Shown: positions 1-64,000 of the stretch, piece by piece
How positions within the stretch are numbered: position 1 is the stretch's first letter
How the letters are laid out: each line of letters begins with the position of its first letter
From: Alicyclobacillus hesperidum
GTDB taxonomy: Bacteria; Bacillota; Bacilli; Alicyclobacillales; Alicyclobacillaceae
Direction of reading: 5' to 3'
NCBI RefSeq assembly: GCF_900107035.1
Contig: NZ_FNOJ01000005.1
Coordinates: forward strand, 1-64,000
DNA: 64,000 bases
Program-made: the position numbers and the translations under genes
The notes under the pieces: generated by a model
Told to the model about the DNA's origin: nothing
The model's input: the letters and a program-made list of their open reading frames with translations, nothing else
The model's database searches: none

Positions 1-145
1 GAGTGTTATTCCGGTCTGAAAGGCAGATTGCCCACGTGTTACTCACCCGTCCGCCGCTGACATCCGAAGATGTCCGCACGACTTGCATGTATTAGGCACG
101 CCGCCAGCGTTCGTCCTGAGCCAGGATCAAACTCTCAATGAAATC
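1..145 (-). rRNA. 16S rRNA, 5' end (partial)
   Basis: Read on the minus strand, the segment holds the universal 5' 16S motif GAGTTTGATCCTGGCTCAG (around 115-137) and, nearer the window edge, the conserved GGCGGACGGGTGAGTAACA block. The gene runs out of the window on the left, so only about the first 145 bases are present. The mature 5' end is set by similarity and could be off by a few bases. The leader and promoters lie at 190-391. Confidence 0.97.
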
Positions 146-191
146 TCACTATCCCGCATACGCGAGACAGATGAACTGGCGTGGTGTGTGT

Positions 192-208
192 TTAGTTTTC
201 AAGGAGCG
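192..208 (-). promoter_or_regulatory. rRNA leader boxA-like antitermination element
   Basis: On the minus strand the stretch reads GCTCCTTGAAAACTAA, close to the Bacillus rRNA leader boxA (TGCTCTTTGAAAACTA), between the promoters and the 16S gene. BoxA recruits the NusB/NusE antitermination complex. A 6-bp GCTGCC/GGCAGC hairpin lies just upstream (about 212-229). Confidence 0.7.
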
Positions 209-234
209 ACGCTGCCGTTCGAGGCAGCCCAATC

Positions 235-264
235 AATATATCACATCTCACACTTCATCGTCAA
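235..264 (-). promoter_or_regulatory. rRNA promoter P2 (SigA type)
   Basis: On the minus strand, -35 TTGACG (259-264), an 18-bp spacer and -10 TATATT (235-240) lie about 90 bases upstream of the 16S 5' end. This is the proximal of two tandem promoters, the normal arrangement for rRNA operons. Confidence 0.7.
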
Positions 265-362
265 CCGGTAAGTTTTGCACCGCTCACGCACTCGCGAGCT
301 CAGCATCGTAACCGACTGGCCACCGGGCGTCACAAACTGCGCCGTCCGCAGCGGCATCGACT

Positions 363-391
363 ACTATACTACGCAGGATGCTGGTTGTCTA
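363..391 (-). promoter_or_regulatory. rRNA promoter P1 (SigA type)
   Basis: On the minus strand, -35 TAGACA (386-391), a 17-bp spacer and -10 TATAGT (363-368) form the distal promoter. No other gene in the 146-445 gap needs it; apart from the leader and the two promoters nothing else is recognised there. Confidence 0.6.
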
Positions 392-445
392 CTGGGAAAT
401 AGGTCCAAATAGCAACCTGCAACACGCATCTTTTCTCAATATGTG

Positions 446-1819
446 TTACGCCTCTACCGTCAAACACTGTTGAATTTGTTGCACTTCCCCTTGTGACCAC
501 GTCCCAAATAAGACTTGAGATTCAAACAGAAAGGGACTCGGCAGGGTTTTGACACCGTCAATGGTCCGCGGCACAAGGCATAGCAATACCGATCTGGCAC
601 GAGTCATCGCCACGTAGAATAGACGGCGTTCCTCATCATTGATGACATTTGGATCAACACGCTCAACGACGGTGTCTAGCAAAATGACAATATCCCATTC
701 CTTTCCCTTGCTATCGTGGAACGTTCGAAATTCCACTCTTCTTTGCAACGAACCCCATGTGACTCCTAGTTCACGTTGTAGCGCCCCCCAGACGCGAGCG
801 ACCTGCCGACGGGTTCGCGCTAAAATCGCTATCGAACAGGGGATTTCCAGACAGCTTTTCAGGATATCTTTGATGCAGTTGATTTCAGCCCCCTCATGAT
901 CTATTTCCACAGCACGAACGTATCCCTCGCGGCTCGACACGGACCGTAATGGCTTATCAATGCGAGATGACACGTGCTGAATCAGTCGTTCAGCTGCATG
1001 TACGATAGAGATACACGACCGAAAGTTTTTGGTGAGTAGAAACTGCTCGATATGAAACAGTTGTTCGGACGCGTGTTGCAAAAATAATGGTGAGGCTCCG
1101 CGGAACCCATAAATGGATTGATCGTCATCGCCGACAACAAAGATAGGCGTATGGTAGGATTCGTGTAACAGGCGGACAATTTCCCACTGCGGCTGATTCG
1201 TATCCTGGAATTCATCGACAAGAATATACCGGATTTTGGTCCACCGCTCAGGCTTCGTTCCGGATCGAAGAACGGCCAAACTTTCAGCAAGAATATCGTC
1301 ATGATCCCACCGATTGGCACAACGCTTGATGCGATTGTAGGCCTGATAAATCTTATGCTCGTGCCGCTCCCCCATCGTTCGGCCTGTGCCGACATATTTT
1401 GTGTAACGCGTCAGCCAAGATGCGGTTTCGTAGAAACCTACAGCCTTTGACTGACCGATGACTTTCTCAATGGCCTCTCGCATACATGCGAATTGTTCTT
1501 CACGGCTGAGTAGCACCGGAATATCAGAACGCAGCTCCATCATGAAGCGAAACATCGATCCATGAAATGTGCCAATCTGTATAGACTCGACCTCCTTTTC
1601 GTTGAGCAAGGGATGAGTACGAAGTTTCATGCGCATATGTTCAGCGGCTTGCCTGGTGAAAGTCATCGCCAACACAGAGGCTGGCGCAACCCGACGAGCC
1701 TTGACAACCTGTGCAATATGTTCGGTTAGAACCGAAGTTTTGCCGCTACCAGGTGCGGCCACTACACATGTTGATCCTTCACGCGGGGAAATAATGCTAA
1801 ATTGTTCATCAGTCCACAT
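446..1819 (-). CDS. Short UvrD/PcrA-like superfamily 1 DNA helicase
   Basis: ATP-driven 3'-5' helicase-like protein of 457 aa. Visible SF1 motifs are Walker A GSGKT (about 24-28), VDEFQDTN (motif II, about 201-208), GDDDQSIYGFRG (motif III, 230-241), TFHDSKGKEWD (motif V, about 366-376) and VAMTRAR (motif VI, about 403-409). Classical UvrD/PcrA are above 700 aa, so the 1B/2B subdomains must be much reduced. The ATG at 1819 is preferred over the one at 1843 because GAGGTGA sits 8 bases before it. The protein probably unwinds or translocates on DNA in repair; its exact partner is unknown. It stands alone between the rRNA promoters and a divergent phosphohydrolase gene. Confidence 0.85.
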   Translation of the reverse strand: MWTDEQFSIISPREGSTCVVAAPGSGKTSVLTEHIAQVVKARRVAPASVLAMTFTRQAAEHMRMKLRTHPLLNEKEVESIQIGTFHGSMFRFMMELRSDIPVLLSREEQFACMREAIEKVIGQSKAVGFYETASWLTRYTKYVGTGRTMGERHEHKIYQAYNRIKRCANRWDHDDILAESLAVLRSGTKPERWTKIRYILVDEFQDTNQPQWEIVRLLHESYHTPIFVVGDDDQSIYGFRGASPLFLQHASEQLFHIEQFLLTKNFRSCISIVHAAERLIQHVSSRIDKPLRSVSSREGYVRAVEIDHEGAEINCIKDILKSCLEIPCSIAILARTRRQVARVWGALQRELGVTWGSLQRRVEFRTFHDSKGKEWDIVILLDTVVERVDPNVINDEERRLFYVAMTRARSVLLCLVPRTIDGVKTLPSPFLFESQVLFGTWSQGEVQQIQQCLTVEA

Positions 1820-1969
1820 CTCGCCACTCACCTCGACAATCATCCTGGCAAATGTGGCGCGAGCAGTCGATAATGTTTAGACCAATTCGAACTGATTCAA
1901 GAAAAAATCCGCAATCGATTTATTCTTTCAGAAGTCGTGGTATCATGGGCATTTAAGGGGGCGTCGTAT

Positions 1970-2671
1970 ATGGCAATATACGCAATCGGCGATTTACACT
2001 TGGGAAGCTCGGTCAATAAGCCGATGGACATCTTCGGTGCCCTGTGGAAGGATCACGTTGCTCGCATTCGCTTTGCATGGGAAGAACGCGTTACTGATTC
2101 GGACATCGTATGTATTCCTGGCGATATATCGTGGGCCATGACACTGGACGAAGCCCGGAGCGACCTACATTGGATCCAACAGCTCCCTGGCACCAAAATA
2201 TTGATTCGTGGAAACCATGACTATTGGTGGAGCGGGATTCAAAAAGTTCGTCAGTGCATGGATGCGCAGACATTCGCGCTACAAAATGATTGTATACGCA
2301 TTGGCGGAGTCTGTTTTGCAGGTACCAGAGGCTGGCTCCTGCCATCACACCCAAGCTTCACAGAAGATGACGCCAAGCTTTTGCATCGAGAAGAACACCG
2401 CTTAACGCTGTCATTAGAAGAGGCGAGTCGCACCAACTTACCTATCGTATGCTTGATGCATTACCCGCCCGTCGACAGCACCGGTGAGTCAAGCACTTTT
2501 TCGTCACTGTTACAGTCCTATAACGTGAAGGTTTGTCTATATGGGCATTTGCACGGGGCGTCACACAAATTTGCCTATAACGGTCATTTAGAAGGCGTTT
2601 ACTACCGGCTTGTAAGCAGCGATTATCTCGGGTTTGCACCCTTTCGTATTCCTGATGAATGGCTGTTATAA
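1970..2671 (+). CDS. Metallophosphoesterase (COG1768-like predicted phosphohydrolase)
   Basis: A 233-aa calcineurin-type phosphoesterase. Two-metal motifs run in the usual order: GDLHLG (7-12), GDISW (51-55), GNHDYWW (81-87), MHYPP (163-167) and GHLHG (192-196). The substrate is unknown; family members cleave phosphomono- or diesters. The start is the ATG at 1970, with AAGGGGG 8 bases upstream; an earlier in-frame ATG at 1937 lacks a ribosome site. The protein is cytosolic, with no signal peptide. It is transcribed alone, divergently from the helicase, and followed by a GC-rich hairpin. Confidence 0.85.
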   Translation: MAIYAIGDLHLGSSVNKPMDIFGALWKDHVARIRFAWEERVTDSDIVCIPGDISWAMTLDEARSDLHWIQQLPGTKILIRGNHDYWWSGIQKVRQCMDAQTFALQNDCIRIGGVCFAGTRGWLLPSHPSFTEDDAKLLHREEHRLTLSLEEASRTNLPIVCLMHYPPVDSTGESSTFSSLLQSYNVKVCLYGHLHGASHKFAYNGHLEGVYYRLVSSDYLGFAPFRIPDEWLL

Positions 2672-2676
2672 ATACG

Positions 2677-2700
2677 GCCGGCGGTCACCCAACCGCCGGC
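2677..2700 (+). terminator. GC-rich hairpin after the phosphoesterase gene
   Basis: A perfect 9-bp stem GCCGGCGGT/ACCGCCGGC with a 6-base loop starts 6 bases after the stop codon at 2671. There is no T-run on the plus side, so it may stabilise the 3' end rather than be a full intrinsic terminator. The rest of 2701-2946 shows nothing recognisable. Confidence 0.45.
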
Positions 2701-2946
2701 ATCAAACACCGCTTCGCGATTCCCCCGTATCCGACTAACCTTGGAATTCAAGTTCAGGCGTTTGACAGCTCTGTTGAATCCCATAAGGCCCAAACCGTCC
2801 TCTGCAACCTACACAACTGACATCCGTCGCCCTGATATCCGTCGAGACCGGGTTCAACATAGGCTTGCATCATCGGACGTTTGGAGCAAATACGATCGCG
2901 ATCGCGAAAACGATGTCGATTGTACTATGTCCAGTGAGCACAAGGT

Positions 2947-3669
2947 TTATGTTCGTCTACAACGTAGTTCAAACACGCCGTAACCCATTTCTTTCCCATG
3001 CTCATCCATCCATTGGGCATTACGCTGCAGAACTGCTCTAATTTGAGGATCCAATAATGCCTTCGGATCAGCCAAAGTTGAGTCTTGCTGATTTACCGGC
3101 AGGGGCAAACTTGACACCGAGCCGGAGCGCAGCACCTTGACCTCAAAACCGGCATCGTGAAAAAGTCGTTTCCACCCGGACAGATCGGGCACATACTGAG
3201 CGCCATACAGATTTCGGACTTCTCTTCGCCAGGCGTCCGTCACAGGGCCAAGTGTCATCATCTCAACCGCAATCACGACACCACTTTCCTCCATCACGCG
3301 TCGATATTCTCGAAGCGCACGGTGGGACTTCGTAAAGACCAATACAGATTCACTGACAATCGCATCGAACGATTCGCGCTGGAACGGCATCGCCTCGGCC
3401 GAACCCACCACTCCACGCAAACGTAGATTGCGCTCGGAAGCCAAACGAAGAGCGTGATCGATCATCTTGCGACGCACATCGAGCACGGTGACATTTGCAT
3501 CCCAACGTTGCGCAAGTAAACATGCAGTTGCACCGTTACCACAGCCAACATCCAAGACACGAGCGTGTTCTCGCAACGAAACGCGATCCATCCACCACGT
3601 AGTCAATTGTTCACCGCCAGGGTGCGCATGAAGAATTCCAAGTTGTGCCAAGGCATCATGATATGTCAC
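2947..3669 (-). CDS. SAM-dependent class I methyltransferase
   Basis: A 240-aa Rossmann-fold methyltransferase of the UbiE/Methyltransf_11 type. Motif I VLDVGCGNG is at about 38-46, an acidic post-motif lies at VLDVR (about 62-66), and the SESVLVF segment at motif IV follows. The substrate cannot be read from the sequence. The start is a GTG at 3669 with GGAGGGG upstream. The gene appears monocistronic; the next gene upstream on the plus strand is unrelated. Confidence 0.85.
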   Translation of the reverse strand: MTYHDALAQLGILHAHPGGEQLTTWWMDRVSLREHARVLDVGCGNGATACLLAQRWDANVTVLDVRRKMIDHALRLASERNLRLRGVVGSAEAMPFQRESFDAIVSESVLVFTKSHRALREYRRVMEESGVVIAVEMMTLGPVTDAWRREVRNLYGAQYVPDLSGWKRLFHDAGFEVKVLRSGSVSSLPLPVNQQDSTLADPKALLDPQIRAVLQRNAQWMDEHGKEMGYGVFELRCRRT

Positions 3670-3809
3670 CGCTCGCCCCTCCTCAGCCCATTGTATGCGG
3701 CCAAGAAGCTTTACGAACCCGATGAATGCCTAGACACCGACAACCTGCAAGGTTGCAGCGCCTGGTCTGATCTCGTACAGTGAAGAAACGAACCAGGAGG
3801 GAACTTGAC

Positions 3810-4181
3810 ATGGCCAAGATCAGGCGTATCTTTGAGGCAAGTATTGAGGAAGCAGGGGATTACATCTTCACACCGTCCGGAGTGATCATCCTGATGGAGA
3901 GCGGGGATTTTCAAATATATAGCGAGAGCGCTCGCCACAACCTCCTGCGTCGCACTTGCATGCGCTACGCTTGGGATCAGCTCGTCGACGGTGTGAAGGT
4001 GGATGAACTAAACATCCGAATTCGCGACATCACCGCAGATCTACGGCGTCGCCTCGACTCCGAAAATGAATGGACGACGGACGAAATTCTGAAGACGTGG
4101 TACGAGCAAAACCCACGCCAATTATTTTTTCTCCGCCGTTATTCAAGCTCGCCATCCCACACCAACATGCCGCCGCTGTAA
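3810..4181 (+). CDS. Hypothetical 123-aa protein
   Basis: Not recognised. The start at 3810 (MAKIRRIFEAS) has AGGAGG 9 bases upstream, which argues for a real gene; an in-frame ATG at 3780 lacks this. The product is soluble and charged, rich in Arg/Glu, with predicted helices and no membrane segment or Cys cluster. Its 3' end overlaps the convergent rhodanese gene by 43 bases, so either the overlap is genuine or the last part is fortuitous. Confidence 0.6.
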   Translation: MAKIRRIFEASIEEAGDYIFTPSGVIILMESGDFQIYSESARHNLLRRTCMRYAWDQLVDGVKVDELNIRIRDITADLRRRLDSENEWTTDEILKTWYEQNPRQLFFLRRYSSSPSHTNMPPL

Positions 4182-4447
4182 TTGGCCACATGTTCGAAAC
4201 CGTTGGCACGTAAAAATTCCGCAACACGCTGCGATCGATTGCCGCTACGGCAGACAAACACATACGACTTTTGCGGATCGAGCTCTGACATCCAATCTGC
4301 TACTTCCTGCATCGGTCGCAGCGGCACGTTGGGAATGTGGCCCTCTGCGTATTCTTCTGGTGTCCGCACGTCGATCACCTGTACATCGCCAGCCTGTAGC
4401 AACCGCTTCAGTTCATCCGCATTGTACTGAGGAATATCGTTGACCAT
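4139..4447 (-). CDS. Single-domain rhodanese (sulfurtransferase)
   Basis: A 102-aa rhodanese-fold protein. The active loop CRSGNRS (66-72) carries the persulfide-forming Cys66; IDVRTPEEYAEGHIPN (about 25-40) is the family's N-terminal signature. It probably carries sulfane sulfur in the cytosol, as in B. subtilis YqhL/YtwF-type proteins. The ATG at 4447 is chosen because GGAGG lies 5 bases before it; a TTG 12 bases earlier overlaps that ribosome site. No sulfur-metabolism neighbour shows a specific partner. Confidence 0.9.
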   Translation of the reverse strand: MVNDIPQYNADELKRLLQAGDVQVIDVRTPEEYAEGHIPNVPLRPMQEVADWMSELDPQKSYVFVCRSGNRSQRVAEFLRANGFEHVANYSGGMLVWDGELE

Positions 4448-4540
4448 AACTGCCTCCAAGGTACAGATTTATCTCCGCCTCGCAACCTAGTCGTGGCAGA
4501 CGGACATCGATACTGTACCACAATCGTGAGGCAATGAATA

Positions 4541-5248
4541 TCAGAGTGGCTCATGCAAAATTTCGCTCACTCGTTTTCTAAGCACATCCGCGCTGATGGC
4601 AAAACCGATGCCCTGTGAACTTTGTGACACCGCTGTGTTCATGCCAATCACTTCGCCACGAAGGTTGATGAGTGGTCCACCACTATTGCCTCGATTGATG
4701 GCCGCGTCTGTTTGGATGAGATTTGGGTAGTCGCGATCGCCAATTTGTAGCGGACGGTTTTTCGCACTAACGATGCCTACCGTCACCGTATGATCGAGGC
4801 CGAGCGGCGAACCAATGGCCAACACCCATTCTCCCACGTGAATGTCTCGACTGTGGCCAAGTCTTAGGATGGGTGAAGGGACAGGCATGTCAGCCCGTAA
4901 AATGGCGATATCATGCCGGCGATCGCGCCCGACAACTTCGGCATCGATGAGTTCCTTGCGCCCAAAAGCACGTAGCATAATGCGATCTGCCTCGGCGATC
5001 ACGTGTTCATTGGTCAAAATGTACCCTTTGGGGTGGAATACAAAACCTGTTCCAATGTTCAGGGCGGAGCGACCGACTCTTGGCACAGGGCGATCCCAGG
5101 GGAAAAACAGCGTTCGATCGCGGTACGGAGTCTGAACAACCTCAATGCCGAGGACAGACTTTTTATAACGCTCAACCAATTTCACGAAATTGGGAATCGC
5201 AGCTCCGGAATGCCGCTTCCCAGCCGACACCTGCGACTTTTTCATCAT
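4541..5248 (-). CDS. HtrA-like trypsin-fold serine protease without PDZ or membrane anchor
   Basis: A 235-aa S1C-type protease. Catalytic His82 (TNEHVIAEAD), Asp113 (RHDIAIL) and Ser189 (GNSGGPL) are all present in order. The protein ends shortly after the protease domain (FAISADVL), with no C-terminal PDZ domain. The start ATG at 5248 (MMKKSQ) has AGGGGTGA upstream; the N-terminus has no signal peptide or transmembrane helix, unlike B. subtilis HtrA/HtrB/YyxA. It may therefore act in the cytosol. Reading further upstream to 5467 would add unconvincing residues and cross another small gene. Confidence 0.85.
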   Translation of the reverse strand: MMKKSQVSAGKRHSGAAIPNFVKLVERYKKSVLGIEVVQTPYRDRTLFFPWDRPVPRVGRSALNIGTGFVFHPKGYILTNEHVIAEADRIMLRAFGRKELIDAEVVGRDRRHDIAILRADMPVPSPILRLGHSRDIHVGEWVLAIGSPLGLDHTVTVGIVSAKNRPLQIGDRDYPNLIQTDAAINRGNSGGPLINLRGEVIGMNTAVSQSSQGIGFAISADVLRKRVSEILHEPL

Positions 5249-5355
5249 GTGCGTCACCCCTAAGAACAACAAAAGCCGCATACGCCCACGACGATGCGTT
5301 GTACATTGTATTCTTGGGGAGAAACGGGCGTGAGATGGGTTTCCAAAAACGGGCT

Positions 5356-5529
5356 TTAGACCGATATATTTCTCCGATAGCGCACACCATAGTTGCCCCG
5401 TCGTGTTTTGTAGACCTGGACGCGAAGATCCGTATTGCCACTTTGTAGATGATCGTCCCGTATGCACATTGCGACGTATGACGCCACCGACTTCGAGTCG
5501 TATAGGCGAGCTTCATACACCCATGTCAT
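5356..5529 (-). CDS. Small protein, paralogue of the one at 9046-9213
   Basis: A 57-aa protein beginning MTWVYEARLYD and ending with KTRRGNYGVRY. The ATG at 5529 has GAGGGGGAT at good spacing. The 55-aa protein at 9046-9213 begins MAWVYYYRLVD and contains QTQRGRYGVKV near its end, so both share a W-V-Y-x-x-R-L-x-D start and a T-x-R-G-x-Y-G-V end. That makes a small unrecognised family likely. No membrane segment. Function unknown. It lies 107 bases upstream of the HtrA-like gene on the same strand. Confidence 0.65.
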   Translation of the reverse strand: MTWVYEARLYDSKSVASYVAMCIRDDHLQSGNTDLRVQVYKTRRGNYGVRYRRNISV

Positions 5530-5615
5530 GTGATATCCCCCTCGCATGGGATAGTGTGTCCACATAGCATGAGTTCATGAAATGGTTTTACGGATAGCTC
5601 CTACACTACCAATGT

Positions 5616-6413
5616 CTACAGACATGTAATTGACACTTCATAACCAGCGAACTTCTTTACATTCCACACCCCCTCGTCAAACAACAAGTATTGGCCCTTA
5701 GCGCCCCTTAACGTCCCCTCCCAAATCGGTTGCTTGTCCAATTGAACAGACTTTATATTGACATTAAACCCTTCCGGCCGCGGATAACGAAACGCGTATG
5801 TTGTAACATCCGAAAGCACGTACTGTGAAAACTCTGGTGTCAATCGTGCCACGACTTCTTGACGAAGTTCCGCAAGCGACTGTTCCGGCCGTTGCTCTTC
5901 TTTAAGCATTTTTCGCCAATCCGTTTTGTCCGGCAAGTGCTTCGCAATTTCCATTTCCAGTTCCCCAGCTAACTTTCTAGTTGGAACTTCCGCTATCGGC
6001 AACGCCAGTGTGGCACCTTGATCCATCCATCGTTTAAACTGTCTTCCCTTTCTGGTAAGACCAACCTTATAACCACTACTCCAAGCGAGATATACATAGT
6101 GCGGAACCATGCAATGTTCTTCTGCAAACGTCTCGTCTCTGCATGTACCGAGGTGAAAGTGACAGTCATGGGGTTTGACAATGCAAAGGTCACATTCAGC
6201 CAATGAGCGAACGCACGGGAAACAATATCCGTTTTGAAAAAGCTTGTTTACCTTCCGCCCACAAACAATGCATCGCCGGACGCCTGTAAAGTTCACTCGC
6301 ACCGTCTTGTTAAACCAACTGGCAAGTTCTATCGTTCCCGACGATAACGATAAGCGATAGGTGACGGGCTCACCTACCTGCGGGTCTAATTCCCGGATGT
6401 CTCCTTCAAACAT
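5616..6413 (-). CDS. DUF2797 family protein with N-terminal Cys-rich zinc-binding region
   Basis: A 265-aa protein matching DUF2797. It has paired cysteines CIVC and CFPC, then CDLC and a His/Cys stretch ending in EEHC, followed by a GIY-YIG-like segment (HYVYLAWSSGYKVGLTRKGR is characteristic of the family). Function is not established; nucleic-acid binding is plausible. The start ATG at 6413 is preceded by GGAGGC; a TTG at 6458 would extend into the region serving the divergent gene. It is divergent from the PrsW-like gene. Confidence 0.75.
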   Translation of the reverse strand: MFEGDIRELDPQVGEPVTYRLSLSSGTIELASWFNKTVRVNFTGVRRCIVCGRKVNKLFQNGYCFPCVRSLAECDLCIVKPHDCHFHLGTCRDETFAEEHCMVPHYVYLAWSSGYKVGLTRKGRQFKRWMDQGATLALPIAEVPTRKLAGELEMEIAKHLPDKTDWRKMLKEEQRPEQSLAELRQEVVARLTPEFSQYVLSDVTTYAFRYPRPEGFNVNIKSVQLDKQPIWEGTLRGAKGQYLLFDEGVWNVKKFAGYEVSITCL

Positions 6414-6470
6414 ATTTGCCGCCTCCATTCGCCAAACTACGGGCACAATTTCCGACAAGGAGTGGGCCCA

Positions 6471-7142
6471 ATGTTGTATGTTGCACTCGCCGTCATTCCG
6501 GGCTTATTTTTGTTGATCTTTATTTACACGCGCGATCAACTCCACCCCGAACCCAAGCGGCAAATCATACGGCTGTTCCTCCTCGGGGCCGCCATCGTCT
6601 TTCCAGCAGGGCTCATCGAGCGAATGACAATGGATAGCCCAGGCTTTCAACAAGGAGGTCTCGAGGGACGGATTATTACGGCCTTTTTTATTGCAGGGAT
6701 GATTGAGGAATTTCTTAAAGCCTCGATTTTTGACCGCACAGTCCTTCACAGCAGTCTTATCCAAGGCCGTGTCGATTGTATCGTCTATGCGGCTGCTATC
6801 GGACTTGGTTTTGCAACCGTCGAGAACATCTTATATGTGACAAGTTCTGGCTTTTTGACGGCCATCGTACGCTCGGTCACAGCCGTGCCAGCTCACTTCA
6901 TGTTTGCCATCATCATGGGATATCGATTCGCTAAAACTAAGTTTGACGGCAAGAACAAAGCTTTCGCATATTTGCTGCCAGCGCTTGCTCACGGAACCTA
7001 CGACACGTTTGCGCTGGCCTCCACCTTGTGGGCCGACATGATCTTGGCCGTATTGCTTCTCGTTCTCGCCGAAATGTCTGCAAAAATTTTACGAAATGTC
7101 GGCGCCACACGGCGTAGGACAGTACACCTTCGCAACAGCTAG
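6471..7142 (+). CDS. PrsW-family intramembrane metalloprotease
   Basis: A 223-aa polytopic membrane protein with the PrsW signature: IEEFLKA (EExxK, about 81-87), FATVENILY, HFMFAIIMGYR (HxxxxxxMG) and AHGTYD. In B. subtilis PrsW makes the first cut in the anti-sigma factor RsiW. No anti-sigma gene is adjacent here, so the substrate is unknown. The start ATG at 6471 has AAGGAG 8 bases upstream and is chosen over the GTG at 6462. About seven hydrophobic segments. Confidence 0.85.
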   Translation: MLYVALAVIPGLFLLIFIYTRDQLHPEPKRQIIRLFLLGAAIVFPAGLIERMTMDSPGFQQGGLEGRIITAFFIAGMIEEFLKASIFDRTVLHSSLIQGRVDCIVYAAAIGLGFATVENILYVTSSGFLTAIVRSVTAVPAHFMFAIIMGYRFAKTKFDGKNKAFAYLLPALAHGTYDTFALASTLWADMILAVLLLVLAEMSAKILRNVGATRRRTVHLRNS

Positions 7143-7161
7143 CACAACTGCAAACCGGTGC

Positions 7162-7539
7162 CTAGCGTAAATCAAACCCGTTCTGTCCAAACGGCACCGG
7201 TCCAGTAGCGACACCATGAAATTCAAAGAGCCAGGCCCGCTCGGCACGAAAGATAGACATCTCTATGCTTTCATCTAGCATCAGCATTTGAAATAAATTC
7301 ATGGACGTACGGAAATAAGGGCTCATGTGCTCATCTTGCAGACGAAGGTTTAACACTTTGTAGCGATCTGGCTCCCTTACGCGCACGCCATCCCGTCCGA
7401 TTACCTCACCGAACACCGCAACGTCTAGTAGATCCTCTTGCTGTGCGCGAGCGCGTAGGACGTCATATAATTGCCGGACCGATTTTGCTTTACGGCTATT
7501 GTCGAATACAAGCGCATGATGCGCTATCCGCTCTGTCAA
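7162..7539 (-). CDS. Hypothetical 125-aa protein
   Basis: Not recognised. The gene starts with TTG at 7539, with a GAGGG ribosome site 7 bases upstream. The protein is soluble and of mixed alpha/beta look (segments such as DVAVFGEVIGRDG and RAWLFEFHGVATGP), without Cys clusters or membrane segments. Its end lies 20 bases from the convergent PrsW-like gene. Upstream is a sirtuin gene on the same strand, separated by a hairpin, so co-transcription is doubtful. Confidence 0.65.
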   Translation of the reverse strand: MTERIAHHALVFDNSRKAKSVRQLYDVLRARAQQEDLLDVAVFGEVIGRDGVRVREPDRYKVLNLRLQDEHMSPYFRTSMNLFQMLMLDESIEMSIFRAERAWLFEFHGVATGPVPFGQNGFDLR

Positions 7540-7602
7540 CCGTCCATCCCTCTACTTTTTCTCGCAGACGGCGCACCGGCCATCTCGAATATGTTCCCAT
7601 GC

Positions 7603-7641
7603 AAAACGCCCCCTGTGGTAAACCAACCTGATTAGGGGGCG
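7603..7641 (-). terminator. Candidate terminator after the sirtuin gene
   Basis: On the minus strand an 8-bp stem CGCCCCCT/AGGGGGCG encloses a 19-base loop and is followed by TTTT. It lies in the gap between the sirtuin stop (7753) and the hypothetical gene start (7539). The long loop and short T-run make it a moderate candidate. Nothing else is recognised in 7642-7752. Confidence 0.5.
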
Positions 7642-7752
7642 ATCTGCGCATAAGGATATGGGAAAGTCTGTTCTCATTATACATGACAAAAGTCGAGAAA
7701 GAAATAGGACGGGCCCTAGTTCCTGTAGAAAATTCGCGATTTTGTACGAACT

Positions 7753-8433
7753 TTAACGACACGCATCTACCAATGCGCAAACCCATGCCTCCGCGTCATC
7801 CAACACCCAAATGATGTCCGCACCAGCTCGCACCCCCACTTCTCGTAACCTGCGAACGGGATCCATATTCATTTCTGTGCCCACAACGAGCACACAGCGC
7901 GCAGCTGTGACCCATTCCGTCGCTCTCGCGATGTGGCGTACCTGTTCACCCTCAAACACAACTCCAGGGAATAGCCTTCCCGCACACGTTGGGCATCGGG
8001 GAACCGCTTCCCGAAAGGCCAACTTGGCGGTGAAAAGCGAGCTACATGCATCACATCGCAATTCCCGCAAATTCCCATGTAATTCAATTACGCTTTGGCT
8101 ACCAGCATCACGATGAAGGCCATCGACATTTTGGGTGACAATGCGCACGCCCGCACGTGCCAATGCCAAATGTGCGGCATTGGGAGAAGCGCTCCGCCAT
8201 GTCGACACCATGTGACGATAAGCATCAAAAGCTGAGTGAGGATCATCCAGCCAAATATCCCGTCGAAAAAAGTCGTCAAGCGAAACACCCATAACGGCGC
8301 CGGTTCCAACAGGTAAACCACTTTCCACACTGATGCCTGCACCTGTAATGGCCACTAATTGGGAACTGTAAAACCGTGACATATCGATGCGTTTTAAGGT
8401 ATCCAGGATATTACCGTTACAGTAAAAAACCAT
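7753..8433 (-). CDS. NAD-dependent protein deacylase (sirtuin, SIR2 family)
   Basis: A 226-aa sirtuin that removes acyl groups from lysines with NAD. Visible parts: NAD-binding GAGIS (31-35), TQNVDGLH (100-107), the catalytic His in ELHG (about 119) and the zinc site CDAC/CPTC (127/130 and 147/150). The C-terminal part VLVVGTEMNMDP replaces the usual GTSL. The start ATG at 8433 has AGGTG about 9 bases upstream; a GTG at 8445 is an alternative. Divergent from the XRE regulator gene. Confidence 0.88.
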   Translation of the reverse strand: MVFYCNGNILDTLKRIDMSRFYSSQLVAITGAGISVESGLPVGTGAVMGVSLDDFFRRDIWLDDPHSAFDAYRHMVSTWRSASPNAAHLALARAGVRIVTQNVDGLHRDAGSQSVIELHGNLRELRCDACSSLFTAKLAFREAVPRCPTCAGRLFPGVVFEGEQVRHIARATEWVTAARCVLVVGTEMNMDPVRRLREVGVRAGADIIWVLDDAEAWVCALVDACR

Positions 8434-8509
8434 TTCATCGCACACCTATACAAAATTTTATAGATTATTTCCAGTATTGTATTTACATATGCACGCTCAG
8501 CCTATATAT

Positions 8510-8540
8510 TTACACCGTGAGCATGATTCACTAATTGTTA
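8510..8540 (+). promoter_or_regulatory. Possible operator in the sirtuin/XRE divergent gap
   Basis: The 118-bp gap between the two divergent starts contains the inverted repeat GTGAGCATGATTCAC (GTGA-N7-TCAC, about 8517-8531), just before the AGGAGG of the XRE gene. Its location would suit autoregulation, but this is a guess from symmetry only. Confidence 0.3.
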
Positions 8541-8551
8541 GGAGGATTTAC

Positions 8552-8971
8552 ATGAAGGATTCTTTTGGGAGCCGTGTTCGAGCCATTCGACAGAGCAGAT
8601 CGTGGTCACAACAGGAATTGTCTATGCGCTCGGGAATTTCGACACCGCACATCTCGTCGATTGAACGCGACAAGCGTCACCCGTCGTTGGACTATGCCCA
8701 GCGATTGGCCGCGGCATTGGGCGTACCGTTGCATGTTCTATGTGATCCCCATACGGCGTACAGAGCGCCGAACATGCGCAACTCGCCGGATGAACTGCCG
8801 CTCTCCATGCAAAACTTTATTTTGAATGAATCGGCCATGCCCTACCTTGAAGCAGCCCAGCGAATGGCTACACTATCCGAAGCAGAGGCATCATTTTTAC
8901 GCGTCGTTATCGAATTATTAGCACAACGGAAATGCCTGATGAACTCCGACAAAGAGAACCGCAAACCGTGA
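8552..8971 (+). CDS. XRE-family helix-turn-helix regulator
   Basis: A 139-aa DNA-binding protein. The Cro/C1-type HTH fills about residues 5-60, with the recognition region SGISTPHISSIERDKRHPSL (about 28-47). The C-terminal part is helical and may form a dimer. The start ATG at 8552 has AGGAGGA upstream; an ATG at 8477 has none. The target is unknown; the palindrome upstream is a possible autoregulatory site. The layout resembles SinR-like regulators, but no partner antagonist is present. Confidence 0.8.
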   Translation: MKDSFGSRVRAIRQSRSWSQQELSMRSGISTPHISSIERDKRHPSLDYAQRLAAALGVPLHVLCDPHTAYRAPNMRNSPDELPLSMQNFILNESAMPYLEAAQRMATLSEAEASFLRVVIELLAQRKCLMNSDKENRKP

Positions 8972-9045
8972 CAAAACGGTGCGGGTACTATCGCCGTCTC
9001 ATCCGATTTTTCAGGTACTTGTTCCACCCCGTCGCAAGGGGCGCA

Positions 9046-9213
9046 TCAGTCCCAAAGAACCTTGACGCCATAGCGTCCACGCTGCGTTTGGAAGACACCG
9101 ATGAACCTGGGCGGACGCTTTGGCATCCACCATACTCCCTCTTCCAAGCGGGCTGCAAGGCAGTCCGCTTGAAAACGAGTATCAACCAATCGATAATAAT
9201 ATACCCAGGCCAA
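9046..9213 (-). CDS. Small protein downstream of the sensor kinase, paralogue of 5356-5529
   Basis: A 55-aa protein from a TTG start at 9213 with GGAGTGA 7 bases upstream. The ribosome site lies in the last codons of the kinase gene, whose stop is at 9221, so translation is likely coupled. It begins MAWVYYYRLVD and contains QTQRGRYGVKV, matching the pattern of the small protein at 5356-5529. No membrane segment or known domain. Its position suggests co-expression with the ResDE-like pair, possibly as an accessory factor; this is inference. Confidence 0.65.
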   Translation of the reverse strand: MAWVYYYRLVDTRFQADCLAARLEEGVWWMPKRPPRFIGVFQTQRGRYGVKVLWD

Positions 9214-9220
9214 CGTTGAT

Positions 9221-10987
9221 TCACTCCCACTCGTCGGATTGACGTTGCTCTGAATCGGTGCTGATGGGTAAAACAACTGTGAACGTTGTGCCCTCGCCGA
9301 ACCGGCTTTCAACCAATATGTCGCCGTGGTGTTCCAGCACAATTTGTCTCGCAATCGCTAAGCCGAGACCTGTGCCAGATCGAGAACGCGTTCTCGCTTT
9401 GTCCGCCTTATAAAACCGCTCGAAGATATACGGTAAATCTTCTTCAGGAATGCCTGCTCCCGTATCGGACACCCGAATGTATGCGTAGCCGTTGCGAATA
9501 TCCGACGCAAAGGAAATCGTGCCTTCCGCTGTATGGCGAAAAGCATTGTCCAACAGGTTTGTAAAGACTTGTTCAAGCCTGTCTTCATCCGCCTCAATCC
9601 ATACCGGTTCGTCCTGCGTAGACAGCTTGAACGCCAATCCATAGTCAGAGGCGAGCGCCTGAAATTTCCGTGCTGTGCGCCGGATCAGTTGCACCAAATC
9701 GATATGATGAATATTCATTTGGAATTGTCCACTTTCTAACTGTGCCAAGTTGAGCAAGTCGTTGACCAAGCGTTTCATGCGGAGCGTTTCATCGTGAATG
9801 ATCTCGGTGAGCTCGTGACGCATGGCCGGATCGTCCGAGATATCATCCAGAAGTGCTTCTGTATACCCTTGCATCATACTCAGAGGAGTACGTAACTCAT
9901 GTGACACGTTTGCAATAAAATCCTTGCGCAAGCGGTCTAGCCTGCGCTCTTCCGTCACATCTCGCAATACGCATAACGTTCCCCGCATCGTCGTAGCATC
10001 GGCCTCGTACAAAGGAAGCATCGTGATGGCCATCGTGCGACCTTCCCACGTATCTTCGCGGAAGACCGGTTCCTGTTCTTGGGTAACCCGAGCAAACAGC
10101 TTCATCAATCGATCCGGCAATAGTTGTTCATTGACCACGCCTTGCTCGGCAACCGATAGCATGCGCAACCTTCTCCTTGCCGGAGGATTGGCAAGGACCA
10201 CACGGCCTTGCATGTCCGTTGCAACAACACCATCCTCGAGTGAAGACAAGATGCGCTGTAGCCCTTCTCTCTCCATCGAAAGTTGTTCAATCGTTGCGGA
10301 CAACTCCTCGGCCAGTGCATTAAAGGTGTGGCCCAACCTGCCGACTTCGTCATTGGTTACGACTTTGACTCGCTGCCGGTAGTGTCCACGGGCCATTTGC
10401 TCCGCCGCACGATTCATTTGCAACAACGGCCGTGATAGGTTGTTCGAAATGACAAAAGCGAAGCCTGTCGCGAGGATAACACCCAAAACCGTATCAAAAA
10501 TAACTAAGTTGCGCATCTCGTGCGCAGGTTCATCAAGAACGCTCATCTGCTGCGTGACTACCAGCATACCGGGCGGCGCCCCCGCATCCGCGAGCTTGAC
10601 ATAGACAGCCAACTCATCGGATTTGTTCCCCACGCGATGCACAGCTACCGGCTCGCCAGCGTTAAATTGGGATTTTTGCGACGGTGTCAAACTGCGGTAT
10701 GCTTGAAGCAATGTGGGGGTTTTTGTATAAGGAATTCCATACTTAATCTCCGCTCGCTCCACATTTCGTGCGAGATCGCTCGCAACCCGTTCCTTGACAC
10801 CACGATCGGAATTAGATGTCAACACGGACTGGATTGACGTGGCGAGTTGAGTCAAGGTTTCAACTTCCCGCTGGACAATGTATTTGTTAAAGACCTGTTG
10901 CAAAAGCACGGACAACAGGGCCTGAATGACGAATACCATACCTACGATGGTCAGCCACAGCTTCGCGACCACACTGTTGCGAATCAC
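9221..10987 (-). CDS. resE: ResE-like sensor histidine kinase
   Basis: A 588-aa membrane kinase. Two hydrophobic segments (about 7-32 and 163-185) flank an extracytoplasmic sensor region; then come a HAMP domain, a PAS-like region, the HisKA H-box (FIANVSHELRTPLSMMQGY) and a HATPase domain with DNAFRHT, DTGAGIP and GTGLGLAI motifs. It should autophosphorylate and pass phosphate to the adjacent regulator. The GTG start at 10987 overlaps the regulator stop (GTGA). The rluB neighbourhood matches the Bacillus resDE position, but resABC is missing, so the name is by position and domain order. Confidence 0.85.
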   Translation of the reverse strand: MIRNSVVAKLWLTIVGMVFVIQALLSVLLQQVFNKYIVQREVETLTQLATSIQSVLTSNSDRGVKERVASDLARNVERAEIKYGIPYTKTPTLLQAYRSLTPSQKSQFNAGEPVAVHRVGNKSDELAVYVKLADAGAPPGMLVVTQQMSVLDEPAHEMRNLVIFDTVLGVILATGFAFVISNNLSRPLLQMNRAAEQMARGHYRQRVKVVTNDEVGRLGHTFNALAEELSATIEQLSMEREGLQRILSSLEDGVVATDMQGRVVLANPPARRRLRMLSVAEQGVVNEQLLPDRLMKLFARVTQEQEPVFREDTWEGRTMAITMLPLYEADATTMRGTLCVLRDVTEERRLDRLRKDFIANVSHELRTPLSMMQGYTEALLDDISDDPAMRHELTEIIHDETLRMKRLVNDLLNLAQLESGQFQMNIHHIDLVQLIRRTARKFQALASDYGLAFKLSTQDEPVWIEADEDRLEQVFTNLLDNAFRHTAEGTISFASDIRNGYAYIRVSDTGAGIPEEDLPYIFERFYKADKARTRSRSGTGLGLAIARQIVLEHHGDILVESRFGEGTTFTVVLPISTDSEQRQSDEWE

Positions 10988-11688
10988 GAGGCCACCTCGA
11001 ACTTGTAACCGACGCCCCAAACCGTGACGATGTATTGGCTGACGCTATGCGACACTTGTCCAAGTTTTTCTCGGAGTCGTTTGATATGCGTGTCGACCGT
11101 GCGCTGATCTCCGTAGAACTGATAGTTCCAAACATCGCGCAACAACTCTTCGCGGCTGAACACTTTGTCGGGACGCTGTGCCATGTAGACCAAGAGGTCA
11201 AACTCTTTTGGGGTCAAACCCACCTCATTTCCATCCACTTCCACGCGGCGGGCATCAATCTGGATGGACAACCCGGGAAACGTAAGCGTCTGGTTTAAAT
11301 CATTACGAGCGTAATCGACTTCTCCCGTTCGTTTCAGCAATGCCTTGATGCGCATCACCAATTCACGAGGGCTAAACGGTTTGACAACATAGTCATCCGC
11401 GCCAAGTTCGAATCCGTGTATTCGATTGGATTCATCGCCCGCAGCCGTCAACATAATGATGGGCACGTTGCTATGTTGTCGAATTTGCGTACACACATCG
11501 CGCCCGTCCATTCCTGGCAACATCAGATCCAAAATGATCAGCGAGTAGGGCTCGGACAGCGCCTTGTCCACAGCCTCAATGCCATCTTCCGCCTCCGCAA
11601 CAGAGAATCCGCTACGTTCCAAATACATTCGAACCAATCGCCTTATGCGCTCTTCGTCGTCAACGACCAGAATACGTGGTTGTGGCAT
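10984..11688 (-). CDS. resD: ResD-like response regulator (OmpR/PhoB family)
   Basis: A 234-aa regulator. The receiver domain (about 5-118) has the acidic pair DDEE near the N-terminus, the phospho-acceptor in LILDLMLPGMDG and the Lys in VVKPFSP; the C-terminal winged helix (about 135-232) contains LTPKEFDLLVYM and TVDTHIKRLREK. It is followed with overlap by the kinase gene. The start ATG at 11688 has GGAGGTCG upstream. In B. subtilis ResD controls aerobic/anaerobic respiration genes; whether that holds here is inference. Confidence 0.88.
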   Translation of the reverse strand: MPQPRILVVDDEERIRRLVRMYLERSGFSVAEAEDGIEAVDKALSEPYSLIILDLMLPGMDGRDVCTQIRQHSNVPIIMLTAAGDESNRIHGFELGADDYVVKPFSPRELVMRIKALLKRTGEVDYARNDLNQTLTFPGLSIQIDARRVEVDGNEVGLTPKEFDLLVYMAQRPDKVFSREELLRDVWNYQFYGDQRTVDTHIKRLREKLGQVSHSVSQYIVTVWGVGYKFEVAS

Positions 11689-11747
11689 CTTGCGACCTCC
11701 GTCCCTGTCTTTCTGTCCATTATAAGGCCAGAAGATCTCGTCAACAA

Positions 11748-11794
11748 CGATCCGCCGATCGCAGAGCGCTCAAAGCCCTGCAACCGACGGATCG
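11748..11794 (-). terminator. Long hairpin between the sporulation lipoprotein gene and resD
   Basis: On the minus strand 19 consecutive pairs (four G-T) form between CGATCCGTCGGTTGCAGGG and CTCTGCGATCGGCGGATCG around a 9-base loop. It sits between the lipoprotein stop (11800) and the resD start. The T-content after the stem is poor (TTGTTGACG), so it may attenuate rather than fully terminate. Confidence 0.55.
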
Positions 11795-11799
11795 ACTGT

Positions 11800-12423
11800 T
11801 TAGGATTGAGTCGGAAACATCCGGCTAACAGAGGTCCGAAAGTTGTTCCAGACTGCATCTACCGGTCGACCTGCAGCTAGGTCTTTCGAAAAACTTTGGA
11901 AACGCGTATAAACGTCTGGATTAGCGCTTACATACACTGTGCGAATTTGCGGATTCATGCGACGTACGCGATGACTGATGGCCTGTTTGTCCTTCAGTCC
12001 CTGATTGGTCGTTGCAGGGTGGGCTTGTTGCAGTGCAACATAAGCCGTGTCGCCAGCGACAAACGTCACGGCCCGTTTAGCATAGCCGGCCCGCACAAGA
12101 TCATCGGAGATCTTTTGGGCAATCTGCATGTGCACAGCATTTGCATGCTGGGGATTGGCCGGGACGCCCGGGACGCGATTGCCAATGTCGGCGGCAGCTT
12201 GTCCTGCTCGACGAGTTGCCGTCGCCGCGCCATTCGCGAGATCGCGCGCGCCCTTGTCCGCTATCTGTCCGGCTCGGCCTGTGGCGTTTGTCACCGCGTT
12301 GCCGGCTTGACGCGTGGCATTCAAAACATCAGTACCTGTTTGCGCTGCGTTTTTGCCTGTACCACAACCGGCGACGGACAGTGCAACCAAACCAACTGCT
12401 ACCATACGTACAACACGTTTCAC
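11800..12423 (-). CDS. YhcN/YlaJ-family sporulation lipoprotein
   Basis: A 207-aa lipoprotein. The signal peptide ends in the lipobox LSVAGC, with Cys20 to be lipidated. An Ala/Asn/Gly-rich linker (about 30-90) follows, then the YhcN/YlaJ domain (about 95-200; HRVRRMNPQIRTVYVSANPD is typical). Relatives are forespore-made inner-membrane lipoproteins with roles in germination. A CATGCTA -10 upstream supports forespore expression. It occupies the place where resABC stands in Bacillus, between rluB and resD. Confidence 0.8.
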   Translation of the reverse strand: MKRVVRMVAVGLVALSVAGCGTGKNAAQTGTDVLNATRQAGNAVTNATGRAGQIADKGARDLANGAATATRRAGQAAADIGNRVPGVPANPQHANAVHMQIAQKISDDLVRAGYAKRAVTFVAGDTAYVALQQAHPATTNQGLKDKQAISHRVRRMNPQIRTVYVSANPDVYTRFQSFSKDLAAGRPVDAVWNNFRTSVSRMFPTQS

Positions 12424-12445
12424 TTGGCAACACCTCCTCCGCCCT

Positions 12446-12474
12446 TAGCATGTGGCCTAGGCGAAGGAAAATAC
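12446..12474 (-). promoter_or_regulatory. Candidate SigG/SigF-type promoter of the YhcN-like gene
   Basis: On the minus strand GTATT (12470-12474), a 17-bp spacer and CATGCTA (12446-12452) fit the forespore consensus GHATR-N18-CATNHTA except for one base and one spacer position. The start codon is about 23 bases further on. Confidence 0.5.
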
Positions 12475-12484
12475 GTAGCGAATT

Positions 12485-13336
12485 TCACCGAAAGCCAGTC
12501 GTGTTGCCCTTCCTCCGCGCTCCTGTTGCAGATTTCTCCTTGCGCGCCTGCGTAACACCGCGTCGAGAATCGCGCTTCGGGCGTGGTGAATCAAGAAATG
12601 TCGGCTTTGTGTATGGCGGCGCCGTCAAATCGACACTCCGATATAACGCCTTCCATTCATCAGGCTCAAGCATGCGCCACTCACCCGTCTTTAAGTGGCC
12701 GAGTGCGATAGGGCCAAACGCGATTCGCTTGAGCCGCTTCACCGGTAAGCCGAGCGCCTCGAACATGCGGCGAACCTGCCGATTACGCCCTTCGTGAATC
12801 GTCAAGTGAACAACGGACTCTTCCCCTTGCCGCAACACCTCGACGACTGCAGGTGCGGTTAACCCGTCGTCAAGTTCAACACCTTGCTGCAACAATTGAC
12901 GGGCCTCTTTGTTCACTCGGCCTTGCACCGTGACCCGATAAACCTTCTCGACATGATGAGAAGGGTGCAACAAGCGTTCCGTCAATGCGCCATCGTTCGT
13001 GAACAGCAAGAGCCCGCTCGTATCATAATCGAGCCGGCCAATGGGATAGAGCCTCTCTTCGATTTTCGGCAAAAGAGACATAACCGTCCGTCGCCCTTCC
13101 GGGTCGGACACCGTCGACACGTAAGCCGTCGGCTTATTCAGCAGAATAGTAACCTTTGCTTCGAGGCGAATCGGCTTGCCGTCGACGGCGATCACTTGAC
13201 GAGCGGGGTCGACTTTATAACCAAGCTCGGTCACTGCTTTTCCATCGACGCTTACCCGACCATCTGCAATCAAAGACTCACACTTGCGTCGAGATGCGAC
13301 GCCAGCATGTGCCAAAACCTTTTGCAGTCGTTCCAT
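12485..13336 (-). CDS. rluB: 23S rRNA pseudouridine synthase RluB
   Basis: A 283-aa RsuA/RluB/E/F-type synthase. The N-terminal S4 domain (about 1-60; LAHAGVASRRKCESLI) precedes the catalytic domain with GRLDYDTSGLLLFTND, where the Asp of RLDYDTSG is catalytic. It modifies a uridine in helix 89 of 23S rRNA in related bacteria. The C-terminal tail is basic. The start ATG has GGGAG 7 bases upstream. Location next to spmAB and resDE matches B. subtilis rluB. Confidence 0.92.
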   Translation of the reverse strand: MERLQKVLAHAGVASRRKCESLIADGRVSVDGKAVTELGYKVDPARQVIAVDGKPIRLEAKVTILLNKPTAYVSTVSDPEGRRTVMSLLPKIEERLYPIGRLDYDTSGLLLFTNDGALTERLLHPSHHVEKVYRVTVQGRVNKEARQLLQQGVELDDGLTAPAVVEVLRQGEESVVHLTIHEGRNRQVRRMFEALGLPVKRLKRIAFGPIALGHLKTGEWRMLEPDEWKALYRSVDLTAPPYTKPTFLDSPRPKRDSRRGVTQARKEKSATGARRKGNTTGFR

Positions 13337-13392
13337 GCTTATACTCCCGTCTGCCGCCCTATGTAGATGTCTTCAAAACATCCCGCGATGTA

Positions 13393-13938
13393 TCAGAAGT
13401 GTATCATACCAGAAAAGAGCGATACGGCGAACACGGATGCAAGGACACTGATGAAGTCGCTGAGTAAACCTACTTTCAGCGCATACCGAAAGCGGCTGAT
13501 GCCCACGCTGCCAAAATAAACAGTTAAAATATATAACGTTGTATCCGAAGAAGCTTGCATCGTCGATGCTAGCATGCCAAGCCACGAGTCTGGACCATGC
13601 TTCTGAAAAATGTCGATCATCATGGCTAGACTACCTTGGCCGCTGATAGGACGGAGAATGCCCATAGGGGCAACCTCAGCAGGAATGTGCAACCAATTGA
13701 GTACGGGATGCAAACATTTGACGAGCAAGTCCATGGCACCTGATGCCCGAAACACGCTGACCGCCACAACCATCGCGATCAAATGCGGGATCAAACGAAC
13801 TGCCGTGCCAAAACCACCTTTCGCACCGTCGACGAACGCGCTATAAATGGGCACGCGTTTCACGATGCCATGAAGCAAAATGACGCCAACAAGCAGTGGC
13901 AACATCCATTCGCTAATTGCCGAAATCGCCTGCTGCAT
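13393..13938 (-). CDS. spmB: Spore maturation protein B
   Basis: A 181-aa polytopic membrane protein of the nucleoside-recognition (Gate) fold. In B. subtilis SpmA and SpmB are needed for normal spore core dehydration. Typical motifs are the GPDSWLGMLASTMQASSDTT region and the preceding GQGSLAMMIDIFQKHGPDS block. The ATG at 13938 overlaps the spmA stop (TGATG); a GTG directly before it is an alternative. Ends before rluB with a 56-base gap. Confidence 0.93.
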   Translation of the reverse strand: MQQAISAISEWMLPLLVGVILLHGIVKRVPIYSAFVDGAKGGFGTAVRLIPHLIAMVVAVSVFRASGAMDLLVKCLHPVLNWLHIPAEVAPMGILRPISGQGSLAMMIDIFQKHGPDSWLGMLASTMQASSDTTLYILTVYFGSVGISRFRYALKVGLLSDFISVLASVFAVSLFSGMIHF

Positions 13939-14534
13939 CACGCTCTCCCCCGCCGTCGCCGATCAACTGCACGGTACATGCGATCCAGCGCGATCGCGGC
14001 GACCGTTCCGATGGCCGATGCGATGAGTGTGGTACCGACGACCGCAGTCGGATGCGCCGAATGATATTGCATGCGCATGGCGATCACGGTCGTTGGAATC
14101 AGCGTGATACTCGCCGTATTGACTGCCAACAGCGTACACATGGCGTCACTGGCAGTCTCTTTGTCGGGATTGAGTGTCTGCAACTCGCGCATCGCCTGTA
14201 GACCGAGCGGTGTGGCCGCATTGCCAATACCAAGCAAGTTGGCACTCATGTTTGCGAGAATTGCACCCATAGCCGGATGGTCCGGCGGCACGGACGGAAA
14301 CAAAAAACGCGCCACAGGTCGCAAGCGAGCGGATAACCACCCCACCGCACCGGCCTGCTCCGCAATCTTCATGAGACCCAGCCACAGCGCAATTGCGCTA
14401 ATCAGTCCAATCGACAACTGCACGCCGCTCTCCGCCCCTTTTAATATGGCGTTTGCGACGTGCGACATCTGGCCTGTAAACATAGCTGTGACGATGCCTG
14501 AGAGAAACAAAGTGAGCCAAATAAAGTCGATCAC
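13938..14534 (-). CDS. spmA: Spore maturation protein A
   Basis: A 198-aa membrane protein, partner of SpmB. The family segment LGIGNAATPLGLQAMRELQ (about 115-135) is clear, as are several transmembrane helices and the Gate-domain region LWLGLMKIAEQAG. The GTG at 14534 follows GGGGGTG at proper spacing and gives the standard N-terminus MIDFIWLTLFL. It overlaps spmB by one base. Confidence 0.92.
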   Translation of the reverse strand: MIDFIWLTLFLSGIVTAMFTGQMSHVANAILKGAESGVQLSIGLISAIALWLGLMKIAEQAGAVGWLSARLRPVARFLFPSVPPDHPAMGAILANMSANLLGIGNAATPLGLQAMRELQTLNPDKETASDAMCTLLAVNTASITLIPTTVIAMRMQYHSAHPTAVVGTTLIASAIGTVAAIALDRMYRAVDRRRRGRA

Positions 14535-14551
14535 GCAGGAAACACCCCCGT

Positions 14552-14569
14552 CGGACAACACCTTGTCCG
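14552..14569 (-). promoter_or_regulatory. Hairpin just upstream of the spmA ribosome site
   Basis: A perfect 7-bp stem CGGACAA/TTGTCCG with a 4-base loop ends 3 bases before the GGGGGTG ribosome site of spmA on the minus strand. It might affect translation or mark an mRNA end. Confidence 0.35.
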
Positions 14570-14580
14570 TACAGGGTATG

Positions 14581-14622
14581 CCGACTTTGGCCCAGATAAC
14601 ACTCGCGCAGAGCCAAAGCCGG
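14581..14622 (-). terminator. Stem-loop between gerW and spmA
   Basis: On the minus strand CCGGCTTTGGC pairs with GCCAAAGTCGG (11 pairs, one G-T) around a 20-base loop, directly after the gerW stop. There is no T-run, so it is a possible partial terminator or mRNA-stabilising structure. Confidence 0.4.
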
Positions 14623-14631
14623 AACTCGATA

Positions 14632-15054
14632 TCACATCACAGGAGGTTGGCCGTGCTGCTTGTTTGCCTGTCCACCGCCGCCGGCAAACAACTGTTGAAT
14701 GCGTTCGATTACGCTAGGAGCCATATCGATTAACCGGTCATACAACTGGTTTTGATTGTCGGTTGAAAGTAACCTCACATTGTTTCCGTGTACAATGAGG
14801 AAGCCGATTGGCGTGATCGAAACACCGCCGCCAGAACCTCCGCCAAACGGGTGTTCACCTCCCTGGCCAGATCCCCCGTCGCCGCCTTCAAACTCGCTAC
14901 CGCCAGCCGCAAAGCCAAACCCCACTTTTGAGACGGGTAAAATGACAGTCCCATCAGGGGTTTCAACAGGATCACCAATTATAGTATTGACATCCACCAT
15001 TTCTCTGATGTTGGCCATCGCCGTTTGCATCAATCCTTGGATTGGGTGCTCCAC
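14632..15054 (-). CDS. gerW: GerW family sporulation protein (YtfJ)
   Basis: A 140-aa protein. The family core includes the start MEHPIQGLMQTAMANIREM, the VNTIIGDPVETPDG segment, a glycine-rich stretch (about 60-78) and VSITPIGFLIVHGNNVRLL. In B. subtilis YtfJ/GerW is forespore-made and needed for germination with some germinants. The GTG start at 15054 has AAGGAGGG upstream, and the preceding gene stops one base before it, so translation is coupled. Confidence 0.9.
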   Translation of the reverse strand: MEHPIQGLMQTAMANIREMVDVNTIIGDPVETPDGTVILPVSKVGFGFAAGGSEFEGGDGGSGQGGEHPFGGGSGGGVSITPIGFLIVHGNNVRLLSTDNQNQLYDRLIDMAPSVIERIQQLFAGGGGQANKQHGQPPVM

Positions 15055-15055
15055 G

Positions 15056-15685
15056 TCAAAAAGCCCTCCTTTTCCAGGCTACAAGCAGTCGGATTCCTGC
15101 GCTGATAACGTACCCCATTCGTATCCGCAATATGCTTTGCGTTCGCAGATGAAACAGAGTCTGATGAAAGGCGGGACGTACTTGAATATACGGGCGATCG
15201 ACAAACTTGCACTGGTGACTGAGCCAACCAAGCAACGTGCTGATCGCTGCATACATGGTGCCTACAAGCATGCCCGTTTGCACCGAGTCGTTGACCCCTA
15301 TGTGGGCTTCGACACGTAGATTGTAGATGTGAATGTGCGGGGACGTGTTTTTGGCGATGTGCAGAGCACGCTTAATAAACGCGACGAACTCGCGAATTTG
15401 ATCCCAGCGCCGGGGAACATCCGCCGTCGAAATGCCTCCCTCGTCGGTTGGGCCATCGTGCCCTGCTTTGCCATGCACAACGACGGCCGGTCCTCCCTCG
15501 GTCTGCGTCGCTTCCAGTTTCGTCAACTCGCGCCGCACGCGAACCAGACCAAGCAGTGTTCGAACTTCAATAGACGCGCTGTCGTCCGCATGCACGCGCT
15601 CATAGGCAAGCGAAATTTCAACAGGAAGGCAAAGGAACAAAAAGACGAGTACAAGCAGTGCCAATACAATGAGGAGCAGCCACAT
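15056..15685 (-). CDS. DUF2953 protein (YtfI-like)
   Basis: A 209-aa protein with an N-terminal transmembrane segment (about 2-22, Leu/Val rich) followed by a soluble DUF2953 domain. It pairs with gerW as in B. subtilis (ytfI-ytfJ). Function unknown, presumably sporulation-related by context. The ATG at 15685 is favoured because AGGTGG then lies about 10 bases upstream; a GTG at 15694 is too near that site. Confidence 0.75.
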   Translation of the reverse strand: MWLLLIVLALLVLVFLFLCLPVEISLAYERVHADDSASIEVRTLLGLVRVRRELTKLEATQTEGGPAVVVHGKAGHDGPTDEGGISTADVPRRWDQIREFVAFIKRALHIAKNTSPHIHIYNLRVEAHIGVNDSVQTGMLVGTMYAAISTLLGWLSHQCKFVDRPYIQVRPAFHQTLFHLRTQSILRIRMGYVISAGIRLLVAWKRRAF

Positions 15686-15754
15686 GGTACGCACGCCACC
15701 TCTTTCGTGTCGATGACATTATGCGTACCTTCCAGCACTCCTATACTTAACCTG

Positions 15755-16315
15755 TCAGTCGCGAGCGATATCGGACGGCAGTTGGAACAGTGAGACGCCT
15801 TCGCGCCCTAAATCTTCTGGCAAGGGGGGCAGTTCGTCGAGCGAACGAAGACCGAATTGGCGTAGAAATTCGCTTGTTGTGCCATAGAGAATGGGCCTAC
15901 CTGGGGCATCCTGACGACCGACCTCTGCGACAAGTTGGCGGTGAACCAATGTAGCCAAGGCGCGATCCGACTGCACGCCGCGAATTTCGTCGATTTCCGC
16001 GCGTGTGATGGGTTGCTTGTAGGCCACGACTGCGAGCACCTCGAGCGCCGCGGTCGACAATGTGCTTTGCATCGGCGTTTGCGCCATCCGCTTAAGATAA
16101 TCTGCGTATTCAGGGCGAGTGACCAATTGCCACGTATCGGCCACTTGTTGCACGGCGATCCCGGCCGCGCGCTCGTCCAGTTGTGCCCGCAACTGTAGGC
16201 ATAGACTCTCCGCCTCGCCCAGGGAAACACCGAGAATGGAGGCGATGTCCCTCGTCTCTAAACCGTCGCTTCCGACTGCAAACAAGACGGCTTCTAATGC
16301 GGACAACAAGTGCAT
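15755..16315 (-). CDS. scpB: Segregation and condensation protein B
   Basis: A 186-aa ScpB with two winged-helix domains; VLAVVAYKQPITRAEIDEIRG (about 90-110) is the family signature. It forms the non-SMC part of the bacterial condensin with ScpA and SMC and helps chromosome segregation. It starts one base after the scpA stop, so the two are one transcriptional unit. Confidence 0.95.
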   Translation of the reverse strand: MHLLSALEAVLFAVGSDGLETRDIASILGVSLGEAESLCLQLRAQLDERAAGIAVQQVADTWQLVTRPEYADYLKRMAQTPMQSTLSTAALEVLAVVAYKQPITRAEIDEIRGVQSDRALATLVHRQLVAEVGRQDAPGRPILYGTTSEFLRQFGLRSLDELPPLPEDLGREGVSLFQLPSDIARD

Positions 16316-16316
16316 A

Positions 16317-17036
16317 TCAATCCCCTACCCAAATCAGCTCAAGTGGACCAAAAGGTTCTGTTTGGCGGCACGCCAAGCGGCCATCTTTAATTAGTTCAAG
16401 GACGGCAAGAAACGCCGTCACGAGCGCTGGGCGCGTGCGTGCTCCCTGAAATAACACGGCAAACTCCGTCATCCGGTAGCGGCGCATTCTTTCCACGATT
16501 TCTTCCATAACGTGTTCGACGCGCTCAACATGGCCCCGAATTTCGGCGACCCGCTCGCTAGGCGGTAAACGCAAGTACAACTTGCGAAAGGCGTCCACCA
16601 AATCCCAAAGTGTAACGCCGGATAAAGGAGGTACTTCACGCGTGCGAAACGGATGCAAATCCATCGGCTGCCGGGAATAAACCTCGGCACGATTGGCAGC
16701 CATCGTCGACAATTGAGCAGCTGCCCATTTGCAGCGCTCATACTCCAATAATTGCTCGACGAGAGGAGCGCGCGGATCCTCGACTTCTTCTTCATCGTTG
16801 GTACGCGTGCGCGGCAGAAGCATCCGCGATTTGATAGATAAAAGCGTTGCAGCCATCACCAAAAACTCACTGGCGATTTCCAGAGACCAAGTTTCCATCT
16901 CGTGTAGATACTCCATATATTGATCCGTAATGGATGCCATCGGAATATCATAAATGTCGACCTCGTGCTTGCGGATCAGGTGTAGTAACAAATCCAGTGG
17001 GCCTTCAAACTGAGCCAGGCGAACTTCGTAAGACAT
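16317..17036 (-). CDS. scpA: Segregation and condensation protein A (kleisin)
   Basis: A 239-aa kleisin linking SMC heads. The N-terminal block FEGPLDLLLHLIRKHEVDIYD is diagnostic; the C-terminal winged helix includes AVLFQGARTRPALVTAFLAVL followed by LELIKDGRLA. The ATG at 17036 has AGGGG 8 bases upstream and is chosen over a GTG at 17045. Followed directly by scpB. Confidence 0.95.
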   Translation of the reverse strand: MSYEVRLAQFEGPLDLLLHLIRKHEVDIYDIPMASITDQYMEYLHEMETWSLEIASEFLVMAATLLSIKSRMLLPRTRTNDEEEVEDPRAPLVEQLLEYERCKWAAAQLSTMAANRAEVYSRQPMDLHPFRTREVPPLSGVTLWDLVDAFRKLYLRLPPSERVAEIRGHVERVEHVMEEIVERMRRYRMTEFAVLFQGARTRPALVTAFLAVLELIKDGRLACRQTEPFGPLELIWVGD

Positions 17037-17049
17037 GGCACACACCCCT

Positions 17050-17655
17050 TCACGTCCCGTAAAACCAAGACATGAGCAGATACACGAGATCGGAAAAAGC
17101 GGCGTTCAATGGCGGCACAAGGAAAACGAACAGCAGAATCCACGGCCCGTAAGGTTCAATCCGACTGTACACAGCCGCTTGCCGATACGGCAACAGTTCG
17201 TATAAAATGCGCGAGCCATCAAGCGGCGGGATGGGAATCATGTTCAGCACGAACAGCGCAATATTGATCTCAAAGAGCATGCCAAGTACCGTGCCCAAAA
17301 TTCCGTATGTGTACGGTTGCATCGCCCGCAACACGCCATAACTCGCCGCCGCGATCACAAGGTTGGAACATGGACCGGCGGCCGCCGTGACGATCACGCC
17401 AAGACGCCGATGGCGAAAGTGTGCAGGTTGGATGGGTACAGGGCGCGCCCAGCCAATTGGCGCGATGAGCATGGCGATGACACCTGTCCACTCAAGGTGA
17501 ACGAGTGGATTCAAGGTCAACCGTCCCTCGTGGCGAGCCGTCTTATCTCCTTGAAGATCAGCTGCCAAAGCGTGGGCAAATTCATGAAGAACGAGACTCG
17601 CAAGTACCAGTAAAACGCGCAAAATCCAGGTTGGCGACGACCATTGAGCGAACAA
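17050..17655 (-). CDS. Site-2 protease family membrane metalloprotease (YwhC-like)
   Basis: A 201-aa multi-pass protein with the zinc motif HEFAHA (about 24-29) and the second motif NMIPIPPLDGSRIL (about 138-151), whose Asp is the third ligand. Single-domain members without PDZ, such as this, are common in Firmicutes; the substrate is unknown. The gene stops 13 bases before the scpA start, consistent with an operon. Confidence 0.88.
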   Translation of the reverse strand: MFAQWSSPTWILRVLLVLASLVLHEFAHALAADLQGDKTARHEGRLTLNPLVHLEWTGVIAMLIAPIGWARPVPIQPAHFRHRRLGVIVTAAAGPCSNLVIAAASYGVLRAMQPYTYGILGTVLGMLFEINIALFVLNMIPIPPLDGSRILYELLPYRQAAVYSRIEPYGPWILLFVFLVPPLNAAFSDLVYLLMSWFYGT

Positions 17656-17687
17656 AGCGAAACCTCCCGCCGCGATCGATAGACGAA

Positions 17688-18425
17688 TTATAGCACAGCC
17701 CCGCGCAAGTCACGCAGACGAGCACGCCATAGGCTACGCTCTACGAAAGCGGCATCCGTGCACAGGAGAGCCTCTTTTAATTCGCCGGCAAGATTGAGTT
17801 TGTCACTGGCAATGAGCAGGCGATTTTGGCTCGTCCACGGCACGCCCACAGGTAGATCGACGATAGATGCGAAACGTTCGGCACCTGCTCTGACAAACGC
17901 TCGCAACTGTCCAGCCCGATAATGGGATGCGATGATGTTGTAGACGATGATCCCTGACGGTTGCAAAACGGCACGCAACCAATCCCACACCTCAGTGGCC
18001 AGGGCTGGCTGGTATATGCGCGTCTTGAGGTAGGCATCGACGAAAATGAGATCGTATATTTCGGCCATCTCCGAGCGAACAAACGCGAAGCCGTCACCCA
18101 CCCAGTAGTCGGCCTCCTTGTGTGTTGGCGCTTGAAAGTACTCGATAGCGAGCCCAAGGACCGTTTCGTCGATCTCGACGCCGTGGAGCTGACAGTTTGG
18201 ATGTGCCTTACGAACATGGTACAGACTTGTACCTGCACCCACACCTATTGATAAAAACGAAGATAACTGAGGTCGTGTTTGAACAAGTCCCCGAAACGCA
18301 CGTTGATAAGGGAAAACCGGCCGGTCGGGCCGGGCGAGATCGACCGCTCCCTGCCACCCGCCCCGCTTTCCAAATCGCATTTGGCGCACGCGTCCGTCTT
18401 CGATGACTTCTATCCAATCGTGCAC
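17688..18425 (-). CDS. Spermidine synthase-like methyltransferase-fold protein
   Basis: A 245-aa protein of the spermidine synthase fold. The glycine-rich loop SIGVGAGTSLYHVRK (about 59-73), acidic HGVEIDETVL and YDLIFVDAYL are visible. Key polyamine-binding residues of true SpeE are not obvious, so it may not be a spermidine synthase. The start is GTG at 18425. It is downstream of the spoVA group and upstream of the site-2 protease gene on the same strand. Confidence 0.75.
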   Translation of the reverse strand: MHDWIEVIEDGRVRQMRFGKRGGWQGAVDLARPDRPVFPYQRAFRGLVQTRPQLSSFLSIGVGAGTSLYHVRKAHPNCQLHGVEIDETVLGLAIEYFQAPTHKEADYWVGDGFAFVRSEMAEIYDLIFVDAYLKTRIYQPALATEVWDWLRAVLQPSGIIVYNIIASHYRAGQLRAFVRAGAERFASIVDLPVGVPWTSQNRLLIASDKLNLAGELKEALLCTDAAFVERSLWRARLRDLRGAVL

Positions 18426-18507
18426 CGAACCAGGTCCAGAAAATAGTTCTGAAATCGCACGTCATCCCCAATCGCAATCAGTCTGCAATTAGTATAACGG
18501 AACGACG

Positions 18508-18645
18508 TCAGGCTGTCGCTGTCGCTGGCTGACGTGACCAGAACCGTGAAAGAAACGGCCAAACAGGGCGAACGATCCCCACAAACGTCTGAAACATGCC
18601 GAAATAGCGGAATAGCCGGGGAAGGAACATCAACATGCTGAGCAT
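18508..18645 (-). CDS. Small hydrophobic protein after the spoVA genes
   Basis: A 45-aa reading frame starting MLSMLMFLPRLFRYFG, aromatic- and Pro-rich with basic residues, ending in an Ala/Thr tail. A strong GGAGGTGA site lies about 10 bases before the ATG at 18645. Its position just after spoVAEA, where spoVAF stands in B. subtilis, suggests a sporulation role. No family is recognised; the length is too short to be sure it is real. Confidence 0.5.
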   Translation of the reverse strand: MLSMLMFLPRLFRYFGMFQTFVGIVRPVWPFLSRFWSRQPATATA

Positions 18646-18693
18646 GACGGCTCTCACCTCCACCTCTCTTCTGCACGATATGCGCTGGCGAGG

Positions 18694-19302
18694 TCATTCT
18701 TGTGGGCGCTCTTGCCGATGATTGTGCGCCAACATCAACACCCATTCGATTGCGGAGGTGGTGACAGGAGAGCCACGTTGCGGAGCATCGCGCCCTTGCA
18801 TTTTGCCGATGTCTCCGATGCCAATGACCACGGGGGCGTCAAGTCGCCGCAAAATATCGACCGTGTCCCCTTCGACGATGTATGAGTTTAATTCAAAGCC
18901 ATCCTTATCGACTGCCCGTTCCACCCGGTTGCCAAAACGGTCGATGCTAAAATCGACCGCCGCACCTTCGACATCTGTAGTCTTGGAAGCGACGGCGAGC
19001 GCTCCAATGACCTCGATGTCAGGGTGGTGTAAGAGCACGCTTAACGCCGACTCTCCGCCTGACTCGTGCTTGTTGCCGTTATCGTCGAGCATGACAATCA
19101 CAGGATCGCCTGCAGACTGGCGAATCCAGTCGACTAGTTGGATGCCTGTCGCTGGCGTCGGATTGCCGGCACTCTCCGCAATCACTTGGCAGCCCGTACG
19201 CCGCGCCGCCATTTTGAGCGCACGTAAGGCCATGTGATCGCCATCGGTGACGACAATGACTCGCCTCCTGCATCCCCCTCTGCCGCTATTTGCATGTGAC
19301 AT
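18694..19302 (-). CDS. spoVAEA: Stage V sporulation protein AEA
   Basis: A 202-aa soluble protein of the SpoVAEa family (B. subtilis length 203). Family marks: RVIVVTDGDHMALRALK near the N-terminus, GDPVIVMLDDNG and the C-terminal PVVIGIGDIGKMQGRD. It belongs to the set of proteins that move dipicolinate into the forespore and out during germination. The ATG at 19302 has GGGTGAG upstream; the alternative GTG at 19311 overlaps the spoVAEB stop. Confidence 0.92.
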   Translation of the reverse strand: MSHANSGRGGCRRRVIVVTDGDHMALRALKMAARRTGCQVIAESAGNPTPATGIQLVDWIRQSAGDPVIVMLDDNGNKHESGGESALSVLLHHPDIEVIGALAVASKTTDVEGAAVDFSIDRFGNRVERAVDKDGFELNSYIVEGDTVDILRRLDAPVVIGIGDIGKMQGRDAPQRGSPVTTSAIEWVLMLAHNHRQERPQE

Positions 19303-19307
19303 AGCAC

Positions 19308-19670
19308 TCACCCTTTGGGTTTAGCAAACATGGCCGCCAAAAAGGCGAAGACGATTGCCGCAGAGATGCCTGCGCTGGTCACTTCAAAAATGCCAGTAAT
19401 AACGCCAATCCAGCCATGTGTCCGCGCTTCGAGCAACGCCCCGTGGACAAGCGCATTGCCAAAACTGGTGATGGGAACTGTCGCACCCGCACCCGCAAAT
19501 TTAATGAGCGGATCGTAAAGTCCTAACCCGTCGGCCACTGCCCCAGCCACGACCAATATGGACATCACATGTCCAGGCGTCATTCGCGTCGAATCCATCA
19601 GAATTTGCCCGACGGCACAGATGGCACCTCCGACGAGAAACGCCCAAAGAAACGTCGACCAAGTTGGCAT
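19308..19670 (-). CDS. spoVAEB: Stage V sporulation protein AEB
   Basis: A 120-aa membrane protein with about four helices. The segments [13 protein letters not shown] and [14 protein letters not shown] are typical of the SpoVAC/SpoVAEb family. It is part of the dipicolinic acid channel in the spore inner membrane. It stands between spoVAD and spoVAEA with short gaps, so all are one operon. Confidence 0.93.
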
Positions 19671-19673
19671 GGC

Positions 19674-20693
19674 TTACACATCCTTTCGTTCGAACGCGAT
19701 CGCGTGGGAAATGCCAGGAATGGTGTCGCTTTGCTGGGCGCTGACCGTCGATAGCAAGGCACCCGTAGCACTGACCAGAATCCGTTTGTAGGTACCGTCG
19801 AGAAGTCGTTTAAAGAGATGCCCAAACGTGACGATGGTACAGCAGGCTCCGCCGCTTCCACCGGAAAAAACTTCAGGCTGCTTCGCATCGTAAATCAACG
19901 CCCCACAGTCGTTTAAGCGCTCTGGCTCAGGGTTTATACCACGTTCTAGCAAGAGCTTACGCAACAGCCGCAAACCGATGTGGCCAAGGTCTCCCGTGAC
20001 GACCAGATCGTAATCGGCAAACGTACGCCCTGTATCGCGCAGATGTTGCAAAAGGGTATCGCAAGCGGCTGGTGCCATGGCGGCACCCATTTCCCAGGGC
20101 GACTTAATACCGTAGTCGACAACACTGCCAATCGTCGCGTGAGTCAGTTGAATGGTGCTCGATGCTCGAGAAAGAACTGCGGCTCCAGCCCCTGTCACGG
20201 TCCGTTGCGCTGTCGGTGGCTTTTGTGCGCCGTACTCTGTCGGGTAGCGAAATTGACGCTCTGCCGTGCTGGTGTGGCTGGACGTCCCGACAATCACCCG
20301 CTGTGCGTGACCAGTGTGAACAATCAAGGCACCAAGCGCCAACGACTCACAAATCGAAGCACAGGCGCTATACACTCCTAAGGCAGGCCGCAGAAAGGCG
20401 CGCGTACCAAAGTAGAATCCCGTCAACTGAGCGTTGAGGTCGCCCCCGACTAAAACGTCAACATCTTCGCTCGTCACATGTGCTTTCTCCATGGCAGTCT
20501 GTACCGCTTGCGAAAACATTCGCTGTTCTGAATGCTCCCACGTGTCATCGTCGATGCGGTCGTTGTCAAGACGAATATCAAAATCTTGTCCCAGCGGTCC
20601 TTGCGCTTCGACCTGACCGGCAACCGTACCAACGCCAGAGACGTATACAGGGTTTTGTTGCAAATCCCACGTGGATCGCCCCAGACGCGCCAT
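19674..20693 (-). CDS. spoVAD: Stage V sporulation protein AD
   Basis: A 339-aa thiolase-fold protein that binds dipicolinic acid in B. subtilis. Visible blocks are VLVGGDLNAQLTGFYFGTR, GVYSACASICESLALG and a C-terminal GGSGGACC. The ATG at 20693 (MARLGR) has AGGAGGA upstream; an earlier in-frame start at 20753 lies inside spoVAC. Peripheral on the inner membrane with SpoVAEA/SpoVAC. Confidence 0.95.
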   Translation of the reverse strand: MARLGRSTWDLQQNPVYVSGVGTVAGQVEAQGPLGQDFDIRLDNDRIDDDTWEHSEQRMFSQAVQTAMEKAHVTSEDVDVLVGGDLNAQLTGFYFGTRAFLRPALGVYSACASICESLALGALIVHTGHAQRVIVGTSSHTSTAERQFRYPTEYGAQKPPTAQRTVTGAGAAVLSRASSTIQLTHATIGSVVDYGIKSPWEMGAAMAPAACDTLLQHLRDTGRTFADYDLVVTGDLGHIGLRLLRKLLLERGINPEPERLNDCGALIYDAKQPEVFSGGSGGACCTIVTFGHLFKRLLDGTYKRILVSATGALLSTVSAQQSDTIPGISHAIAFERKDV

Positions 20694-20706
20694 GTCCTCA
20701 TCCTCC

Positions 20707-21165
20707 TTACAGGTGCTCGATGATATAACGAATGAGCGCGATAAAGAAGGCACTCACGACCCCATAGACAATCACCGGGCCGGACACCTTAAACATGTTG
20801 CCACCGATACCTGCAACAAGCCCCTCGCTCCTATGTTCCATGGCGGCCGAAGTCATCGTGTTGGAGAATCCTGTGACAGGCACAGCGGACCCCGCTCCGG
20901 CCCACTGCGCAAATCGATCGTACACGCCAAAAGCGGTGAAGCAGGCCGCGAGGAAGATGAGCACTGCGACGGTAGGGTTTCCAGCTTCTGTAGGTTTGAA
21001 GTGTCCGTAGCGGATAAACAGCGTTTGGATGACCTGTCCAAGTTCGCAAATCAGACCACCCACGATAAACGCCCGTACCGTGTTTCGTACAATTCGGCGA
21101 GCAGGCCGCTCGCGTTTGACCAATTCTTGATAACGAAGGCGATCCTCTTTTGTGACCAGCGACAC
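20707..21165 (-). CDS. spoVAC: Stage V sporulation protein AC
   Basis: A 152-aa membrane protein, first gene of this spoVA group, acting as a mechanosensitive dipicolinate channel in B. subtilis. Family segments are AFIVGGLICELGQVIQT and VPVTGFSNTMTSAAMEHRSEG. The GTG at 21165 is preferred since GGGAGGG then lies 6 bases upstream; an ATG at 21171 is too near. spoVAA and spoVAB are absent between it and sigF. Confidence 0.92.
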   Translation of the reverse strand: MSLVTKEDRLRYQELVKRERPARRIVRNTVRAFIVGGLICELGQVIQTLFIRYGHFKPTEAGNPTVAVLIFLAACFTAFGVYDRFAQWAGAGSAVPVTGFSNTMTSAAMEHRSEGLVAGIGGNMFKVSGPVIVYGVVSAFFIALIRYIIEHL

Positions 21166-21201
21166 GCACATCCCTCCCACAAGCGTTCGTTTGATCGACG
21201 A

Positions 21202-21208
21202 TAGGATG
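21202..21208 (-). promoter_or_regulatory. Possible SigG-type -10 of the spoVAC operon
   Basis: CATCCTA on the minus strand matches the forespore -10 consensus CATNHTA, about 37 bases before spoVAC and after the sigF terminator. The matching -35 is poor, so only the -10 is annotated. Confidence 0.35.
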
Positions 21209-21220
21209 CCCAGTGCAAAA

Positions 21221-21246
21221 TGAAAAAAGCCGCCAATGGCGGCTTT
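21221..21246 (-). terminator. Intrinsic terminator of the spoIIA operon
   Basis: On the minus strand a 9-bp stem AAAGCCGCC/GGCGGCTTT with a 3-base loop continues into TTTCATTTT. It lies about 30 bases after the sigF stop at 21278. Confidence 0.85.
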
Positions 21247-21277
21247 GCAATTATCCACTTAAAGAATTTCCAACCCG

Positions 21278-22033
21278 TCACTCCAGTTCCTTCTTGATGT
21301 GCTGTAAAATGCGTTTCTCAAGCCGCGACACTTGAACTTGCGAAATTCCCAAGACGCGGGCGACGTCGCTTTGCGTCTTGTCGCGAAAGAAGCGCATGTA
21401 CACAATGAAACGCTCTCGTTCGGGCAAACGCCCGATAATTTCATGAAGTTCGACTTTATCAAACTTCCCATCCGTCTCTTCGTCGGCAATTTGATCCATC
21501 AGATAAATCGGATCGCCGTCATTTTCGTACACCGTTTCATGAATCGATGCGGGTGCCCGCAAAGCCTCCTGCGCAAAGACGATCTCCGAAGGCTCCATGC
21601 CCATAGCTTCTGCGACCTCGGTAATGTGCGGCTGCCGGCCAAGTTCTTTGGATAGCCGATCGCGCACGTGTCGTATTTGTTTTGCCGTCTCCTTAAGGCT
21701 ACGACTCACCTTTACCGTGCTGTCATCGCGCAAAAATCGTTGGATTTCGCCGATGATCATGGGGACGGCATACGTGGAAAACTTCACGTCGTAAGACAAG
21801 TCGAACTTATCGACCGCCTTCATCAGGCCAATGCAACCGATTTGAAAAAGATCATCCGCCTCGTACCCGCGGCCCAAAAAGCGTTGCACTACCGCCCACA
21901 CAAGCCTTTGATTATGTACGATCAACTTATCGCGTGCCTCTGTATCACCATCGTGACTCAACTCAAGCAGCTTGCGTACCTCGTCATCGGAGAGCTTCTG
22001 ATGTTTCAAAGACGACTCTTTCGCATAGTCCAT
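21278..22033 (-). CDS. sigF: RNA polymerase sigma-F factor
   Basis: A 251-aa sigma-70 family factor for early forespore transcription. Region 2 (GRGYEADDLFQIGCIGLMKA, about 55-75), the KFSTYAVPMIIGEIQRFLRD segment and region 4 HTH (SDVARVLGISQVQVSRLEKR, near the C-terminus) are clear. It is the third gene of spoIIAA-spoIIAB-sigF and is held inactive by SpoIIAB until SpoIIAA is dephosphorylated. The short gap after spoIIAB carries a purine-rich ribosome site. Confidence 0.97.
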   Translation of the reverse strand: MDYAKESSLKHQKLSDDEVRKLLELSHDGDTEARDKLIVHNQRLVWAVVQRFLGRGYEADDLFQIGCIGLMKAVDKFDLSYDVKFSTYAVPMIIGEIQRFLRDDSTVKVSRSLKETAKQIRHVRDRLSKELGRQPHITEVAEAMGMEPSEIVFAQEALRAPASIHETVYENDGDPIYLMDQIADEETDGKFDKVELHEIIGRLPERERFIVYMRFFRDKTQSDVARVLGISQVQVSRLEKRILQHIKKELE

Positions 22034-22048
22034 CGCGAAACTGCCCCC

Positions 22049-22510
22049 TTACATGACGTCAGGGGCGGTTCGAAACGTTTTAACGAGCGTGACGCGAGTT
22101 CCTTCCCCCACTTCAGAGACAATTTCCAGCGAGTCGACAAATGTCTCCATGATGGTCATGCCCATCCCAGATCGCTCCAATTCGGGACGCGATGTATACA
22201 TGGGTTGTTTGGCCATTTCAATATCAGGGATACCTACACCATGGTCCTCGATGACGACGCGCACCGTGTGTTCAAATAACGCACACTCGACGGTGACTTC
22301 TCCGTCACCCTCCTGATAGCCATGAATAATGGCATTTGTGACCGCCTCCGAAACAGCCGTCTTTAATTCTGTCAGCTCTTCCATCGTTGGATCCAATGCT
22401 GCAACAAAAGACGCAACGGCAACCCGGGCCAGTGATTCGTTTTCCGACCTACTTGGGAACTGCAGACGCAGGTAATTGTCAAGGCGGACATCCTCAGCGA
22501 TGTGATCCAT
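22049..22510 (-). CDS. spoIIAB: Anti-sigma-F factor SpoIIAB
   Basis: A 153-aa GHKL-fold kinase and anti-sigma factor. ATP-binding motifs: SEAVTNAIIHGY (N box), VIEDHGVGIPD (G1) and RSGMGMTIMETFVD (G2). It binds SigF and phosphorylates SpoIIAA. The ATG at 22510 has GGGAGC 8 bases upstream; the GTG at 22519 overlapping the spoIIAA stop is an alternative. Confidence 0.96.
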   Translation of the reverse strand: MDHIAEDVRLDNYLRLQFPSRSENESLARVAVASFVAALDPTMEELTELKTAVSEAVTNAIIHGYQEGDGEVTVECALFEHTVRVVIEDHGVGIPDIEMAKQPMYTSRPELERSGMGMTIMETFVDSLEIVSEVGEGTRVTLVKTFRTAPDVM

Positions 22511-22515
22511 ATATA

Positions 22516-22866
22516 TCACGCTCCCAGAATGGCTGCCATCGCAGCTTCCTCAGATTCATACACGGGCAGTATTTTTAACAGGCCTGACATCTCAAACAAT
22601 CTTCGCAACGGCGCACTCACTTCACAAAGAGCCATCTTACCACCGTGTTCCATGACAGTGCGATACCTGCCAAGAATCAGCCCTAACCCCGAACTGTCCA
22701 TAAAGTCGATGTTGCGAAACGACATCACTAAGCCCCGATACCCATGTTCCTCCAACTGCTGTTCGATTCTATCCCGAATTTGTTCCACAGCATGGTGGTC
22801 CAACTCACCTTTGAGTCCAATGACCAAGACACCTTGTTCGTATCTCGTCTCTACCGGCACTGTCAT
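22516..22866 (-). CDS. spoIIAA: Anti-sigma-F factor antagonist SpoIIAA
   Basis: A 116-aa STAS-domain protein. The phosphorylated serine is in FMDSSGLG (Ser58, the same number as in B. subtilis). When dephosphorylated by SpoIIE it frees SigF from SpoIIAB. First gene of the operon, with a GGAGGG ribosome site and a SigH-type promoter immediately upstream. Confidence 0.96.
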   Translation of the reverse strand: MTVPVETRYEQGVLVIGLKGELDHHAVEQIRDRIEQQLEEHGYRGLVMSFRNIDFMDSSGLGLILGRYRTVMEHGGKMALCEVSAPLRRLFEMSGLLKILPVYESEEAAMAAILGA

Positions 22867-22895
22867 TCTCCCTCCATATCAGCGATCTGGCCAAG

Positions 22896-22925
22896 AAATT
22901 CACGCTTCAAACGGTCAATTCCTGC
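22896..22925 (-). promoter_or_regulatory. SigH-type promoter of spoIIA
   Basis: On the minus strand GCAGGAATT (22917-22925), a 12-bp spacer and CGTGAATTT (22896-22904) match the SigH consensus RNAGGAWWW-N11/12-RNNGAATWW at every position but one. The spoIIAA start is 30 bases downstream. The B. subtilis spoIIA operon is known to be SigH dependent. Confidence 0.8.
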
Positions 22926-22927
22926 CC

Positions 22928-22965
22928 GTTGACAAAAGTAGTTGTGATTCTTGCGTTTTCGACAA
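22928..22965 (-). promoter_or_regulatory. Two Spo0A boxes upstream of spoIIA
   Basis: On the minus strand TTGTCGAAAA (22956-22965) holds the full 0A core TGTCGAA, and TTTTGTCAAC (22928-22937) has 6 of 7 positions with R = A. The second abuts the SigH -35. This layout agrees with direct activation of spoIIA by Spo0A~P. The divergent gene at 23031 lies on the other side and could share them. Confidence 0.65.
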
Positions 22966-23030
22966 TTCTCCCATTTCAAGCTAAACTTCTACGTAGTAAA
23001 ATGGACAAAAGCGGTCGTGGAGGTAGCTTT

Positions 23031-24347
23031 ATGGAAACCCTCGGAACAAAAATGCGGGCTTTGCGCAAGCAACGCGGTTTAACTCAACTACAACTCGCCA
23101 GTGGAATTTCAACGCCAAGTATGATTAGTCAAATTGAAAGTGACCGAGCAACACCGTCACCACAATTGCTTGAACAACTCGCAAATCGTCTCGGTGTCGA
23201 ACTCAATTATTTTGAAACTGAGTTCATTGAAAAATCGGACGAACTGCAGTGCTATCGGTCAGCAAAAGAACACATGGAGGCAGGGAATTACCGTGAGGCT
23301 ATCGACTTGTTCCAATCCCTAAGTTGGCCACTAGCGCCACAATTTCGTCCAGACTCCATCTATCTGGACGTGGCCACCTGTTACTTCCGACTTGGGGAGT
23401 ACGAACGGGCAGCCAATATGTATGAGTCGCTCGTCGAGTTGGGATGCAACCGCTCGGAAGTTTCGGTGGTGGTGAGTGGATATTACCATGGTGCGTTGGC
23501 GCACCGGAAACTAGGTCACGACGATGTTGCGATCGCGTACTTAGAACGTGCTCGCGAAATCATCCGCACTCATGTGGAACATTACTCCTCTATGTCAATC
23601 AAAGTAGGGCTCAGTTTGGCGCGACTTTACCTGCAATCGAGTCATTTTAAACAGGCAAAGGAGATTTATCTCGAACTACTCGAACTCTCACAGACATATT
23701 CGAGCCGTGTTGACTTCGCGACGATTTACCATGGTCTAGCGTGTTCGTCGACCTACTTAGGCGAATATGATGACGCTTTAGTTTACTGTGAGCGAGCCGT
23801 CGAAGAACACCAAAGCTTACAGAACATCGGCAACGCCATGCGCTGCCGGATCAATCGTAGCCTCATCCTGCGTATGGCGAATCGCTACGACGAGGCCTAC
23901 ACGTATCTGCAGGAGCTTGGTGCGCATGTAAATCCGCATGACAGTTTACTTCGGACCGCCATACACCATGAACTCGCTCAACTCTGCTTGCAGTTCGAAC
24001 GGCTACACGAGGGGATTGAACACACCGAAATCGCGCTTACATCAAAACGCCTTGACAGACGAGCGGAGGTCGCATTGCGAACGTTGCGTATCAAGATCTT
24101 TTTACAACTTCAGGATCTTGTGAACGCGCATGCTGAATTGGATCGATTGGAAGGTTGTTGCAAAGACGATGCAACGGCGTTGCCCACGGACTATGTCCGC
24201 TTGAAGTGCGAGGTTCTACACCAAATTGGAGCTGACGCTGAGCTTATCAAGTTTTGTCAAGCACAAGCGGAACAAACAATCTCCGCCGACGAAAACCAAG
24301 AGCAAGAGATAGCACCGTTCACATTTTGGATATTTCCAAGACAATAA
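23031..24347 (+). CDS. XRE-type regulator with TPR repeats
   Basis: A 438-aa protein. The N-terminal Cro/C1 HTH (about 5-60; QLASGISTPSMISQIESDR) is followed by about nine TPR-like helical pairs (from about 80 to 420; for example YFRLGEYERAANMYESLVEL and CERAVEEHQSLQNIGNAMR). This plan resembles peptide-responsive regulators (RRNPP/Rap-like) or other Firmicute HTH-TPR regulators, but no signal peptide gene is seen nearby. The start ATG at 23031 has GGAGGTAG. It is divergent from spoIIAA with Spo0A boxes between. Confidence 0.8.
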   Translation: METLGTKMRALRKQRGLTQLQLASGISTPSMISQIESDRATPSPQLLEQLANRLGVELNYFETEFIEKSDELQCYRSAKEHMEAGNYREAIDLFQSLSWPLAPQFRPDSIYLDVATCYFRLGEYERAANMYESLVELGCNRSEVSVVVSGYYHGALAHRKLGHDDVAIAYLERAREIIRTHVEHYSSMSIKVGLSLARLYLQSSHFKQAKEIYLELLELSQTYSSRVDFATIYHGLACSSTYLGEYDDALVYCERAVEEHQSLQNIGNAMRCRINRSLILRMANRYDEAYTYLQELGAHVNPHDSLLRTAIHHELAQLCLQFERLHEGIEHTEIALTSKRLDRRAEVALRTLRIKIFLQLQDLVNAHAELDRLEGCCKDDATALPTDYVRLKCEVLHQIGADAELIKFCQAQAEQTISADENQEQEIAPFTFWIFPRQ

Positions 24348-24358
24348 GATTCATCAGC

Positions 24359-24409
24359 AAAAAACTCGTTCGCTCGACACGTTGTCGATAGGAGTCGAGC
24401 GAACGAGTT
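24359..24409 (-). terminator. Strong terminator between dacF and the HTH-TPR gene
   Basis: A perfect 16-bp stem (AACTCGTTCGCTCGAC with its complement) has a 15-base loop; on the minus strand it is followed by TTTTG. It ends dacF and may also serve the convergent plus-strand gene that stops at 24347, although the plus side lacks a T-run. Confidence 0.85.
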
Positions 24410-24429
24410 GCAATTTCGACACGAGATCG

Positions 24430-25689
24430 TCATGACTCGGCGTGACCAAAGGTGACGACCTTTTTGACGGTTTTCGCAAACCCCTGGAAGAAATTCGCCT
24501 TGTCCACGGACTCCTTGGCCACCAAAGGCACTTGTGCGACCGTCTGTCCTCCCGAGCGTACAACGACCTTGCCGACCACAGTCCCCGCATGCACTGGCGC
24601 CTTGACCTTGTCGAGAAGTACCTCTGTCGTATAGGGCTTGCGCATTCCCTTTTCCGTAACAAAGGCGACAGGTTGTTGCGTGACGGCTTCCACCGTATCT
24701 CGTTTACCCTTTAAGACCTTTGCCTTACCCACAACTTGCCCCTTTGGAAATACCGAGACGGTCGTATAATGAGCGAACGCCCAGTTGAGCATACCGCTGA
24801 CTTCTGCGTTGCGCACCGCAGGCTTGGGCTCGCCCATGACCACCGCGATCACGCGAAATCCTTCGCGCTTGGCAGTCGCCGATAAGCAATATTTGGCTTC
24901 CTGTGTATACCCCGTTTTCAATCCGTCGACACCATCGTAAAAACGCACCAGTTTATTGGTGTTGACCAGCCAAAGCGGGTGATCGGTGTCCTTGCGCAGA
25001 TAGTCGCTGTAGATGGATGTAAAGGACGTTACTTCCGGATGTGCCAACAGCGCGCGCGACATCACCGCAATATCGTGTGCACTCGAATAATGGTTTGCGA
25101 CAGGAAGCCCGTTACAATTCGAAAAGTGCGTATCGGTCATGCCAAGCTGTTTGGCACGCTCATTCATGCGAGCGACGAAGGATTCTTCACTGCCATCCAG
25201 ATGTTCCGCCATCGCCACACATGCGTCGTTCGCAGAAGCGACGGCAATGCCTTTGACCATGTCGCGGACCGTCATGCTTTCTTCGGGTTCGAGAAAAATT
25301 TGTGACCCACCCATGCTCGCCGCGTGTTCACTGACCTTAACCGAATCGGTCCACTTGAGCTTTCCTGAGTCGATGGCCTCAAAGATGAGAAGAAGGGTCA
25401 TGATTTTCGTGATGCTCGCCATGGGAAGCCGTTCATGTGCGTCCTTGGCGTATAACACTTTTCCTGTTGTCGCGTCCATGAGCACGGCAGAACGGGCCTG
25501 TTTGGCGAGATCGACAGACGCCCCCGATTCTGGTGGTACGGGTGTTTCTAGTATCTCCTTAACCTGGACGCCAGAGCTAAGTTTCGAAGTTGCATCCGCG
25601 TACACCATGGGTGCACATGGCCCGGCGAGAGTCGCCAGCAACGCGGTTGTGGCGACGGCCTTGTGCATACGTTTGGAGTGCCGTTTCAT
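24430..25689 (-). CDS. dacF: D-alanyl-D-alanine carboxypeptidase DacF
   Basis: A 419-aa low-mass penicillin-binding protein that trims the terminal D-Ala from peptidoglycan stem peptides. The signal peptide (about 1-31) ends near VYADA. Active-site motifs: Ser92-x-x-Lys95 (ASITK), Ser152-x-Asn154 (ASANDA) and KTG 258-260. The C-terminal part has the PBP5-type beta domain and a terminal amphipathic stretch. The start ATG at 25689 has GGGGG upstream. Its place before spoIIAA matches B. subtilis dacF; there it is made in the forespore to adjust cortex cross-linking. Confidence 0.93.
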   Translation of the reverse strand: MKRHSKRMHKAVATTALLATLAGPCAPMVYADATSKLSSGVQVKEILETPVPPESGASVDLAKQARSAVLMDATTGKVLYAKDAHERLPMASITKIMTLLLIFEAIDSGKLKWTDSVKVSEHAASMGGSQIFLEPEESMTVRDMVKGIAVASANDACVAMAEHLDGSEESFVARMNERAKQLGMTDTHFSNCNGLPVANHYSSAHDIAVMSRALLAHPEVTSFTSIYSDYLRKDTDHPLWLVNTNKLVRFYDGVDGLKTGYTQEAKYCLSATAKREGFRVIAVVMGEPKPAVRNAEVSGMLNWAFAHYTTVSVFPKGQVVGKAKVLKGKRDTVEAVTQQPVAFVTEKGMRKPYTTEVLLDKVKAPVHAGTVVGKVVVRSGGQTVAQVPLVAKESVDKANFFQGFAKTVKKVVTFGHAES

Positions 25690-25813
25690 CCTGCACAACC
25701 CCCTTTTCGTTCGGTTTCGAATCGAATCGGGGTTATTTTGTGCAGAGAATCACGCATCTACACGCCCGCGCTGGCCGATACCCCACAGTCTCTACACGAT
25801 GTCCAAAATCTGT

Positions 25814-26992
25814 TTAGCAGTCGAGCAAATCGAGGAACGAACCACCTACGGGTGGCGCTTCCACGCCAAAGAACGCAGCAACCGTCGCACCGACATCGGC
25901 GAAAGTAGAGCGTACGCCTAAATCGATGGGGGAGGACATCCGCGTGTGCCAAACGAGCAGCGGAACGCGTTCTCGCGTGTGATCCGTACCAGGAACCGTT
26001 GGATCACATCCGTGGTCTGCCGTCACAATGAGCAAATCCTGCGGCCGCATCGTGGCGAGCAAAGAGCCCAATGAGTGATCGAATGCTTCGATGGCCCGCG
26101 CAAACCCGACCGGGTCATTGCGGTGTCCATACTTGGCATCAAAGTCCACTAGATTTGCATAAATGAGACCTTCTTGGACGACTTGCATCTGCTCCAGAAG
26201 GATGCGCATCGCATCGTCGTTGTCGTGTGTATGAATACTCGTGGTAATGCCCGATCCACCATAAATGTCCCCAATCTTTCCGATCCCGATGACCGGATAC
26301 CCAGCTTGCTCGACAGCGTTCAACACCGTATCGCCAAAATGTAAAGAGAAATCGCGGCGGCGATCCGTGCGCACAAAATGGCCAGGCTCACCGATAAACG
26401 GACGAGCGATCACGCGCCCGACCGCATGCCGTCCTGTCAGGATAGAACGCGCATACGCACACCAATCGTACAACGTGTCGACGGGTATGATCGCTTCATG
26501 AGCAGCCACCTGAAACACGCTATCTGCCGACGTATAGACGATTGGACGACCGGTCTGCATATGAAGGTGGCCATATTCGTCGATCACGACGGTGCCTGAA
26601 GCCGGCTTGTTCGCAAGCACAGGTTTGCCAACATACCGCTCAAACGGCTCTATAATTTCGGGAGGAAATCCATTTGGGTACGTCGGCATTGGCTCGGACA
26701 AAACGACACCGACGAATTCGAGGTGCCCGTTAGTCGTATCCTTTCCCGCGGAGCGTTCGACCATTGTGCCGTATGCGCCTGTCGCCGCAGCGGCCGACAC
26801 ACCTGGCACGCGATCGATCCGCCCCAAGCCCAGGCGCGCCAAGTTGGGAGCAACCAGGCCGCCCACGGCCTCGGCGACGTGAACGATGGTATTGCTCATA
26901 GCGTCAGGTTCACCGTACGATGACGCGTCTGGTGCGGCGCCAATGCCACAACTGTCAAGGACAATCCAAATACAGCGTCGCGATGCCAACAT
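25814..26992 (-). CDS. deoB: Phosphopentomutase
   Basis: A 392-aa alkaline-phosphatase-superfamily enzyme that interconverts ribose/deoxyribose 1- and 5-phosphates for nucleoside salvage. Marks are IVLDSCGIGAAPD near the N-terminus, the metal sites LIVTADHGCDPT and GTDHTRERVPLL, and VDFDAKYGHRND. It starts with ATG and an AAGGAGAT ribosome site. Downstream of xerD as in B. subtilis (drm); punA, normally next, is missing before dacF. Confidence 0.95.
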   Translation of the reverse strand: MLASRRCIWIVLDSCGIGAAPDASSYGEPDAMSNTIVHVAEAVGGLVAPNLARLGLGRIDRVPGVSAAAATGAYGTMVERSAGKDTTNGHLEFVGVVLSEPMPTYPNGFPPEIIEPFERYVGKPVLANKPASGTVVIDEYGHLHMQTGRPIVYTSADSVFQVAAHEAIIPVDTLYDWCAYARSILTGRHAVGRVIARPFIGEPGHFVRTDRRRDFSLHFGDTVLNAVEQAGYPVIGIGKIGDIYGGSGITTSIHTHDNDDAMRILLEQMQVVQEGLIYANLVDFDAKYGHRNDPVGFARAIEAFDHSLGSLLATMRPQDLLIVTADHGCDPTVPGTDHTRERVPLLVWHTRMSSPIDLGVRSTFADVGATVAAFFGVEAPPVGGSFLDLLDC

Positions 26993-27013
26993 GACATCTC
27001 CTTCCTAAAACAC

Positions 27014-27895
27014 TTAAGAACGTGGATGAGCAGATGCGTACACTTGCTTCATGCGCGTCTTCGTCACGTGCGTATAAATTTGCGTCGTCGAGATGTCAGC
27101 ATGCCCGAGCATCTCCTGTACTGCCCGCAAGTCGGCGCCCCGCTCCAAAAGATGTGTCGCAAATGAATGCCGCAGCGTGTGGGGCGTAATGTCCGATACG
27201 ATGCCTGCTTCACGCGCATACTTCTTAATAATTTTCCAGAATCCCTGCCTGGACATTTGCGTGCCATGATGATTGACAAATAGTGCAGCCTCACCCACAC
27301 GAACCAGAGTAGGGCGAGCATGCTCAAGATATAAAAGAAGCGCTCGCAAGGCGTACTCCCCAATGGGAATGACACGTTCTTTGCCGCCCTTGCCAAAACA
27401 TCGCAAAAAGCCTGCGGCAAGATGAACGTCTTCACAGCGTAGTGCGACGAGCTCACTCACGCGGATGCCTGTAGCGTAAAGCAGTTCCAACATCGCTATA
27501 TCGCGAAGTCCAGTCGGGCCACTAGGGTCTGGTGCGCGCAGCAGACGATCCACATCTTCCGGCGCTAATACGCGCGGCAACCGCTTTTCAGTTCGTGGCG
27601 TCTCCACATGTCGCGTTGGGTCCCGCTCAAGAAGATCCTCACGTACAAGAAAGTGAAAAAACGAGCGAATGCTCGCCAAATTGCGCGACAACGTTGAACT
27701 CGCTCGACCTCGAGCATGCAGATGAGCTAAGTATGCGTTGATGTGGTGCCTTTCTACGTCCTCCCAGCGACATCCGCGTTCGTTTAAGAACGCATGAAAG
27801 GCACGCAAGTCGCGCTCATACGAGTCGAGTGTGTTGACGGACAACCCTCGCTCCACACGAAGATGTTCCATAAACTGCCGAATCCACTCGTCCAT
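27014..27895 (-). CDS. xerD: Site-specific tyrosine recombinase XerD
   Basis: A 293-aa recombinase that resolves chromosome dimers at dif with XerC/CodV. Catalytic residues: Arg145 (ATGIRVSEL), Lys169 region (FGKGGKER), His239-x-x-Arg242 (PHTLRHSF), His265 (GHADISTT) and Tyr274 (TQIYTH). The N-terminal SAM-like domain is about 1-85. The ATG at 27895 has GGAGCG upstream. Order xerD-deoB is conserved in Bacillus. Confidence 0.94.
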
Positions 27896-27989
27896 AAGAA
27901 CGCTCCTTTGCCGTTCAAAACTACACGCATTGGAGTATTCCACGATCCGAACTGAAAGTCCTGCAACAACCATACGAGCCGGAAAACGA

Positions 27990-28316
27990 TCACGCCTTTG
28001 GGTGTTTCATCAATTCATAAAGAGCCTCTTGTTCATCGGGTTGAACCGCCACATCTTGAAGTACAATGTTGCGCGATTCGTGACCACATCGCTGGCAACG
28101 ATGGACGATTTGATACCCTTTGCGCGAATTGTACTCTATTCGCAAAGGTTCCATGATGCCGCCGCAGTTCGCCTGTCTGTCACCCGGAAAGACGTCGAGA
28201 TGCACAGAGTATAGGCAATGTGGACAGTGATTGCGGCATGTCCTTTCGCTCGGCTCGACTTGAAGCCCGCAGTTTATGCAGGTAAACGATTCGTTGCGAT
28301 GCGTAAAACGAGACAA
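27990..28316 (-). CDS. RNHCP-domain zinc-ribbon protein
   Basis: A 108-aa protein with the defining [20 protein letters not shown] signature (about 28-47) and four CxxC/CxxxC pairs (CINC, CPHC, CQRC plus single Cys) that should bind zinc. Function is unknown. A TTG start at 28316 follows GAGGT; the spoIIM stop is 11 bases upstream, so it is probably co-transcribed. Confidence 0.85.
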
Positions 28317-28327
28317 GAGCTAAAACC

Positions 28328-28993
28328 TCACCCAATGAGTTGAGTCAGCAAAGCGGGAACCATGAAAGCCTGAATCGACGCACCCAACATGATGCCGCCG
28401 CTGCATAACAAAAATGTACCAGTATATCGCAAAAACTGCACGGTGAGACGAGACACCGGCACTGCTTGCATCACCAATTCGTATGAAAAACGGATGGCAG
28501 TGGCACTCGCAATGAACAGCGTGAACAGGAAAATCAACTGATGTGCAAAAATGCCGATGGAGGCTACGACAAATCCTTTCCATCCGAACTGAAGCGTGGT
28601 ATAGGCGACACCGAAGCCTACCGTGAACGATTTAAGGAACACGGCACCCACAATGAAGGGAATACCGATGACCGAGACGCCAAATAGCCAAATGCAACCA
28701 ATGAGTTCTGCGTCAGACAATGCTCGCTGTGCCCACACTTCGCTGCCAGAAGCTACCTGATGATGTGCGAGCGCGATAAAAAGCTGCTCCAAGGCATTGC
28801 CCAAAACCAATTTGTCCGCCTGCCCCAGTTGTCCCGCAACAATTGCGCCAAACACCAGTCCGCAAACGGCAATACCAAGCAAAAACGACCATGTGTGCGC
28901 ATGTTTTCCGACCTGTGCGCGCAGCTGGCGGCGGATCGTATGCGTGAGTAGATCCCAGCGGCGTCGTTGTGGTACGAATGCGGTCGATCTCAC
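28328..28993 (-). CDS. spoIIM: Stage II sporulation protein M
   Basis: A 221-aa membrane protein with about five helices. It works with SpoIID and SpoIIP in the septal peptidoglycan remodelling that drives engulfment. Family segments include VFGAIVAGQL, FLKSFTVGFGVAY and the GIFAHQLIFLFTLFIAS region. The start is GTG at 28993 with GGGGGATG upstream. Location near xerD and the EndoQ-like gene matches B. subtilis. Confidence 0.93.
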   Translation of the reverse strand: MRSTAFVPQRRRWDLLTHTIRRQLRAQVGKHAHTWSFLLGIAVCGLVFGAIVAGQLGQADKLVLGNALEQLFIALAHHQVASGSEVWAQRALSDAELIGCIWLFGVSVIGIPFIVGAVFLKSFTVGFGVAYTTLQFGWKGFVVASIGIFAHQLIFLFTLFIASATAIRFSYELVMQAVPVSRLTVQFLRYTGTFLLCSGGIMLGASIQAFMVPALLTQLIG

Positions 28994-29166
28994 GTTCCAT
29001 CCCCCAAATTCGGCCTCGGCTGCCTGGCCTGACAGGCCGTTTATGCGAAAGGTAGTACCTCAGCCACCTCTCATCAGGATTCTATGAAACGAACATCGCC
29101 GCTAGACTTCGAAATTGAGATGACATGATGGAATGCAAGATTCGGCGAAAAAAGAAGGATGCCGCC

Positions 29167-30330
29167 TCACACTAAAACTTTGCCATAAGTGCCTGCCCCG
29201 CCAACAGCAAACGAGACATGACCCTGCAACGTCTGAAACACGCGTTCGCCGAGCGCTGCCCCGACGACCTGTTGCACATCTTGTTTGGCGACATGTTCGC
29301 GGAGCAACGCCAATTCGCTACCAAACGCATCGACAAGTGAGCGATACGCCTTCGGTCCAACCCCGGGGATGTCTAGCAACGGTACTATGTGGCGATACGG
29401 TGGCCGCCACTCTGGGTGTTGCGGTTCATCAAAATCGGCCAGAGCGTCAATCCGATCCGAGACGCCGGTAACGACGTTGCGATCCGTGCCACAACTGCAC
29501 ACGCGGCCATCCCCTGCGATCTCGCCACAGCGCCGGCAACGTGTCTGATAATACTTGCCGTGAACCGGATGCAGACCGATATTTTCGACAATCTCCCTGC
29601 CATCCTGACGTGCGAGAAGGCGACGCACCTCGGCGAACGATACGTGGTCGAGACGAACGCGATTGCATTCACGAGCGATGGTATCGAGACCATGTGCGTC
29701 GGAATTGGAAAGGTATGTGAAGGGCTGAATTTGCTCAATGCGATCAGCCATTGATGTATCCGCCGAAAGGCCGAGTTCCAACGCATCGATGGCGCCGAGA
29801 TCGATAAAGTCGGAGACGCGATCGACGGCAGCGCCGAGAATACCTTTAAATGGCGTGAACGCGTGATGGATGACAAGCAGCCCGCCGCGCTCATGCGTCT
29901 CCTGACTTAGCGCAAAAGAGCTGGTCCGGGCAAGCTGGGACGACAAGGACGTGTTCTTTTGCACCGTCTTTAACCACGCATTAAAATCGTGTGCCGCAGC
30001 CAGGTTGGGAAACCAGCAGCCAAAGTGAGCGGCACGTCCCTTCGGCCCCTTTAACTCGACCTCTGCCCCAGCGATGACCAGCAGTCGATCCCGGTATAAC
30101 AGCCCCCCTTCCGGCAACTCGGCGAGCTCCCCTGCGGCGACCAACTCGTCGAGTTCGGCCAACACCGGGTCACACACGCCGTCGATCACGCCGACAATGT
30201 CGAGCCCCTTGACCTTTTGTGAATGCTCCAGCAGGTTCGTGAGCGTGAGATTATTCCCAGCGGCAATTTTCACAGGCCGATCTTTTGCGCGCCCTACATG
30301 AATGTGGAAGTCAGCAAAGTAGGTCTTCAT
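29167..30330 (-). CDS. Endonuclease Q family protein (YqxK-like)
   Basis: A 387-aa PHP-domain protein. The N-terminal FADFHIHVGRAKD holds the metal-binding HxH; SNSDAH gives another metal site. A zinc-ribbon part CRRCGEIAGDGRVCSCG (about 265-281) and a C-terminal helix-hairpin-helix IPGVGPKAYRSLV follow. Archaeal EndoQ cuts DNA at deaminated bases; the Bacillus relative is YqxK. The ATG at 30330 overlaps the nudF stop (ATGA), so the two are coupled. Confidence 0.85.
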   Translation of the reverse strand: MKTYFADFHIHVGRAKDRPVKIAAGNNLTLTNLLEHSQKVKGLDIVGVIDGVCDPVLAELDELVAAGELAELPEGGLLYRDRLLVIAGAEVELKGPKGRAAHFGCWFPNLAAAHDFNAWLKTVQKNTSLSSQLARTSSFALSQETHERGGLLVIHHAFTPFKGILGAAVDRVSDFIDLGAIDALELGLSADTSMADRIEQIQPFTYLSNSDAHGLDTIARECNRVRLDHVSFAEVRRLLARQDGREIVENIGLHPVHGKYYQTRCRRCGEIAGDGRVCSCGTDRNVVTGVSDRIDALADFDEPQHPEWRPPYRHIVPLLDIPGVGPKAYRSLVDAFGSELALLREHVAKQDVQQVVGAALGERVFQTLQGHVSFAVGGAGTYGKVLV

Positions 30331-30860
30331 CGGCCGTTCTGGCGCCACCAGTAAAGCGCCACCAGCGTTTTCGCATCTTCGATTTCACCGTTTTCGAGCA
30401 TTCGCTCGACTTCATCCCTCGTAAACAGGCGCGCTTCGACGAATTCATCTGCGTCCGGATGAACTTCACCCGCTTCTACAACACTCGTGAAGTACACGTG
30501 CAGGCGCTCGTTTGTAAATCCAGGAGCTGTGAAAAAACGGTGTACCAATTGCACGTCCTTCGCCACATAACCCGTCTCTTCCGCTAACTCGCGCAGCGCA
30601 GCTTGTTCCGGTGCCTCACCCGGTTCCAACTTGCCCGCAGGGATTTCCCATAAGATCTTTTCACACGGCTTGCGATATTGCTGCACAAGCACGATGGAAC
30701 CGGGTTTGACCTCAGCCAACACCGCCACCGCACCTGGATGAACGACCACTTCCCGGGTACTGGTCGAACCGTTGGGTAGTTTCACCGTCAAACGCTTCAG
30801 TTGGATCATGCGTCCGGTAAACAAAGATTCCTCGCCAATCGTCTCTTCGTGATGAATCAC
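30327..30860 (-). CDS. nudF: ADP-ribose pyrophosphatase (Nudix)
   Basis: A 177-aa Nudix hydrolase converting ADP-ribose to AMP and ribose 5-phosphate. The Nudix box starts at GKLEPGEAPEQAALRELAEE and continues into TGY; upstream VVVHPGAVAVL and VQQYRKP are typical of NudF. The GTG at 30860 has GAGGAGGG upstream, one base after the peptidase stop. Followed with overlap by the EndoQ-like gene. Confidence 0.92.
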   Translation of the reverse strand: MIHHEETIGEESLFTGRMIQLKRLTVKLPNGSTSTREVVVHPGAVAVLAEVKPGSIVLVQQYRKPCEKILWEIPAGKLEPGEAPEQAALRELAEETGYVAKDVQLVHRFFTAPGFTNERLHVYFTSVVEAGEVHPDADEFVEARLFTRDEVERMLENGEIEDAKTLVALYWWRQNGR

Positions 30861-30861
30861 G

Positions 30862-31944
30862 TCACAATCCCTCCTCTTCCATACCGAGTCCGCTGCAAAT
30901 CTTAACAATGAGATGCTCCAACTGGTACAGACTGTTTACACTGATGCGCTCGTCCTCCGAGTGCTCGCCTTCATAACCAGTGCCTAGGTTCAAGGCTTCC
31001 ACGCCAAGTGTGGATAACCAATTCGCGTCACTGCCATGCATGACATGAAGTTCTTGACATGCGAGGCCACAATCGCGGATCGCAGAAGACACTGCGCGAT
31101 ACCAACCTCCATCGCGCGCGATGGCGTAGGGTGGGTACAACAGTTCCTGCTCAACTCGAGCGTCATATCCCCATAAAGTGGCTGTCTGCCGAAACCTATC
31201 TGACGCAATACGGGCAGCCTCAGCGAGTCCAAGCGCTTCGCTTGATACCACCCTCCCCACAACCTGTATCCCATTTTCGATCGGTTGAAACGAATCGATT
31301 TCGATTGTCGCACCGCCAAACTGTGGCTGGCGCATGGCCGCGATGGCTTGCGTGGCCGCTTGCACCAGCCCGACTCGTGGCACAACCCCGCCAGTCGGCA
31401 AGCCTAGCGTGCAGGTCAGGCGAACGAGACCGGCTCCAGATAGCACGACGGACCCCACCGGCCCATGACAGTCCAGTACCAGTGCTCGCTTGGCGCACAG
31501 AGCACTCGGGTCAAGTGCCCGCACACCATAAAGTCCTGCCTCTTCGCCGACGGTCATAAGGATCTGAATATCCCCATGCGGTAGGTGCTCTTCGTGCAAA
31601 CGGCGAATGGATGCGAGAATGGCGGCAACCCCTGCCTTATCATCAGCCCCTAGCTGGGATCCGGTTCGACTGCGAATCATGCCTTGACAATCCATATAGG
31701 GCAGGACTCCCGTCGCTGCACTTACCGTGTCCAGATGTGCGCACAATAAAACGGCAGGCATGCCGGCTCTACCAGGCATAGATGCCCATAGATTTCCGGT
31801 TTGCCCACCGAATTGCTCATTGGCGTTGTCGATTTCCACCTCGCACCCGAAATGTTCGAGCCAAGTTCTGCATGCATCAACGATTGCCCCTTCCTGAAAC
31901 GAAGGGCTGGGGATGGCGACGAGATCGAAGAAAAGTTCGATCAC
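30862..31944 (-). CDS. M20 family metallopeptidase (PepT/YqjE-like)
   Basis: A 360-aa di-zinc aminopeptidase-like enzyme. Zinc and catalytic motifs: CAHLDTV (about 72-78), GADDKAG and MTVGEEAGL, then LDCHGPVG and a late MHGSDAN. Probably a cytosolic tripeptidase or similar. The GTG at 31944 gives the standard N-terminus MIELFFDLVAIPSPS; an ATG at 31980 would overlap lipB by 14 bases. Coupled to nudF. Confidence 0.87.
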   Translation of the reverse strand: MIELFFDLVAIPSPSFQEGAIVDACRTWLEHFGCEVEIDNANEQFGGQTGNLWASMPGRAGMPAVLLCAHLDTVSAATGVLPYMDCQGMIRSRTGSQLGADDKAGVAAILASIRRLHEEHLPHGDIQILMTVGEEAGLYGVRALDPSALCAKRALVLDCHGPVGSVVLSGAGLVRLTCTLGLPTGGVVPRVGLVQAATQAIAAMRQPQFGGATIEIDSFQPIENGIQVVGRVVSSEALGLAEAARIASDRFRQTATLWGYDARVEQELLYPPYAIARDGGWYRAVSSAIRDCGLACQELHVMHGSDANWLSTLGVEALNLGTGYEGEHSEDERISVNSLYQLEHLIVKICSGLGMEEEGL

Positions 31945-31966
31945 GCCCTCCCGCCCCTTGCTTGAC

Positions 31967-32659
31967 TCACACGTCCGCATGGCTCATCCCAGAATGGGTC
32001 GGCGCACAGTCAAACACATCACAGAATGCATCACAAAGGGCCTGCTCCCAAAATGGCATGGATTGAGCCTGGCCCAATACCTTTGCAACCGATGTCACGC
32101 CGCGATCTTGAATACCGCAAGGGATGATCGCACCAAAGTCGGCCAACTGTGTATTGACGTTGAGTGCAATGCCATGGTAAGAGACGAACTCCCCGCTCGG
32201 GCGCCGCTTGACGCGCGCACCTACGGCGCAAATCTTGTCATCGCCAACCCATACGCCTGGTAAATCGCCGACACGAGTACCCGTGATGCCGACGTTTGCC
32301 AAAGCACGGATCACAAACTCCTCCAAGTTGCGAACAAATTTGGCCACATCGTTTTCCCATGGGGCAAGGTGAAGAATCGGATACAAGACGAGCTGTCCAG
32401 GTCCGTGATACGTCACATCGCCGCCGCGGTCGACCTCGCGCACGACGAAGCCCTGACGCTCAAGCACTTCAGCCGGTAACAGAATGTGATCGCGCGTGCC
32501 GTTGCGGCCGATGGTGATGGTCCGTGGATGCTCCAACGCGAACACGGTCTGTCGCTCATCCACGCCGGCAAGTAGTGCCTCGACGCGAGCCAATTGCAAT
32601 TGCAATGCCCTATCGTAGTCGATCTCGCCGAGCGACTGCCAATCAAGCGCAACTGCCAT
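31967..32659 (-). CDS. lipB: Octanoyl-[acyl-carrier-protein] transferase LipB
   Basis: A 230-aa LipB that moves octanoate from ACP to lipoyl domains. The signature RGGDVTYHGPGQLVLYPIL (about 78-96), catalytic Lys142 (DDKICAVGARV) and Cys181 (IPCGIQDRGVTS) are present. B. subtilis instead uses LipM/LipL. The ATG has GGAGGTC upstream. With lipA just upstream, de novo lipoate synthesis of the LipB type is likely. Confidence 0.95.
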   Translation of the reverse strand: MAVALDWQSLGEIDYDRALQLQLARVEALLAGVDERQTVFALEHPRTITIGRNGTRDHILLPAEVLERQGFVVREVDRGGDVTYHGPGQLVLYPILHLAPWENDVAKFVRNLEEFVIRALANVGITGTRVGDLPGVWVGDDKICAVGARVKRRPSGEFVSYHGIALNVNTQLADFGAIIPCGIQDRGVTSVAKVLGQAQSMPFWEQALCDAFCDVFDCAPTHSGMSHADV

Positions 32660-32718
32660 CTCTATGACCTCCAGAATGAAAATCCGCTAGTAAACCATTT
32701 CACCACGTATTCGCCGCG

Positions 32719-33651
32719 TCAGCGCAATTTTCGTGCACCTGCTGGCACTTGCTCTTTGGCATGATAAGAACTGCGCACCATAGGTCCTGACTCGACGTGT
32801 CGAAAGCCACGCTTCAAGCCTTCGCCGCGCAGCCTCAAGAATTCGGTCGGCGTATAAAACCGTTCAACGACTAAATGTTTTTCCGTCGGCTGTAGATATT
32901 GTCCAATGGTCAAGATATCGACGTCGACAGCGCGAAGATCGTCCATGGTCGCATAGATCTCGTCCATAGTTTCGCCCACGCCAACCATGATACTCGACTT
33001 GGTCGGAATGTCGGGTTTCATCTCCTTGGCACGGCGCAAAAGTTCCAGCGTGCGATCATACTTCGCGCGCGAACGGACACTGTCGGATAGACGGCGAACT
33101 GTCTCCACGTTGTGATTTAAAATATCTGGTTCAGCGTCCATGACGAGCCGCAATGCGTCCCAATTGCCATCGAAATCAGGAATGAGCACCTCGACGCTAC
33201 AACTTGGCACTTGTTTACGGACTTCGCGAATCGTCGCAGCGAACATTGACGCGCCGCCGTCGGCGAGATCGTCCCGGGCAACACTCGTGATGACGACGTG
33301 TTCAAGACCCATGGCGACCACTGCTTCAGCGACTCGCTTAGGTTCCCGTAAATCGAGTTCCGTCGGTCGTCCCGTATGCACGGCGCAAAACCTGCAAGCT
33401 CGTGTGCAAATATCGCCGAGGATCATAAACGTAGCTGTTCTTTGCTCCCAGCACTCAAAAATATTTGGGCAATGTGCCTCTTCGCAGACCGTATGTAGCG
33501 ACTGCGTGCGCATGATGTCCTTGAGCGCCGTATAGTTTTTGCCTGTTTTCGCTGTCACCTTAAGCCATTCAGGGCGGTTTTTACGCTGTTCCTCTATCTT
33601 TTGGGCCCGCTCTTCCTTCGCCCCAATCGTCGATTCACTCATTTTCATCAT
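32719..33651 (-). CDS. lipA: Lipoyl synthase
   Basis: A 310-aa radical-SAM enzyme that inserts two sulfurs into octanoyl groups. Auxiliary cluster Cys56/61/67 ([12 protein letters not shown]) and radical-SAM Cys82/86/89 (CTRACRFC) are visible; the C-terminal RSSYHA gives the Ser ligand. The start is uncertain: ATG at 33651, a nearby ATG at 33642, or a GTG at 33678 with GAGAGGA upstream. Precedes lipB. Confidence 0.95.
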
Positions 33652-33724
33652 CCCAACTTGTGAGATCAAAAGCGGCACCCCGCTTTCGTCCTCTCTCTAT
33701 TGTACCGCTTGCGAACTCGAGCTT

Positions 33725-34219
33725 CTAGCGGCGCTCAAACGTGCCGCTTTCGCCCCCACTCTTATAAACCAAGCGCGTATGTTCGATCTCGATGGCGCGA
33801 TCGATTTTCTTGCACATATCGTAGACTGTGAGCGCTGCGACGGCACAAGCGGTGAGCGCCTCCATCTCGACACCCGTCTGGTGTGCGGTGTCGACTTGCG
33901 CCTCGATGCGCAACCAGGCATAATCTGGATTATTCCGCTCCTCGAAGTCTATATCGACCGCAACGTGGTGCAAGGGCACAGGATGGCATAAGGGAATAAG
34001 GTCGGACGTCTTTTTAGCCGCCATAATCCCAGCTAATTCTGCAATCGCTAGGACATCGCCTTTGCGCATTGCTTGGTGTACAATAGCGTCGCGCGTCGCT
34101 TTTTGCATGCGCACCAGTGATTCGGCGACAGCTGTACGCTTGCTGATGGCCTTCTCGCTGACGTCGACCATGTGTGGTCGGCCGTCCTGTGTAAAGTGGT
34201 TCAAGCTTTGCTCCGACAC
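33725..34219 (-). CDS. moaC: Cyclic pyranopterin monophosphate synthase MoaC
   Basis: A 164-aa MoaC for the first stage of molybdenum cofactor synthesis. Family marks: PHMVDVSEK, LIPLCHPVPL, GVEMEALTACAVAALTVYDM and KSGGESG. A GTG start at 34219 has AGGAGCG upstream. It is divergent from the moaX-type fusion with only 51 bases between starts, so their promoters must overlap. Confidence 0.95.
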   Translation of the reverse strand: MSEQSLNHFTQDGRPHMVDVSEKAISKRTAVAESLVRMQKATRDAIVHQAMRKGDVLAIAELAGIMAAKKTSDLIPLCHPVPLHHVAVDIDFEERNNPDYAWLRIEAQVDTAHQTGVEMEALTACAVAALTVYDMCKKIDRAIEIEHTRLVYKSGGESGTFERR

Positions 34220-34270
34220 ATGACATCGCTCCTGTTGTCCAATTGTACGACTGGCACGAGGTGATCCGAC

Positions 34271-34945
34271 ATGCAGATCGAAATTCGCCTGTTTGCAAAT
34301 TTAAAGGAAATCATGGGACAAGACAAAATTCGCATCGATGTGCCAGACGGGCTACCAGCTAGTGAACTGGCCAGTTTGGTTGCAAGCCGATATCCACAAC
34401 TGGAGGATGCGCTGGCGAACGTTCTCGTCGCGAAAAACCATGCGCTGGCACGGCCGGCAGACACGTTTCGCCCGACCGACGAAATTGCCTTCATCCCGCC
34501 TGTCGGCGGCGGTGAAGTCGAAAATGCGACACCGTGGCTGCGGGTTAGTGAACAGCCGCTCGTCGTCGAGGAAGCGTATAAACTTTTAGAAAACCCAAAA
34601 CACGGTGGAACCGTATTGTTCGTCGGAACCGTTCGCGAATGGACCGGCCAGCGACACACAGATCACCTGTTCTACGAAGCGTATCCGGCGATGGTATACA
34701 AACAGTTGGCGGCCATTCAAAGCGATGTGGAGCGGCGTTTCCCGGGTATTCAAACGCTGCAATGGCACCGGATTGGAAAGCTCGTGCCCACGGACATCGC
34801 CGTCATCTGTGGGGCATCCTCGCCGCATCGCGCCGCTGCCTTTGAGGCGGCGTACATGCTGATTGAACGCCTTAAGCGCGAAGCTGCGATTTGGAAAAAG
34901 GAGTTCTTCGCAGACGGGTCAACCGCTTGGCGGGCGAATCCGTAA
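34271..34945 (+). CDS. Molybdopterin synthase MoaD-MoaE fusion
   Basis: A 224-aa fusion. Residues 1-81 are MoaD (ubiquitin-like), ending in PPVGGG at 76-81, where free MoaD would have its reactive Gly-Gly C-terminus. Residues about 88-224 are MoaE with VRFVG-type motif TVLFVGTVREWTG, SPHRAAAFEAAY and the Lys-rich LKREAAIWKKE. Mycobacterial MoaX has the same order and is cleaved after Gly-Gly to function; cleavage here is inference. GAGGTGA precedes the ATG at 34271. Confidence 0.92.
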   Translation: MQIEIRLFANLKEIMGQDKIRIDVPDGLPASELASLVASRYPQLEDALANVLVAKNHALARPADTFRPTDEIAFIPPVGGGEVENATPWLRVSEQPLVVEEAYKLLENPKHGGTVLFVGTVREWTGQRHTDHLFYEAYPAMVYKQLAAIQSDVERRFPGIQTLQWHRIGKLVPTDIAVICGASSPHRAAAFEAAYMLIERLKREAAIWKKEFFADGSTAWRANP

Positions 34946-35046
34946 TGGCTGCCCGTCGTTTATTCTAGCACGTTGCGTTTATTCTTCTAAACGGGACAAT
35001 CCGGTCATAGACTCTCACAGGAATGTCAATAGAGAGGTGTGTGGCC

Positions 35047-36405
35047 ATGGATCGTACCACGCTTCGCAATGTCGTCTCGCAGTTCATTGCCGCTTCCGCC
35101 GCACTCCTGCTCCTCTTGGTGGGTTGCACGTGCACGGTATGGGCCTTCCTTGGCAAGTCCGGGATGGAGCAAATCGCCACCTCCGAAGCGGACGAGCTGT
35201 CGAATATCGAATTAAACCAACTCTATGGGACGGCAGACTATCAAGGACAGTCCACGACACAGACGCAGTCCATCGCGTCGGCTGTCGCGGCTCATGTCCG
35301 ACTGCCGTTTTCTAACCCCCTTAAGATGTTGACCTCCTTACTGCCTGAAACAAGCGCACAAGCTGTCCAGAATAGCGGTGCACAGACGTCGTTGTTCCAG
35401 TCGATCACGACCATCGCCAACAACCCCCAGGACATTGTCCTTGGTTGGCTGCCATCGACGTCAAGCAGCTCTTGCATTCAGCTCATGGCCGATAATCCTG
35501 GAATGAACGTCGTGAGTCCCGGATGGCTGCATCTTCAGGATGCCTCTGGAAATTTAAGCGGTAGCGTACTGCCGTCCGTGATCGAGTACGCTCACCAACA
35601 TAACATCAAGGTCTGGGTGATGGTCGACAATCAATTTTCCGCGACCTTGACGCACGAGGTTTTGGCCAATCCCAAAGCGGAGTCGAACCTAATCGACGAA
35701 TTGGTATATCAATCCAGACTCTATCACTTGGATGGTATCAACATCGATTTCGAAAATTTGGCGGCGGCGGATCGAAACCTGTTCACGCAATTTATCGGGA
35801 ATTTGCATCGCGCGCTCTCCCCCATCCATGTCAATCTCTCGGTCGACATTTCGCCTGACATCGTTCCACTAGACGACAGTCTCGCGTTTTTCCATGCGGG
35901 GTTGGCTGACAATGCTGACGAAATTGTCTTAATGGCATACGACGAACACTGGAGTACAGACCCCGATCCCGGTCCTGTCGCCGATCTGCCATGGGTGACG
36001 GCAGGCGTCAACGATTTACTCGACACGGGCGTGCCGACTGATAAGCTGATTTTGGGTATGCCATTTTACACGCGTTTCTGGTACGTACACAGCGATGGGA
36101 GCGTCACGAGTTCAGCGGTCAGTGCGGGCGCGGTCACCGATATCCTGCGTCAGGACAAGGCGCCTTTAGGCGTATGGGACCCGAAGCTCGATCTCATGTA
36201 CACAAAATTCCCAAGTGCAGACGGTTATACAGAGGTATGGTATCCAACGGCCAACACCTATCAGGATACCTTGTCGCTGGTAACACAAAATGGGCTTGCT
36301 GGCGTCGCGGTATGGTCGCTTGCATGGTCAGATCCAAGCACTTGGACAGCGACGGTTCACTCCTTACGCACAGAAGGCGTTCAAACGAGCCACGCCGCCA
36401 GTTGA
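35047..36405 (+). CDS. Glycoside hydrolase family 18 protein
   Basis: A 452-aa exported protein. The N-terminal hydrophobic segment (about 10-34, LLLLVGCTCTVW) acts as signal or anchor. The GH18 barrel starts near residue 130 (DIVLGWLP); LDGINIDFENL carries the DxxDxDxE-type motif with the catalytic Glu. VWSLAWSD near the end is typical. Relatives such as YaaH/YdhD act on spore cortex or cell wall; no LysM domain is visible. The ATG at 35047 has AGAGAGGTG. Confidence 0.85.
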   Translation: MDRTTLRNVVSQFIAASAALLLLLVGCTCTVWAFLGKSGMEQIATSEADELSNIELNQLYGTADYQGQSTTQTQSIASAVAAHVRLPFSNPLKMLTSLLPETSAQAVQNSGAQTSLFQSITTIANNPQDIVLGWLPSTSSSSCIQLMADNPGMNVVSPGWLHLQDASGNLSGSVLPSVIEYAHQHNIKVWVMVDNQFSATLTHEVLANPKAESNLIDELVYQSRLYHLDGINIDFENLAAADRNLFTQFIGNLHRALSPIHVNLSVDISPDIVPLDDSLAFFHAGLADNADEIVLMAYDEHWSTDPDPGPVADLPWVTAGVNDLLDTGVPTDKLILGMPFYTRFWYVHSDGSVTSSAVSAGAVTDILRQDKAPLGVWDPKLDLMYTKFPSADGYTEVWYPTANTYQDTLSLVTQNGLAGVAVWSLAWSDPSTWTATVHSLRTEGVQTSHAAS

Positions 36406-36424
36406 TGTCGAGGGGGAGATGCGT

Positions 36425-36928
36425 ATGGATAAAACGCTGATCGGCCTCACAGCTGTGACGATTGCCGGGTACGCGATTTGCGCATGGACGCGCCCAGAAC
36501 TAGCCTCCGAAGGTTGGCATGAGGCCATGGAAATGTTGGTGCAAGCGGCACCGTGGATCCTAGTGTCCATGTTTGCCGCTGGCCTCATAGCACAGCTTTT
36601 CGATCCGGCGGCAATCGCCCTCTGGCTGGGACCTAAGTCTGGTGTGATCGGTATCACATTGGCAGCCTTTTTGGGGCTTGTCGGCACTGGATCCCGCTTT
36701 GCCGTGTATCCACTTGCTGCTGGACTGTTGGCAGCGGACGCCGCACCTGGTGCCGTCTTCGCATTCGTGACGTCGTGGCAGTTAATATCACTTAGCCGCC
36801 TGCCAGCAGAACTGCCGTTTTTCGGGATCCGCTATACTGCGCTCAAAACGGCAGTGTCTTTGCTGATGGCCATTGCAGGCGGCATAGCTTTTCAAGGGCT
36901 TTGGGGACACTGGCAGCGATTTCGCTGA
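36425..36928 (+). CDS. Permease-like membrane protein (DUF318/COG0701-like half)
   Basis: A 167-aa protein with about five transmembrane segments. The block GTGSRFAVYPLAAGLLAADA resembles the conserved loop of DUF318/YraQ permeases, which are usually twice as long. Substrate unknown. The ATG at 36425 has GAGGGGGAG upstream. It follows the GH18 gene by 19 bases, probably in one transcript. Confidence 0.65.
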   Translation: MDKTLIGLTAVTIAGYAICAWTRPELASEGWHEAMEMLVQAAPWILVSMFAAGLIAQLFDPAAIALWLGPKSGVIGITLAAFLGLVGTGSRFAVYPLAAGLLAADAAPGAVFAFVTSWQLISLSRLPAELPFFGIRYTALKTAVSLLMAIAGGIAFQGLWGHWQRFR

Positions 36929-36952
36929 CGACAAATGCCCGCAAAAGGTTCA

Positions 36953-37468
36953 TCATTGCACGCGCGATTCCGCGCCTCCCTCGATATACCGTTGGTTCAT
37001 CCAAAGCACATGTTCGATATTGGCCTGCCCGACGTTCGTTTTTGCAAGCAAGTAAAATTCCCGCGGCAATGTATGACCCTTTACATTCCAGACGGCCACC
37101 CAAGTCTGATTGCCTTTAAGCGGAACCGAAGCAATACGTTGCAAGTGCGTTGTGTCGCGCAGCACATAGTCGCCGTCGTGGATCATAACAGCCTCTGACG
37201 GTGCGTAATAAATGTCAATCGTGTGCCCGTTCCAACCGTGATCGTCCGACCGAACGACGATGTTGCCGTCTTTCGTCATAACGTCAAAGTGCGGATTACG
37301 TGCCTGATAATGAGGGAGATCGACCTTGTTGGGCGGATCGGCGATCGCGCTGGGTAGAGCTTGTTGGGCAAGAGCAGCTTGGTTCGCTGGCCGGTTTTCA
37401 TCACCGCAGCCAGTAAGAAGCCATGTAGCAGAGAAAACAGCGACAGCCACAGATGTTAGCCGATGCAT
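36953..37468 (-). CDS. Putative lipoprotein of unknown function
   Basis: A 171-aa secreted lipoprotein. The signal peptide ends in the lipobox LLTGC, with Cys21 as the likely lipid anchor. The mature part has no known domain; it contains DVMTKDGNIVVRSDDHG and ends in a run of polar residues. GGAGGTTAG precedes the ATG. Convergent with the permease-like gene and divergent from the peptidase gene. Confidence 0.7.
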   Translation of the reverse strand: MHRLTSVAVAVFSATWLLTGCGDENRPANQAALAQQALPSAIADPPNKVDLPHYQARNPHFDVMTKDGNIVVRSDDHGWNGHTIDIYYAPSEAVMIHDGDYVLRDTTHLQRIASVPLKGNQTWVAVWNVKGHTLPREFYLLAKTNVGQANIEHVLWMNQRYIEGGAESRVQ

Positions 37469-37555
37469 GGTCTAACCTCCAATCTTGGACTGGATGGACT
37501 ATCGTGTAGTCTGCTTCCCAGCGACACGGTTATGCCCGTGCGTTACAATGTGTCT

Positions 37556-38314
37556 ATGGACAAGCGCAAAGCCCAGGGAAACGAGCGACAAGACAGCAAC
37601 CAAATCCACCAAATTAAGCTAAACGGTGGCATCATCCCGTACAAGATGATGCCACCACGACCACACCAGGTGCGTATCATTCTGCGGTGGCAGGATGGCA
37701 TACTGTGCGTCAGTGCGCCGCGCGGAACACCGGAGGCAACCATTCAAAGTGCGATTGAGCGCAACTGCAAGTGGGTTCTGGCACGGCAGCAAGCGTCATC
37801 CACGCTTCACATCCGCCCTCTCGTCCCCGGCGACAGCATCTGCTTGCTCGGCGTGCCATGGTCCATCCGCCAAGCTGGACGAATTGTTGGTCCAGATTCA
37901 CTTCACAGATGCATTTATGTACCAGAGGCGCCACCCTCCTCTCAACACGAGGTGCTATATGCTTTGATCAAGCAGATGGCGGCGGAAGTTTTGCCGAAGC
38001 GAGCCTGGGAATTGGCGAATGCGCACGGACTCTTGCCGGACAATGTGCGCGTCAGAGAGCAAAAGAGTAGATGGGGGAGTTGTTCAAGCAAGCGTAATAT
38101 CCAATTGAACTGGCGGCTTGTACAGGCTCCGGAATGGATTTTCGACTACGTTATCATCCACGAACTGGCACACTTGCGCGAGATGAATCACAGTGTGCGC
38201 TTCTGGTCCATCGTCGAATCCATCCTGCCTAATTGGCAAGAAGCACGCAACTGGTTAAAGCAGTATGGCAATGATTTGTTTCGGCTACGAGCGGATGGTT
38301 GGGTGCAATTCTAA
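37556..38314 (+). CDS. YgjP-like (WLM/M48-type) metallopeptidase
   Basis: A 252-aa protein of the DUF45/YgjP family. The zinc motif HELAHLREMNHS (HExxH plus third His) and the preceding SRWGSCSSKRNIQLNWRL block are diagnostic. Function uncertain, perhaps a peptidase. No good ribosome site marks the start; ATG 37556 is chosen, with 37532 as an alternative. Ends at a bidirectional terminator. Confidence 0.8.
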   Translation: MDKRKAQGNERQDSNQIHQIKLNGGIIPYKMMPPRPHQVRIILRWQDGILCVSAPRGTPEATIQSAIERNCKWVLARQQASSTLHIRPLVPGDSICLLGVPWSIRQAGRIVGPDSLHRCIYVPEAPPSSQHEVLYALIKQMAAEVLPKRAWELANAHGLLPDNVRVREQKSRWGSCSSKRNIQLNWRLVQAPEWIFDYVIIHELAHLREMNHSVRFWSIVESILPNWQEARNWLKQYGNDLFRLRADGWVQF

Positions 38315-38338
38315 ACAGGCGCCAAATTCCACATGGTA

Positions 38339-38372
38339 GAAAACGGTCCGCCTTTCGAGTCGGACCGTTTTC
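38339..38372. terminator. Bidirectional terminator between two convergent genes
   Basis: A perfect 12-bp stem GAAAACGGTCCG/CGGACCGTTTTC with a 10-base loop has T-rich 3' arms in both directions. It lies between the peptidase stop (38314) and the end of the small YjcZ-like gene (38387). Confidence 0.8.
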
Positions 38373-38386
38373 TGAGCCACCATGCA

Positions 38387-38509
38387 TTAATACACCGGGG
38401 TCGTGGTGCAGGTTGTGGTGGTACCATAAGGAACCAACAAGATGAACAGGACGAAGATGATGAGGAACACAACCGCCCAGCGGGTGTAACCGCCAAACAC
38501 TCCGTACAT
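38387..38509 (-). CDS. YjcZ/SscA-like small sporulation protein
   Basis: A 40-aa protein starting MYGVFGGYTRW, followed by a hydrophobic stretch of about 17 residues (VVFLIIFVLFILLV) and a Thr-rich tail. This plan, Gly/Tyr-rich head plus one helix, is that of the YjcZ family of spore-associated small proteins. GAGGGGGTG precedes the ATG. A CATACACTA box upstream supports mother-cell expression. Confidence 0.7.
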   Translation of the reverse strand: MYGVFGGYTRWAVVFLIIFVLFILLVPYGTTTTCTTTPVY

Positions 38510-38537
38510 CACTACACCCCCTCGCTCAATTCTGGTG

Positions 38538-38546
38538 TAGTGTATG
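38538..38546 (-). promoter_or_regulatory. Possible SigE/SigK -10 of the YjcZ-like gene
   Basis: CATACACTA on the minus strand matches both the SigK -10 (CATANNNTA) and the SigE -10 (CATACAMT). It lies 29 bases before the start codon. No convincing -35 was found. Confidence 0.4.
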
Positions 38547-38627
38547 AGGGCCTCGATTGCCCCGCAAGTGACAGCCGCCCTTGTCAAATCCACCTTATCT
38601 TGGCATAGCGTAGAACGCCGCACTCTG

Positions 38628-39803
38628 TTACACGGTTTCGCTCTTAAGAAACTGTAAAGCGATGGCGACAAACGCCCGACAACCGACAGCAAGCGCATCT
38701 TCATCAATATCAAAACGCGGATGATGGTGAGGAAACGCGTCCTTGACAACTGGCCGAATGCCAGTGAAAAAGAACGTACCGGGAGCCGCCGTTTGATAAG
38801 CTGAAAAATCCTCACCACCCATGGTCGGCACGGCTTCGGTCACCAGATTGCCCAACTCAGCTTGCAGTACATCGCGAACAAAACGCGTAAGTTCTGGATC
38901 ATTGTTTACTGGGCGATAGCCTTTGTCGTAATGAAACGTGTAACTCGCCCCATGCGCGGACGTGATGCCACGAATGATGTCCTCCATAGAGCGCGCCGCA
39001 AGATCGCGACGTTCTTCTCGAAAGGTGCGCACCGTGCCAGCCAATTCCACGGAATTTGGAATGACATTGTCGGCGGTGCCCCCGATGAATTTCGTCACGC
39101 TCAATACGAATGGTTCAAGCGGATCGATCATCCGGCTTGCAATGTGTTGCAGGTTGACGACGACTTGTGCGGCGATGGCTATCGGATCGACATTCAAATG
39201 CGGTTGCGCCGCATGGCCGCCGCGCCCGATAATCGTGATGTGGAAAGTATCTGGCGAAGCCATCAATGCGCCTTCACGCACCCCGATGCGGCAGCTTGCA
39301 AGCTCTTGCCACAAGTGTTGTCCAACAACCGCGTCCACGCCATCCAAAACACCCTTGTCGACGAGTTCCTGCGCGCCGCCTGGATTCAGTTCTTCGGCAT
39401 GTTGAAATATGAAGCGAATTTCGCCGCTTAATAAATCTCGTCGGTCGTGTAGAACCTTTGCCGCACCGAGCAACATGGCGGTATGACCGTCATGGCCGCA
39501 GGCGTGCATCACACCTGGATTTTGCGACGCAAACGAGAGCCCGGTTTCCTCCGTAATCGGAAGTGCATCCATGTCGGCTCGCAACGCGAGCACCTTGCCC
39601 GGCCTACCCGTAACGAGCCGAGCCACGACGCTCGTCTCGGTGGGACGGGAAATTTCAAGTTCAGGCAATTGTGAGAGCGCATCAAACACAAACTGTGACG
39701 TCTGAACCTCTTCGAACGAAAGTTCAGGATGTGCATGCAGGTGGCGCCGCCAGCGGACTAAATCTGGCTCAATCGCCTTGACCCATTGTTCAATTTCTGA
39801 CAT
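38628..39803 (-). CDS. M20 family amidohydrolase (hippurate hydrolase-like)
   Basis: A 391-aa di-metal amidohydrolase. Motifs: HAHPELSFEE (N-terminal), ALRADMDALPI, HACGHDGHTAMLLG, FQHAEELNPGGA and the late PTMGGEDFSAY with FPHHHPRFDIDEDAL. It likely releases amino acids or acyl groups from N-acyl amino acids or peptides. The start MSEIEQ at 39803 follows GGGGAACG; a further upstream start would overlap hemQ. Confidence 0.9.
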   Translation of the reverse strand: MSEIEQWVKAIEPDLVRWRRHLHAHPELSFEEVQTSQFVFDALSQLPELEISRPTETSVVARLVTGRPGKVLALRADMDALPITEETGLSFASQNPGVMHACGHDGHTAMLLGAAKVLHDRRDLLSGEIRFIFQHAEELNPGGAQELVDKGVLDGVDAVVGQHLWQELASCRIGVREGALMASPDTFHITIIGRGGHAAQPHLNVDPIAIAAQVVVNLQHIASRMIDPLEPFVLSVTKFIGGTADNVIPNSVELAGTVRTFREERRDLAARSMEDIIRGITSAHGASYTFHYDKGYRPVNNDPELTRFVRDVLQAELGNLVTEAVPTMGGEDFSAYQTAAPGTFFFTGIRPVVKDAFPHHHPRFDIDEDALAVGCRAFVAIALQFLKSETV

Positions 39804-39832
39804 CGTTCCCCGGTTCCCCTCTCGTAAGCGAA

Positions 39833-40579
39833 TTATCCGCGTGAACTCATGAGCCATCGCCACAATCCGTCTGTGTCGACTTGGTGTCCGACATAAAACG
39901 GACCAAATTCTGCAAAACGCGCGCTCGACTCGTCAAAGCGCATCTCATGCACCAGTTTTTTAAATTGCAGCGGATCGTCCGCGAAGAGCGTCACACCCCA
40001 CTCCCAATCGTCAAGACCGATCGATCCACAAATGATCTGTTTGACAATTCCTGCGTAGCGCCGACCAATGGCCCCATGAGCTTGCAAGAACTTGCGCCGT
40101 TCGTCTTCATCGAGCATATACCAGTTATCCGGATTCATCCGCCGTTTGTTCATCGGGTAAAAACAAATATGGCGGTGTGACGGCATGGTTGGTTTGAGTC
40201 GAGCTTGGATGGCTTCGTCCTGCTCGATATCTACACCAGGCTTCGCCAAGTACCCGCCGAGTTCAACCACCGAGATGTACGAATATGTAGATTCAGTCAA
40301 GTCCGCCATGGGAGTTGCCGCAAAAGCCGCCTTCACTTCGTTTAACTCCTCCAGCGACGGACGCATATACAAAAACAAGACATCCGCCTTGTGACCAGCA
40401 ATCACGAACTGACCAAAGCTGCCCTTGCGATCACGCTGAAGCGCATACTGACTTTCCGCAAACTCCGCATAGGTGCGCAGCACCGAATTGGGCTGTGGAG
40501 TGTTCTTCCATACGTCATAACGAACCTTCCGAAAGTCGTGATAAACATACCATCCATCCAGTGTTTGGGGCGCACCCAT
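39833..40579 (-). CDS. hemQ: Coproheme decarboxylase HemQ
   Basis: A 248-aa chlorite-dismutase-fold protein that turns coproheme into heme b in the Gram-positive heme route. Tyr141 in YPMNKRR is at the catalytic-tyrosine position, and His168 in AHGAIGRRYAG is the likely heme ligand. The ATG at 40579 has GGAGGAAGG upstream and a TATAAT promoter just before. Confidence 0.95.
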   Translation of the reverse strand: MGAPQTLDGWYVYHDFRKVRYDVWKNTPQPNSVLRTYAEFAESQYALQRDRKGSFGQFVIAGHKADVLFLYMRPSLEELNEVKAAFAATPMADLTESTYSYISVVELGGYLAKPGVDIEQDEAIQARLKPTMPSHRHICFYPMNKRRMNPDNWYMLDEDERRKFLQAHGAIGRRYAGIVKQIICGSIGLDDWEWGVTLFADDPLQFKKLVHEMRFDESSARFAEFGPFYVGHQVDTDGLWRWLMSSRG

Positions 40580-40608
40580 AACGACCTTCCTCCTTTGCCT
40601 GTGACCAC

Positions 40609-40637
40609 ATTATAGCAAGGTAAAGCACAGGCCCAAA
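40609..40637 (-). promoter_or_regulatory. Promoter of hemQ (SigA type)
   Basis: A perfect TATAAT (40609-40614) on the minus strand lies about 30 bases before the hemQ start. A weak TTTGGG is 17 bases further upstream as -35. Confidence 0.55.
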
Positions 40638-40706
40638 GGCGCGAGGATGCATGTTCAAATGATACGCGGCATATTGTTCTATATGTTTGGACGGGCAGGA
40701 GGGAGA

Positions 40707-41078
40707 ATGATGGTTCGTACTGTGAAATGGACCGTCTTTGCAATTTCAGTTGCCATGGCTGTGTACAGCACGGGTTCGGCCCTCATGATCGCACGAGCAG
40801 GGGCCCTGAACGAAATTGATCAACTTGCAGCGGCTGGTGCCGCCGAGACCATCGCGGGCCTCGCTTTTTGCGCTGCAGGTTTGGTCGCCCTGTGGAAGTT
40901 ATGGATTGGCGCGATTTTTCATGGGCTAAATTTCCTTTGGTGTAGTGCTGTGGCGGCAGCTTATGGCGACGTAACCGTGTGGCTATGGTGCGGTGTCGCA
41001 GCAGTTCTCTGCGCTGTGTCGCTTTTGACAGGATGGCGCCAGCGCAAGCGTCAAATAGTCTCCTTGCACAGCCCGTGA
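40707..41078 (+). CDS. Hypothetical membrane protein
   Basis: A 123-aa protein with about four transmembrane helices and a basic C-terminus (WRQRKRQ). Not recognised. ATG at 40707 (followed by a second ATG) has AGGAGGGAG right upstream, so the start is good. It stands alone, divergent from hemQ. Confidence 0.65.
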   Translation: MMVRTVKWTVFAISVAMAVYSTGSALMIARAGALNEIDQLAAAGAAETIAGLAFCAAGLVALWKLWIGAIFHGLNFLWCSAVAAAYGDVTVWLWCGVAAVLCAVSLLTGWRQRKRQIVSLHSP

Positions 41079-41614
41079 AGTTGCGTCGACTCGCCGGGAG
41101 AGTTACAGCATGGTCCGGGTACGTCCATCTGGATTCTCAATAAGGCTTGATACGCAAAGATCCGTGGACGCTCCCCTGACGACCGACCTTGGCGCCAGCT
41201 GCGCTCAAGTTTAACGACTCCGTGTACGGTTTGCAGTCCTTGTCGACAAGCAGCGCCTCCGCCTCTATCACCTGTTCCGTGCGATTCACAGTGACAAACA
41301 CTCATTTACGTTTCCCATCCTGCCCACCACGTTGAATGACGGCATTTGTGACGGTTTTATCAAGCACATTTTCAACAAACTTGAAGAGAAGACGCGTACA
41401 GAGGAAGCATGGCGCAAGCAATAAGGGATATTTCCTCAACCTCGTACGATTTAGCATGTAGGATAAGAAAAAAAGGGCACGAAGCGTGGAACTTACCTAT
41501 CCAGGAGGTGCACAACGTCAAAAACCACGTCCCCACGGACATGGTTTTTGGCGTCTGGTATGGAACCCCTTGGTTCCCGCAATACTCTTCTTTCCAATTT
41601 TCGCGGCTCAGGGT
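41079..41614. other. 536-bp gap with weak coding signals on both strands
   Basis: No gene can be assigned with confidence. On the minus strand a GTG-started frame of 54 codons (about 41140-41304, beginning MFVTVNRTEQVIEAEALL) has natural codon use but no ribosome site; a frame ending just before it also looks protein-like. On the plus strand an overlapping open frame without a start codon ends at about 41424. The segment may be a decayed gene or a real small gene. Confidence 0.4.
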
Positions 41615-42424
41615 TTAGCCGACTCTATGCTCCATTCTCAGCTTGTCTGCGATCATCGCTATAAACTCCGAATTGGTGGGTTTCGTCTTGGAAGCGCTCA
41701 CGGTATACCCAAACACTTTTCGAATGGCATCGATATTGCCACGCCCCCAAGCGACCTCAATGGAATGGCGGATGGCCCTTTCAACACGAGAAGGGGTTGT
41801 TTTGTATCGATCCGCAATTTTAGGGTACAAAATTTTTGTGATGGAACCTAGAATTTCGACATCTTCATACACAATTCCAATGGCTTCCCGTAAATAATGA
41901 TAGCCTTTGATATGCGCTGGGACCCCAATCTCGTGAATAATTTGAGTGATTTGCGCATCTACAGAGCGACGGGTAGGCTGCGCTGGCGTGTATGTATTCG
42001 TACTGTTGTAGGCTACAACTTGTTGTGTAGCTGCCACAGGCGCGGCATTGCCGTTCATTACCTGACGGATTCGCTCAGCCAGAAGCGGCATATCAAAAGG
42101 CTTCAGAATGAAATACGACACGCCCAACTCGACAGCGCGACGCGTAACCGTCTCCTGACCAAATGCAGTTAACATAATAACTTTCGGTGGACGCCTCGTG
42201 ACTTCGGAAAGTCGTTCCAACGCTCCAATGCCATCAAGAACTGGCATAATGATGTCCAATACCAAGACATCGGGCTCTGTATCGCGAATCAGATTGAGAA
42301 CGTCGCTTCCGTTATAGGCAATACCACAAACTTGCATATCCGGCTGGGCCGAAATGAATTCGCCCAAAAGTTCGGCGAACTCATGATTATCGTCCGCAAT
42401 TAGCACCTTCATTCGAGAAGACAC
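41615..42424 (-). CDS. spo0A: Sporulation master regulator Spo0A
   Basis: A 269-aa response regulator that starts sporulation. The receiver domain (about 5-125) has Asp11/Asp12, the phospho-acceptor Asp57 (VLVLDIIMP) and the Lys in FILKPFD. The Spo0A-specific DNA-binding domain (about 150-269) has [18 protein letters not shown] and the C-terminal [16 protein letters not shown]. The GTG at 42424 has AGGG upstream; ATG 42412 is an alternative. It follows spoIVB as in all Bacillales. Confidence 0.98.
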
Positions 42425-42459
42425 GAATTAACACCCTCCCTGCTTATCTGTCAGTCTAA

Positions 42460-42488
42460 AGATTCGACGGCAAAACGTACACTCCTGC
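42460..42488 (-). promoter_or_regulatory. SigH-type promoter of spo0A
   Basis: On the minus strand GCAGGAGTG (42480-42488), an 11-bp spacer and GTCGAATCT (42460-42468) fit RNAGGAWWW-N11/12-RNNGAATWW in the core positions. The start codon is about 36 bases after the -10. B. subtilis spo0A also has a SigH promoter (Ps). Confidence 0.7.
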
Positions 42489-42524
42489 CAAATCTATGTA
42501 ATACTTTTCGTGTCGATATATGGC

Positions 42525-42544
42525 TTTTCGACAACATTCGACAA
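42525..42544 (-). promoter_or_regulatory. Tandem Spo0A boxes upstream of spo0A
   Basis: On the minus strand two directly repeated TTGTCGAA units are spaced 10 bp apart, one helical turn (TTGTCGAATG then TTGTCGAAAA). Each holds the full 0A core TGTCGAA. They lie about 37 bp upstream of the SigH -35 and should mediate autoregulation. Confidence 0.7.
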
Positions 42545-42569
42545 GGACCATCTTGGATGGCCCTTGTCG
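42539..42569 (-). terminator. Hairpin between spoIVB and spo0A
   Basis: Fourteen positions pair with one mismatch around a 3-base loop (CGACAAGGACCATC with its near complement). It follows the spoIVB stop by about 29 bases; no T-run. One arm includes a 0A box, so the DNA may have a double use. Confidence 0.45.
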
Positions 42570-42597
42570 TGCACCGAATTGCTTTCAGGAGAGTCGT

Positions 42598-43875
42598 TTA
42601 TACAGCCTTCGCCGGACCACTCGTAAGCGCTGTCGAAGCAGGTTCCTCGTCGTGCCCGGTATGATGCAACATCCAGTAGGCATACACGCCATATCCACGC
42701 GTAGGGTCTGAAACAAACACATGCGTCACGGCTCCGACGAGTTTTCCATCCTGCACGATGGGACTGCCACTCATACCCTGAACGATACCACCAGCGGTGG
42801 ACAACAAACGAGGATCTGTCACTCGCAAAATCAGACTCTTGGTCGAAGGCGTACGCTGTCGTGATGTGTTTTCAATTCGGACTTGAAATGGCTCCACCTT
42901 TTGCCCGTGCAAAACCGTATAGATAACTGCCGGTCCCGGGTGAACCTGCGTCGGCAGCGCGACGGGTATAGGTTCACGCAAGCCTCCAGTGGCATGGCAA
43001 GCCGCGACATCAAGCTTCCCAAAGATGCCATATGGTGTGTTCTCCGCGATATGGCCTAGCTCACGGCTGGAATGTACAAACATCCCCTTTTTTTCACCCG
43101 GCTCCCCTATTTTACCCGCCTGTACCCCCGTGATCACAGCAGGATACATGGCGCCCTGCCCAACAATAGGCCGCCCCGTGTCGACATCACTAATCATGTG
43201 TCCAAGCGCTGCAAATGCGCCCGTTTGGGGATTATAAAAGGTCAAGGTTCCAACACCGACCGTCTTGTCTCGAACATAGATGCCCAATTGCGATCCGTTA
43301 GCAGTTGCTGGAACAGGTACAACCACATCCCGTTTGCGCTGGCCGCGCTGAATGGTCAGAACGATTGATCCTCGCTTATCGCGTATCGCTTGTTGCAATT
43401 CAGTCGCCGTACGGACGGGATGTTTGTCGACAGAAAGGATCATGTCACCAATTTCCACGTGTGCATTGGCTGCGGGCGACGACCCATCGGATGTTCGATG
43501 AAACCCGACAACAATGGGGCCCATGGACGACAGACGGATCCCCACAGCCTGTCCACCGACGATCACCCGTTCCGCTTGCTCTACATGAACGTGTGTGTGC
43601 CAAGGTATGAGTCCGAATACACGATTTTGAATATCGACTTCACCAGGCTGTTGCGACGAAAGATCGACAAATGTCGGATGGGAAAAATCAGAACGCGTTT
43701 GCTCTGGGGAATGAATGATTCGAAAACCACTCGTTCGAGGTACCAAGATATCATCGTCGGTCGTCATATCGATATTGGTCGGCAAGGTTTCCAGGTGCCG
43801 AACCGGTGGCGCAAAGCAAGCAAGTGTAACCGCAATCAAACTGGCAAACTTCAGCGCACGCAACCAACCCGCCAT
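42598..43875 (-). CDS. spoIVB: SpoIVB signalling serine protease
   Basis: A 425-aa protease secreted from the forespore to trigger pro-SigK processing. An N-terminal membrane segment (about 8-25), a PDZ domain (about 105-190) and the SpoIVB peptidase domain with GHMISDVDTG and GMSGSPIVQDGKLVGAVTHV, where the Ser is catalytic. The ATG at 43875 has GGGGAGGG about 8 bases upstream; an earlier ATG at 43899 is too near its GAGGTG. Confidence 0.96.
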   Translation of the reverse strand: MAGWLRALKFASLIAVTLACFAPPVRHLETLPTNIDMTTDDDILVPRTSGFRIIHSPEQTRSDFSHPTFVDLSSQQPGEVDIQNRVFGLIPWHTHVHVEQAERVIVGGQAVGIRLSSMGPIVVGFHRTSDGSSPAANAHVEIGDMILSVDKHPVRTATELQQAIRDKRGSIVLTIQRGQRKRDVVVPVPATANGSQLGIYVRDKTVGVGTLTFYNPQTGAFAALGHMISDVDTGRPIVGQGAMYPAVITGVQAGKIGEPGEKKGMFVHSSRELGHIAENTPYGIFGKLDVAACHATGGLREPIPVALPTQVHPGPAVIYTVLHGQKVEPFQVRIENTSRQRTPSTKSLILRVTDPRLLSTAGGIVQGMSGSPIVQDGKLVGAVTHVFVSDPTRGYGVYAYWMLHHTGHDEEPASTALTSGPAKAV

Positions 43876-43953
43876 GGTTCGTTCCCTCCCCTTGGACATG
43901 ACACCTCGTGCAGCGTAATCCTAAGGTGCCCGCGGCGGGCCGATCTATAACGT

Positions 43954-43984
43954 AAAAAAGCTCCCACCTACTTCGCGATGGTGG
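43954..43984 (-). terminator. Terminator overlapping the recN stop
   Basis: On the minus strand CCACC pairs with GGTGG around an 11-base loop, with GAGC and then TTTTTT. The recN stop codon is in the loop region. Stem is short, T-run is good. Confidence 0.6.
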
Positions 43985-45659
43985 TCCCTCTTCGGAAGCT
44001 TTCCAATAGTGCACGTGCATGGCGCACTGCCGTTTCATCCGAGACGCCAGCCCCGAGCAATCGCCCGATCTCCAACGCCCGTTCGCGCTCTTCGAGCTGG
44101 CGAACACGCGTCGAAGTCGCGTTAGCGACCACTTCTTTATGAATTTCAAAATGCACATGCCCCGCTGCGGCCAACTGGGGTGAATGCGTCACACATAAGA
44201 CTTGTTTGTCGCTACCCAGTTCCCGCAAAAGCTCTGCAACACGTTGCGCCGCATCACCGCTCACACCCGTATCGATCTCGTCGAACACGAGCGTCTCGAC
44301 TTGCTCGATATCGGCGACAACGACTTTGACAGCCAATAGCGTGCGCGAAAGCTCCCCGCCCGATGCAACTTTTTGCAGTGGCAGTAACGGCTGACCGAGA
44401 TTTGCACGAAAAAGAAACTCAATGTCGTCCATACCATCCTCAGACCGTGCGCTGTCCTGCCAATGAACAGCAATTTCACACTGAGCATCCGTCATTTGCA
44501 GCCGATGTAACGCCTCGTTGACTCTGACTTGCAGCCGTTTCGCCGTCTCAACACGCGCATCGTGCAGTCGGCGTGCAGCTTCGATATATTGCGTTTCCAT
44601 CACCGTCACTTGTTCTTCAAGAGTGGCGAGACGCTGTTCATGCGATTCGAGCTCAGCAAGCTTCATCTTCATGCGTTGTAAATACTCGGCGATCTCGGCT
44701 GCGGTAGCGCCATATTTGCGCGTCAGTCCCCGCAACTCGGCCAACCTGTCTTCAATCTGTGTTAAACGAATTGGATCGACATCCAGGCGTCCCGCGTAAC
44801 GGCTCACCGTAAACGCAGCCTCTTCAACCTGGATTTTTGCAGCGACGATCAATTCATGGATTTGGCCAAACTCCTGCACACGTTCAGCCAATTCGGCAGC
44901 TTCCTGCTCCGCTATCGTCAACTGCGCTATGGCTCCACTGCGCGGATCGTCCAGGCTGTTGGCCAAGACGTCGACATGCCCTCGAAGTTTTTGGGCAGCC
45001 AAGAGACGTTGTCGTTCTTCGCGAAGCTCGTCGTCTTCTCCGGCGACAACGCCCACCCTTTCAATTTCTTCGATTTGAAAGCGACACATGTCGATCTGTT
45101 GCGCCCGCTCCCGTTCAGTCACCTGCGTCTGTGCCAACTCCCGCACAAGCGATTGCCATGCTAGATATGCTGAAGCAGTCGCATCCAATAGTTCTCCATG
45201 TCGGCCGTAGAGATCCAACAAGCGCCGCTGATAAACAGGCGTGACTAACGCAACCGATTCGTGTTGATCTTGCATTTCGACCAGAGCTTGGCCAACCTGG
45301 CGCAACATCTGCACGGTGGCCGCACGTCCGTTGATCCGGCACTGGGAGCGTCCGTTTGTGTACACCGTACGCGAGACCACGAGCACGTCGTCATAGTCGA
45401 TTCCCCATTGCTCCAACAGCTCTACACAGGCCGAATTCCGGCCGACGGCAAACACAGCTTCAATCAGCGCATGGTCCGCCCCCACCTGCACGATTTGAGA
45501 AGACACCCTTGCGCCGAGTACCGCGCGCGTCGCATCGAATAAAAGCGACTTCCCAGCTCCCGTTTCGCCTGTGAAGACATGGAGTCCCTTGCCAAACGTG
45601 AGCCGCAATTCGTCAATCAGGACAAAATTGCGAACATACAACTCAATAAGCAATGCCAT
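43968..45659 (-). CDS. recN: DNA repair protein RecN
   Basis: A 563-aa SMC-like ATPase for double-strand break repair. Walker A GETGAGKS (31-38), long central coiled coil (about 150-360), signature VASGGELSRTLLAVK and Walker B LVFDEIDTGVSG are present. The ATG at 45659 has GAGGAGGAA directly upstream, 7 bases after the nadK stop. Next is spoIVB, the usual Bacillus order. Confidence 0.96.
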   Translation of the reverse strand: MALLIELYVRNFVLIDELRLTFGKGLHVFTGETGAGKSLLFDATRAVLGARVSSQIVQVGADHALIEAVFAVGRNSACVELLEQWGIDYDDVLVVSRTVYTNGRSQCRINGRAATVQMLRQVGQALVEMQDQHESVALVTPVYQRRLLDLYGRHGELLDATASAYLAWQSLVRELAQTQVTERERAQQIDMCRFQIEEIERVGVVAGEDDELREERQRLLAAQKLRGHVDVLANSLDDPRSGAIAQLTIAEQEAAELAERVQEFGQIHELIVAAKIQVEEAAFTVSRYAGRLDVDPIRLTQIEDRLAELRGLTRKYGATAAEIAEYLQRMKMKLAELESHEQRLATLEEQVTVMETQYIEAARRLHDARVETAKRLQVRVNEALHRLQMTDAQCEIAVHWQDSARSEDGMDDIEFLFRANLGQPLLPLQKVASGGELSRTLLAVKVVVADIEQVETLVFDEIDTGVSGDAAQRVAELLRELGSDKQVLCVTHSPQLAAAGHVHFEIHKEVVANATSTRVRQLEERERALEIGRLLGAGVSDETAVRHARALLESFRRGTTIAK

Positions 45660-45666
45660 TTCCTCC

Positions 45667-46518
45667 TCACATAGCAGAGGACGGATCATTGTGGAGTTTG
45701 TTTCGCAGTACATCAAAAAATTCGCGATCCGGCCATCGAACCAGCGTCGCATCGTACGGTGCCTGTCGGATCAAGACTTCATCGCCCTCTTGCAACCAAA
45801 TACCCTCTTGCCCATCGACGGCGAGTGCTACGTCGCGATGTCGCGCATGTACGGTGAGACGGACGACAGACGACGAGTCGATAACACACGGACGGGAAAA
45901 CAGTGTATGCGGACAAACTGGGGTAACGAGCATCACTTGTAAGTGCGGACTCACAATCGGTCCGCCACAGGACAGAGAATAGGCTGTGGACCCGGTAGGT
46001 GTCGATATGATGACACCATCCCCCGTGTACGTATCCACGTATACATCGTCGACGTAAACGTCAAGAGTCACCATGCGTGCAAACGATCCCTTGCCGATGC
46101 CCGCATCATTGAGCGCCGTGAATTTCGCGACTTCTTTGAGGTCGCGATACACAAAGGCTTCAAGCATTAATCGGTTTTCTAAATGGTAATCTCCGTCAAC
46201 GATGCGACGAATAGCCGGCTCTAGTTGGGAAGGTTCAGATTCCGTAAGAAATCCTAGATGTCCTACATTGATGCCAAGTAGCGGAATGTGATATGGCGCT
46301 AGCTGACGCGCAACCCCGAGCAGTGTTCCATCGCCGCCAAGAACAATAGCCAATTCTGCTGTCTTGACCTGCGAGTTACTCGCAATAATGTCTGTGTCGT
46401 GAGCGACCGAGACGTCGATCACGCCAATGCCGGCTCGTTCCAATTGCTCAGTGACATCATTGCGAACCGAACACGCTTCGGCCTTCTGCGGATTATACAA
46501 GAGAGCAATTTGGCGCAA
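45667..46518 (-). CDS. nadK: NAD kinase
   Basis: A 283-aa kinase making NADP from NAD. GGDGTLL (61-67), the LNDAGIGKGS region (NE/D motif) and DGVIISTPTGSTAYSLSCGGPIV (split by family as TPTGSTAY) are visible. The TTG at 46518 has GGGGGAGGA upstream; earlier codons overlap the preceding gene. In B. subtilis nadK is elsewhere; here it sits where argR might be, next to recN. Confidence 0.94.
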   Translation of the reverse strand: MRQIALLYNPQKAEACSVRNDVTEQLERAGIGVIDVSVAHDTDIIASNSQVKTAELAIVLGGDGTLLGVARQLAPYHIPLLGINVGHLGFLTESEPSQLEPAIRRIVDGDYHLENRLMLEAFVYRDLKEVAKFTALNDAGIGKGSFARMVTLDVYVDDVYVDTYTGDGVIISTPTGSTAYSLSCGGPIVSPHLQVMLVTPVCPHTLFSRPCVIDSSSVVRLTVHARHRDVALAVDGQEGIWLQEGDEVLIRQAPYDATLVRWPDREFFDVLRNKLHNDPSSAM

Positions 46519-46534
46519 ATGTCCTCCCCCATCC

Positions 46535-47053
46535 CTACATGCGGTGAAGCCAAGCGAACACGACAAGAGCACCACCACTAAGCCAAGCCAGATTGTGCAG
46601 CCATTGTCGCATTAGTTGACGCCGCGGTTTGGCAATCGAAAATTCGGCACGCTGAATTCGCTCATGCAACACATCGACAAAGAGCACACCGTGGACACCA
46701 AGAATCACAGTAAGAGGAAAATATTTTTCATTCACTTCAGTTTCTGGTACCTTCTCTAGCGTTACAAACACAGCATACTCGCGTCCATTTTTACGCGCAA
46801 TGAAGTCGGCGCTCATGGAATAACTCCATTGTGAATCGTCAACCCAACCAACGTATTCCGCCTTGCCTTCGATCCGCAGAATATCGTACCCATTTTCTTC
46901 AAGCCACTTGCGCGCAACCGATTTCAGGCCATCGACACCAACTTCGCGATCACGATAGAGCCATTCGCGACACAAGGAGCGAATGACGATGCCAACACAG
47001 ATACACGCCGCCAGCAAAGCCAAGCCCGTCAGCATGTGACAGCCAACTCCCAA
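46535..47053 (-). CDS. Hypothetical membrane protein between tlyA and nadK
   Basis: A 172-aa protein, not recognised. It has an N-terminal transmembrane segment (about 8-27), a soluble middle domain (ENGYDILRIEGKAEYVGWVDD and REYAVFVTLEKVPETEV) and a second transmembrane segment at the C-terminus. The middle domain has the look of a nuclease-like or PD-(D/E)XK-like alpha/beta fold, but no catalytic set was confirmed. The start is TTG 47053 or ATG 47035. Co-directional with tlyA and nadK. Confidence 0.6.
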   Translation of the reverse strand: MGVGCHMLTGLALLAACICVGIVIRSLCREWLYRDREVGVDGLKSVARKWLEENGYDILRIEGKAEYVGWVDDSQWSYSMSADFIARKNGREYAVFVTLEKVPETEVNEKYFPLTVILGVHGVLFVDVLHERIQRAEFSIAKPRRQLMRQWLHNLAWLSGGALVVFAWLHRM

Positions 47054-47076
47054 CCGTCACCCAGATTTATGGCTGG

Positions 47077-47907
47077 TCAACCTGGCTCCCTTCCCTCGCT
47101 TCCAACAGCGTGCCATGCAGAATCGACGAGGTCAGAACAGCGCGATCTCCATGTAGCGGTTTGCTCTGGACTCGGAAACATTCGCCACCATGCAAGAAAT
47201 TCAATATTTCCGTCGCCACCTGAAATTGGAGAGTAATCGAGCCCCCAACAGGACCAGCCGAGTGTTGTGACATGATCCAGCATGTCCAACAACACGTCGA
47301 GATGAACCTGTTTGTCTCGGACAATCCCCCCCTTGCCGACTCTCCCCCTGCCTGCTTCAAACTGTGGCTTAATCAGACTGACGATATCAGCAACAGGATT
47401 ACATACCTCTGCTAACTTCGGAAATAGCAATTTGGTCGAGATGAACGAAACGTCCATCACAGCCAAATCTGGAGTCGGATCGAATAACACTGGATCGGCA
47501 TGGCGGAAATTGAATCGCTCCATCACGCGGACGCGATCGTCTTGGCGCAACGACCACGCCAATTGCCCATATCCGACGTCGACTGCATAAACCAAGCGCG
47601 CCCCGTGCTGCAAGAGACAATCCGTGAAGCCACCCGTCGAGGCTCCAACATCGATAGCGACGCGATCCACAACGGGTATACCAAAGGTCGTCAACGCCCG
47701 TTCCAGCTTCAACCCACCGCGCGAAACAAATTGATGCGGTGGCCGCTTCACCGTAACCTGTCGTTCCGGGTTAATTTGCGTCCCCGGCTTTTCGACACGC
47801 ACGCCATCGACATCGACAAGACCGGCCATCACAGCCCGGCGCGCCGCCTCGCGGCTTGGAAAGTCACCCCGTTCATGTAAAAAGACGTCCAATCGAACCT
47901 TGGTCAT
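47077..47907 (-). CDS. tlyA: TlyA-family rRNA methyltransferase/hemolysin-like protein
   Basis: A 276-aa protein with an N-terminal S4 RNA-binding domain (about 3-60; SREAARRAVMAGLVDVDG) and an FtsJ-like methyltransferase domain with AIDVGASTGGFTDCLL (about 84-99) and DLAVMDVSFIS. It probably 2'-O-methylates rRNA, as mycobacterial TlyA does; the Bacillus relative is YqxC. The ATG at 47907 has AAGGAAG upstream. Follows oapA. Confidence 0.92.
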   Translation of the reverse strand: MTKVRLDVFLHERGDFPSREAARRAVMAGLVDVDGVRVEKPGTQINPERQVTVKRPPHQFVSRGGLKLERALTTFGIPVVDRVAIDVGASTGGFTDCLLQHGARLVYAVDVGYGQLAWSLRQDDRVRVMERFNFRHADPVLFDPTPDLAVMDVSFISTKLLFPKLAEVCNPVADIVSLIKPQFEAGRGRVGKGGIVRDKQVHLDVLLDMLDHVTTLGWSCWGLDYSPISGGDGNIEFLAWWRMFPSPEQTATWRSRCSDLVDSAWHAVGSEGREPG

Positions 47908-47926
47908 GGTGTCTTCCTTTCTTGCC

Positions 47927-48511
47927 TCACGTCCGATTTGTCCGCCGCAGCCGGGCCGGATTGCGCCCGACAAGAGCGACTGTCTCCCACACACGTGCGG
48001 CAAATAGGATAATGGGCGTCGGTGAGTGAATAGCCACGGTCTTTCCCACGGCCTTGCCTCCGACCGTCAGGGCAGTAATGACAGCCGTAATTCCAATTTT
48101 CCACGCTTCTTGTGCCCAGCCCTGCGCGTGCACAGCAAGTAATACCTGCACGCTGACAGCCAGTGCGCCAGCCCCGCTCAAAACACCCGCGATATCGCCA
48201 ATCACATCACTACATACGCTCGAAACTTTCTCTGCGTTGCGTACAATGGCGATGGCACGACGGGCACCGTAAACCCGCTTAGATGCCATCGCATGGAACG
48301 GCGTCTCCCGCGCCGCAGCTGCCGCCATACCAAGCATGTCGAACAAGGCGCCGATACAAACGATGAGCAGTACGATCACGGCTCCGATGTACCAACTCGT
48401 CTGATTTAAAAAGATTGTAGACGTATCGAAAACCGCACTGATGGGCAAAGTCAGTGCGGCGATAGTCCAAACAAATTTGAAATTGGCTGACCTCGAACCG
48501 TTCTTCTTCAT
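47927..48511 (-). CDS. oapA: OapA, OLE RNA-associated membrane protein
   Basis: A 194-aa integral membrane protein with about four helices (12-28, 41-60, 104-126, 135-152). The conserved cytosolic part reads PFHAMASKRVYGARRAIA, then RNAEKVSSVCSDVIGDI (71-107), preceded by GALFDMLGMAAAAA. I identify it as OapA from this motif set, its length and its place directly after a large structured RNA beside ispA/xseAB. In B. halodurans OapA binds OLE RNA at the membrane; it has a role in cold, ethanol and Mg2+ stress. The ATG at 48511 has a GCGAGGT site that overlaps the RNA's 3' end. Confidence 0.85.
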   Translation of the reverse strand: MKKNGSRSANFKFVWTIAALTLPISAVFDTSTIFLNQTSWYIGAVIVLLIVCIGALFDMLGMAAAAARETPFHAMASKRVYGARRAIAIVRNAEKVSSVCSDVIGDIAGVLSGAGALAVSVQVLLAVHAQGWAQEAWKIGITAVITALTVGGKAVGKTVAIHSPTPIILFAARVWETVALVGRNPARLRRTNRT

Positions 48512-48519
48512 CGAAACCT

Positions 48520-49135
48520 CGCTTAAAGCTGGGTTCTCACGCACCTATGTAATGAAATCAAAGGGTGGCAGTTTCCTGAGTAAACGCTGTGGCTTAGGTC
48601 CAGTAGGTTTTCCCAAGCGTTCACCGAGACGTCGCCGTCACGGTGGTTTCCCATTATGAACACCTTGACAGCGTCACCGACTGTCAGACTGGATTACCAC
48701 TTAGTCCACACTATAATCCTCAGAAAACCTCGCCTTGTAGCGAACAGTCTAGGCGTTTTCCGCAACAGCCGCGAACGCGCCCTAGCCTCTTTTGCAGTAC
48801 GGATTTCACCCAGCACCGGCGGCATCTCCGTGGCCGCGGGACGCCGCCTGAATTCCTGGGATCCTTCAGCACCACTTCAAGGCAGGCTACACTGCACACA
48901 GATTGCCTCCGCATGCAGGTTCATACCCCAAGCCATAACCCTTCCCATGGATTGCGAGCTACGCACTTGGGCCTCCGCGAAAGCTGGGTTAGTCTCCGCA
49001 TGCCATTGCGGGCTACCCAACTTTCTTAACTCCCAGCATAAGCCCAAGGCTGGGCGCCCCAAGCCAACACCAGGAACTTCATCGATGTGCCCTTTGACGG
49101 ATTTTTAGCCCCGCCTTCAGGCGCGGACGGCTGAC
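48520..49135 (-). ncRNA. ole: OLE RNA (ornate, large, extremophilic)
   Basis: About 616 bases without a credible gene lie between ispA and oapA. Minus-strand reading shows many paired elements: a 5' hairpin CGCC-TGAA-GGCG closed by AGCC/GGCT (49107-49132); CCCAGC/GCTGGG near 49050; TGGGT/ACCCA enclosing CCGCA/TGCGG near 49000; GGCGGCGT/ATGCCGCC near 48830; TGACAG/CTGTCA near 48675; CACCG/CGGTG near 48635; and a 3' GAACC/GGTTT hairpin ending at the oapA ribosome site. Length, gene context and the OapA partner match OLE RNA, a membrane-bound ribonucleoprotein RNA of mostly extremophilic Firmicutes. Exact ends are approximate. Confidence 0.8.
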
Positions 49136-49154
49136 TAGAATACTGCGCCACCCA

Positions 49155-49179
49155 ATGACAATCGCAAGCACATTGTCAT
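49155..49179 (-). repeat. Inverted repeat in the OLE 5' leader
   Basis: Perfect 8-bp stem ATGACAAT/ATTGTCAT with a 9-base loop, about 20 bases before the OLE 5' hairpin and after the promoter. It is part of the leader of the precursor transcript. No T-run, so not a normal terminator. Confidence 0.55.
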
Positions 49180-49206
49180 AGACCGAAAGCGACTTTACAT
49201 GTTTGT

Positions 49207-49215
49207 ATTATAGCA
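49207..49215 (-). promoter_or_regulatory. Extended -10 promoter upstream of OLE
   Basis: TGCTATAAT on the minus strand (49207-49215) is a perfect -10 with TGn extension; no clear -35. Transcription would start near 49200, about 65 bases before the OLE core, giving OLE-oapA a promoter separate from the ispA operon. Confidence 0.6.
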
Positions 49216-49299
49216 CATCATAAGGCCAATACCTGTAGTCGTCTTCTGGAGTGTTACGCAAATCTGAGATGAGACGGCAACTGTTGGCGTTTTACAGTG

Positions 49300-50184
49300 T
49301 CAATGGGAACGAACGAGTACAAGCGATTGTAATTCCGCTAAGTACGGAGAATGAATCCCACACCTGTGCAATGCTTCTTGCCCGCGGGCGATGGTCTCCT
49401 CAGCAAGGCGGCGGGTTTCCTCAATTCCTATGAACCGCGGATAGGTCAGCTTGCCTTCCGCCTCGTCCTTGCCGGCAGTCTTGCCCAGTTCGGAAGTTGA
49501 ACCCACGACATCCAACACATCGTCAACCATTTGAAACGCAAGTCCCAAAGCCTCTCCATAGGTCGAAAGGGCTTCTTGTGCTTTTTCATCTAGATCTGGA
49601 AACAAACTCCCGATCTCCACTGCAGCCTGAATCAAGCGCGCAGTCTTGTGAAGATGAATAAACTGGACATCCGTTAACGTCCCCTGTCCACCGGTTCGCT
49701 CGACGTCGACCGCCTGTCCGCCGACCATACCGTCTGCTCCCGCACGCGAAGCCAGGATTTGAATCATGCGCAACTGCCGCTCAGCAGGAACTTCTGGTAT
49801 GGGCCTGGCCAATAAGGCAAACGCTTCAGTGAGCAACCCATCGCCTGCGAGTAATGCTATGGCCTCGCCGAACACCACATGGTTGGTTGGCTGTCCACGT
49901 CGCAAACTGTCGTCGTCCATACAAGGCAGGTCGTCGTGAATCAACGAATAGCAGTGTATCATCTCCAAAGCCGCCGCTGCCGGCAACACACGTTGGAGTT
50001 CCACGCCAAATGTCTGGGCCGTCGCCATCAGTAACGCCGGGCGGAGACGCTTTCCATCTGCCATCAAACTGTAATTCATCGCTTCATACAAACGCGTCGC
50101 CAGACCGTCCGTGTGAAGAAGACCTTGCAAATACGCTTGTAACTCTGTCTTGCAGAATTCCAAATAGGACCCCATGTCGATCAC
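49300..50184 (-). CDS. ispA: Farnesyl diphosphate synthase
   Basis: A 294-aa prenyltransferase joining IPP to DMAPP/GPP. First Asp-rich motif DDLPCMDDD (84-92), second FQMVDDVLD (about 216-224), GKRLRPALL and GKTAGKDEAEGKLTYP near the end. The GTG at 50184 overlaps the xseB stop. It is followed by OLE/oapA. Confidence 0.95.
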   Translation of the reverse strand: MIDMGSYLEFCKTELQAYLQGLLHTDGLATRLYEAMNYSLMADGKRLRPALLMATAQTFGVELQRVLPAAAALEMIHCYSLIHDDLPCMDDDSLRRGQPTNHVVFGEAIALLAGDGLLTEAFALLARPIPEVPAERQLRMIQILASRAGADGMVGGQAVDVERTGGQGTLTDVQFIHLHKTARLIQAAVEIGSLFPDLDEKAQEALSTYGEALGLAFQMVDDVLDVVGSTSELGKTAGKDEAEGKLTYPRFIGIEETRRLAEETIARGQEALHRCGIHSPYLAELQSLVLVRSH

Positions 50185-50429
50185 GCCCTTTCCTCGCCTG
50201 CAGGTGTTTCTTCCACCGCATCGAGGGTAAGCTGCTCTAACTGGAACTCCGCTTTGTCTAACTGTTCACGGCAGAAGGCAACCAACCGCATCGATTCCTC
50301 GTACGCGCGTATCGATGCGTCAAGCGGCAAATCGCCGGCCTCCAACTTGCGGACGATTTCCTCAAGTCGTTGCATCGCTTGTTCAAATGTCAAGTCTAAT
50401 TTGCTCGTTTCGTTCTCGTTTGCTACCAT
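50181..50429 (-). CDS. xseB: Exodeoxyribonuclease VII small subunit
   Basis: An 82-aa helical protein with LTFEQAMQRLEEIVRKLEAG and ASIRAYEESMRLVAFCREQL. Binds XseA to form exonuclease VII, which degrades single-stranded DNA. GGAGGTGAA precedes the ATG; it overlaps xseA by 47 bases and ispA by 4. Confidence 0.95.
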   Translation of the reverse strand: MVANENETSKLDLTFEQAMQRLEEIVRKLEAGDLPLDASIRAYEESMRLVAFCREQLDKAEFQLEQLTLDAVEETPAGEERA

Positions 50430-51786
50430 GCCGTTTCACCTCCGCTTGGACGATTCCATCGGCTACCTGGATTTGAATGTCTCTGCCCGGCGTCAGTTGT
50501 TCGACGCTCGCCAGCACGTGACGACCGGCTTCATCGAGTACCAAACTGTAGCCGCGCCGCAAGACCGCCAAAGGATTTAACGCCTCAAGAGCCGCAATGG
50601 TTCTGTCGAGATCGGCTTGTGACCGCGCCATGCGCGCCCGCAAAACCTCGCCCAGTCGACTTTCCAACCGCTCAATGCGATGGCGAGACGCCCCGACACC
50701 ATGTCGCAAATCGACCCGATGCAGGCGGCGTTCAAGCTCGTCGAGGCGCCGCCGGGCTTGGGCTGTCGGGCGCCGAAAAGACTCGCGCAGCCTGCCTTCC
50801 AAAAAGTCAACGGCCTGACGCTGAGGCATCAACAGACGAGATGGGAAGCGAAACAGCGGTCGATTTTCGAACTGTTGCAGCGTTCTGCGATACAACTGTA
50901 CCTTTGCCGCAACGGCCGCCTGCGAACGCGCTAACGCCTGCGACAGTTGCAACTGTAAATCTCGTCGGTGCGGCGCTACCAACTCCGCCGCCGCGGTCGG
51001 TGTCGCCGCGCGAACATCTGCGACATAGTCGCAAATGGTGACATCAGTTTCATGCCCGACCGCGGAGACAATCGGAACCGGAGACCGTGCGACGGCACGA
51101 GCCACCTCTTCTTCATTGAATGGCCAGAGTTCTTCGAGCGATCCACCGCCGCGCCCCACGATGATGACATCTACCGGCTCCGACAACTGCCATAGTCGTT
51201 CTAAGGCCGCGACAATGGTACGGGCTGCGGTAACGCCCTGTACCTGGGCTGGTGCCAAAATCACACGGGCCAGCGGATAGCGGCGCTCCAAGGTCGTACA
51301 AATATCGCGTATCACCGCACCTGTTGCGGAAGTTACAACGCCGATCCGCTTGGGATACGCTGGTAGCTTCCGCTTTCGCTCGGCGGCGAATAAGCCTTCC
51401 GCTTGCAGTTGATTCCTTAACTGCTCAAACCGAACATATAACGCCCCGATGCCATCAGGCTGCAAATCGTCCACATACAACTGATACTGACCATCGCGAT
51501 CGAACACGCTGACCGTGCCCAGTGCGATGACTCGCATGCCATCTTCCGGCTTAAACCGCAACCTACGGTTCCGCCCGGCAAACATCACGGCTCGAATGCG
51601 GCTGGTTTCGTCCTTTAAAGTAAAGTACATATGGCCGCTAGAATGGTGTTTGAAATTAGAAATTTCCCCTGCCACGTAACACTGTGCAAAAGTTGGGTCC
51701 GTCTCAATCCGGCGCTTAATCCGCAGGTTGAGCTCAGTAACCGTAAAAACCGTCGCTGACGAGGGCGATCGCGCTGCTTCACTCAT
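50383..51786 (-). CDS. xseA: Exodeoxyribonuclease VII large subunit
   Basis: A 467-aa nuclease subunit. N-terminal OB fold (about 12-110; VAGEISNFKHHSSGHMYFTL) and catalytic domain with RIGVVTSATGAVIRDI, IIVGRGGGSLEELWPFNEE and SAVGHETDVTICDYVAD. A long helical C-terminal region follows. Overlaps folD and xseB, clearly one operon. Confidence 0.96.
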   Translation of the reverse strand: MSEAARSPSSATVFTVTELNLRIKRRIETDPTFAQCYVAGEISNFKHHSSGHMYFTLKDETSRIRAVMFAGRNRRLRFKPEDGMRVIALGTVSVFDRDGQYQLYVDDLQPDGIGALYVRFEQLRNQLQAEGLFAAERKRKLPAYPKRIGVVTSATGAVIRDICTTLERRYPLARVILAPAQVQGVTAARTIVAALERLWQLSEPVDVIIVGRGGGSLEELWPFNEEEVARAVARSPVPIVSAVGHETDVTICDYVADVRAATPTAAAELVAPHRRDLQLQLSQALARSQAAVAAKVQLYRRTLQQFENRPLFRFPSRLLMPQRQAVDFLEGRLRESFRRPTAQARRRLDELERRLHRVDLRHGVGASRHRIERLESRLGEVLRARMARSQADLDRTIAALEALNPLAVLRRGYSLVLDEAGRHVLASVEQLTPGRDIQIQVADGIVQAEVKRHGSKRERNEQIRLDI

Positions 51787-52645
51787 CGACGTCCCCCCTC
51801 ATTCCACGCCTCTGCTCGCAAAGGGAAACCGCATTGGCGACGAGCATGGCTACAGTCATCGGCCCGACGCCGCCCGGGACCGGCGTGATGGCACTGACCA
51901 GAGGCGCGACGTGCGCAAAGTCGACATCACCAATTAAGCGGCCATCGACGCGATTCATCCCAACATCAATCACGGTCGCTCCTGGTTTTACATGCTCTTT
52001 GCCGATGAGATGCGGTACACCTGCAGCCACGACAAGTACATCTGCTTGTCTCGTGTAGGTTGGCAAGTTAACGGTCTGACGATGGCATTGTACCACGGTG
52101 GCACCACGCGACAATAGCCATTGCGCTGTGGGCCAGCCAACCAACCGACTACGACCGACGACGACCGCCGTTTGACCCGCAATGGGTACACCAGTGAAAT
52201 CCAAGAGCCGAGCAATGCCTGCTGCCGTGCAAGGCCAAACCGACGGGGCGCCACGGCTGGTCAGTCCGAGGTTGATCGGGTGCAGACCGTCGACATCCTT
52301 TTCGGGCGCAATGGCCTCCAGCACGCGTTCCGCGTTCAAATGCGGGGGCAACGGCAGTTGAACGAGAATGGCATCCACGCTGTCATCCTCGTTCAACTGC
52401 CCAATGATCTGAAGCAGCTCGGATTCTTCTACATCGGCGGGCAATTCGCGAATCACTGCATGCAGTCCCAAATCCATGGCCAATTTGCGTTTGCTGCGCA
52501 CATATGAGGCCGAAGCTGCATCATCCCCGACGAGGACAAGCGTTAAACCAGGCACAACGCCTTGCCCGCGCAAGCGCTGTACGCGTTCTCCCACATCTCG
52601 CTTCACTTCAGCTGCGACCTGTTTACCATCGATGATTTGCGTCAC
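51779..52645 (-). CDS. folD: Bifunctional methylene-THF dehydrogenase/cyclohydrolase FolD
   Basis: A 288-aa one-carbon enzyme. YVRSKRKLAMDLG holds the catalytic Lys, VQLPLPPHLN and PEKDVDGLHPINLG are family blocks, VVGRSRLVGWPTAQWLL binds NADP and PGGVGPMTVAML ends the protein. It overlaps xseA by 8 bases and leads the folD-xseA-xseB-ispA unit. Confidence 0.96.
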   Translation of the reverse strand: MTQIIDGKQVAAEVKRDVGERVQRLRGQGVVPGLTLVLVGDDAASASYVRSKRKLAMDLGLHAVIRELPADVEESELLQIIGQLNEDDSVDAILVQLPLPPHLNAERVLEAIAPEKDVDGLHPINLGLTSRGAPSVWPCTAAGIARLLDFTGVPIAGQTAVVVGRSRLVGWPTAQWLLSRGATVVQCHRQTVNLPTYTRQADVLVVAAGVPHLIGKEHVKPGATVIDVGMNRVDGRLIGDVDFAHVAPLVSAITPVPGGVGPMTVAMLVANAVSLCEQRRGMRGDVDE

Positions 52646-52687
52646 ATGTCACACCTCCATCCGACACCTAACATGTACAAATTCGGA

Positions 52688-52745
52688 AACGAGCAGGGGC
52701 CGTCTCACCCGATCACGCATCCGAGCAAGACAGCCCACTCTCGTT
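52688..52745 (-). terminator. Large hairpin after the ferredoxin-NADP reductase gene
   Basis: On the minus strand AACGAG pairs with CTCGTT and, inside, GGCTGTCT with AGACGGCC (one G-T). It begins right after the stop at 52746 and is followed by TTTCC. It should limit read-through into folD. Confidence 0.55.
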
Positions 52746-53750
52746 TTAGCGACTCATACTTGTGCTGTGACCCGGGAACAACTTGGCCTGCGGGTCGATA
52801 AACGTCTTGGCATTGTTGACTGCCGTCGGTGCTTCTCCAAAGCCAGTCGCGATGAGCTTCAGTTTACCAGGATAGGTGACCACATCGCCGGCCGCGTATA
52901 CACCCGGAATGTTGGTCTCCATTTTCGAATTGACGACGATGTCATTCTTCTCGATTTCAAGCCCCCACTCTTTAATCGGTCCGAGCGAAGCGGTAAATCC
53001 GAGGCCGCTGACAATCGCATCAACTTCGATGGTCTCTGTCTGCTTCGTCTGGTTATTCACGATTACCGCGCGCTCTACCCAGTTGCCGCCTTGCACGTCG
53101 GACAGTTCGTAGAACGTCTTAATCTGGATGCGCGACTCGTAAAGCTGCCGCACACTTTCTTCGTGTGCGCGAAACTGATCCCGGCGGTGAATCAACGTGA
53201 CAGAGGCGGCTACTTCTTCGAGCATTAGTGCGTAATCCACCGCAGAGTCGCCGCCACCAATGACCAGAACATTTTTGCCGCGGTAGTTTTCGACTTTATC
53301 AATATAATAGGCAACGCCACGCCCCTCAAAATCCTTAGCCGTCGGAGCCGGCAGAGGCCTTGGTGAAAAAGCACCAATACCTGCGCAAATGATGACTGCA
53401 CGACCGATATGCACAGATTTGTCCGTATGCAGTTCGAACAAACCATCTTCACGACGAACGAGGGTTTGAACCGACTCGTTTAGGTGGATGCCCGGATTGC
53501 GCTCCATCGCTTGTTCAATCAATTGATCGACAAGTTGACGAGCGCGAATTTTCGGAAATCCGGCGACATCGTAAATAAATTTTTCAGGATACAACGTAGC
53601 CAACTGCCCACCCAATTCCGGCAGGCTATCGATAATTTTGCATGTACAATTGCGCATACCGCAATAAAATGCCGCAAACAGTCCGGTTGGACCGCCGCCG
53701 ATGATCAGCATGTCTGTGACGTTTTCTTGGACAAAAGCCTGATTTGACAA
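52746..53750 (-). CDS. Ferredoxin/flavodoxin-NADP+ reductase (YumC type)
   Basis: A 334-aa thioredoxin-reductase-like flavoprotein without the CxxC pair. FAD loop GGGPTGLFAAFY near the N-terminus, NADP loop VIGGGDSAVDYAL and GDVVTYPGKLKLIATGFGE near the end. It passes electrons between NADPH and ferredoxin or flavodoxin. A TTG start at 53750 has AAGGAGG upstream. Confidence 0.92.
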   Translation of the reverse strand: MSNQAFVQENVTDMLIIGGGPTGLFAAFYCGMRNCTCKIIDSLPELGGQLATLYPEKFIYDVAGFPKIRARQLVDQLIEQAMERNPGIHLNESVQTLVRREDGLFELHTDKSVHIGRAVIICAGIGAFSPRPLPAPTAKDFEGRGVAYYIDKVENYRGKNVLVIGGGDSAVDYALMLEEVAASVTLIHRRDQFRAHEESVRQLYESRIQIKTFYELSDVQGGNWVERAVIVNNQTKQTETIEVDAIVSGLGFTASLGPIKEWGLEIEKNDIVVNSKMETNIPGVYAAGDVVTYPGKLKLIATGFGEAPTAVNNAKTFIDPQAKLFPGHSTSMSR

Positions 53751-53878
53751 CGTGAAACCTCCTTAGTCAACGTAAAAACACACTTGCGCTCATTATACAA
53801 GAGACAGAAAAAAAAGACTACGAAAACCTATGTGTTTTGTCGACAATTCGGTCTTTGCCAACTTGTTTACCCGGTTTT

Positions 53879-54874
53879 TTATGCATGAATTCGCCAATAT
53901 CCGATTTGCGCTACCCCAAGCGCATTGTCGCGCGCAAATAGAGACGGTGCAAACGCGATATGCACGTTCCGCAAACGCCTGCCCAGTCGGGCGACGACTT
54001 CTCGTTGAATCTCTCGGTTCGCGGCGACTCCTCCAGCGATGAGTACATGAGCGAGTGGATCGCGATGTGTCCGTATCACATACTCGACAGATTTGGTAAG
54101 TGCACGAGCAATACACGACTGCACAGCGCGAGCTACGACTGGACCGGGTACTCCCTGCTCTATGGCCGTGAGCGCCTTCGTCAACGGCCCGGAAAAGCTC
54201 ATTCTGGCACCGCGCACAGGTGCAGGCAACTCGAATTGATCGGTGAGATGAAGATCAACTCGACTCAACGCTTCAAGATGTGGACCGGCTGGGAAAGGCA
54301 ACCCGAGAGCCACACCGACGCGATCGACAAACTGTCCCACATGCAGGTCCGCCCCTTCGCCGACTCGGACAATTTGATAGCCAAAGGGGGTACGCTTGGC
54401 AACCATGACATCACACGTTCCACCAGAAATATGGATAGCTACGAATGGAGTTGGTGGCATCGGCTCAAAATATTCTGCCGCCGCCAGGTGACCTTCCTGA
54501 TGGGATGTACGTGTCATGGGAATGGAAAGCATCTGGGCAATGGCAAGCCCAAACGAAGCACCCGCGTGAAAGGCTGGCATGTAGGAAGTCGCCCACGGTC
54601 GCGGCCGCACACTGGCCGCGACATGCACAAAGCGCGGCTCTATCCCATCACGTGTGAGTTGATCCTGCAAGGCCGCCATCATTTTGGGCAGATTTTGTAC
54701 GTGTTGAAATACGACTTCGGACTGGCGCAGACCCTTCGCGCCATTCGCGACACGTAAAAGCGTTCTGGATTCGGCGAGCATTTTTCCATCCTGAGCATCG
54801 ATAGCACACAAAGACGTCGTATAGTTGCTCGTATCGATGCCAAGCACACACGCTACTTTACGACGGCTCGCCAT
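53879..54874 (-). CDS. Kae1/TsaD-like protein (second paralogue type)
   Basis: A 331-aa ASKHA-fold protein. The metal-binding motif SHQEGHLAAAEY (HQEGH 125-129), VAIHISGGTCDVMV and a late HVLIAGGVAANREIQREV match the TsaD/Kae1 domain. It is more divergent than true TsaD (tRNA t6A synthesis) and resembles the Kae1-like protein found next to nusB in some Firmicutes. Start ATG 54874 overlaps nusB by 17 bases; a GTG at 54847 is possible. Confidence 0.8.
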   Translation of the reverse strand: MASRRKVACVLGIDTSNYTTSLCAIDAQDGKMLAESRTLLRVANGAKGLRQSEVVFQHVQNLPKMMAALQDQLTRDGIEPRFVHVAASVRPRPWATSYMPAFHAGASFGLAIAQMLSIPMTRTSHQEGHLAAAEYFEPMPPTPFVAIHISGGTCDVMVAKRTPFGYQIVRVGEGADLHVGQFVDRVGVALGLPFPAGPHLEALSRVDLHLTDQFELPAPVRGARMSFSGPLTKALTAIEQGVPGPVVARAVQSCIARALTKSVEYVIRTHRDPLAHVLIAGGVAANREIQREVVARLGRRLRNVHIAFAPSLFARDNALGVAQIGYWRIHA

Positions 54875-55328
54875 CTACCGGTTCGACCTCCACATCAGAA
54901 ACCTCTTCCGTAGGCACATCACGTTCACGCGCAATGGTCGGCAACACTTTCGCAAGAACGCCATTAACAAACTTCCCTGACTGCTCTGTCGCGTACCTTT
55001 TCGCTAAGCGAACCGCCTCATTAATAGCACTTGCCATCGGAATCTCTGGCTCATACAGCAACTCAAAGACAGCGAGCCGCAACACGTTTCGCTCCACGCG
55101 ACCAATCCGCTCCGGCGACCAACGGTCCATACTTCCGGCAAGAACGCCATCGATCTCATCCAAGTGCTCCATGACGCCTCGTACAAGCCTCGTCATATAG
55201 TCCACATCGGCGTCTGTATAGGACTTGTCCTCCAAAACAAACGAAACGGCGTCGATCACGCCGCTATCGCTCAGGTCAATTTGATACAAAGCCTGCAACG
55301 CACACTCTCTAGCTTCATGTCGAGTCAA
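54858..55328 (-). CDS. nusB: Transcription antitermination factor NusB
   Basis: A 156-aa helical protein that binds boxA RNA with NusE. RHEARECALQALYQIDL at the start and INEAVRLAKRYATEQSGKFVNG near the end are family blocks. A TTG at 55328 follows GGAGTGA; a GTG at 55337 overlaps that ribosome site. The C-terminal acidic tail is longer than usual. Confidence 0.94.
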   Translation of the reverse strand: MTRHEARECALQALYQIDLSDSGVIDAVSFVLEDKSYTDADVDYMTRLVRGVMEHLDEIDGVLAGSMDRWSPERIGRVERNVLRLAVFELLYEPEIPMASAINEAVRLAKRYATEQSGKFVNGVLAKVLPTIARERDVPTEEVSDVEVEPVDGEPS

Positions 55329-55333
55329 GCAAG

Positions 55334-55564
55334 TCACTCCGTATATCGATCTGAAAGTAGTTTATCCAAAATCTCGCGCCATGATTGATTCTCTTCGAGC
55401 ACGCGACCAACCATGTAACCCATTGCAGCGAGTACCGCCAGCAACAGTGTGCGCCAGAAACCGAACAGAAGCCACAAAATCCAAAGCACAACCCCTACGA
55501 GCAGGCCGTGATAGCGCCGGGGCCAAGCCCGAAATGCCGCAATCGCGCGACGCAACGCGTTCAT
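55334..55564 (-). CDS. DUF2273 small membrane protein
   Basis: A 76-aa protein with two transmembrane helices (about 20-55), typical of DUF2273, next to amaP and asp23 as in other Firmicutes. The ATG at 55564 overlaps the amaP stop (ATGA). Function unknown; by context it belongs to the Asp23 membrane system. Confidence 0.85.
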   Translation of the reverse strand: MNALRRAIAAFRAWPRRYHGLLVGVVLWILWLLFGFWRTLLLAVLAAMGYMVGRVLEENQSWREILDKLLSDRYTE

Positions 55565-56106
55565 ACGCCGCTCCACGCCTTACCTGAACGCGCACCGCCA
55601 GCCAACTCCGTCACATGCACGAGTACGCGCTCCACCACGACGCCCGTCGCCCGCTCGACATATTCTTTCACGGCTGTCTGCGCATCCCGGCTCAACTGCG
55701 CAATATCGACGTCAGGCAACACCTGCATCCGCACCAGAATCAGGATTCCCTCCTGCCCCTGGCGAATTCGCGAGTCAAACGACTCCGCACCTTTGAGTTG
55801 CGACCCCCGACGATTGGCGAGTTGGCGCAAGGTATCATAAGAAATCCGAATTTGGCCATGATCCCCCGTCAGCGCAACGTACTCCGCCGTCTGCATACGC
55901 GATAGTCGATAAAACAAAAAACGGAGCGACAAAAGGGCTGCCACGACTCCGACGACAATTGCCACCATGTTATAGGGCACGGTCAATAACTCCGTACTCA
56001 ACCACGTGACGGAGATCACGTTGGCGCCGACCAAAGCCAGCACCACGCCAACAACCAAACCGATTACGGAGAACAAAAACAACAACAAACGATCCAACAG
56101 GCTCAT
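55561..56106 (-). CDS. amaP: Alkaline shock response membrane anchor AmaP
   Basis: A 181-aa protein with two N-terminal transmembrane helices (about 5-28 and 45-68), then a soluble domain. In Staphylococcus AmaP anchors Asp23 to the membrane. GGGGGGATAG precedes the ATG. Lies between asp23 and the DUF2273 gene. Confidence 0.88.
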   Translation of the reverse strand: MSLLDRLLLFLFSVIGLVVGVVLALVGANVISVTWLSTELLTVPYNMVAIVVGVVAALLSLRFLFYRLSRMQTAEYVALTGDHGQIRISYDTLRQLANRRGSQLKGAESFDSRIRQGQEGILILVRMQVLPDVDIAQLSRDAQTAVKEYVERATGVVVERVLVHVTELAGGARSGKAWSGV

Positions 56107-56123
56107 GCTATCCCCCCAACGGG

Positions 56124-56555
56124 TCAGAGGCCCGGACTTCGCTCAGTACTAAGAATTTGATCCGCATCGGCCGTTTTTGCGTCTCCGTCCGATTGAAACG
56201 CGACCCCTACGACGTGAACGTGAACCGCGACGACCTTTAGACCAGTCATCCCTTCTACCGCCGCTTTGACCCGCTCTTGAATTTGATATCCTGTATCAGG
56301 AATGTTGACACCAAACCGGAGCGAAACCGAGACGTCAATCGTACATGCCCGTTCGTTTTCTACGAACTGAACTTTCACGCCCTTCGACAGGTTTTTACGA
56401 CCTGTCAACGATTCCGTCAAGCCGCCCGCAAACGAACCGCTCATGCCCGCTACGCCCTCGACCTCGCTCGTCGCGACGCCAGCAATAATTTGCACCACTT
56501 CGTCTGCAATATGGACGGAACCTCGATCTGTCAGTTCGTACTCCATGTCAGCCAC
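56124..56555 (-). CDS. Asp23/Gls24 family envelope stress protein
   Basis: A 143-aa soluble protein. GSVHIADEVVQIIAGVATSEV EGVAGMSG-type N-terminus and the KGVKVQF, DVSVSLRFGVNIPD blocks are typical. It likely forms a membrane-tethered layer with AmaP. A GTG at 56555 has GGAGTG 8 bases upstream. Confidence 0.9.
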   Translation of the reverse strand: MADMEYELTDRGSVHIADEVVQIIAGVATSEVEGVAGMSGSFAGGLTESLTGRKNLSKGVKVQFVENERACTIDVSVSLRFGVNIPDTGYQIQERVKAAVEGMTGLKVVAVHVHVVGVAFQSDGDAKTADADQILSTERSPGL

Positions 56556-56607
56556 GCTTATCACACTCCTGATTATCGTTGTCCCTTCATCCTATGACAA
56601 GCTTCGC

Positions 56608-57951
56608 CTAAAGTATGTGATTCTCCTCCAAGAAGCGAGTCGTCACATCCGCACTGCGAAACTTCTCGTTCTGCATCAGGGCGATGTGAAACGGAATGGT
56701 TGTCCGAACGCCATCGATTTCATACTCGTCCAAAGCGGCGAGCATCCGAGCAATCGCTTGTTCGCGCGTGGGCGCCCAAACGATGAGCTTTGCCACCATT
56801 GAATCGTAAAACGGCGGGATTGTATAGCCTTGATAGCATGCTGAATCGACACGAACACCCGGTCCCGACGGCGGTAGATACGTTGTGATGGTTCCGGGAG
56901 ACGGTGCGAACTGCCGCAATGGATCTTCAGCGTTGATTCGACACTCAATTGCATGTCCACGAAGTCGGATGTCCTCCTGGCGCACCGACAACGGCTCGCC
57001 GGAAGCCGCGAGAATCATTTCGCGAACGAGATCGACACCGGTAACCCATTCGGTGACCGGATGCTCAACCTGAATACGCGTGTTCATTTCCATGAAATAA
57101 AAATCGCCATCGTCTGTATAAATAAATTCAATGGTGCCCGCGCCTACATAGTCGACTGCACGCGCAGCCGCAACCGCAGCCCGCCCCATTCGTTCGCGCA
57201 CTTCATCGCTCAACACAGGACAAGGAGACTCCTCAACCAATTTCTGCAGACGACGTTGCACCGAGCAATCTCGCTCTCCAAGATGGATTACATTCCCGTG
57301 ACGATCCGCCAAGATTTGAATCTCAACATGCCGCATGCGCTCAATGTACTTCTCAATGTAGATGCCACCGTTGCCAAACGACGCCTCCGCCTCGCGACGA
57401 GCCGCGTCGACCGCCTGCCGCAAGGCTTGTTCATCGCGCACCACGCGGATGCCGCGACCACCGCCGCCAGCCGTCGCCTTGATAATCAGCGGATAGCCTA
57501 TTGCATTTGCGATATCCAACGCTTCCTGTAGGCTTTCCACAAGCCCATCACTGCCAGGAACCGTTGGCACCCCAGCCTTGCGCATGGTTTCTTTCGCTGC
57601 CGATTTGTCGCCCATCTGTTCGATGGCCTTCGGACTTGGCCCGATAAACGTGATGCCGCACGCTTCGCATGCCTCAGCAAAATCGCTGTTTTCCGACAAA
57701 AAGCCATATCCCGGGTGTACAGCGTCCACTCCGCGCAACGTCGCCACAGAAATTAAACTTGGAATATGTAGATAGCTAAGTTTTGGCGCCGCAGGCCCAA
57801 TGCAATACGCCTCGTCGGCGAGACGAACGTGTAAAGCGTCCTGATCTGCCGTCGAATAGACAGCGACCGTCTCGATCCCCAACTCGCGGCAAGCGCGAAT
57901 GACGCGGACAGCGATCTCGCCGCGATTAGCCACAAGTACACGTTTAAACAT
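56608..57951 (-). CDS. accC: Biotin carboxylase subunit of acetyl-CoA carboxylase
   Basis: A 447-aa ATP-grasp enzyme that carboxylates biotin on AccB for fatty acid synthesis. N-terminal [23 protein letters not shown] loop [33 protein letters not shown] and the catalytic Arg within it are all present. It follows accB, the normal order. Confidence 0.97.
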
Positions 57952-58017
57952 ACCGCGTTGCCCCTTGTCGAAAATTCAAAATGATGTAGAACAGGCCACG
58001 CCTCCTGTGGTAACTCC

Positions 58018-58494
58018 TCAGGCACGGCGAACTTTGAACAGCGGTTGCCCATACTCAACCAGTTGGCCGTTCTCGGCCAAGACCTCTATGACTTCTCCAG
58101 ACACTTCTGCCTCGATCTCATTCATCAGTTTCATCGCCTCGATAATGCAGACGACGGTCTTGCTGGTCACTTGTGAGCCCACTTCGACGAAAGGCGCCGA
58201 CTCAGGCGACGGAGCACGATAAAATGTGCCGACCATCGGCGACGCAATCACATGAACATCTGCACTTTGCAGTTCCTGTGCTTGCGAGTGAGTCGCCTGC
58301 GTAGCGGCAGGGGTCGGCGCCGGCGCAACCGGAGCAGCAAGGTTCGGCGCGGACTGTACTGGCATGTACGCAACCGCCTCCGGTGCCGCCTTTTTTAGTT
58401 GCAGCTTTCCATCTTCAAATTCAATATTGATTTCACTTAAACTACTTTCATCCAAAAGACGAATCAGCTCGTGGATGTCTTCCAATTTCAGCAA
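58018..58494 (-). CDS. accB: Biotin carboxyl carrier protein
   Basis: A 158-aa carrier. The C-terminal domain has EAMKLMN with biotin acceptor Lys122; a Pro/Ala linker (about 48-70) precedes it. The TTG at 58494 gives the standard start [15 protein letters not shown] and has GGGGAG 8 bases upstream; the ATG at 58578 does not. Partner of AccC. Confidence 0.95.
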
Positions 58495-58576
58495 TTTGTT
58501 CTCTCCCCGATCCATATCTCGTAAATGCTCGTCCAAGTATACCATAGCTTTGACCGTACCTCTAGGTTCCTTGAAC

Positions 58577-58615
58577 ATGAAAACAGCCGCCGCATCGGCT
58601 GTCGATGCTGGCGGC
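58577..58615 (-). terminator. Terminator of the spoIIIA operon
   Basis: On the minus strand GCCGCC-A-GCATCG pairs with CGATGC-GGCGGC (12 pairs, one bulge), loop 5 bases, followed by TGTTTTC. It lies between spoIIIAH and accB. Confidence 0.8.
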
Positions 58616-58628
58616 GCACAAGCACGCT

Positions 58629-59207
58629 TTACGCATGGGGCTTAACAGAGATGTTCAGAATGGATACGTCGAGTTGCTGACTGACGACATTCATGATTTT
58701 CACTGCATCTGCCCGCGAGATGTCTTTAGCCTGAACATAGACTGTAAAGGTCTTCTGATCCTTGTCCGGCTCAATTACTGCGTTTGCGTAGCCTTCTGCC
58801 AGAACCGCCTGTGTCGCCTGTTGGAGGCTGTTATACAGAGATTCTTCATTGCCGAGGGCCTTTTGTGCCTCTGCAATTTGGGATTGTGACGCATTGTTAT
58901 TGGCAATCACCGACTGATAATTGCTGATGCGCTGACTGATTTGGTTATTGACCAATGTCTGCAAAGAGTTATACCAGTTGCCCGTTGAAGTCATACCCGT
59001 CTCACTAGAACTGTTGCTTGGTTGGTTGTCCCCCGACTGAGTCTGGGCGCTATTGCCCGTATCTGGAGTCGTTACGACCGTGGTCGTGTTCGAAGTTGTC
59101 GGGGTTGTCGTCGTCGGACTTGCTTGATTATTCATGGTGTAGTACCCGATGAGCATCAGCGATAGTACCATCATCGTAGACAACCACACTGTTTGCCGCT
59201 TTACCAT
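58629..59207 (-). CDS. spoIIIAH: Stage III sporulation protein AH
   Basis: A 192-aa protein, mother-cell partner of SpoIIQ in the feeding-tube channel. N-terminal transmembrane helix (about 7-27), Thr/Ser-rich linker (about 30-70) and a C-terminal ring-building domain with [19 protein letters not shown]. subtilis has 218 aa. GGAGGA precedes the ATG at 59207. Confidence 0.94.
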
Positions 59208-59232
59208 GCTATACATCCTCCTAATCTAGCGT

Positions 59233-59694
59233 CTAGTCTCCCTTTTGAGGTTCCACACTAATCTTATATGCAGGCACGTCCAACACATTCGTAATTGCGT
59301 CCACGATTTCGGTTTTGGCGGTAAAAAAATTATCCGCAGCGACCGTGACCAGCACTCCAGCGACACCAACCCCGGTGCTGCCGCTGCCGGCGAGGTTGCC
59401 TTGGTTAGTCAGTACGACCATCACATTGACCGCGCGCACTCCTTGTATCTTGGCGAGTATCGCATCGAGTTCGTCGTCGTAATGCCGCTCGATCGGTGCT
59501 GCTGGCAAGGGATCGGACGAATTTGCAGGACTCAATGCATTGGTGAACGACGTAGACGTTGAAACCGGCAGAGCGCTTGAAGTGTTCGCTGGATGCGCTT
59601 GCACCATCGATCCGACAACCAGCATGAGCACACCGACGGCAGCTACGAAAAGCAGCCATTTTTGTTTCCAAAGCTGTTGCCAATCCAACCTCAT
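59233..59694 (-). CDS. spoIIIAG: Stage III sporulation protein AG (short form)
   Basis: A 153-aa protein with one transmembrane helix (about 12-31) and one ring-building domain (about 70-150: YDDELDAILAKIQGVRAVNV and AVNVMVVLTNQ, then GVLVTVAADNFFTAKTEIVD and VPAYKISVEPQ). B. subtilis SpoIIIAG has 229 aa and a large insertion between the two halves; here only about 12 residues (GNLAGSGSTGVG) join them. Overlaps spoIIIAF by 4 bases. Confidence 0.92.
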   Translation of the reverse strand: MRLDWQQLWKQKWLLFVAAVGVLMLVVGSMVQAHPANTSSALPVSTSTSFTNALSPANSSDPLPAAPIERHYDDELDAILAKIQGVRAVNVMVVLTNQGNLAGSGSTGVGVAGVLVTVAADNFFTAKTEIVDAITNVLDVPAYKISVEPQKGD

Positions 59695-60227
59695 CGCCCT
59701 CCATCGTCGACGACAAGCACCTGATCCGATTCAACGCCAAGTGCTTCAGCGATTGTCTGCCCGATCTCGCCGCTCCAAGGTGTCCCGTTTGCTTGGATTG
59801 CCACGGTAACGCTGAGCTTCGCGGGATTCATCGCGTTTTCTACTTGCACATTTGTCACATACTTCGCCAAATTCTCCGGTAAAGCTGCCTTCGCTTCCTG
59901 TGCCAGATACTTGTCCGCATCCAGGCTCTCCTCCTGATTGAGTGCGGCGGCATACCCACGAGCCGTAGCGGATCCATCGTCCACATTCGTGGCTTGCGTC
60001 GCCGACGTGTTACCAAACAAGGCTGCAGAAGCCTGGGTAGCCAACTGTGATGGCCAATTGGATCGCAGCATCGGCACCAACGGGCTCAGCATGGCGGCGA
60101 TCATCGCAACGCCCAGTACGCTTCGAACGTATCTCACAAGCACCCTTGTCGGAAGTAACATTTCGGCAATCCCAGCCAACATGGCAATTGCCACGATTTG
60201 TTTCAGCCATTCCCCTAGCGCGGTCAC
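59691..60227 (-). CDS. spoIIIAF: Stage III sporulation protein AF
   Basis: A 178-aa protein with two N-terminal transmembrane helices (about 9-52) and a soluble ring-building-like C-terminal domain (VTNVQVENAMNPAKLSVTVAI). The GTG at 60227 overlaps the spoIIIAE stop (GTGA). Part of the SpoIIIA secretion-like complex. Confidence 0.92.
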   Translation of the reverse strand: MTALGEWLKQIVAIAMLAGIAEMLLPTRVLVRYVRSVLGVAMIAAMLSPLVPMLRSNWPSQLATQASAALFGNTSATQATNVDDGSATARGYAAALNQEESLDADKYLAQEAKAALPENLAKYVTNVQVENAMNPAKLSVTVAIQANGTPWSGEIGQTIAEALGVESDQVLVVDDGGR

Positions 60228-61444
60228 GCGGTCATCACCGCCAGATTCGCCGATGCGAGGAGAATGCAAATAGCGAAGAAAAACATCAGGGCGACACCCG
60301 CGACACAGGCAAAGACAAGCACCATGGTCTTGCCTAAGGCCCCCAGACAGGTGACGATGGGTGTCTCGCCAAGGGGTTGCATTAAGGCAGCGCTACCGCC
60401 GTACATCGTCGCCACTGCGAGGATCTTTAACGCCGGGAAGACGGCGATGAGCGTGATGATCACTAACCCTGCGACGCCAACCGCGTTCTTCACCAACAGC
60501 GAGGCACTCAATACCGTCTCGGCCGCGTCCGAAATTGCTTTGCCCACCACTGGTACGAATGTACTGACCCCAAGTTTCATCGTCCTAAGCACAACACCGT
60601 CAACGATGCCTTTACCAGCACCTTGTACGGTTGATATGCCAATGAACACAGCCAATCCAAAGCTGAGGACAGCGACACTGACGGTTCGGATCAATCCCGC
60701 TAAGCGAGATAATGTGTAGCGAACCGATAGGGCACTCGTGAGATCGAGAACAGCAGCAAAAAAGATCAACGGGAAGACCACGTAAAACACCAAGTTGCTG
60801 ACGAAGTGAACGGTAAATAACAGCATCGGTTGGAAGAAAGCGGCGGACGCAAGCGAGCCAGACGCAGCCAGTAGTGTCACGGTGAGCGGCACGGTTGCAA
60901 GCATGAAATGATTCATGGTTTCAATCGCATGGCGAGCTGCACCAATGGTCTCGATGAGCGAGTGGGCGACCAGTGCGATGAGCACAAAACACACGACCAT
61001 ATCGGCCAATTCGCTGATGGACTCCTGCTCGAACGACGTTTGCAAGGTCTTTAGCACGGCGCCTGCAACACACAGGATGAGAATGCTACCCAAGAGCCCT
61101 GCGTCATCGACTAGTTCCTGAAAAAAATAGCGTAAGAGACCGTGTGTCACAGAGACGAAATTAGGGGGGCCATTGTGCAGGATCGATTTCACCAGACCTG
61201 GCCCAGACAGATTCGGCAAGTAACCACCGTACTCATTTAACAGATCTTGCCAGTATTCATCGATCGTCCGGGTCGGCAGGTGATCCAGTTGCGTCTGCGC
61301 CGCCTGTTGTATGGCGCTTTGTGCCTGAGCTTCCGCCTGGGTCAAGGAGGGGGCTGTCGTATCCGCAGAGACAATCGTCACTGGAACGATCAGCACCAGA
61401 AAACAGCACACGACGCACGCACACATCATGATGATCCGCCGCAC
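60224..61444 (-). CDS. spoIIIAE: Stage III sporulation protein AE
   Basis: A 406-aa polytopic membrane protein (signal peptide about 1-26, then about eight helices). LDLTSALSVRYTLSRLAGLI and GVSTFVPVVGKAISDAAETV are conserved blocks. Probably the export-gate-like part of the channel. The GTG at 61444 has GGAGGGAG upstream. Confidence 0.94.
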   Translation of the reverse strand: MRRIIMMCACVVCCFLVLIVPVTIVSADTTAPSLTQAEAQAQSAIQQAAQTQLDHLPTRTIDEYWQDLLNEYGGYLPNLSGPGLVKSILHNGPPNFVSVTHGLLRYFFQELVDDAGLLGSILILCVAGAVLKTLQTSFEQESISELADMVVCFVLIALVAHSLIETIGAARHAIETMNHFMLATVPLTVTLLAASGSLASAAFFQPMLLFTVHFVSNLVFYVVFPLIFFAAVLDLTSALSVRYTLSRLAGLIRTVSVAVLSFGLAVFIGISTVQGAGKGIVDGVVLRTMKLGVSTFVPVVGKAISDAAETVLSASLLVKNAVGVAGLVIITLIAVFPALKILAVATMYGGSAALMQPLGETPIVTCLGALGKTMVLVFACVAGVALMFFFAICILLASANLAVMTA

Positions 61445-61460
61445 CCCCGCTCCCTCCTTC

Positions 61461-61847
61461 TCACGGCAACAAGTGTACGATGGTCTGCACGACATCCGTG
61501 AAAATCGGAAGCGCAAGTACCACAATCCCCACTTTGCCCGCCAGTTCAATCCGCCCGCCAAGCGCTGACTCCCCCGCATCCCTGGCCACCTGTGCTGCAA
61601 ATTCAACGATATAGGCGATGCCAATAATTTTGAGAACAGTAGTCAAAAACGTCTGGCTTATCTTGGCATCCGTCGCCATACCGCGTAACTCCTGCACCAC
61701 ACCAGTCAACGAGTGCACGACCATCCACAGCAAGACAGCACCAGCAAAGATGCTGATAAGTGTCGCAAACTGCGGCGAGTGTTGCCGCAAAATGGTCGCT
61801 AGAACCGTGGCGGTTAAGCCAATGCCAACCAATTGGAAGATGTGCAT
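61461..61847 (-). CDS. spoIIIAD: Stage III sporulation protein AD
   Basis: A 128-aa membrane protein with about three or four helices; IAYIVEFAAQVARDAGESAL is the family block. The ATG at 61847 is used; GTG 61856 is possible. Ten bases after spoIIIAC. Confidence 0.93.
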   Translation of the reverse strand: MHIFQLVGIGLTATVLATILRQHSPQFATLISIFAGAVLLWMVVHSLTGVVQELRGMATDAKISQTFLTTVLKIIGIAYIVEFAAQVARDAGESALGGRIELAGKVGIVVLALPIFTDVVQTIVHLLP

Positions 61848-61856
61848 TGGCCTCAC

Positions 61857-62060
61857 CTACTGCAGCAAAAATACACTGGTAATTTCATGATACAAGTGAT
61901 CGACGTAGCCAATGACGATGGCAAATACAGCAACAAGGCCAGCCAACGTCGCCCAGTGCGCAAAATCCTCTTTGCCGCTTTGCTTAAGCACGGTGTGAAA
62001 AATGGCTGCGATAAAGCCTACTGCAAAAATTCGAAAGATGTCCCGAATCTCCGGTGACAC
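61857..62060 (-). CDS. spoIIIAC: Stage III sporulation protein AC
   Basis: A 67-aa protein with two helices (B. subtilis 68 aa). FHTVLKQSGKEDFAHWATLAG is diagnostic. The GTG at 62060 has GGGGGG 7 bases upstream; ATG 62084 would add an atypical N-terminus. Confidence 0.93.
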   Translation of the reverse strand: MSPEIRDIFRIFAVGFIAAIFHTVLKQSGKEDFAHWATLAGLVAVFAIVIGYVDHLYHEITSVFLLQ

Positions 62061-62111
62061 CGCGTCGCCCCCCCATCTCCCCATCCACAGGCCAAATTCC
62101 TCGAAACAATC

Positions 62112-62627
62112 TCAATAGAGTAGAATGACAAGCAGAACGCCGGCGAGGACACCAAGATATTGCCAAAGGCGAGCACTTCGCTCAGCCTCTTCCCGAGCCT
62201 GTACCTCGGCCTGTTCAAGCGCCTGTGCCGCAAGCTGAAACTGTCCATGTAAATGCACCGCATCCATCGTGGCCAAGGATGCTGCCACGCCATCCAACGG
62301 ATCGAAATCGGACGATCGATACGCACTTTCCGACGCGACGCTCTGTGCTGCGGCAGCAAACGATTCGGCGACACTACGTCCGTCTTCCTGCAGGTGTTTC
62401 GCAGCCGTAACAAACCACTTGCCACATGCGCCTCCACTATTCTGACCGACATCGATAAGGGCTCGTGGTAAGGGTTTGGCATGATACTCCACTTCCGCTT
62501 GCAGTTGTTGCACCGCTTGTAAAAGACGGCGCAGTTCGCGTGGGCGCTCCCGATACGCATGTGCCATGCGAAACCCAATGAGCGTGGTCGCGAAGACGAT
62601 GATCACGGACCCAACTAGTTTCAACAC
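62112..62627 (-). CDS. spoIIIAB: Stage III sporulation protein AB
   Basis: A 171-aa protein, the same length as in B. subtilis. An N-terminal helix (about 3-19), a helical soluble part resembling a GspF domain (RRLLQAVQQLQAEVEYHAKPL) and a C-terminal helix. GTG start with GGGGGC upstream, 13 bases after spoIIIAA. Confidence 0.93.
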   Translation of the reverse strand: MLKLVGSVIIVFATTLIGFRMAHAYRERPRELRRLLQAVQQLQAEVEYHAKPLPRALIDVGQNSGGACGKWFVTAAKHLQEDGRSVAESFAAAAQSVASESAYRSSDFDPLDGVAASLATMDAVHLHGQFQLAAQALEQAEVQAREEAERSARLWQYLGVLAGVLLVILLY

Positions 62628-62640
62628 GCGATGCGCCCCC

Positions 62641-63633
62641 TCAAGTCAACGAACGGCCGTCTCCGTCCAGCACGCACTCGATTGTGCCGGGGCCGCGCCG
62701 CCGGCTGAGTATGATGTAGCGTGCAAACGCGTGCGCCTGAAACAGTTCTTCCATGTGTGGTCGTCTGCGCCAGCTTGCCAGCGACGAGGCGTGAGCGGTA
62801 GTGATGACCGCAACCCCCGCATTGGCCGCCTCGAGTATGGCCTCGACGTCTCCGTGCTTGCCAATTTCGTCGGTGACGACAATATCGGGCGAGAGGCTGC
62901 GAATCGCCATGAGTAGGCCTTCTGCTTTCGGGCACCCGTCCAAGACGTCGGTCCGCGGACCGAGGGCAAACTGTGGACGCCCTTCGAACATGCCTGCAAT
63001 TTCTGAACGTTCGTCGATGATGACGACTTTGCTGGGAGACCTGCGCCGTGTGACAAGATTTTCGCTCCACTGGCGAGCTATGTCGCGAACCAACGTCGTT
63101 TTTCCACACTGCGGTGGTGAAATCACCAGGGTCGACAACGGGTGCCCATCTCCGCGATCCGCCAACCACGGCCGCAGGGGTGTCGCCATCCCTGGATGGG
63201 CGCGGGCGATGCGAATATTGAGCGATGAGATGCTGCGAATGGAGCGAATGTGTCCGCCATCCGTGACGATACGACCGGCAACGCCGATGCGATGGCCTCC
63301 AGGCAACGTAATGAACCCCTTGCGCAACTCCTCTTCGACCGCGTACAGAGAAAACTGTGTAACTTGCTGCATGACGTGCTCGAGAGCGGCTTGCGACAGC
63401 ACGGCAGCGGCTGGCGGCATCAGCGTGAGTCCACCGCCTTGTTTCAGGTATTGACTATTTACTCCAAACCGTAATTCGATTGGCTGGCCAATCCGCAGGC
63501 GAACTTCCTCAAGCTCAGCCAAAATGGTGTCGTCGAGGGCAAGGAGTAAGCGCTGAAGATCGACCGGAAGCACAGCAAGGGCCTGATTCCAGCCATCCGT
63601 TTCCTGAGGTCGGAATGGCGGCGGGATCGACAT
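62641..63633 (-). CDS. spoIIIAA: Stage III sporulation protein AA (ATPase)
   Basis: A 330-aa secretion-type ATPase that powers the SpoIIIA channel. Walker A PPQCGKTT (173-180), VIIDERSEIAG (204-214) and IVVTDEIGKHGDVEAI (Walker B). The ATG at 63633 has GGAGGTGG; an upstream ATG at 63684 falls on the -10 region. First gene of the operon. Confidence 0.96.
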   Translation of the reverse strand: MSIPPPFRPQETDGWNQALAVLPVDLQRLLLALDDTILAELEEVRLRIGQPIELRFGVNSQYLKQGGGLTLMPPAAAVLSQAALEHVMQQVTQFSLYAVEEELRKGFITLPGGHRIGVAGRIVTDGGHIRSIRSISSLNIRIARAHPGMATPLRPWLADRGDGHPLSTLVISPPQCGKTTLVRDIARQWSENLVTRRRSPSKVVIIDERSEIAGMFEGRPQFALGPRTDVLDGCPKAEGLLMAIRSLSPDIVVTDEIGKHGDVEAILEAANAGVAVITTAHASSLASWRRRPHMEELFQAHAFARYIILSRRRGPGTIECVLDGDGRSLT

Positions 63634-63659
63634 CGTTGTCCACCTCCCATCTACTGCAA

Positions 63660-63688
63660 TATATATGGACAGGGGTACAAGCATATGC
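63660..63688 (-). promoter_or_regulatory. SigE-type promoter of the spoIIIA operon
   Basis: On the minus strand GCATATG (63682-63688), a 14-bp spacer and CATATATA (63660-63667) fit the SigE consensus KMATATT-N14-CATACAMT. The start codon is 27 bases after the -10. The B. subtilis operon is SigE dependent. Confidence 0.65.
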
Positions 63689-63764
63689 GAACAATCGCCG
63701 GAAACACGAACGGTTTACCGCTCACTTGCATTGACTGAAGGGAGAAGGTTGGGGAGGTAGCGCC

Positions 63765-63863
63765 GTGGATGTCTCAATCATGATCCGATGGATTGTCGTG
63801 TTTCTGATTATTTTCGTCTTGTTGATGGCGCTCGTTTTCAGCTTGCTCAAAAAGAAAGCATGA
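63765..63863 (+). CDS. Tiny membrane protein between spoIIIAA and yqhV
   Basis: A 32-aa frame from GTG at 63765 with GGGGAGG 7 bases upstream: MDVSIMIRW, a hydrophobic helix of about 18 residues, then KKKA. It runs opposite to its neighbours. Unknown; the good ribosome site and single-helix plan suggest a real small protein. Confidence 0.45.
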   Translation: MDVSIMIRWIVVFLIIFVLLMALVFSLLKKKA

Positions 63864-63891
63864 CCGTCAGACCTGCTTGCCGCGAGGTGAT

Positions 63892-64000
63892 TCAAGGACG
63901 CGAGCCATATAAAACCAAACCCACTCCAATCACGACGAGGGCCATGCGCCACAGTCTCACCTCGCCCGCAAGCCCGGTCAGCCCGAGCGCAGTCACGGAA
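63892..64000 (-). CDS. YqhV-like (DUF2619) membrane protein, 3' part
   Basis: Last 35 codons of a gene that begins outside the window: SVTALGLTGLAG, then a hydrophobic helix and GSRP. The order yqhV-spoIIIAA is that of B. subtilis, and the residues fit DUF2619. Partial. Confidence 0.65.
   Translation of the reverse strand, partial: SVTALGLTGLAGEVRLWRMALVVIGVGLVLYGSRP

Follow-up and report, generated by a model that had tools for sequence, protein, structure and literature searches.

What does the roughly 0.6 kb between ispA and tlyA of Alicyclobacillus hesperidum encode, and with which proteins would its product act? The locus lies in a window of 64,000 nucleotides (contig NZ_FNOJ01000005.1), the whole stretch of DNA that was analysed, and the original prediction placed there a full module of OLE RNA and its partner protein OapA on the minus strand. 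OLE, one of the largest RNAs conserved in bacteria that have no assigned biochemical function, sits at the membrane together with a transporter-like protein. Alicyclobacillus is an acidophilic and thermophilic genus. A search of the open-access literature found no experiment on OLE in Alicyclobacillus and no OLE paper on acidophiles; a soda-lake metatranscriptome, in which OLE RNA accounts for ~1% of the non-coding RNA, draws no link to acidophiles in the text available.

The region between ispA and oapA encodes a full-length OLE RNA

Covariance-model search, which had been proposed as a check, revealed that positions 49167-48549 of the minus strand match OLE RNA (Rfam RF01071) with 516.2 bits against a gathering score of 50, spanning model positions 1-616 of 616. 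The gathering threshold is exceeded over the full model, which identifies the sequence as a member of this family. It is the sole OLE match in the genome (E = 1.7e-150; assembly 98.98% complete, 53 contigs), and the same search against 14 well-known control genomes returned zero matches. As the whole model aligned without large deletions, the RNA has the full-length form with P7-P9 present, rather than variant 1 or 2 as these are defined in PMC11332333. The OLE region is located between ispA, the open reading frame of which ends at 49300, and the oapA/tlyA pair, as follows:

49300..50184, minus strand: ispA, farnesyl diphosphate synthase, upstream neighbour (NF045485, 338.6 bits)
48549..49167, minus strand: OLE RNA, full length (RF01071, 516.2 bits; conserved columns and covariation)
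47927..48511, minus strand: oapA, 194 residues, ATG at 48511, stop included (open reading frame, CNNM-like predicted fold, conserved motifs)
47077..47907, minus strand: tlyA, downstream neighbour (TIGR00478, 262.2 bits)

Open reading frames of 61-150 residues overlap the OLE region; four of them (150 and 128 residues on the plus strand, 64 and 61 on the minus strand) match no Pfam family at E 0.1, in agreement with the earlier view that the ~0.6 kb holds no credible gene. The OLE match ends 37 nt before the ATG of oapA, so that OLE adjoins oapA as members of RF01071 should, and 19 nt (47908-47926) separate the oapA stop from tlyA. The genes of the small and large exonuclease VII subunits lie upstream of ispA, and the anticipated setting of OLE upstream of oapA, near isoprenoid and exonuclease VII genes, was thereby recovered. 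Comparison of 92 loci by tblastn, some of which represent the same genome seen twice, showed dxs between oapA and tlyA in 71, no dxs at this place in 18 including the window, and only oapA in the remaining three; in the genome of the window, dxs is found on another contig. This comparison indicates that OLE-oapA keeps the company of ispA and tlyA when dxs leaves. At the protein level, OapA is most similar to those of Alicyclobacillus tengchongensis (100% identical) and A. sacchari (99%), and five other neighbouring proteins compared are 97-99% identical to their A. tengchongensis counterparts, which places the source of the window close to these two species.

Conserved columns and covariation support the OLE fold

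Search of the fetched loci with nhmmer yielded 119 full-length OLE hits, corresponding to 89 distinct sequences; the partial hits at five loci (L010, L018, L068, L120 and L125) were excluded from the alignment. The 89 rows favour close relatives (39 are of Alicyclobacillaceae type), since the source genomes were retrieved either via OapA or by their relatedness to the window. At all 241 columns that are at least 97% conserved in these rows, the window included, the window keeps the consensus base. When the Rfam pairs were mapped through the window onto the 89 rows, 12,304 of 13,814 cells (89.1%) were paired, compared to 40-45% after the partners had been slid by 1-3 columns; the pairing of the OLE helices is far beyond chance. 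Double compensatory changes occur at 109 of the 158 model pairs, giving the helices support from covariation, and 147 of the 158 pairs form in the window sequence itself. The weakest helices are a long P9-type stem (61% paired), two stems at 76-77% and a short stem at 79%. Three elements within the RNA deserve separate description:

49080..49087, minus strand: palindrome CATCGATG, after the P4 hairpin (conserved at least 97% in 89 rows)
48832..48835, minus strand: self-complementary GGCC loop of the long P9-type hairpin (conserved at least 97% in 89 rows)
48570..48729, minus strand: 3' part of OLE with the domain 2 helices, including the OapB site region (covariation)

Judging from its position, the palindrome probably corresponds to the published OapA site at P4a; according to PMC12265935, the sites of OapA are palindromes located within or close to P2 and P4a. 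The same source describes a dimer contact at the P9 loop, and the GGCC loop, assigned to P9 by position, is a candidate kissing loop of the RNA dimer. In the 3' part, the outer helix (48729-48719/48580-48570) is paired in 99% of cells, with double changes at 10 of its 11 pairs.

A conserved extended -10 motif precedes OLE

Upstream of the RNA, a promoter-like motif and a stretch of variable length were delineated:

49207..49215, minus strand: extended -10 promoter-like motif TGCTATAAT (conserved in OLE upstream regions)
49154..49206, minus strand: 53-nt stretch separating the -10 motif from base 49153, where the profile match starts (row comparison)

Within the 80 nt before the profile start, TGNTATAAT occurs exactly in 71 of the 89 rows; the other 18 have a version with a single mismatch, which gives 89/89. 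Among mononucleotide shuffles, 166 of 1780 contain the motif when no more than one mismatch is allowed. The -35 element is weakly kept: the best -35 at a spacing of 16-18 differs from TTGACA, among the 89 regions, by one mismatch in 7, two in 33, three in 26, four in 19 and five in 2, with 2 unscorable. A sigma-70 scanner, which demands a -35 element, reported no minus-strand promoter and did not list the extended -10 motif. This motif is a probable promoter of ole itself, as predicted from its conservation. According to the review PMC12265935, the cluster of H. halodurans is transcribed as one polycistronic RNA; besides such polycistronic transcription, the conserved motif points to a further promoter immediately upstream of OLE. 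This promoter may already be described in the original mapping paper.

The spacing between the -10 motif and the profile match varies among the 39 Alicyclobacillaceae rows, being 51-54 nt in 4 (the window and its three closest rows), 25-33 nt in 11 and 11-19 nt in 24. No conserved structure was seen in 49154-49206, and a hairpin considered within this stretch was dropped because it is absent from the three closest rows.

The predicted fold of OapA resembles the membrane domain of CNNM transporters

The coding part of oapA spans 48511-47930 on the minus strand and gives 194 residues; with the in-frame GTG at 48544 as start, the protein would have 205. Alignment of 55 homologues, picked from the window and 80 loci (the best 80 of 194 OapA relatives), showed that the three motifs PFHAMA, RNAEKVS and DVIGDI noted earlier are present, with P71, F72, H73, A74, M75, R91, A93, D102, G105 and D106 identical in all rows. 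The DxxxD signature (D102-V-I-G-D106), both aspartates of which belong to this invariant set, is a feature of OapA that is absent from CNNM proper (PMC11332333). Residues 78-95 form a basic run, and a basic cytoplasmic cluster of OapA is described in PMC12265935. The identity of this OapA to the aligned Bacillaceae and Paenibacillaceae sequences is 41-51%. In 77 of the 80 kept loci the fetched DNA contains OLE, complete or in part, which places the protein among OapA homologues as had been anticipated. It shares with known OapA the DxxxD signature, the basic run, a CNNM-like predicted fold and the adjacency to ole, with no notable difference.

The AlphaFold model of OapA (mean pLDDT 76.9) has four long helices (residues 5-36, 40-66, 93-127 and 132-162) plus a shorter one (164-182), whereas hydropathy analysis by a simple scan yielded three segments, including a long one. 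The 194-residue frame of the original prediction stands, and its description as a four-helix protein is plausible. Structural comparison of the model revealed the archaeal CNNM protein CorB (PDB 7m1t) as the best match, with a Z-score of 14.2 and 132 residues at 2.6 Å. Four CNNM entries lead the matches (Z-scores 14.2, 13.4, 12.0 and 11.8, the next row being 8.4), with the caveat that helical models may attain Z-scores of 13-14 even where no true relative exists. With Foldseek alone, the best match had E = 0.033 and none reached 0.001. Sequence search of the PDB gave no match at E 1. Altogether, the predicted fold of OapA is closest to the CNNM transporter domains.

OapA shares this predicted transmembrane fold with the Mg2+ exporters MpfA, CorB and CorC, but it is not a member of that group: it has 194 residues, it scores 21.2 bits against the CNNM family, under the cut-off of 28.4, and neither a CBS nor a CorC domain was matched up to E = 1. 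In the survey of PMC11332333, OapA is the next-best CNNM match and the next-closest group to MpfA.

Known partner proteins are encoded outside the window

The gene of OapB is found between adk and infA. Its product matches the solved OLE-associated protein B (PDB 7k9b) over residues 8-95 with E = 2.5e-19, and its KOW score is 19.4, under the Pfam cut-off of 22.3. OapC/YbxF, an L7Ae-like protein, is encoded between rpoC and rpsL, with the YbxF structures 3v7e (72.8 bits, E = 2e-19) and 4lck (72.6 bits) as best matches, compared to 39.9 bits for the next, L7Ae. A bS21 gene is also present. The genome thus encodes OapB, OapC and bS21, the binding of which to the OLE RNA of the window is putative. 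Search of the genome for CNNM proteins detected OapA only, and no MpfA was found.

OLE and OapA occur together across relatives

Among 41 genomes of the family, OLE was found in 40. In the exception (G025) the contig breaks off within OLE, with 75 profile positions from the 3' end of the RNA at its very edge, and we therefore rejected this genome as a natural OLE knockout. Likewise, in two Pullulanibacillus genomes and one Caenibacillus genome (L031, L032 and L033, with L132, L134 and L135), OapA is encoded away from OLE; OapA without OLE was rejected here, as OLE is located elsewhere in each genome. These apparent breaks of the published rule that OLE and OapA co-occur are accordingly not real. 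Of these three genomes, two (G042 and G043) each encode two OapA proteins, one beside OLE, and in the third (G041) the only detected OapA is on a different contig from OLE.

In Paenibacillus sp. NAIST15-1, the OLE at L068:4609-4979 lacks most of domain 1, whereas domain 2 and oapA are present; the missing part comprises ~250 profile positions, beginning close to P4a and extending into P9. A search of 19 genomes of the genus found OLE in 10, with this one as the sole short form (371 nt versus 666-673 nt), and as it is the only one among the 10, it may be either a real OLE reduced to domain 2 or an error of assembly. The published survey drew on GTDB genomes from the entire Bacillota (PMC11332333).

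Compared to the OLE RNAs of Halalkalibacterium halodurans and Clostridium, the RNA of the window has the same full model match, conserved nucleotides, adjoining oapA and closeness to ispA and the exonuclease VII genes. No substantive difference was seen; the window has 53 nt between the -10 motif and the profile match, and dxs does not lie between oapA and tlyA. Altogether, the model match, the conserved columns, the covariation and the presence of OLE in 40/41 family genomes establish that the locus is a typical full-length OLE module of an already well-described system, not a new kind. Our additions are modest, namely the extended -10 motif upstream of OLE in 89/89 rows and a comparison of acidophile rows, whose bearing on the membrane-spanning model is weak.

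Proposed mechanism and alternative explanations

We conclude that the window almost certainly carries a full-length OLE gene and oapA which, with OapB, OapC and bS21, would specify a membrane-bound ribonucleoprotein; the RNA and OapA had been foreseen, and the other three partners extend that proposal. RNA-protein binding, membrane location and stress phenotypes are described in papers on Halalkalibacterium halodurans, and the function of OLE in PMC11332333, PMC12265935, PMC9723947, PMC12054373 and PMC12286853. In the mechanism that we propose, OLE would be strongly transcribed, with the extended -10 motif as a promoter of its own and read-through from ispA as a possible further source; it would fold and dimerise via its conserved loops, and would dock on OapA in the membrane. 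OapA would be the transmembrane half of a CNNM-type exporter of divalent cations, lacking the CBS and CorC domains that MpfA has, and the OLE RNA, reshaped by OapC, bS21 and OapB, would replace these domains. Such a device might set the export of Mg2+ or another divalent cation, coupled to cold, alcohol and nutrient stress. Transport by OapA under RNA control was proposed earlier by the Breaker group (PMC11332333, PMC12265935), and the transport is called putative in published work. The division into a membrane half (OapA) and a regulatory half (OLE) is a tentative reading, to which we give somewhat less than an even chance. The missing MpfA fits, rather than proves, such a split exporter, and against it stand 5 of the 41 relatives, which carry both OLE and an MpfA-length CNNM protein (recognised by open frames of 440-483 residues alone).

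Three other explanations were weighed against an intact, free-standing RNA acting in this ribonucleoprotein. The short distance of 37 nt to the oapA ATG, together with terminator predictions not exceeding chance (1 found versus a shuffle mean of 1.3), would suit a structured 5' leader that regulates the oapA mRNA in cis; yet the best OapA homologue lies away from OLE in the three Pullulanibacillus and Caenibacillus genomes, one of which (G041) has its only detected OapA on another contig, and OLE is published as an abundant RNA acting in a ribonucleoprotein (PMC12265935), which makes such a leader very improbable. A ribozyme, as proposed by the Breaker group (PMC11332333), would account for the size, complexity and strong conservation of OLE (234 of the 583 columns examined are conserved at least 97%), with membrane docking merely placing the RNA. 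We consider it unlikely, if less so than a leader, as the published accounts consulted name no reaction as established, and the conservation may largely serve the dimer and protein contacts (PMC12265935). A decayed or non-functional copy is hardly conceivable, since nothing at the locus speaks for it: the 241 conserved columns show no departure, 147/158 pairs form, the OapA frame is intact, and OapB, OapC and bS21 are present. A defective or variant OLE was likewise rejected from the full-model match, conserved columns and pairing, and the copy is complete and very probably functional.

Implications for the membrane-spanning model

With an acidophilic host, the known partners and no MpfA found, the ribonucleoprotein of A. 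hesperidum offers a natural test of two ideas: whether OLE-OapA replaces MpfA, and whether the RNA spans the membrane. In the arrangement of PMC12265935, OLE spans the membrane so that domain 2 lies outside, together with OapB if it is still bound. For the window this would mean ~250 nt of structured RNA outside the membrane in hot acid, as part of the only detected CNNM-type device, which appears rather unlikely to us; either answer would be notable.

Comparison of the 39 Alicyclobacillaceae-type rows with 47 others (three Sporolactobacillaceae-type rows set aside) showed 70.2% identity in domain 2 and 65.0% in domain 1, the borders between the domains being approximate and set by us; a single fixed difference between the groups lies in domain 2, and domain 1 has none. 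When the comparison was made to five presumed alkaliphiles or relatives of these, identity was 68.4% for domain 2 and 65.5% for domain 1. The G+C content of the Alicyclobacillaceae rows is higher in both domains (raw values 0.59 versus 0.52 and 0.56 versus 0.46). The Alicyclobacillaceae rows gave no sign that domain 2 has been retuned for acid, and OapB has no hydrophobic stretch; from these two observations the balance leans, on weak evidence, towards domain 2 inside the cell, contradicting the published arrangement.

Two minor features of the window lie apart from the OLE module. A 172-residue protein encoded between tlyA and nadK (46538-47053, minus strand) has no Pfam or NCBIfam match at E 1; of the 92 rows, 40 gave a tblastn match at E 1e-8, all of them loci of Alicyclobacillaceae type. 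At the window edge, positions 1-142 of the minus strand hold the 5' end of a 16S rRNA gene.
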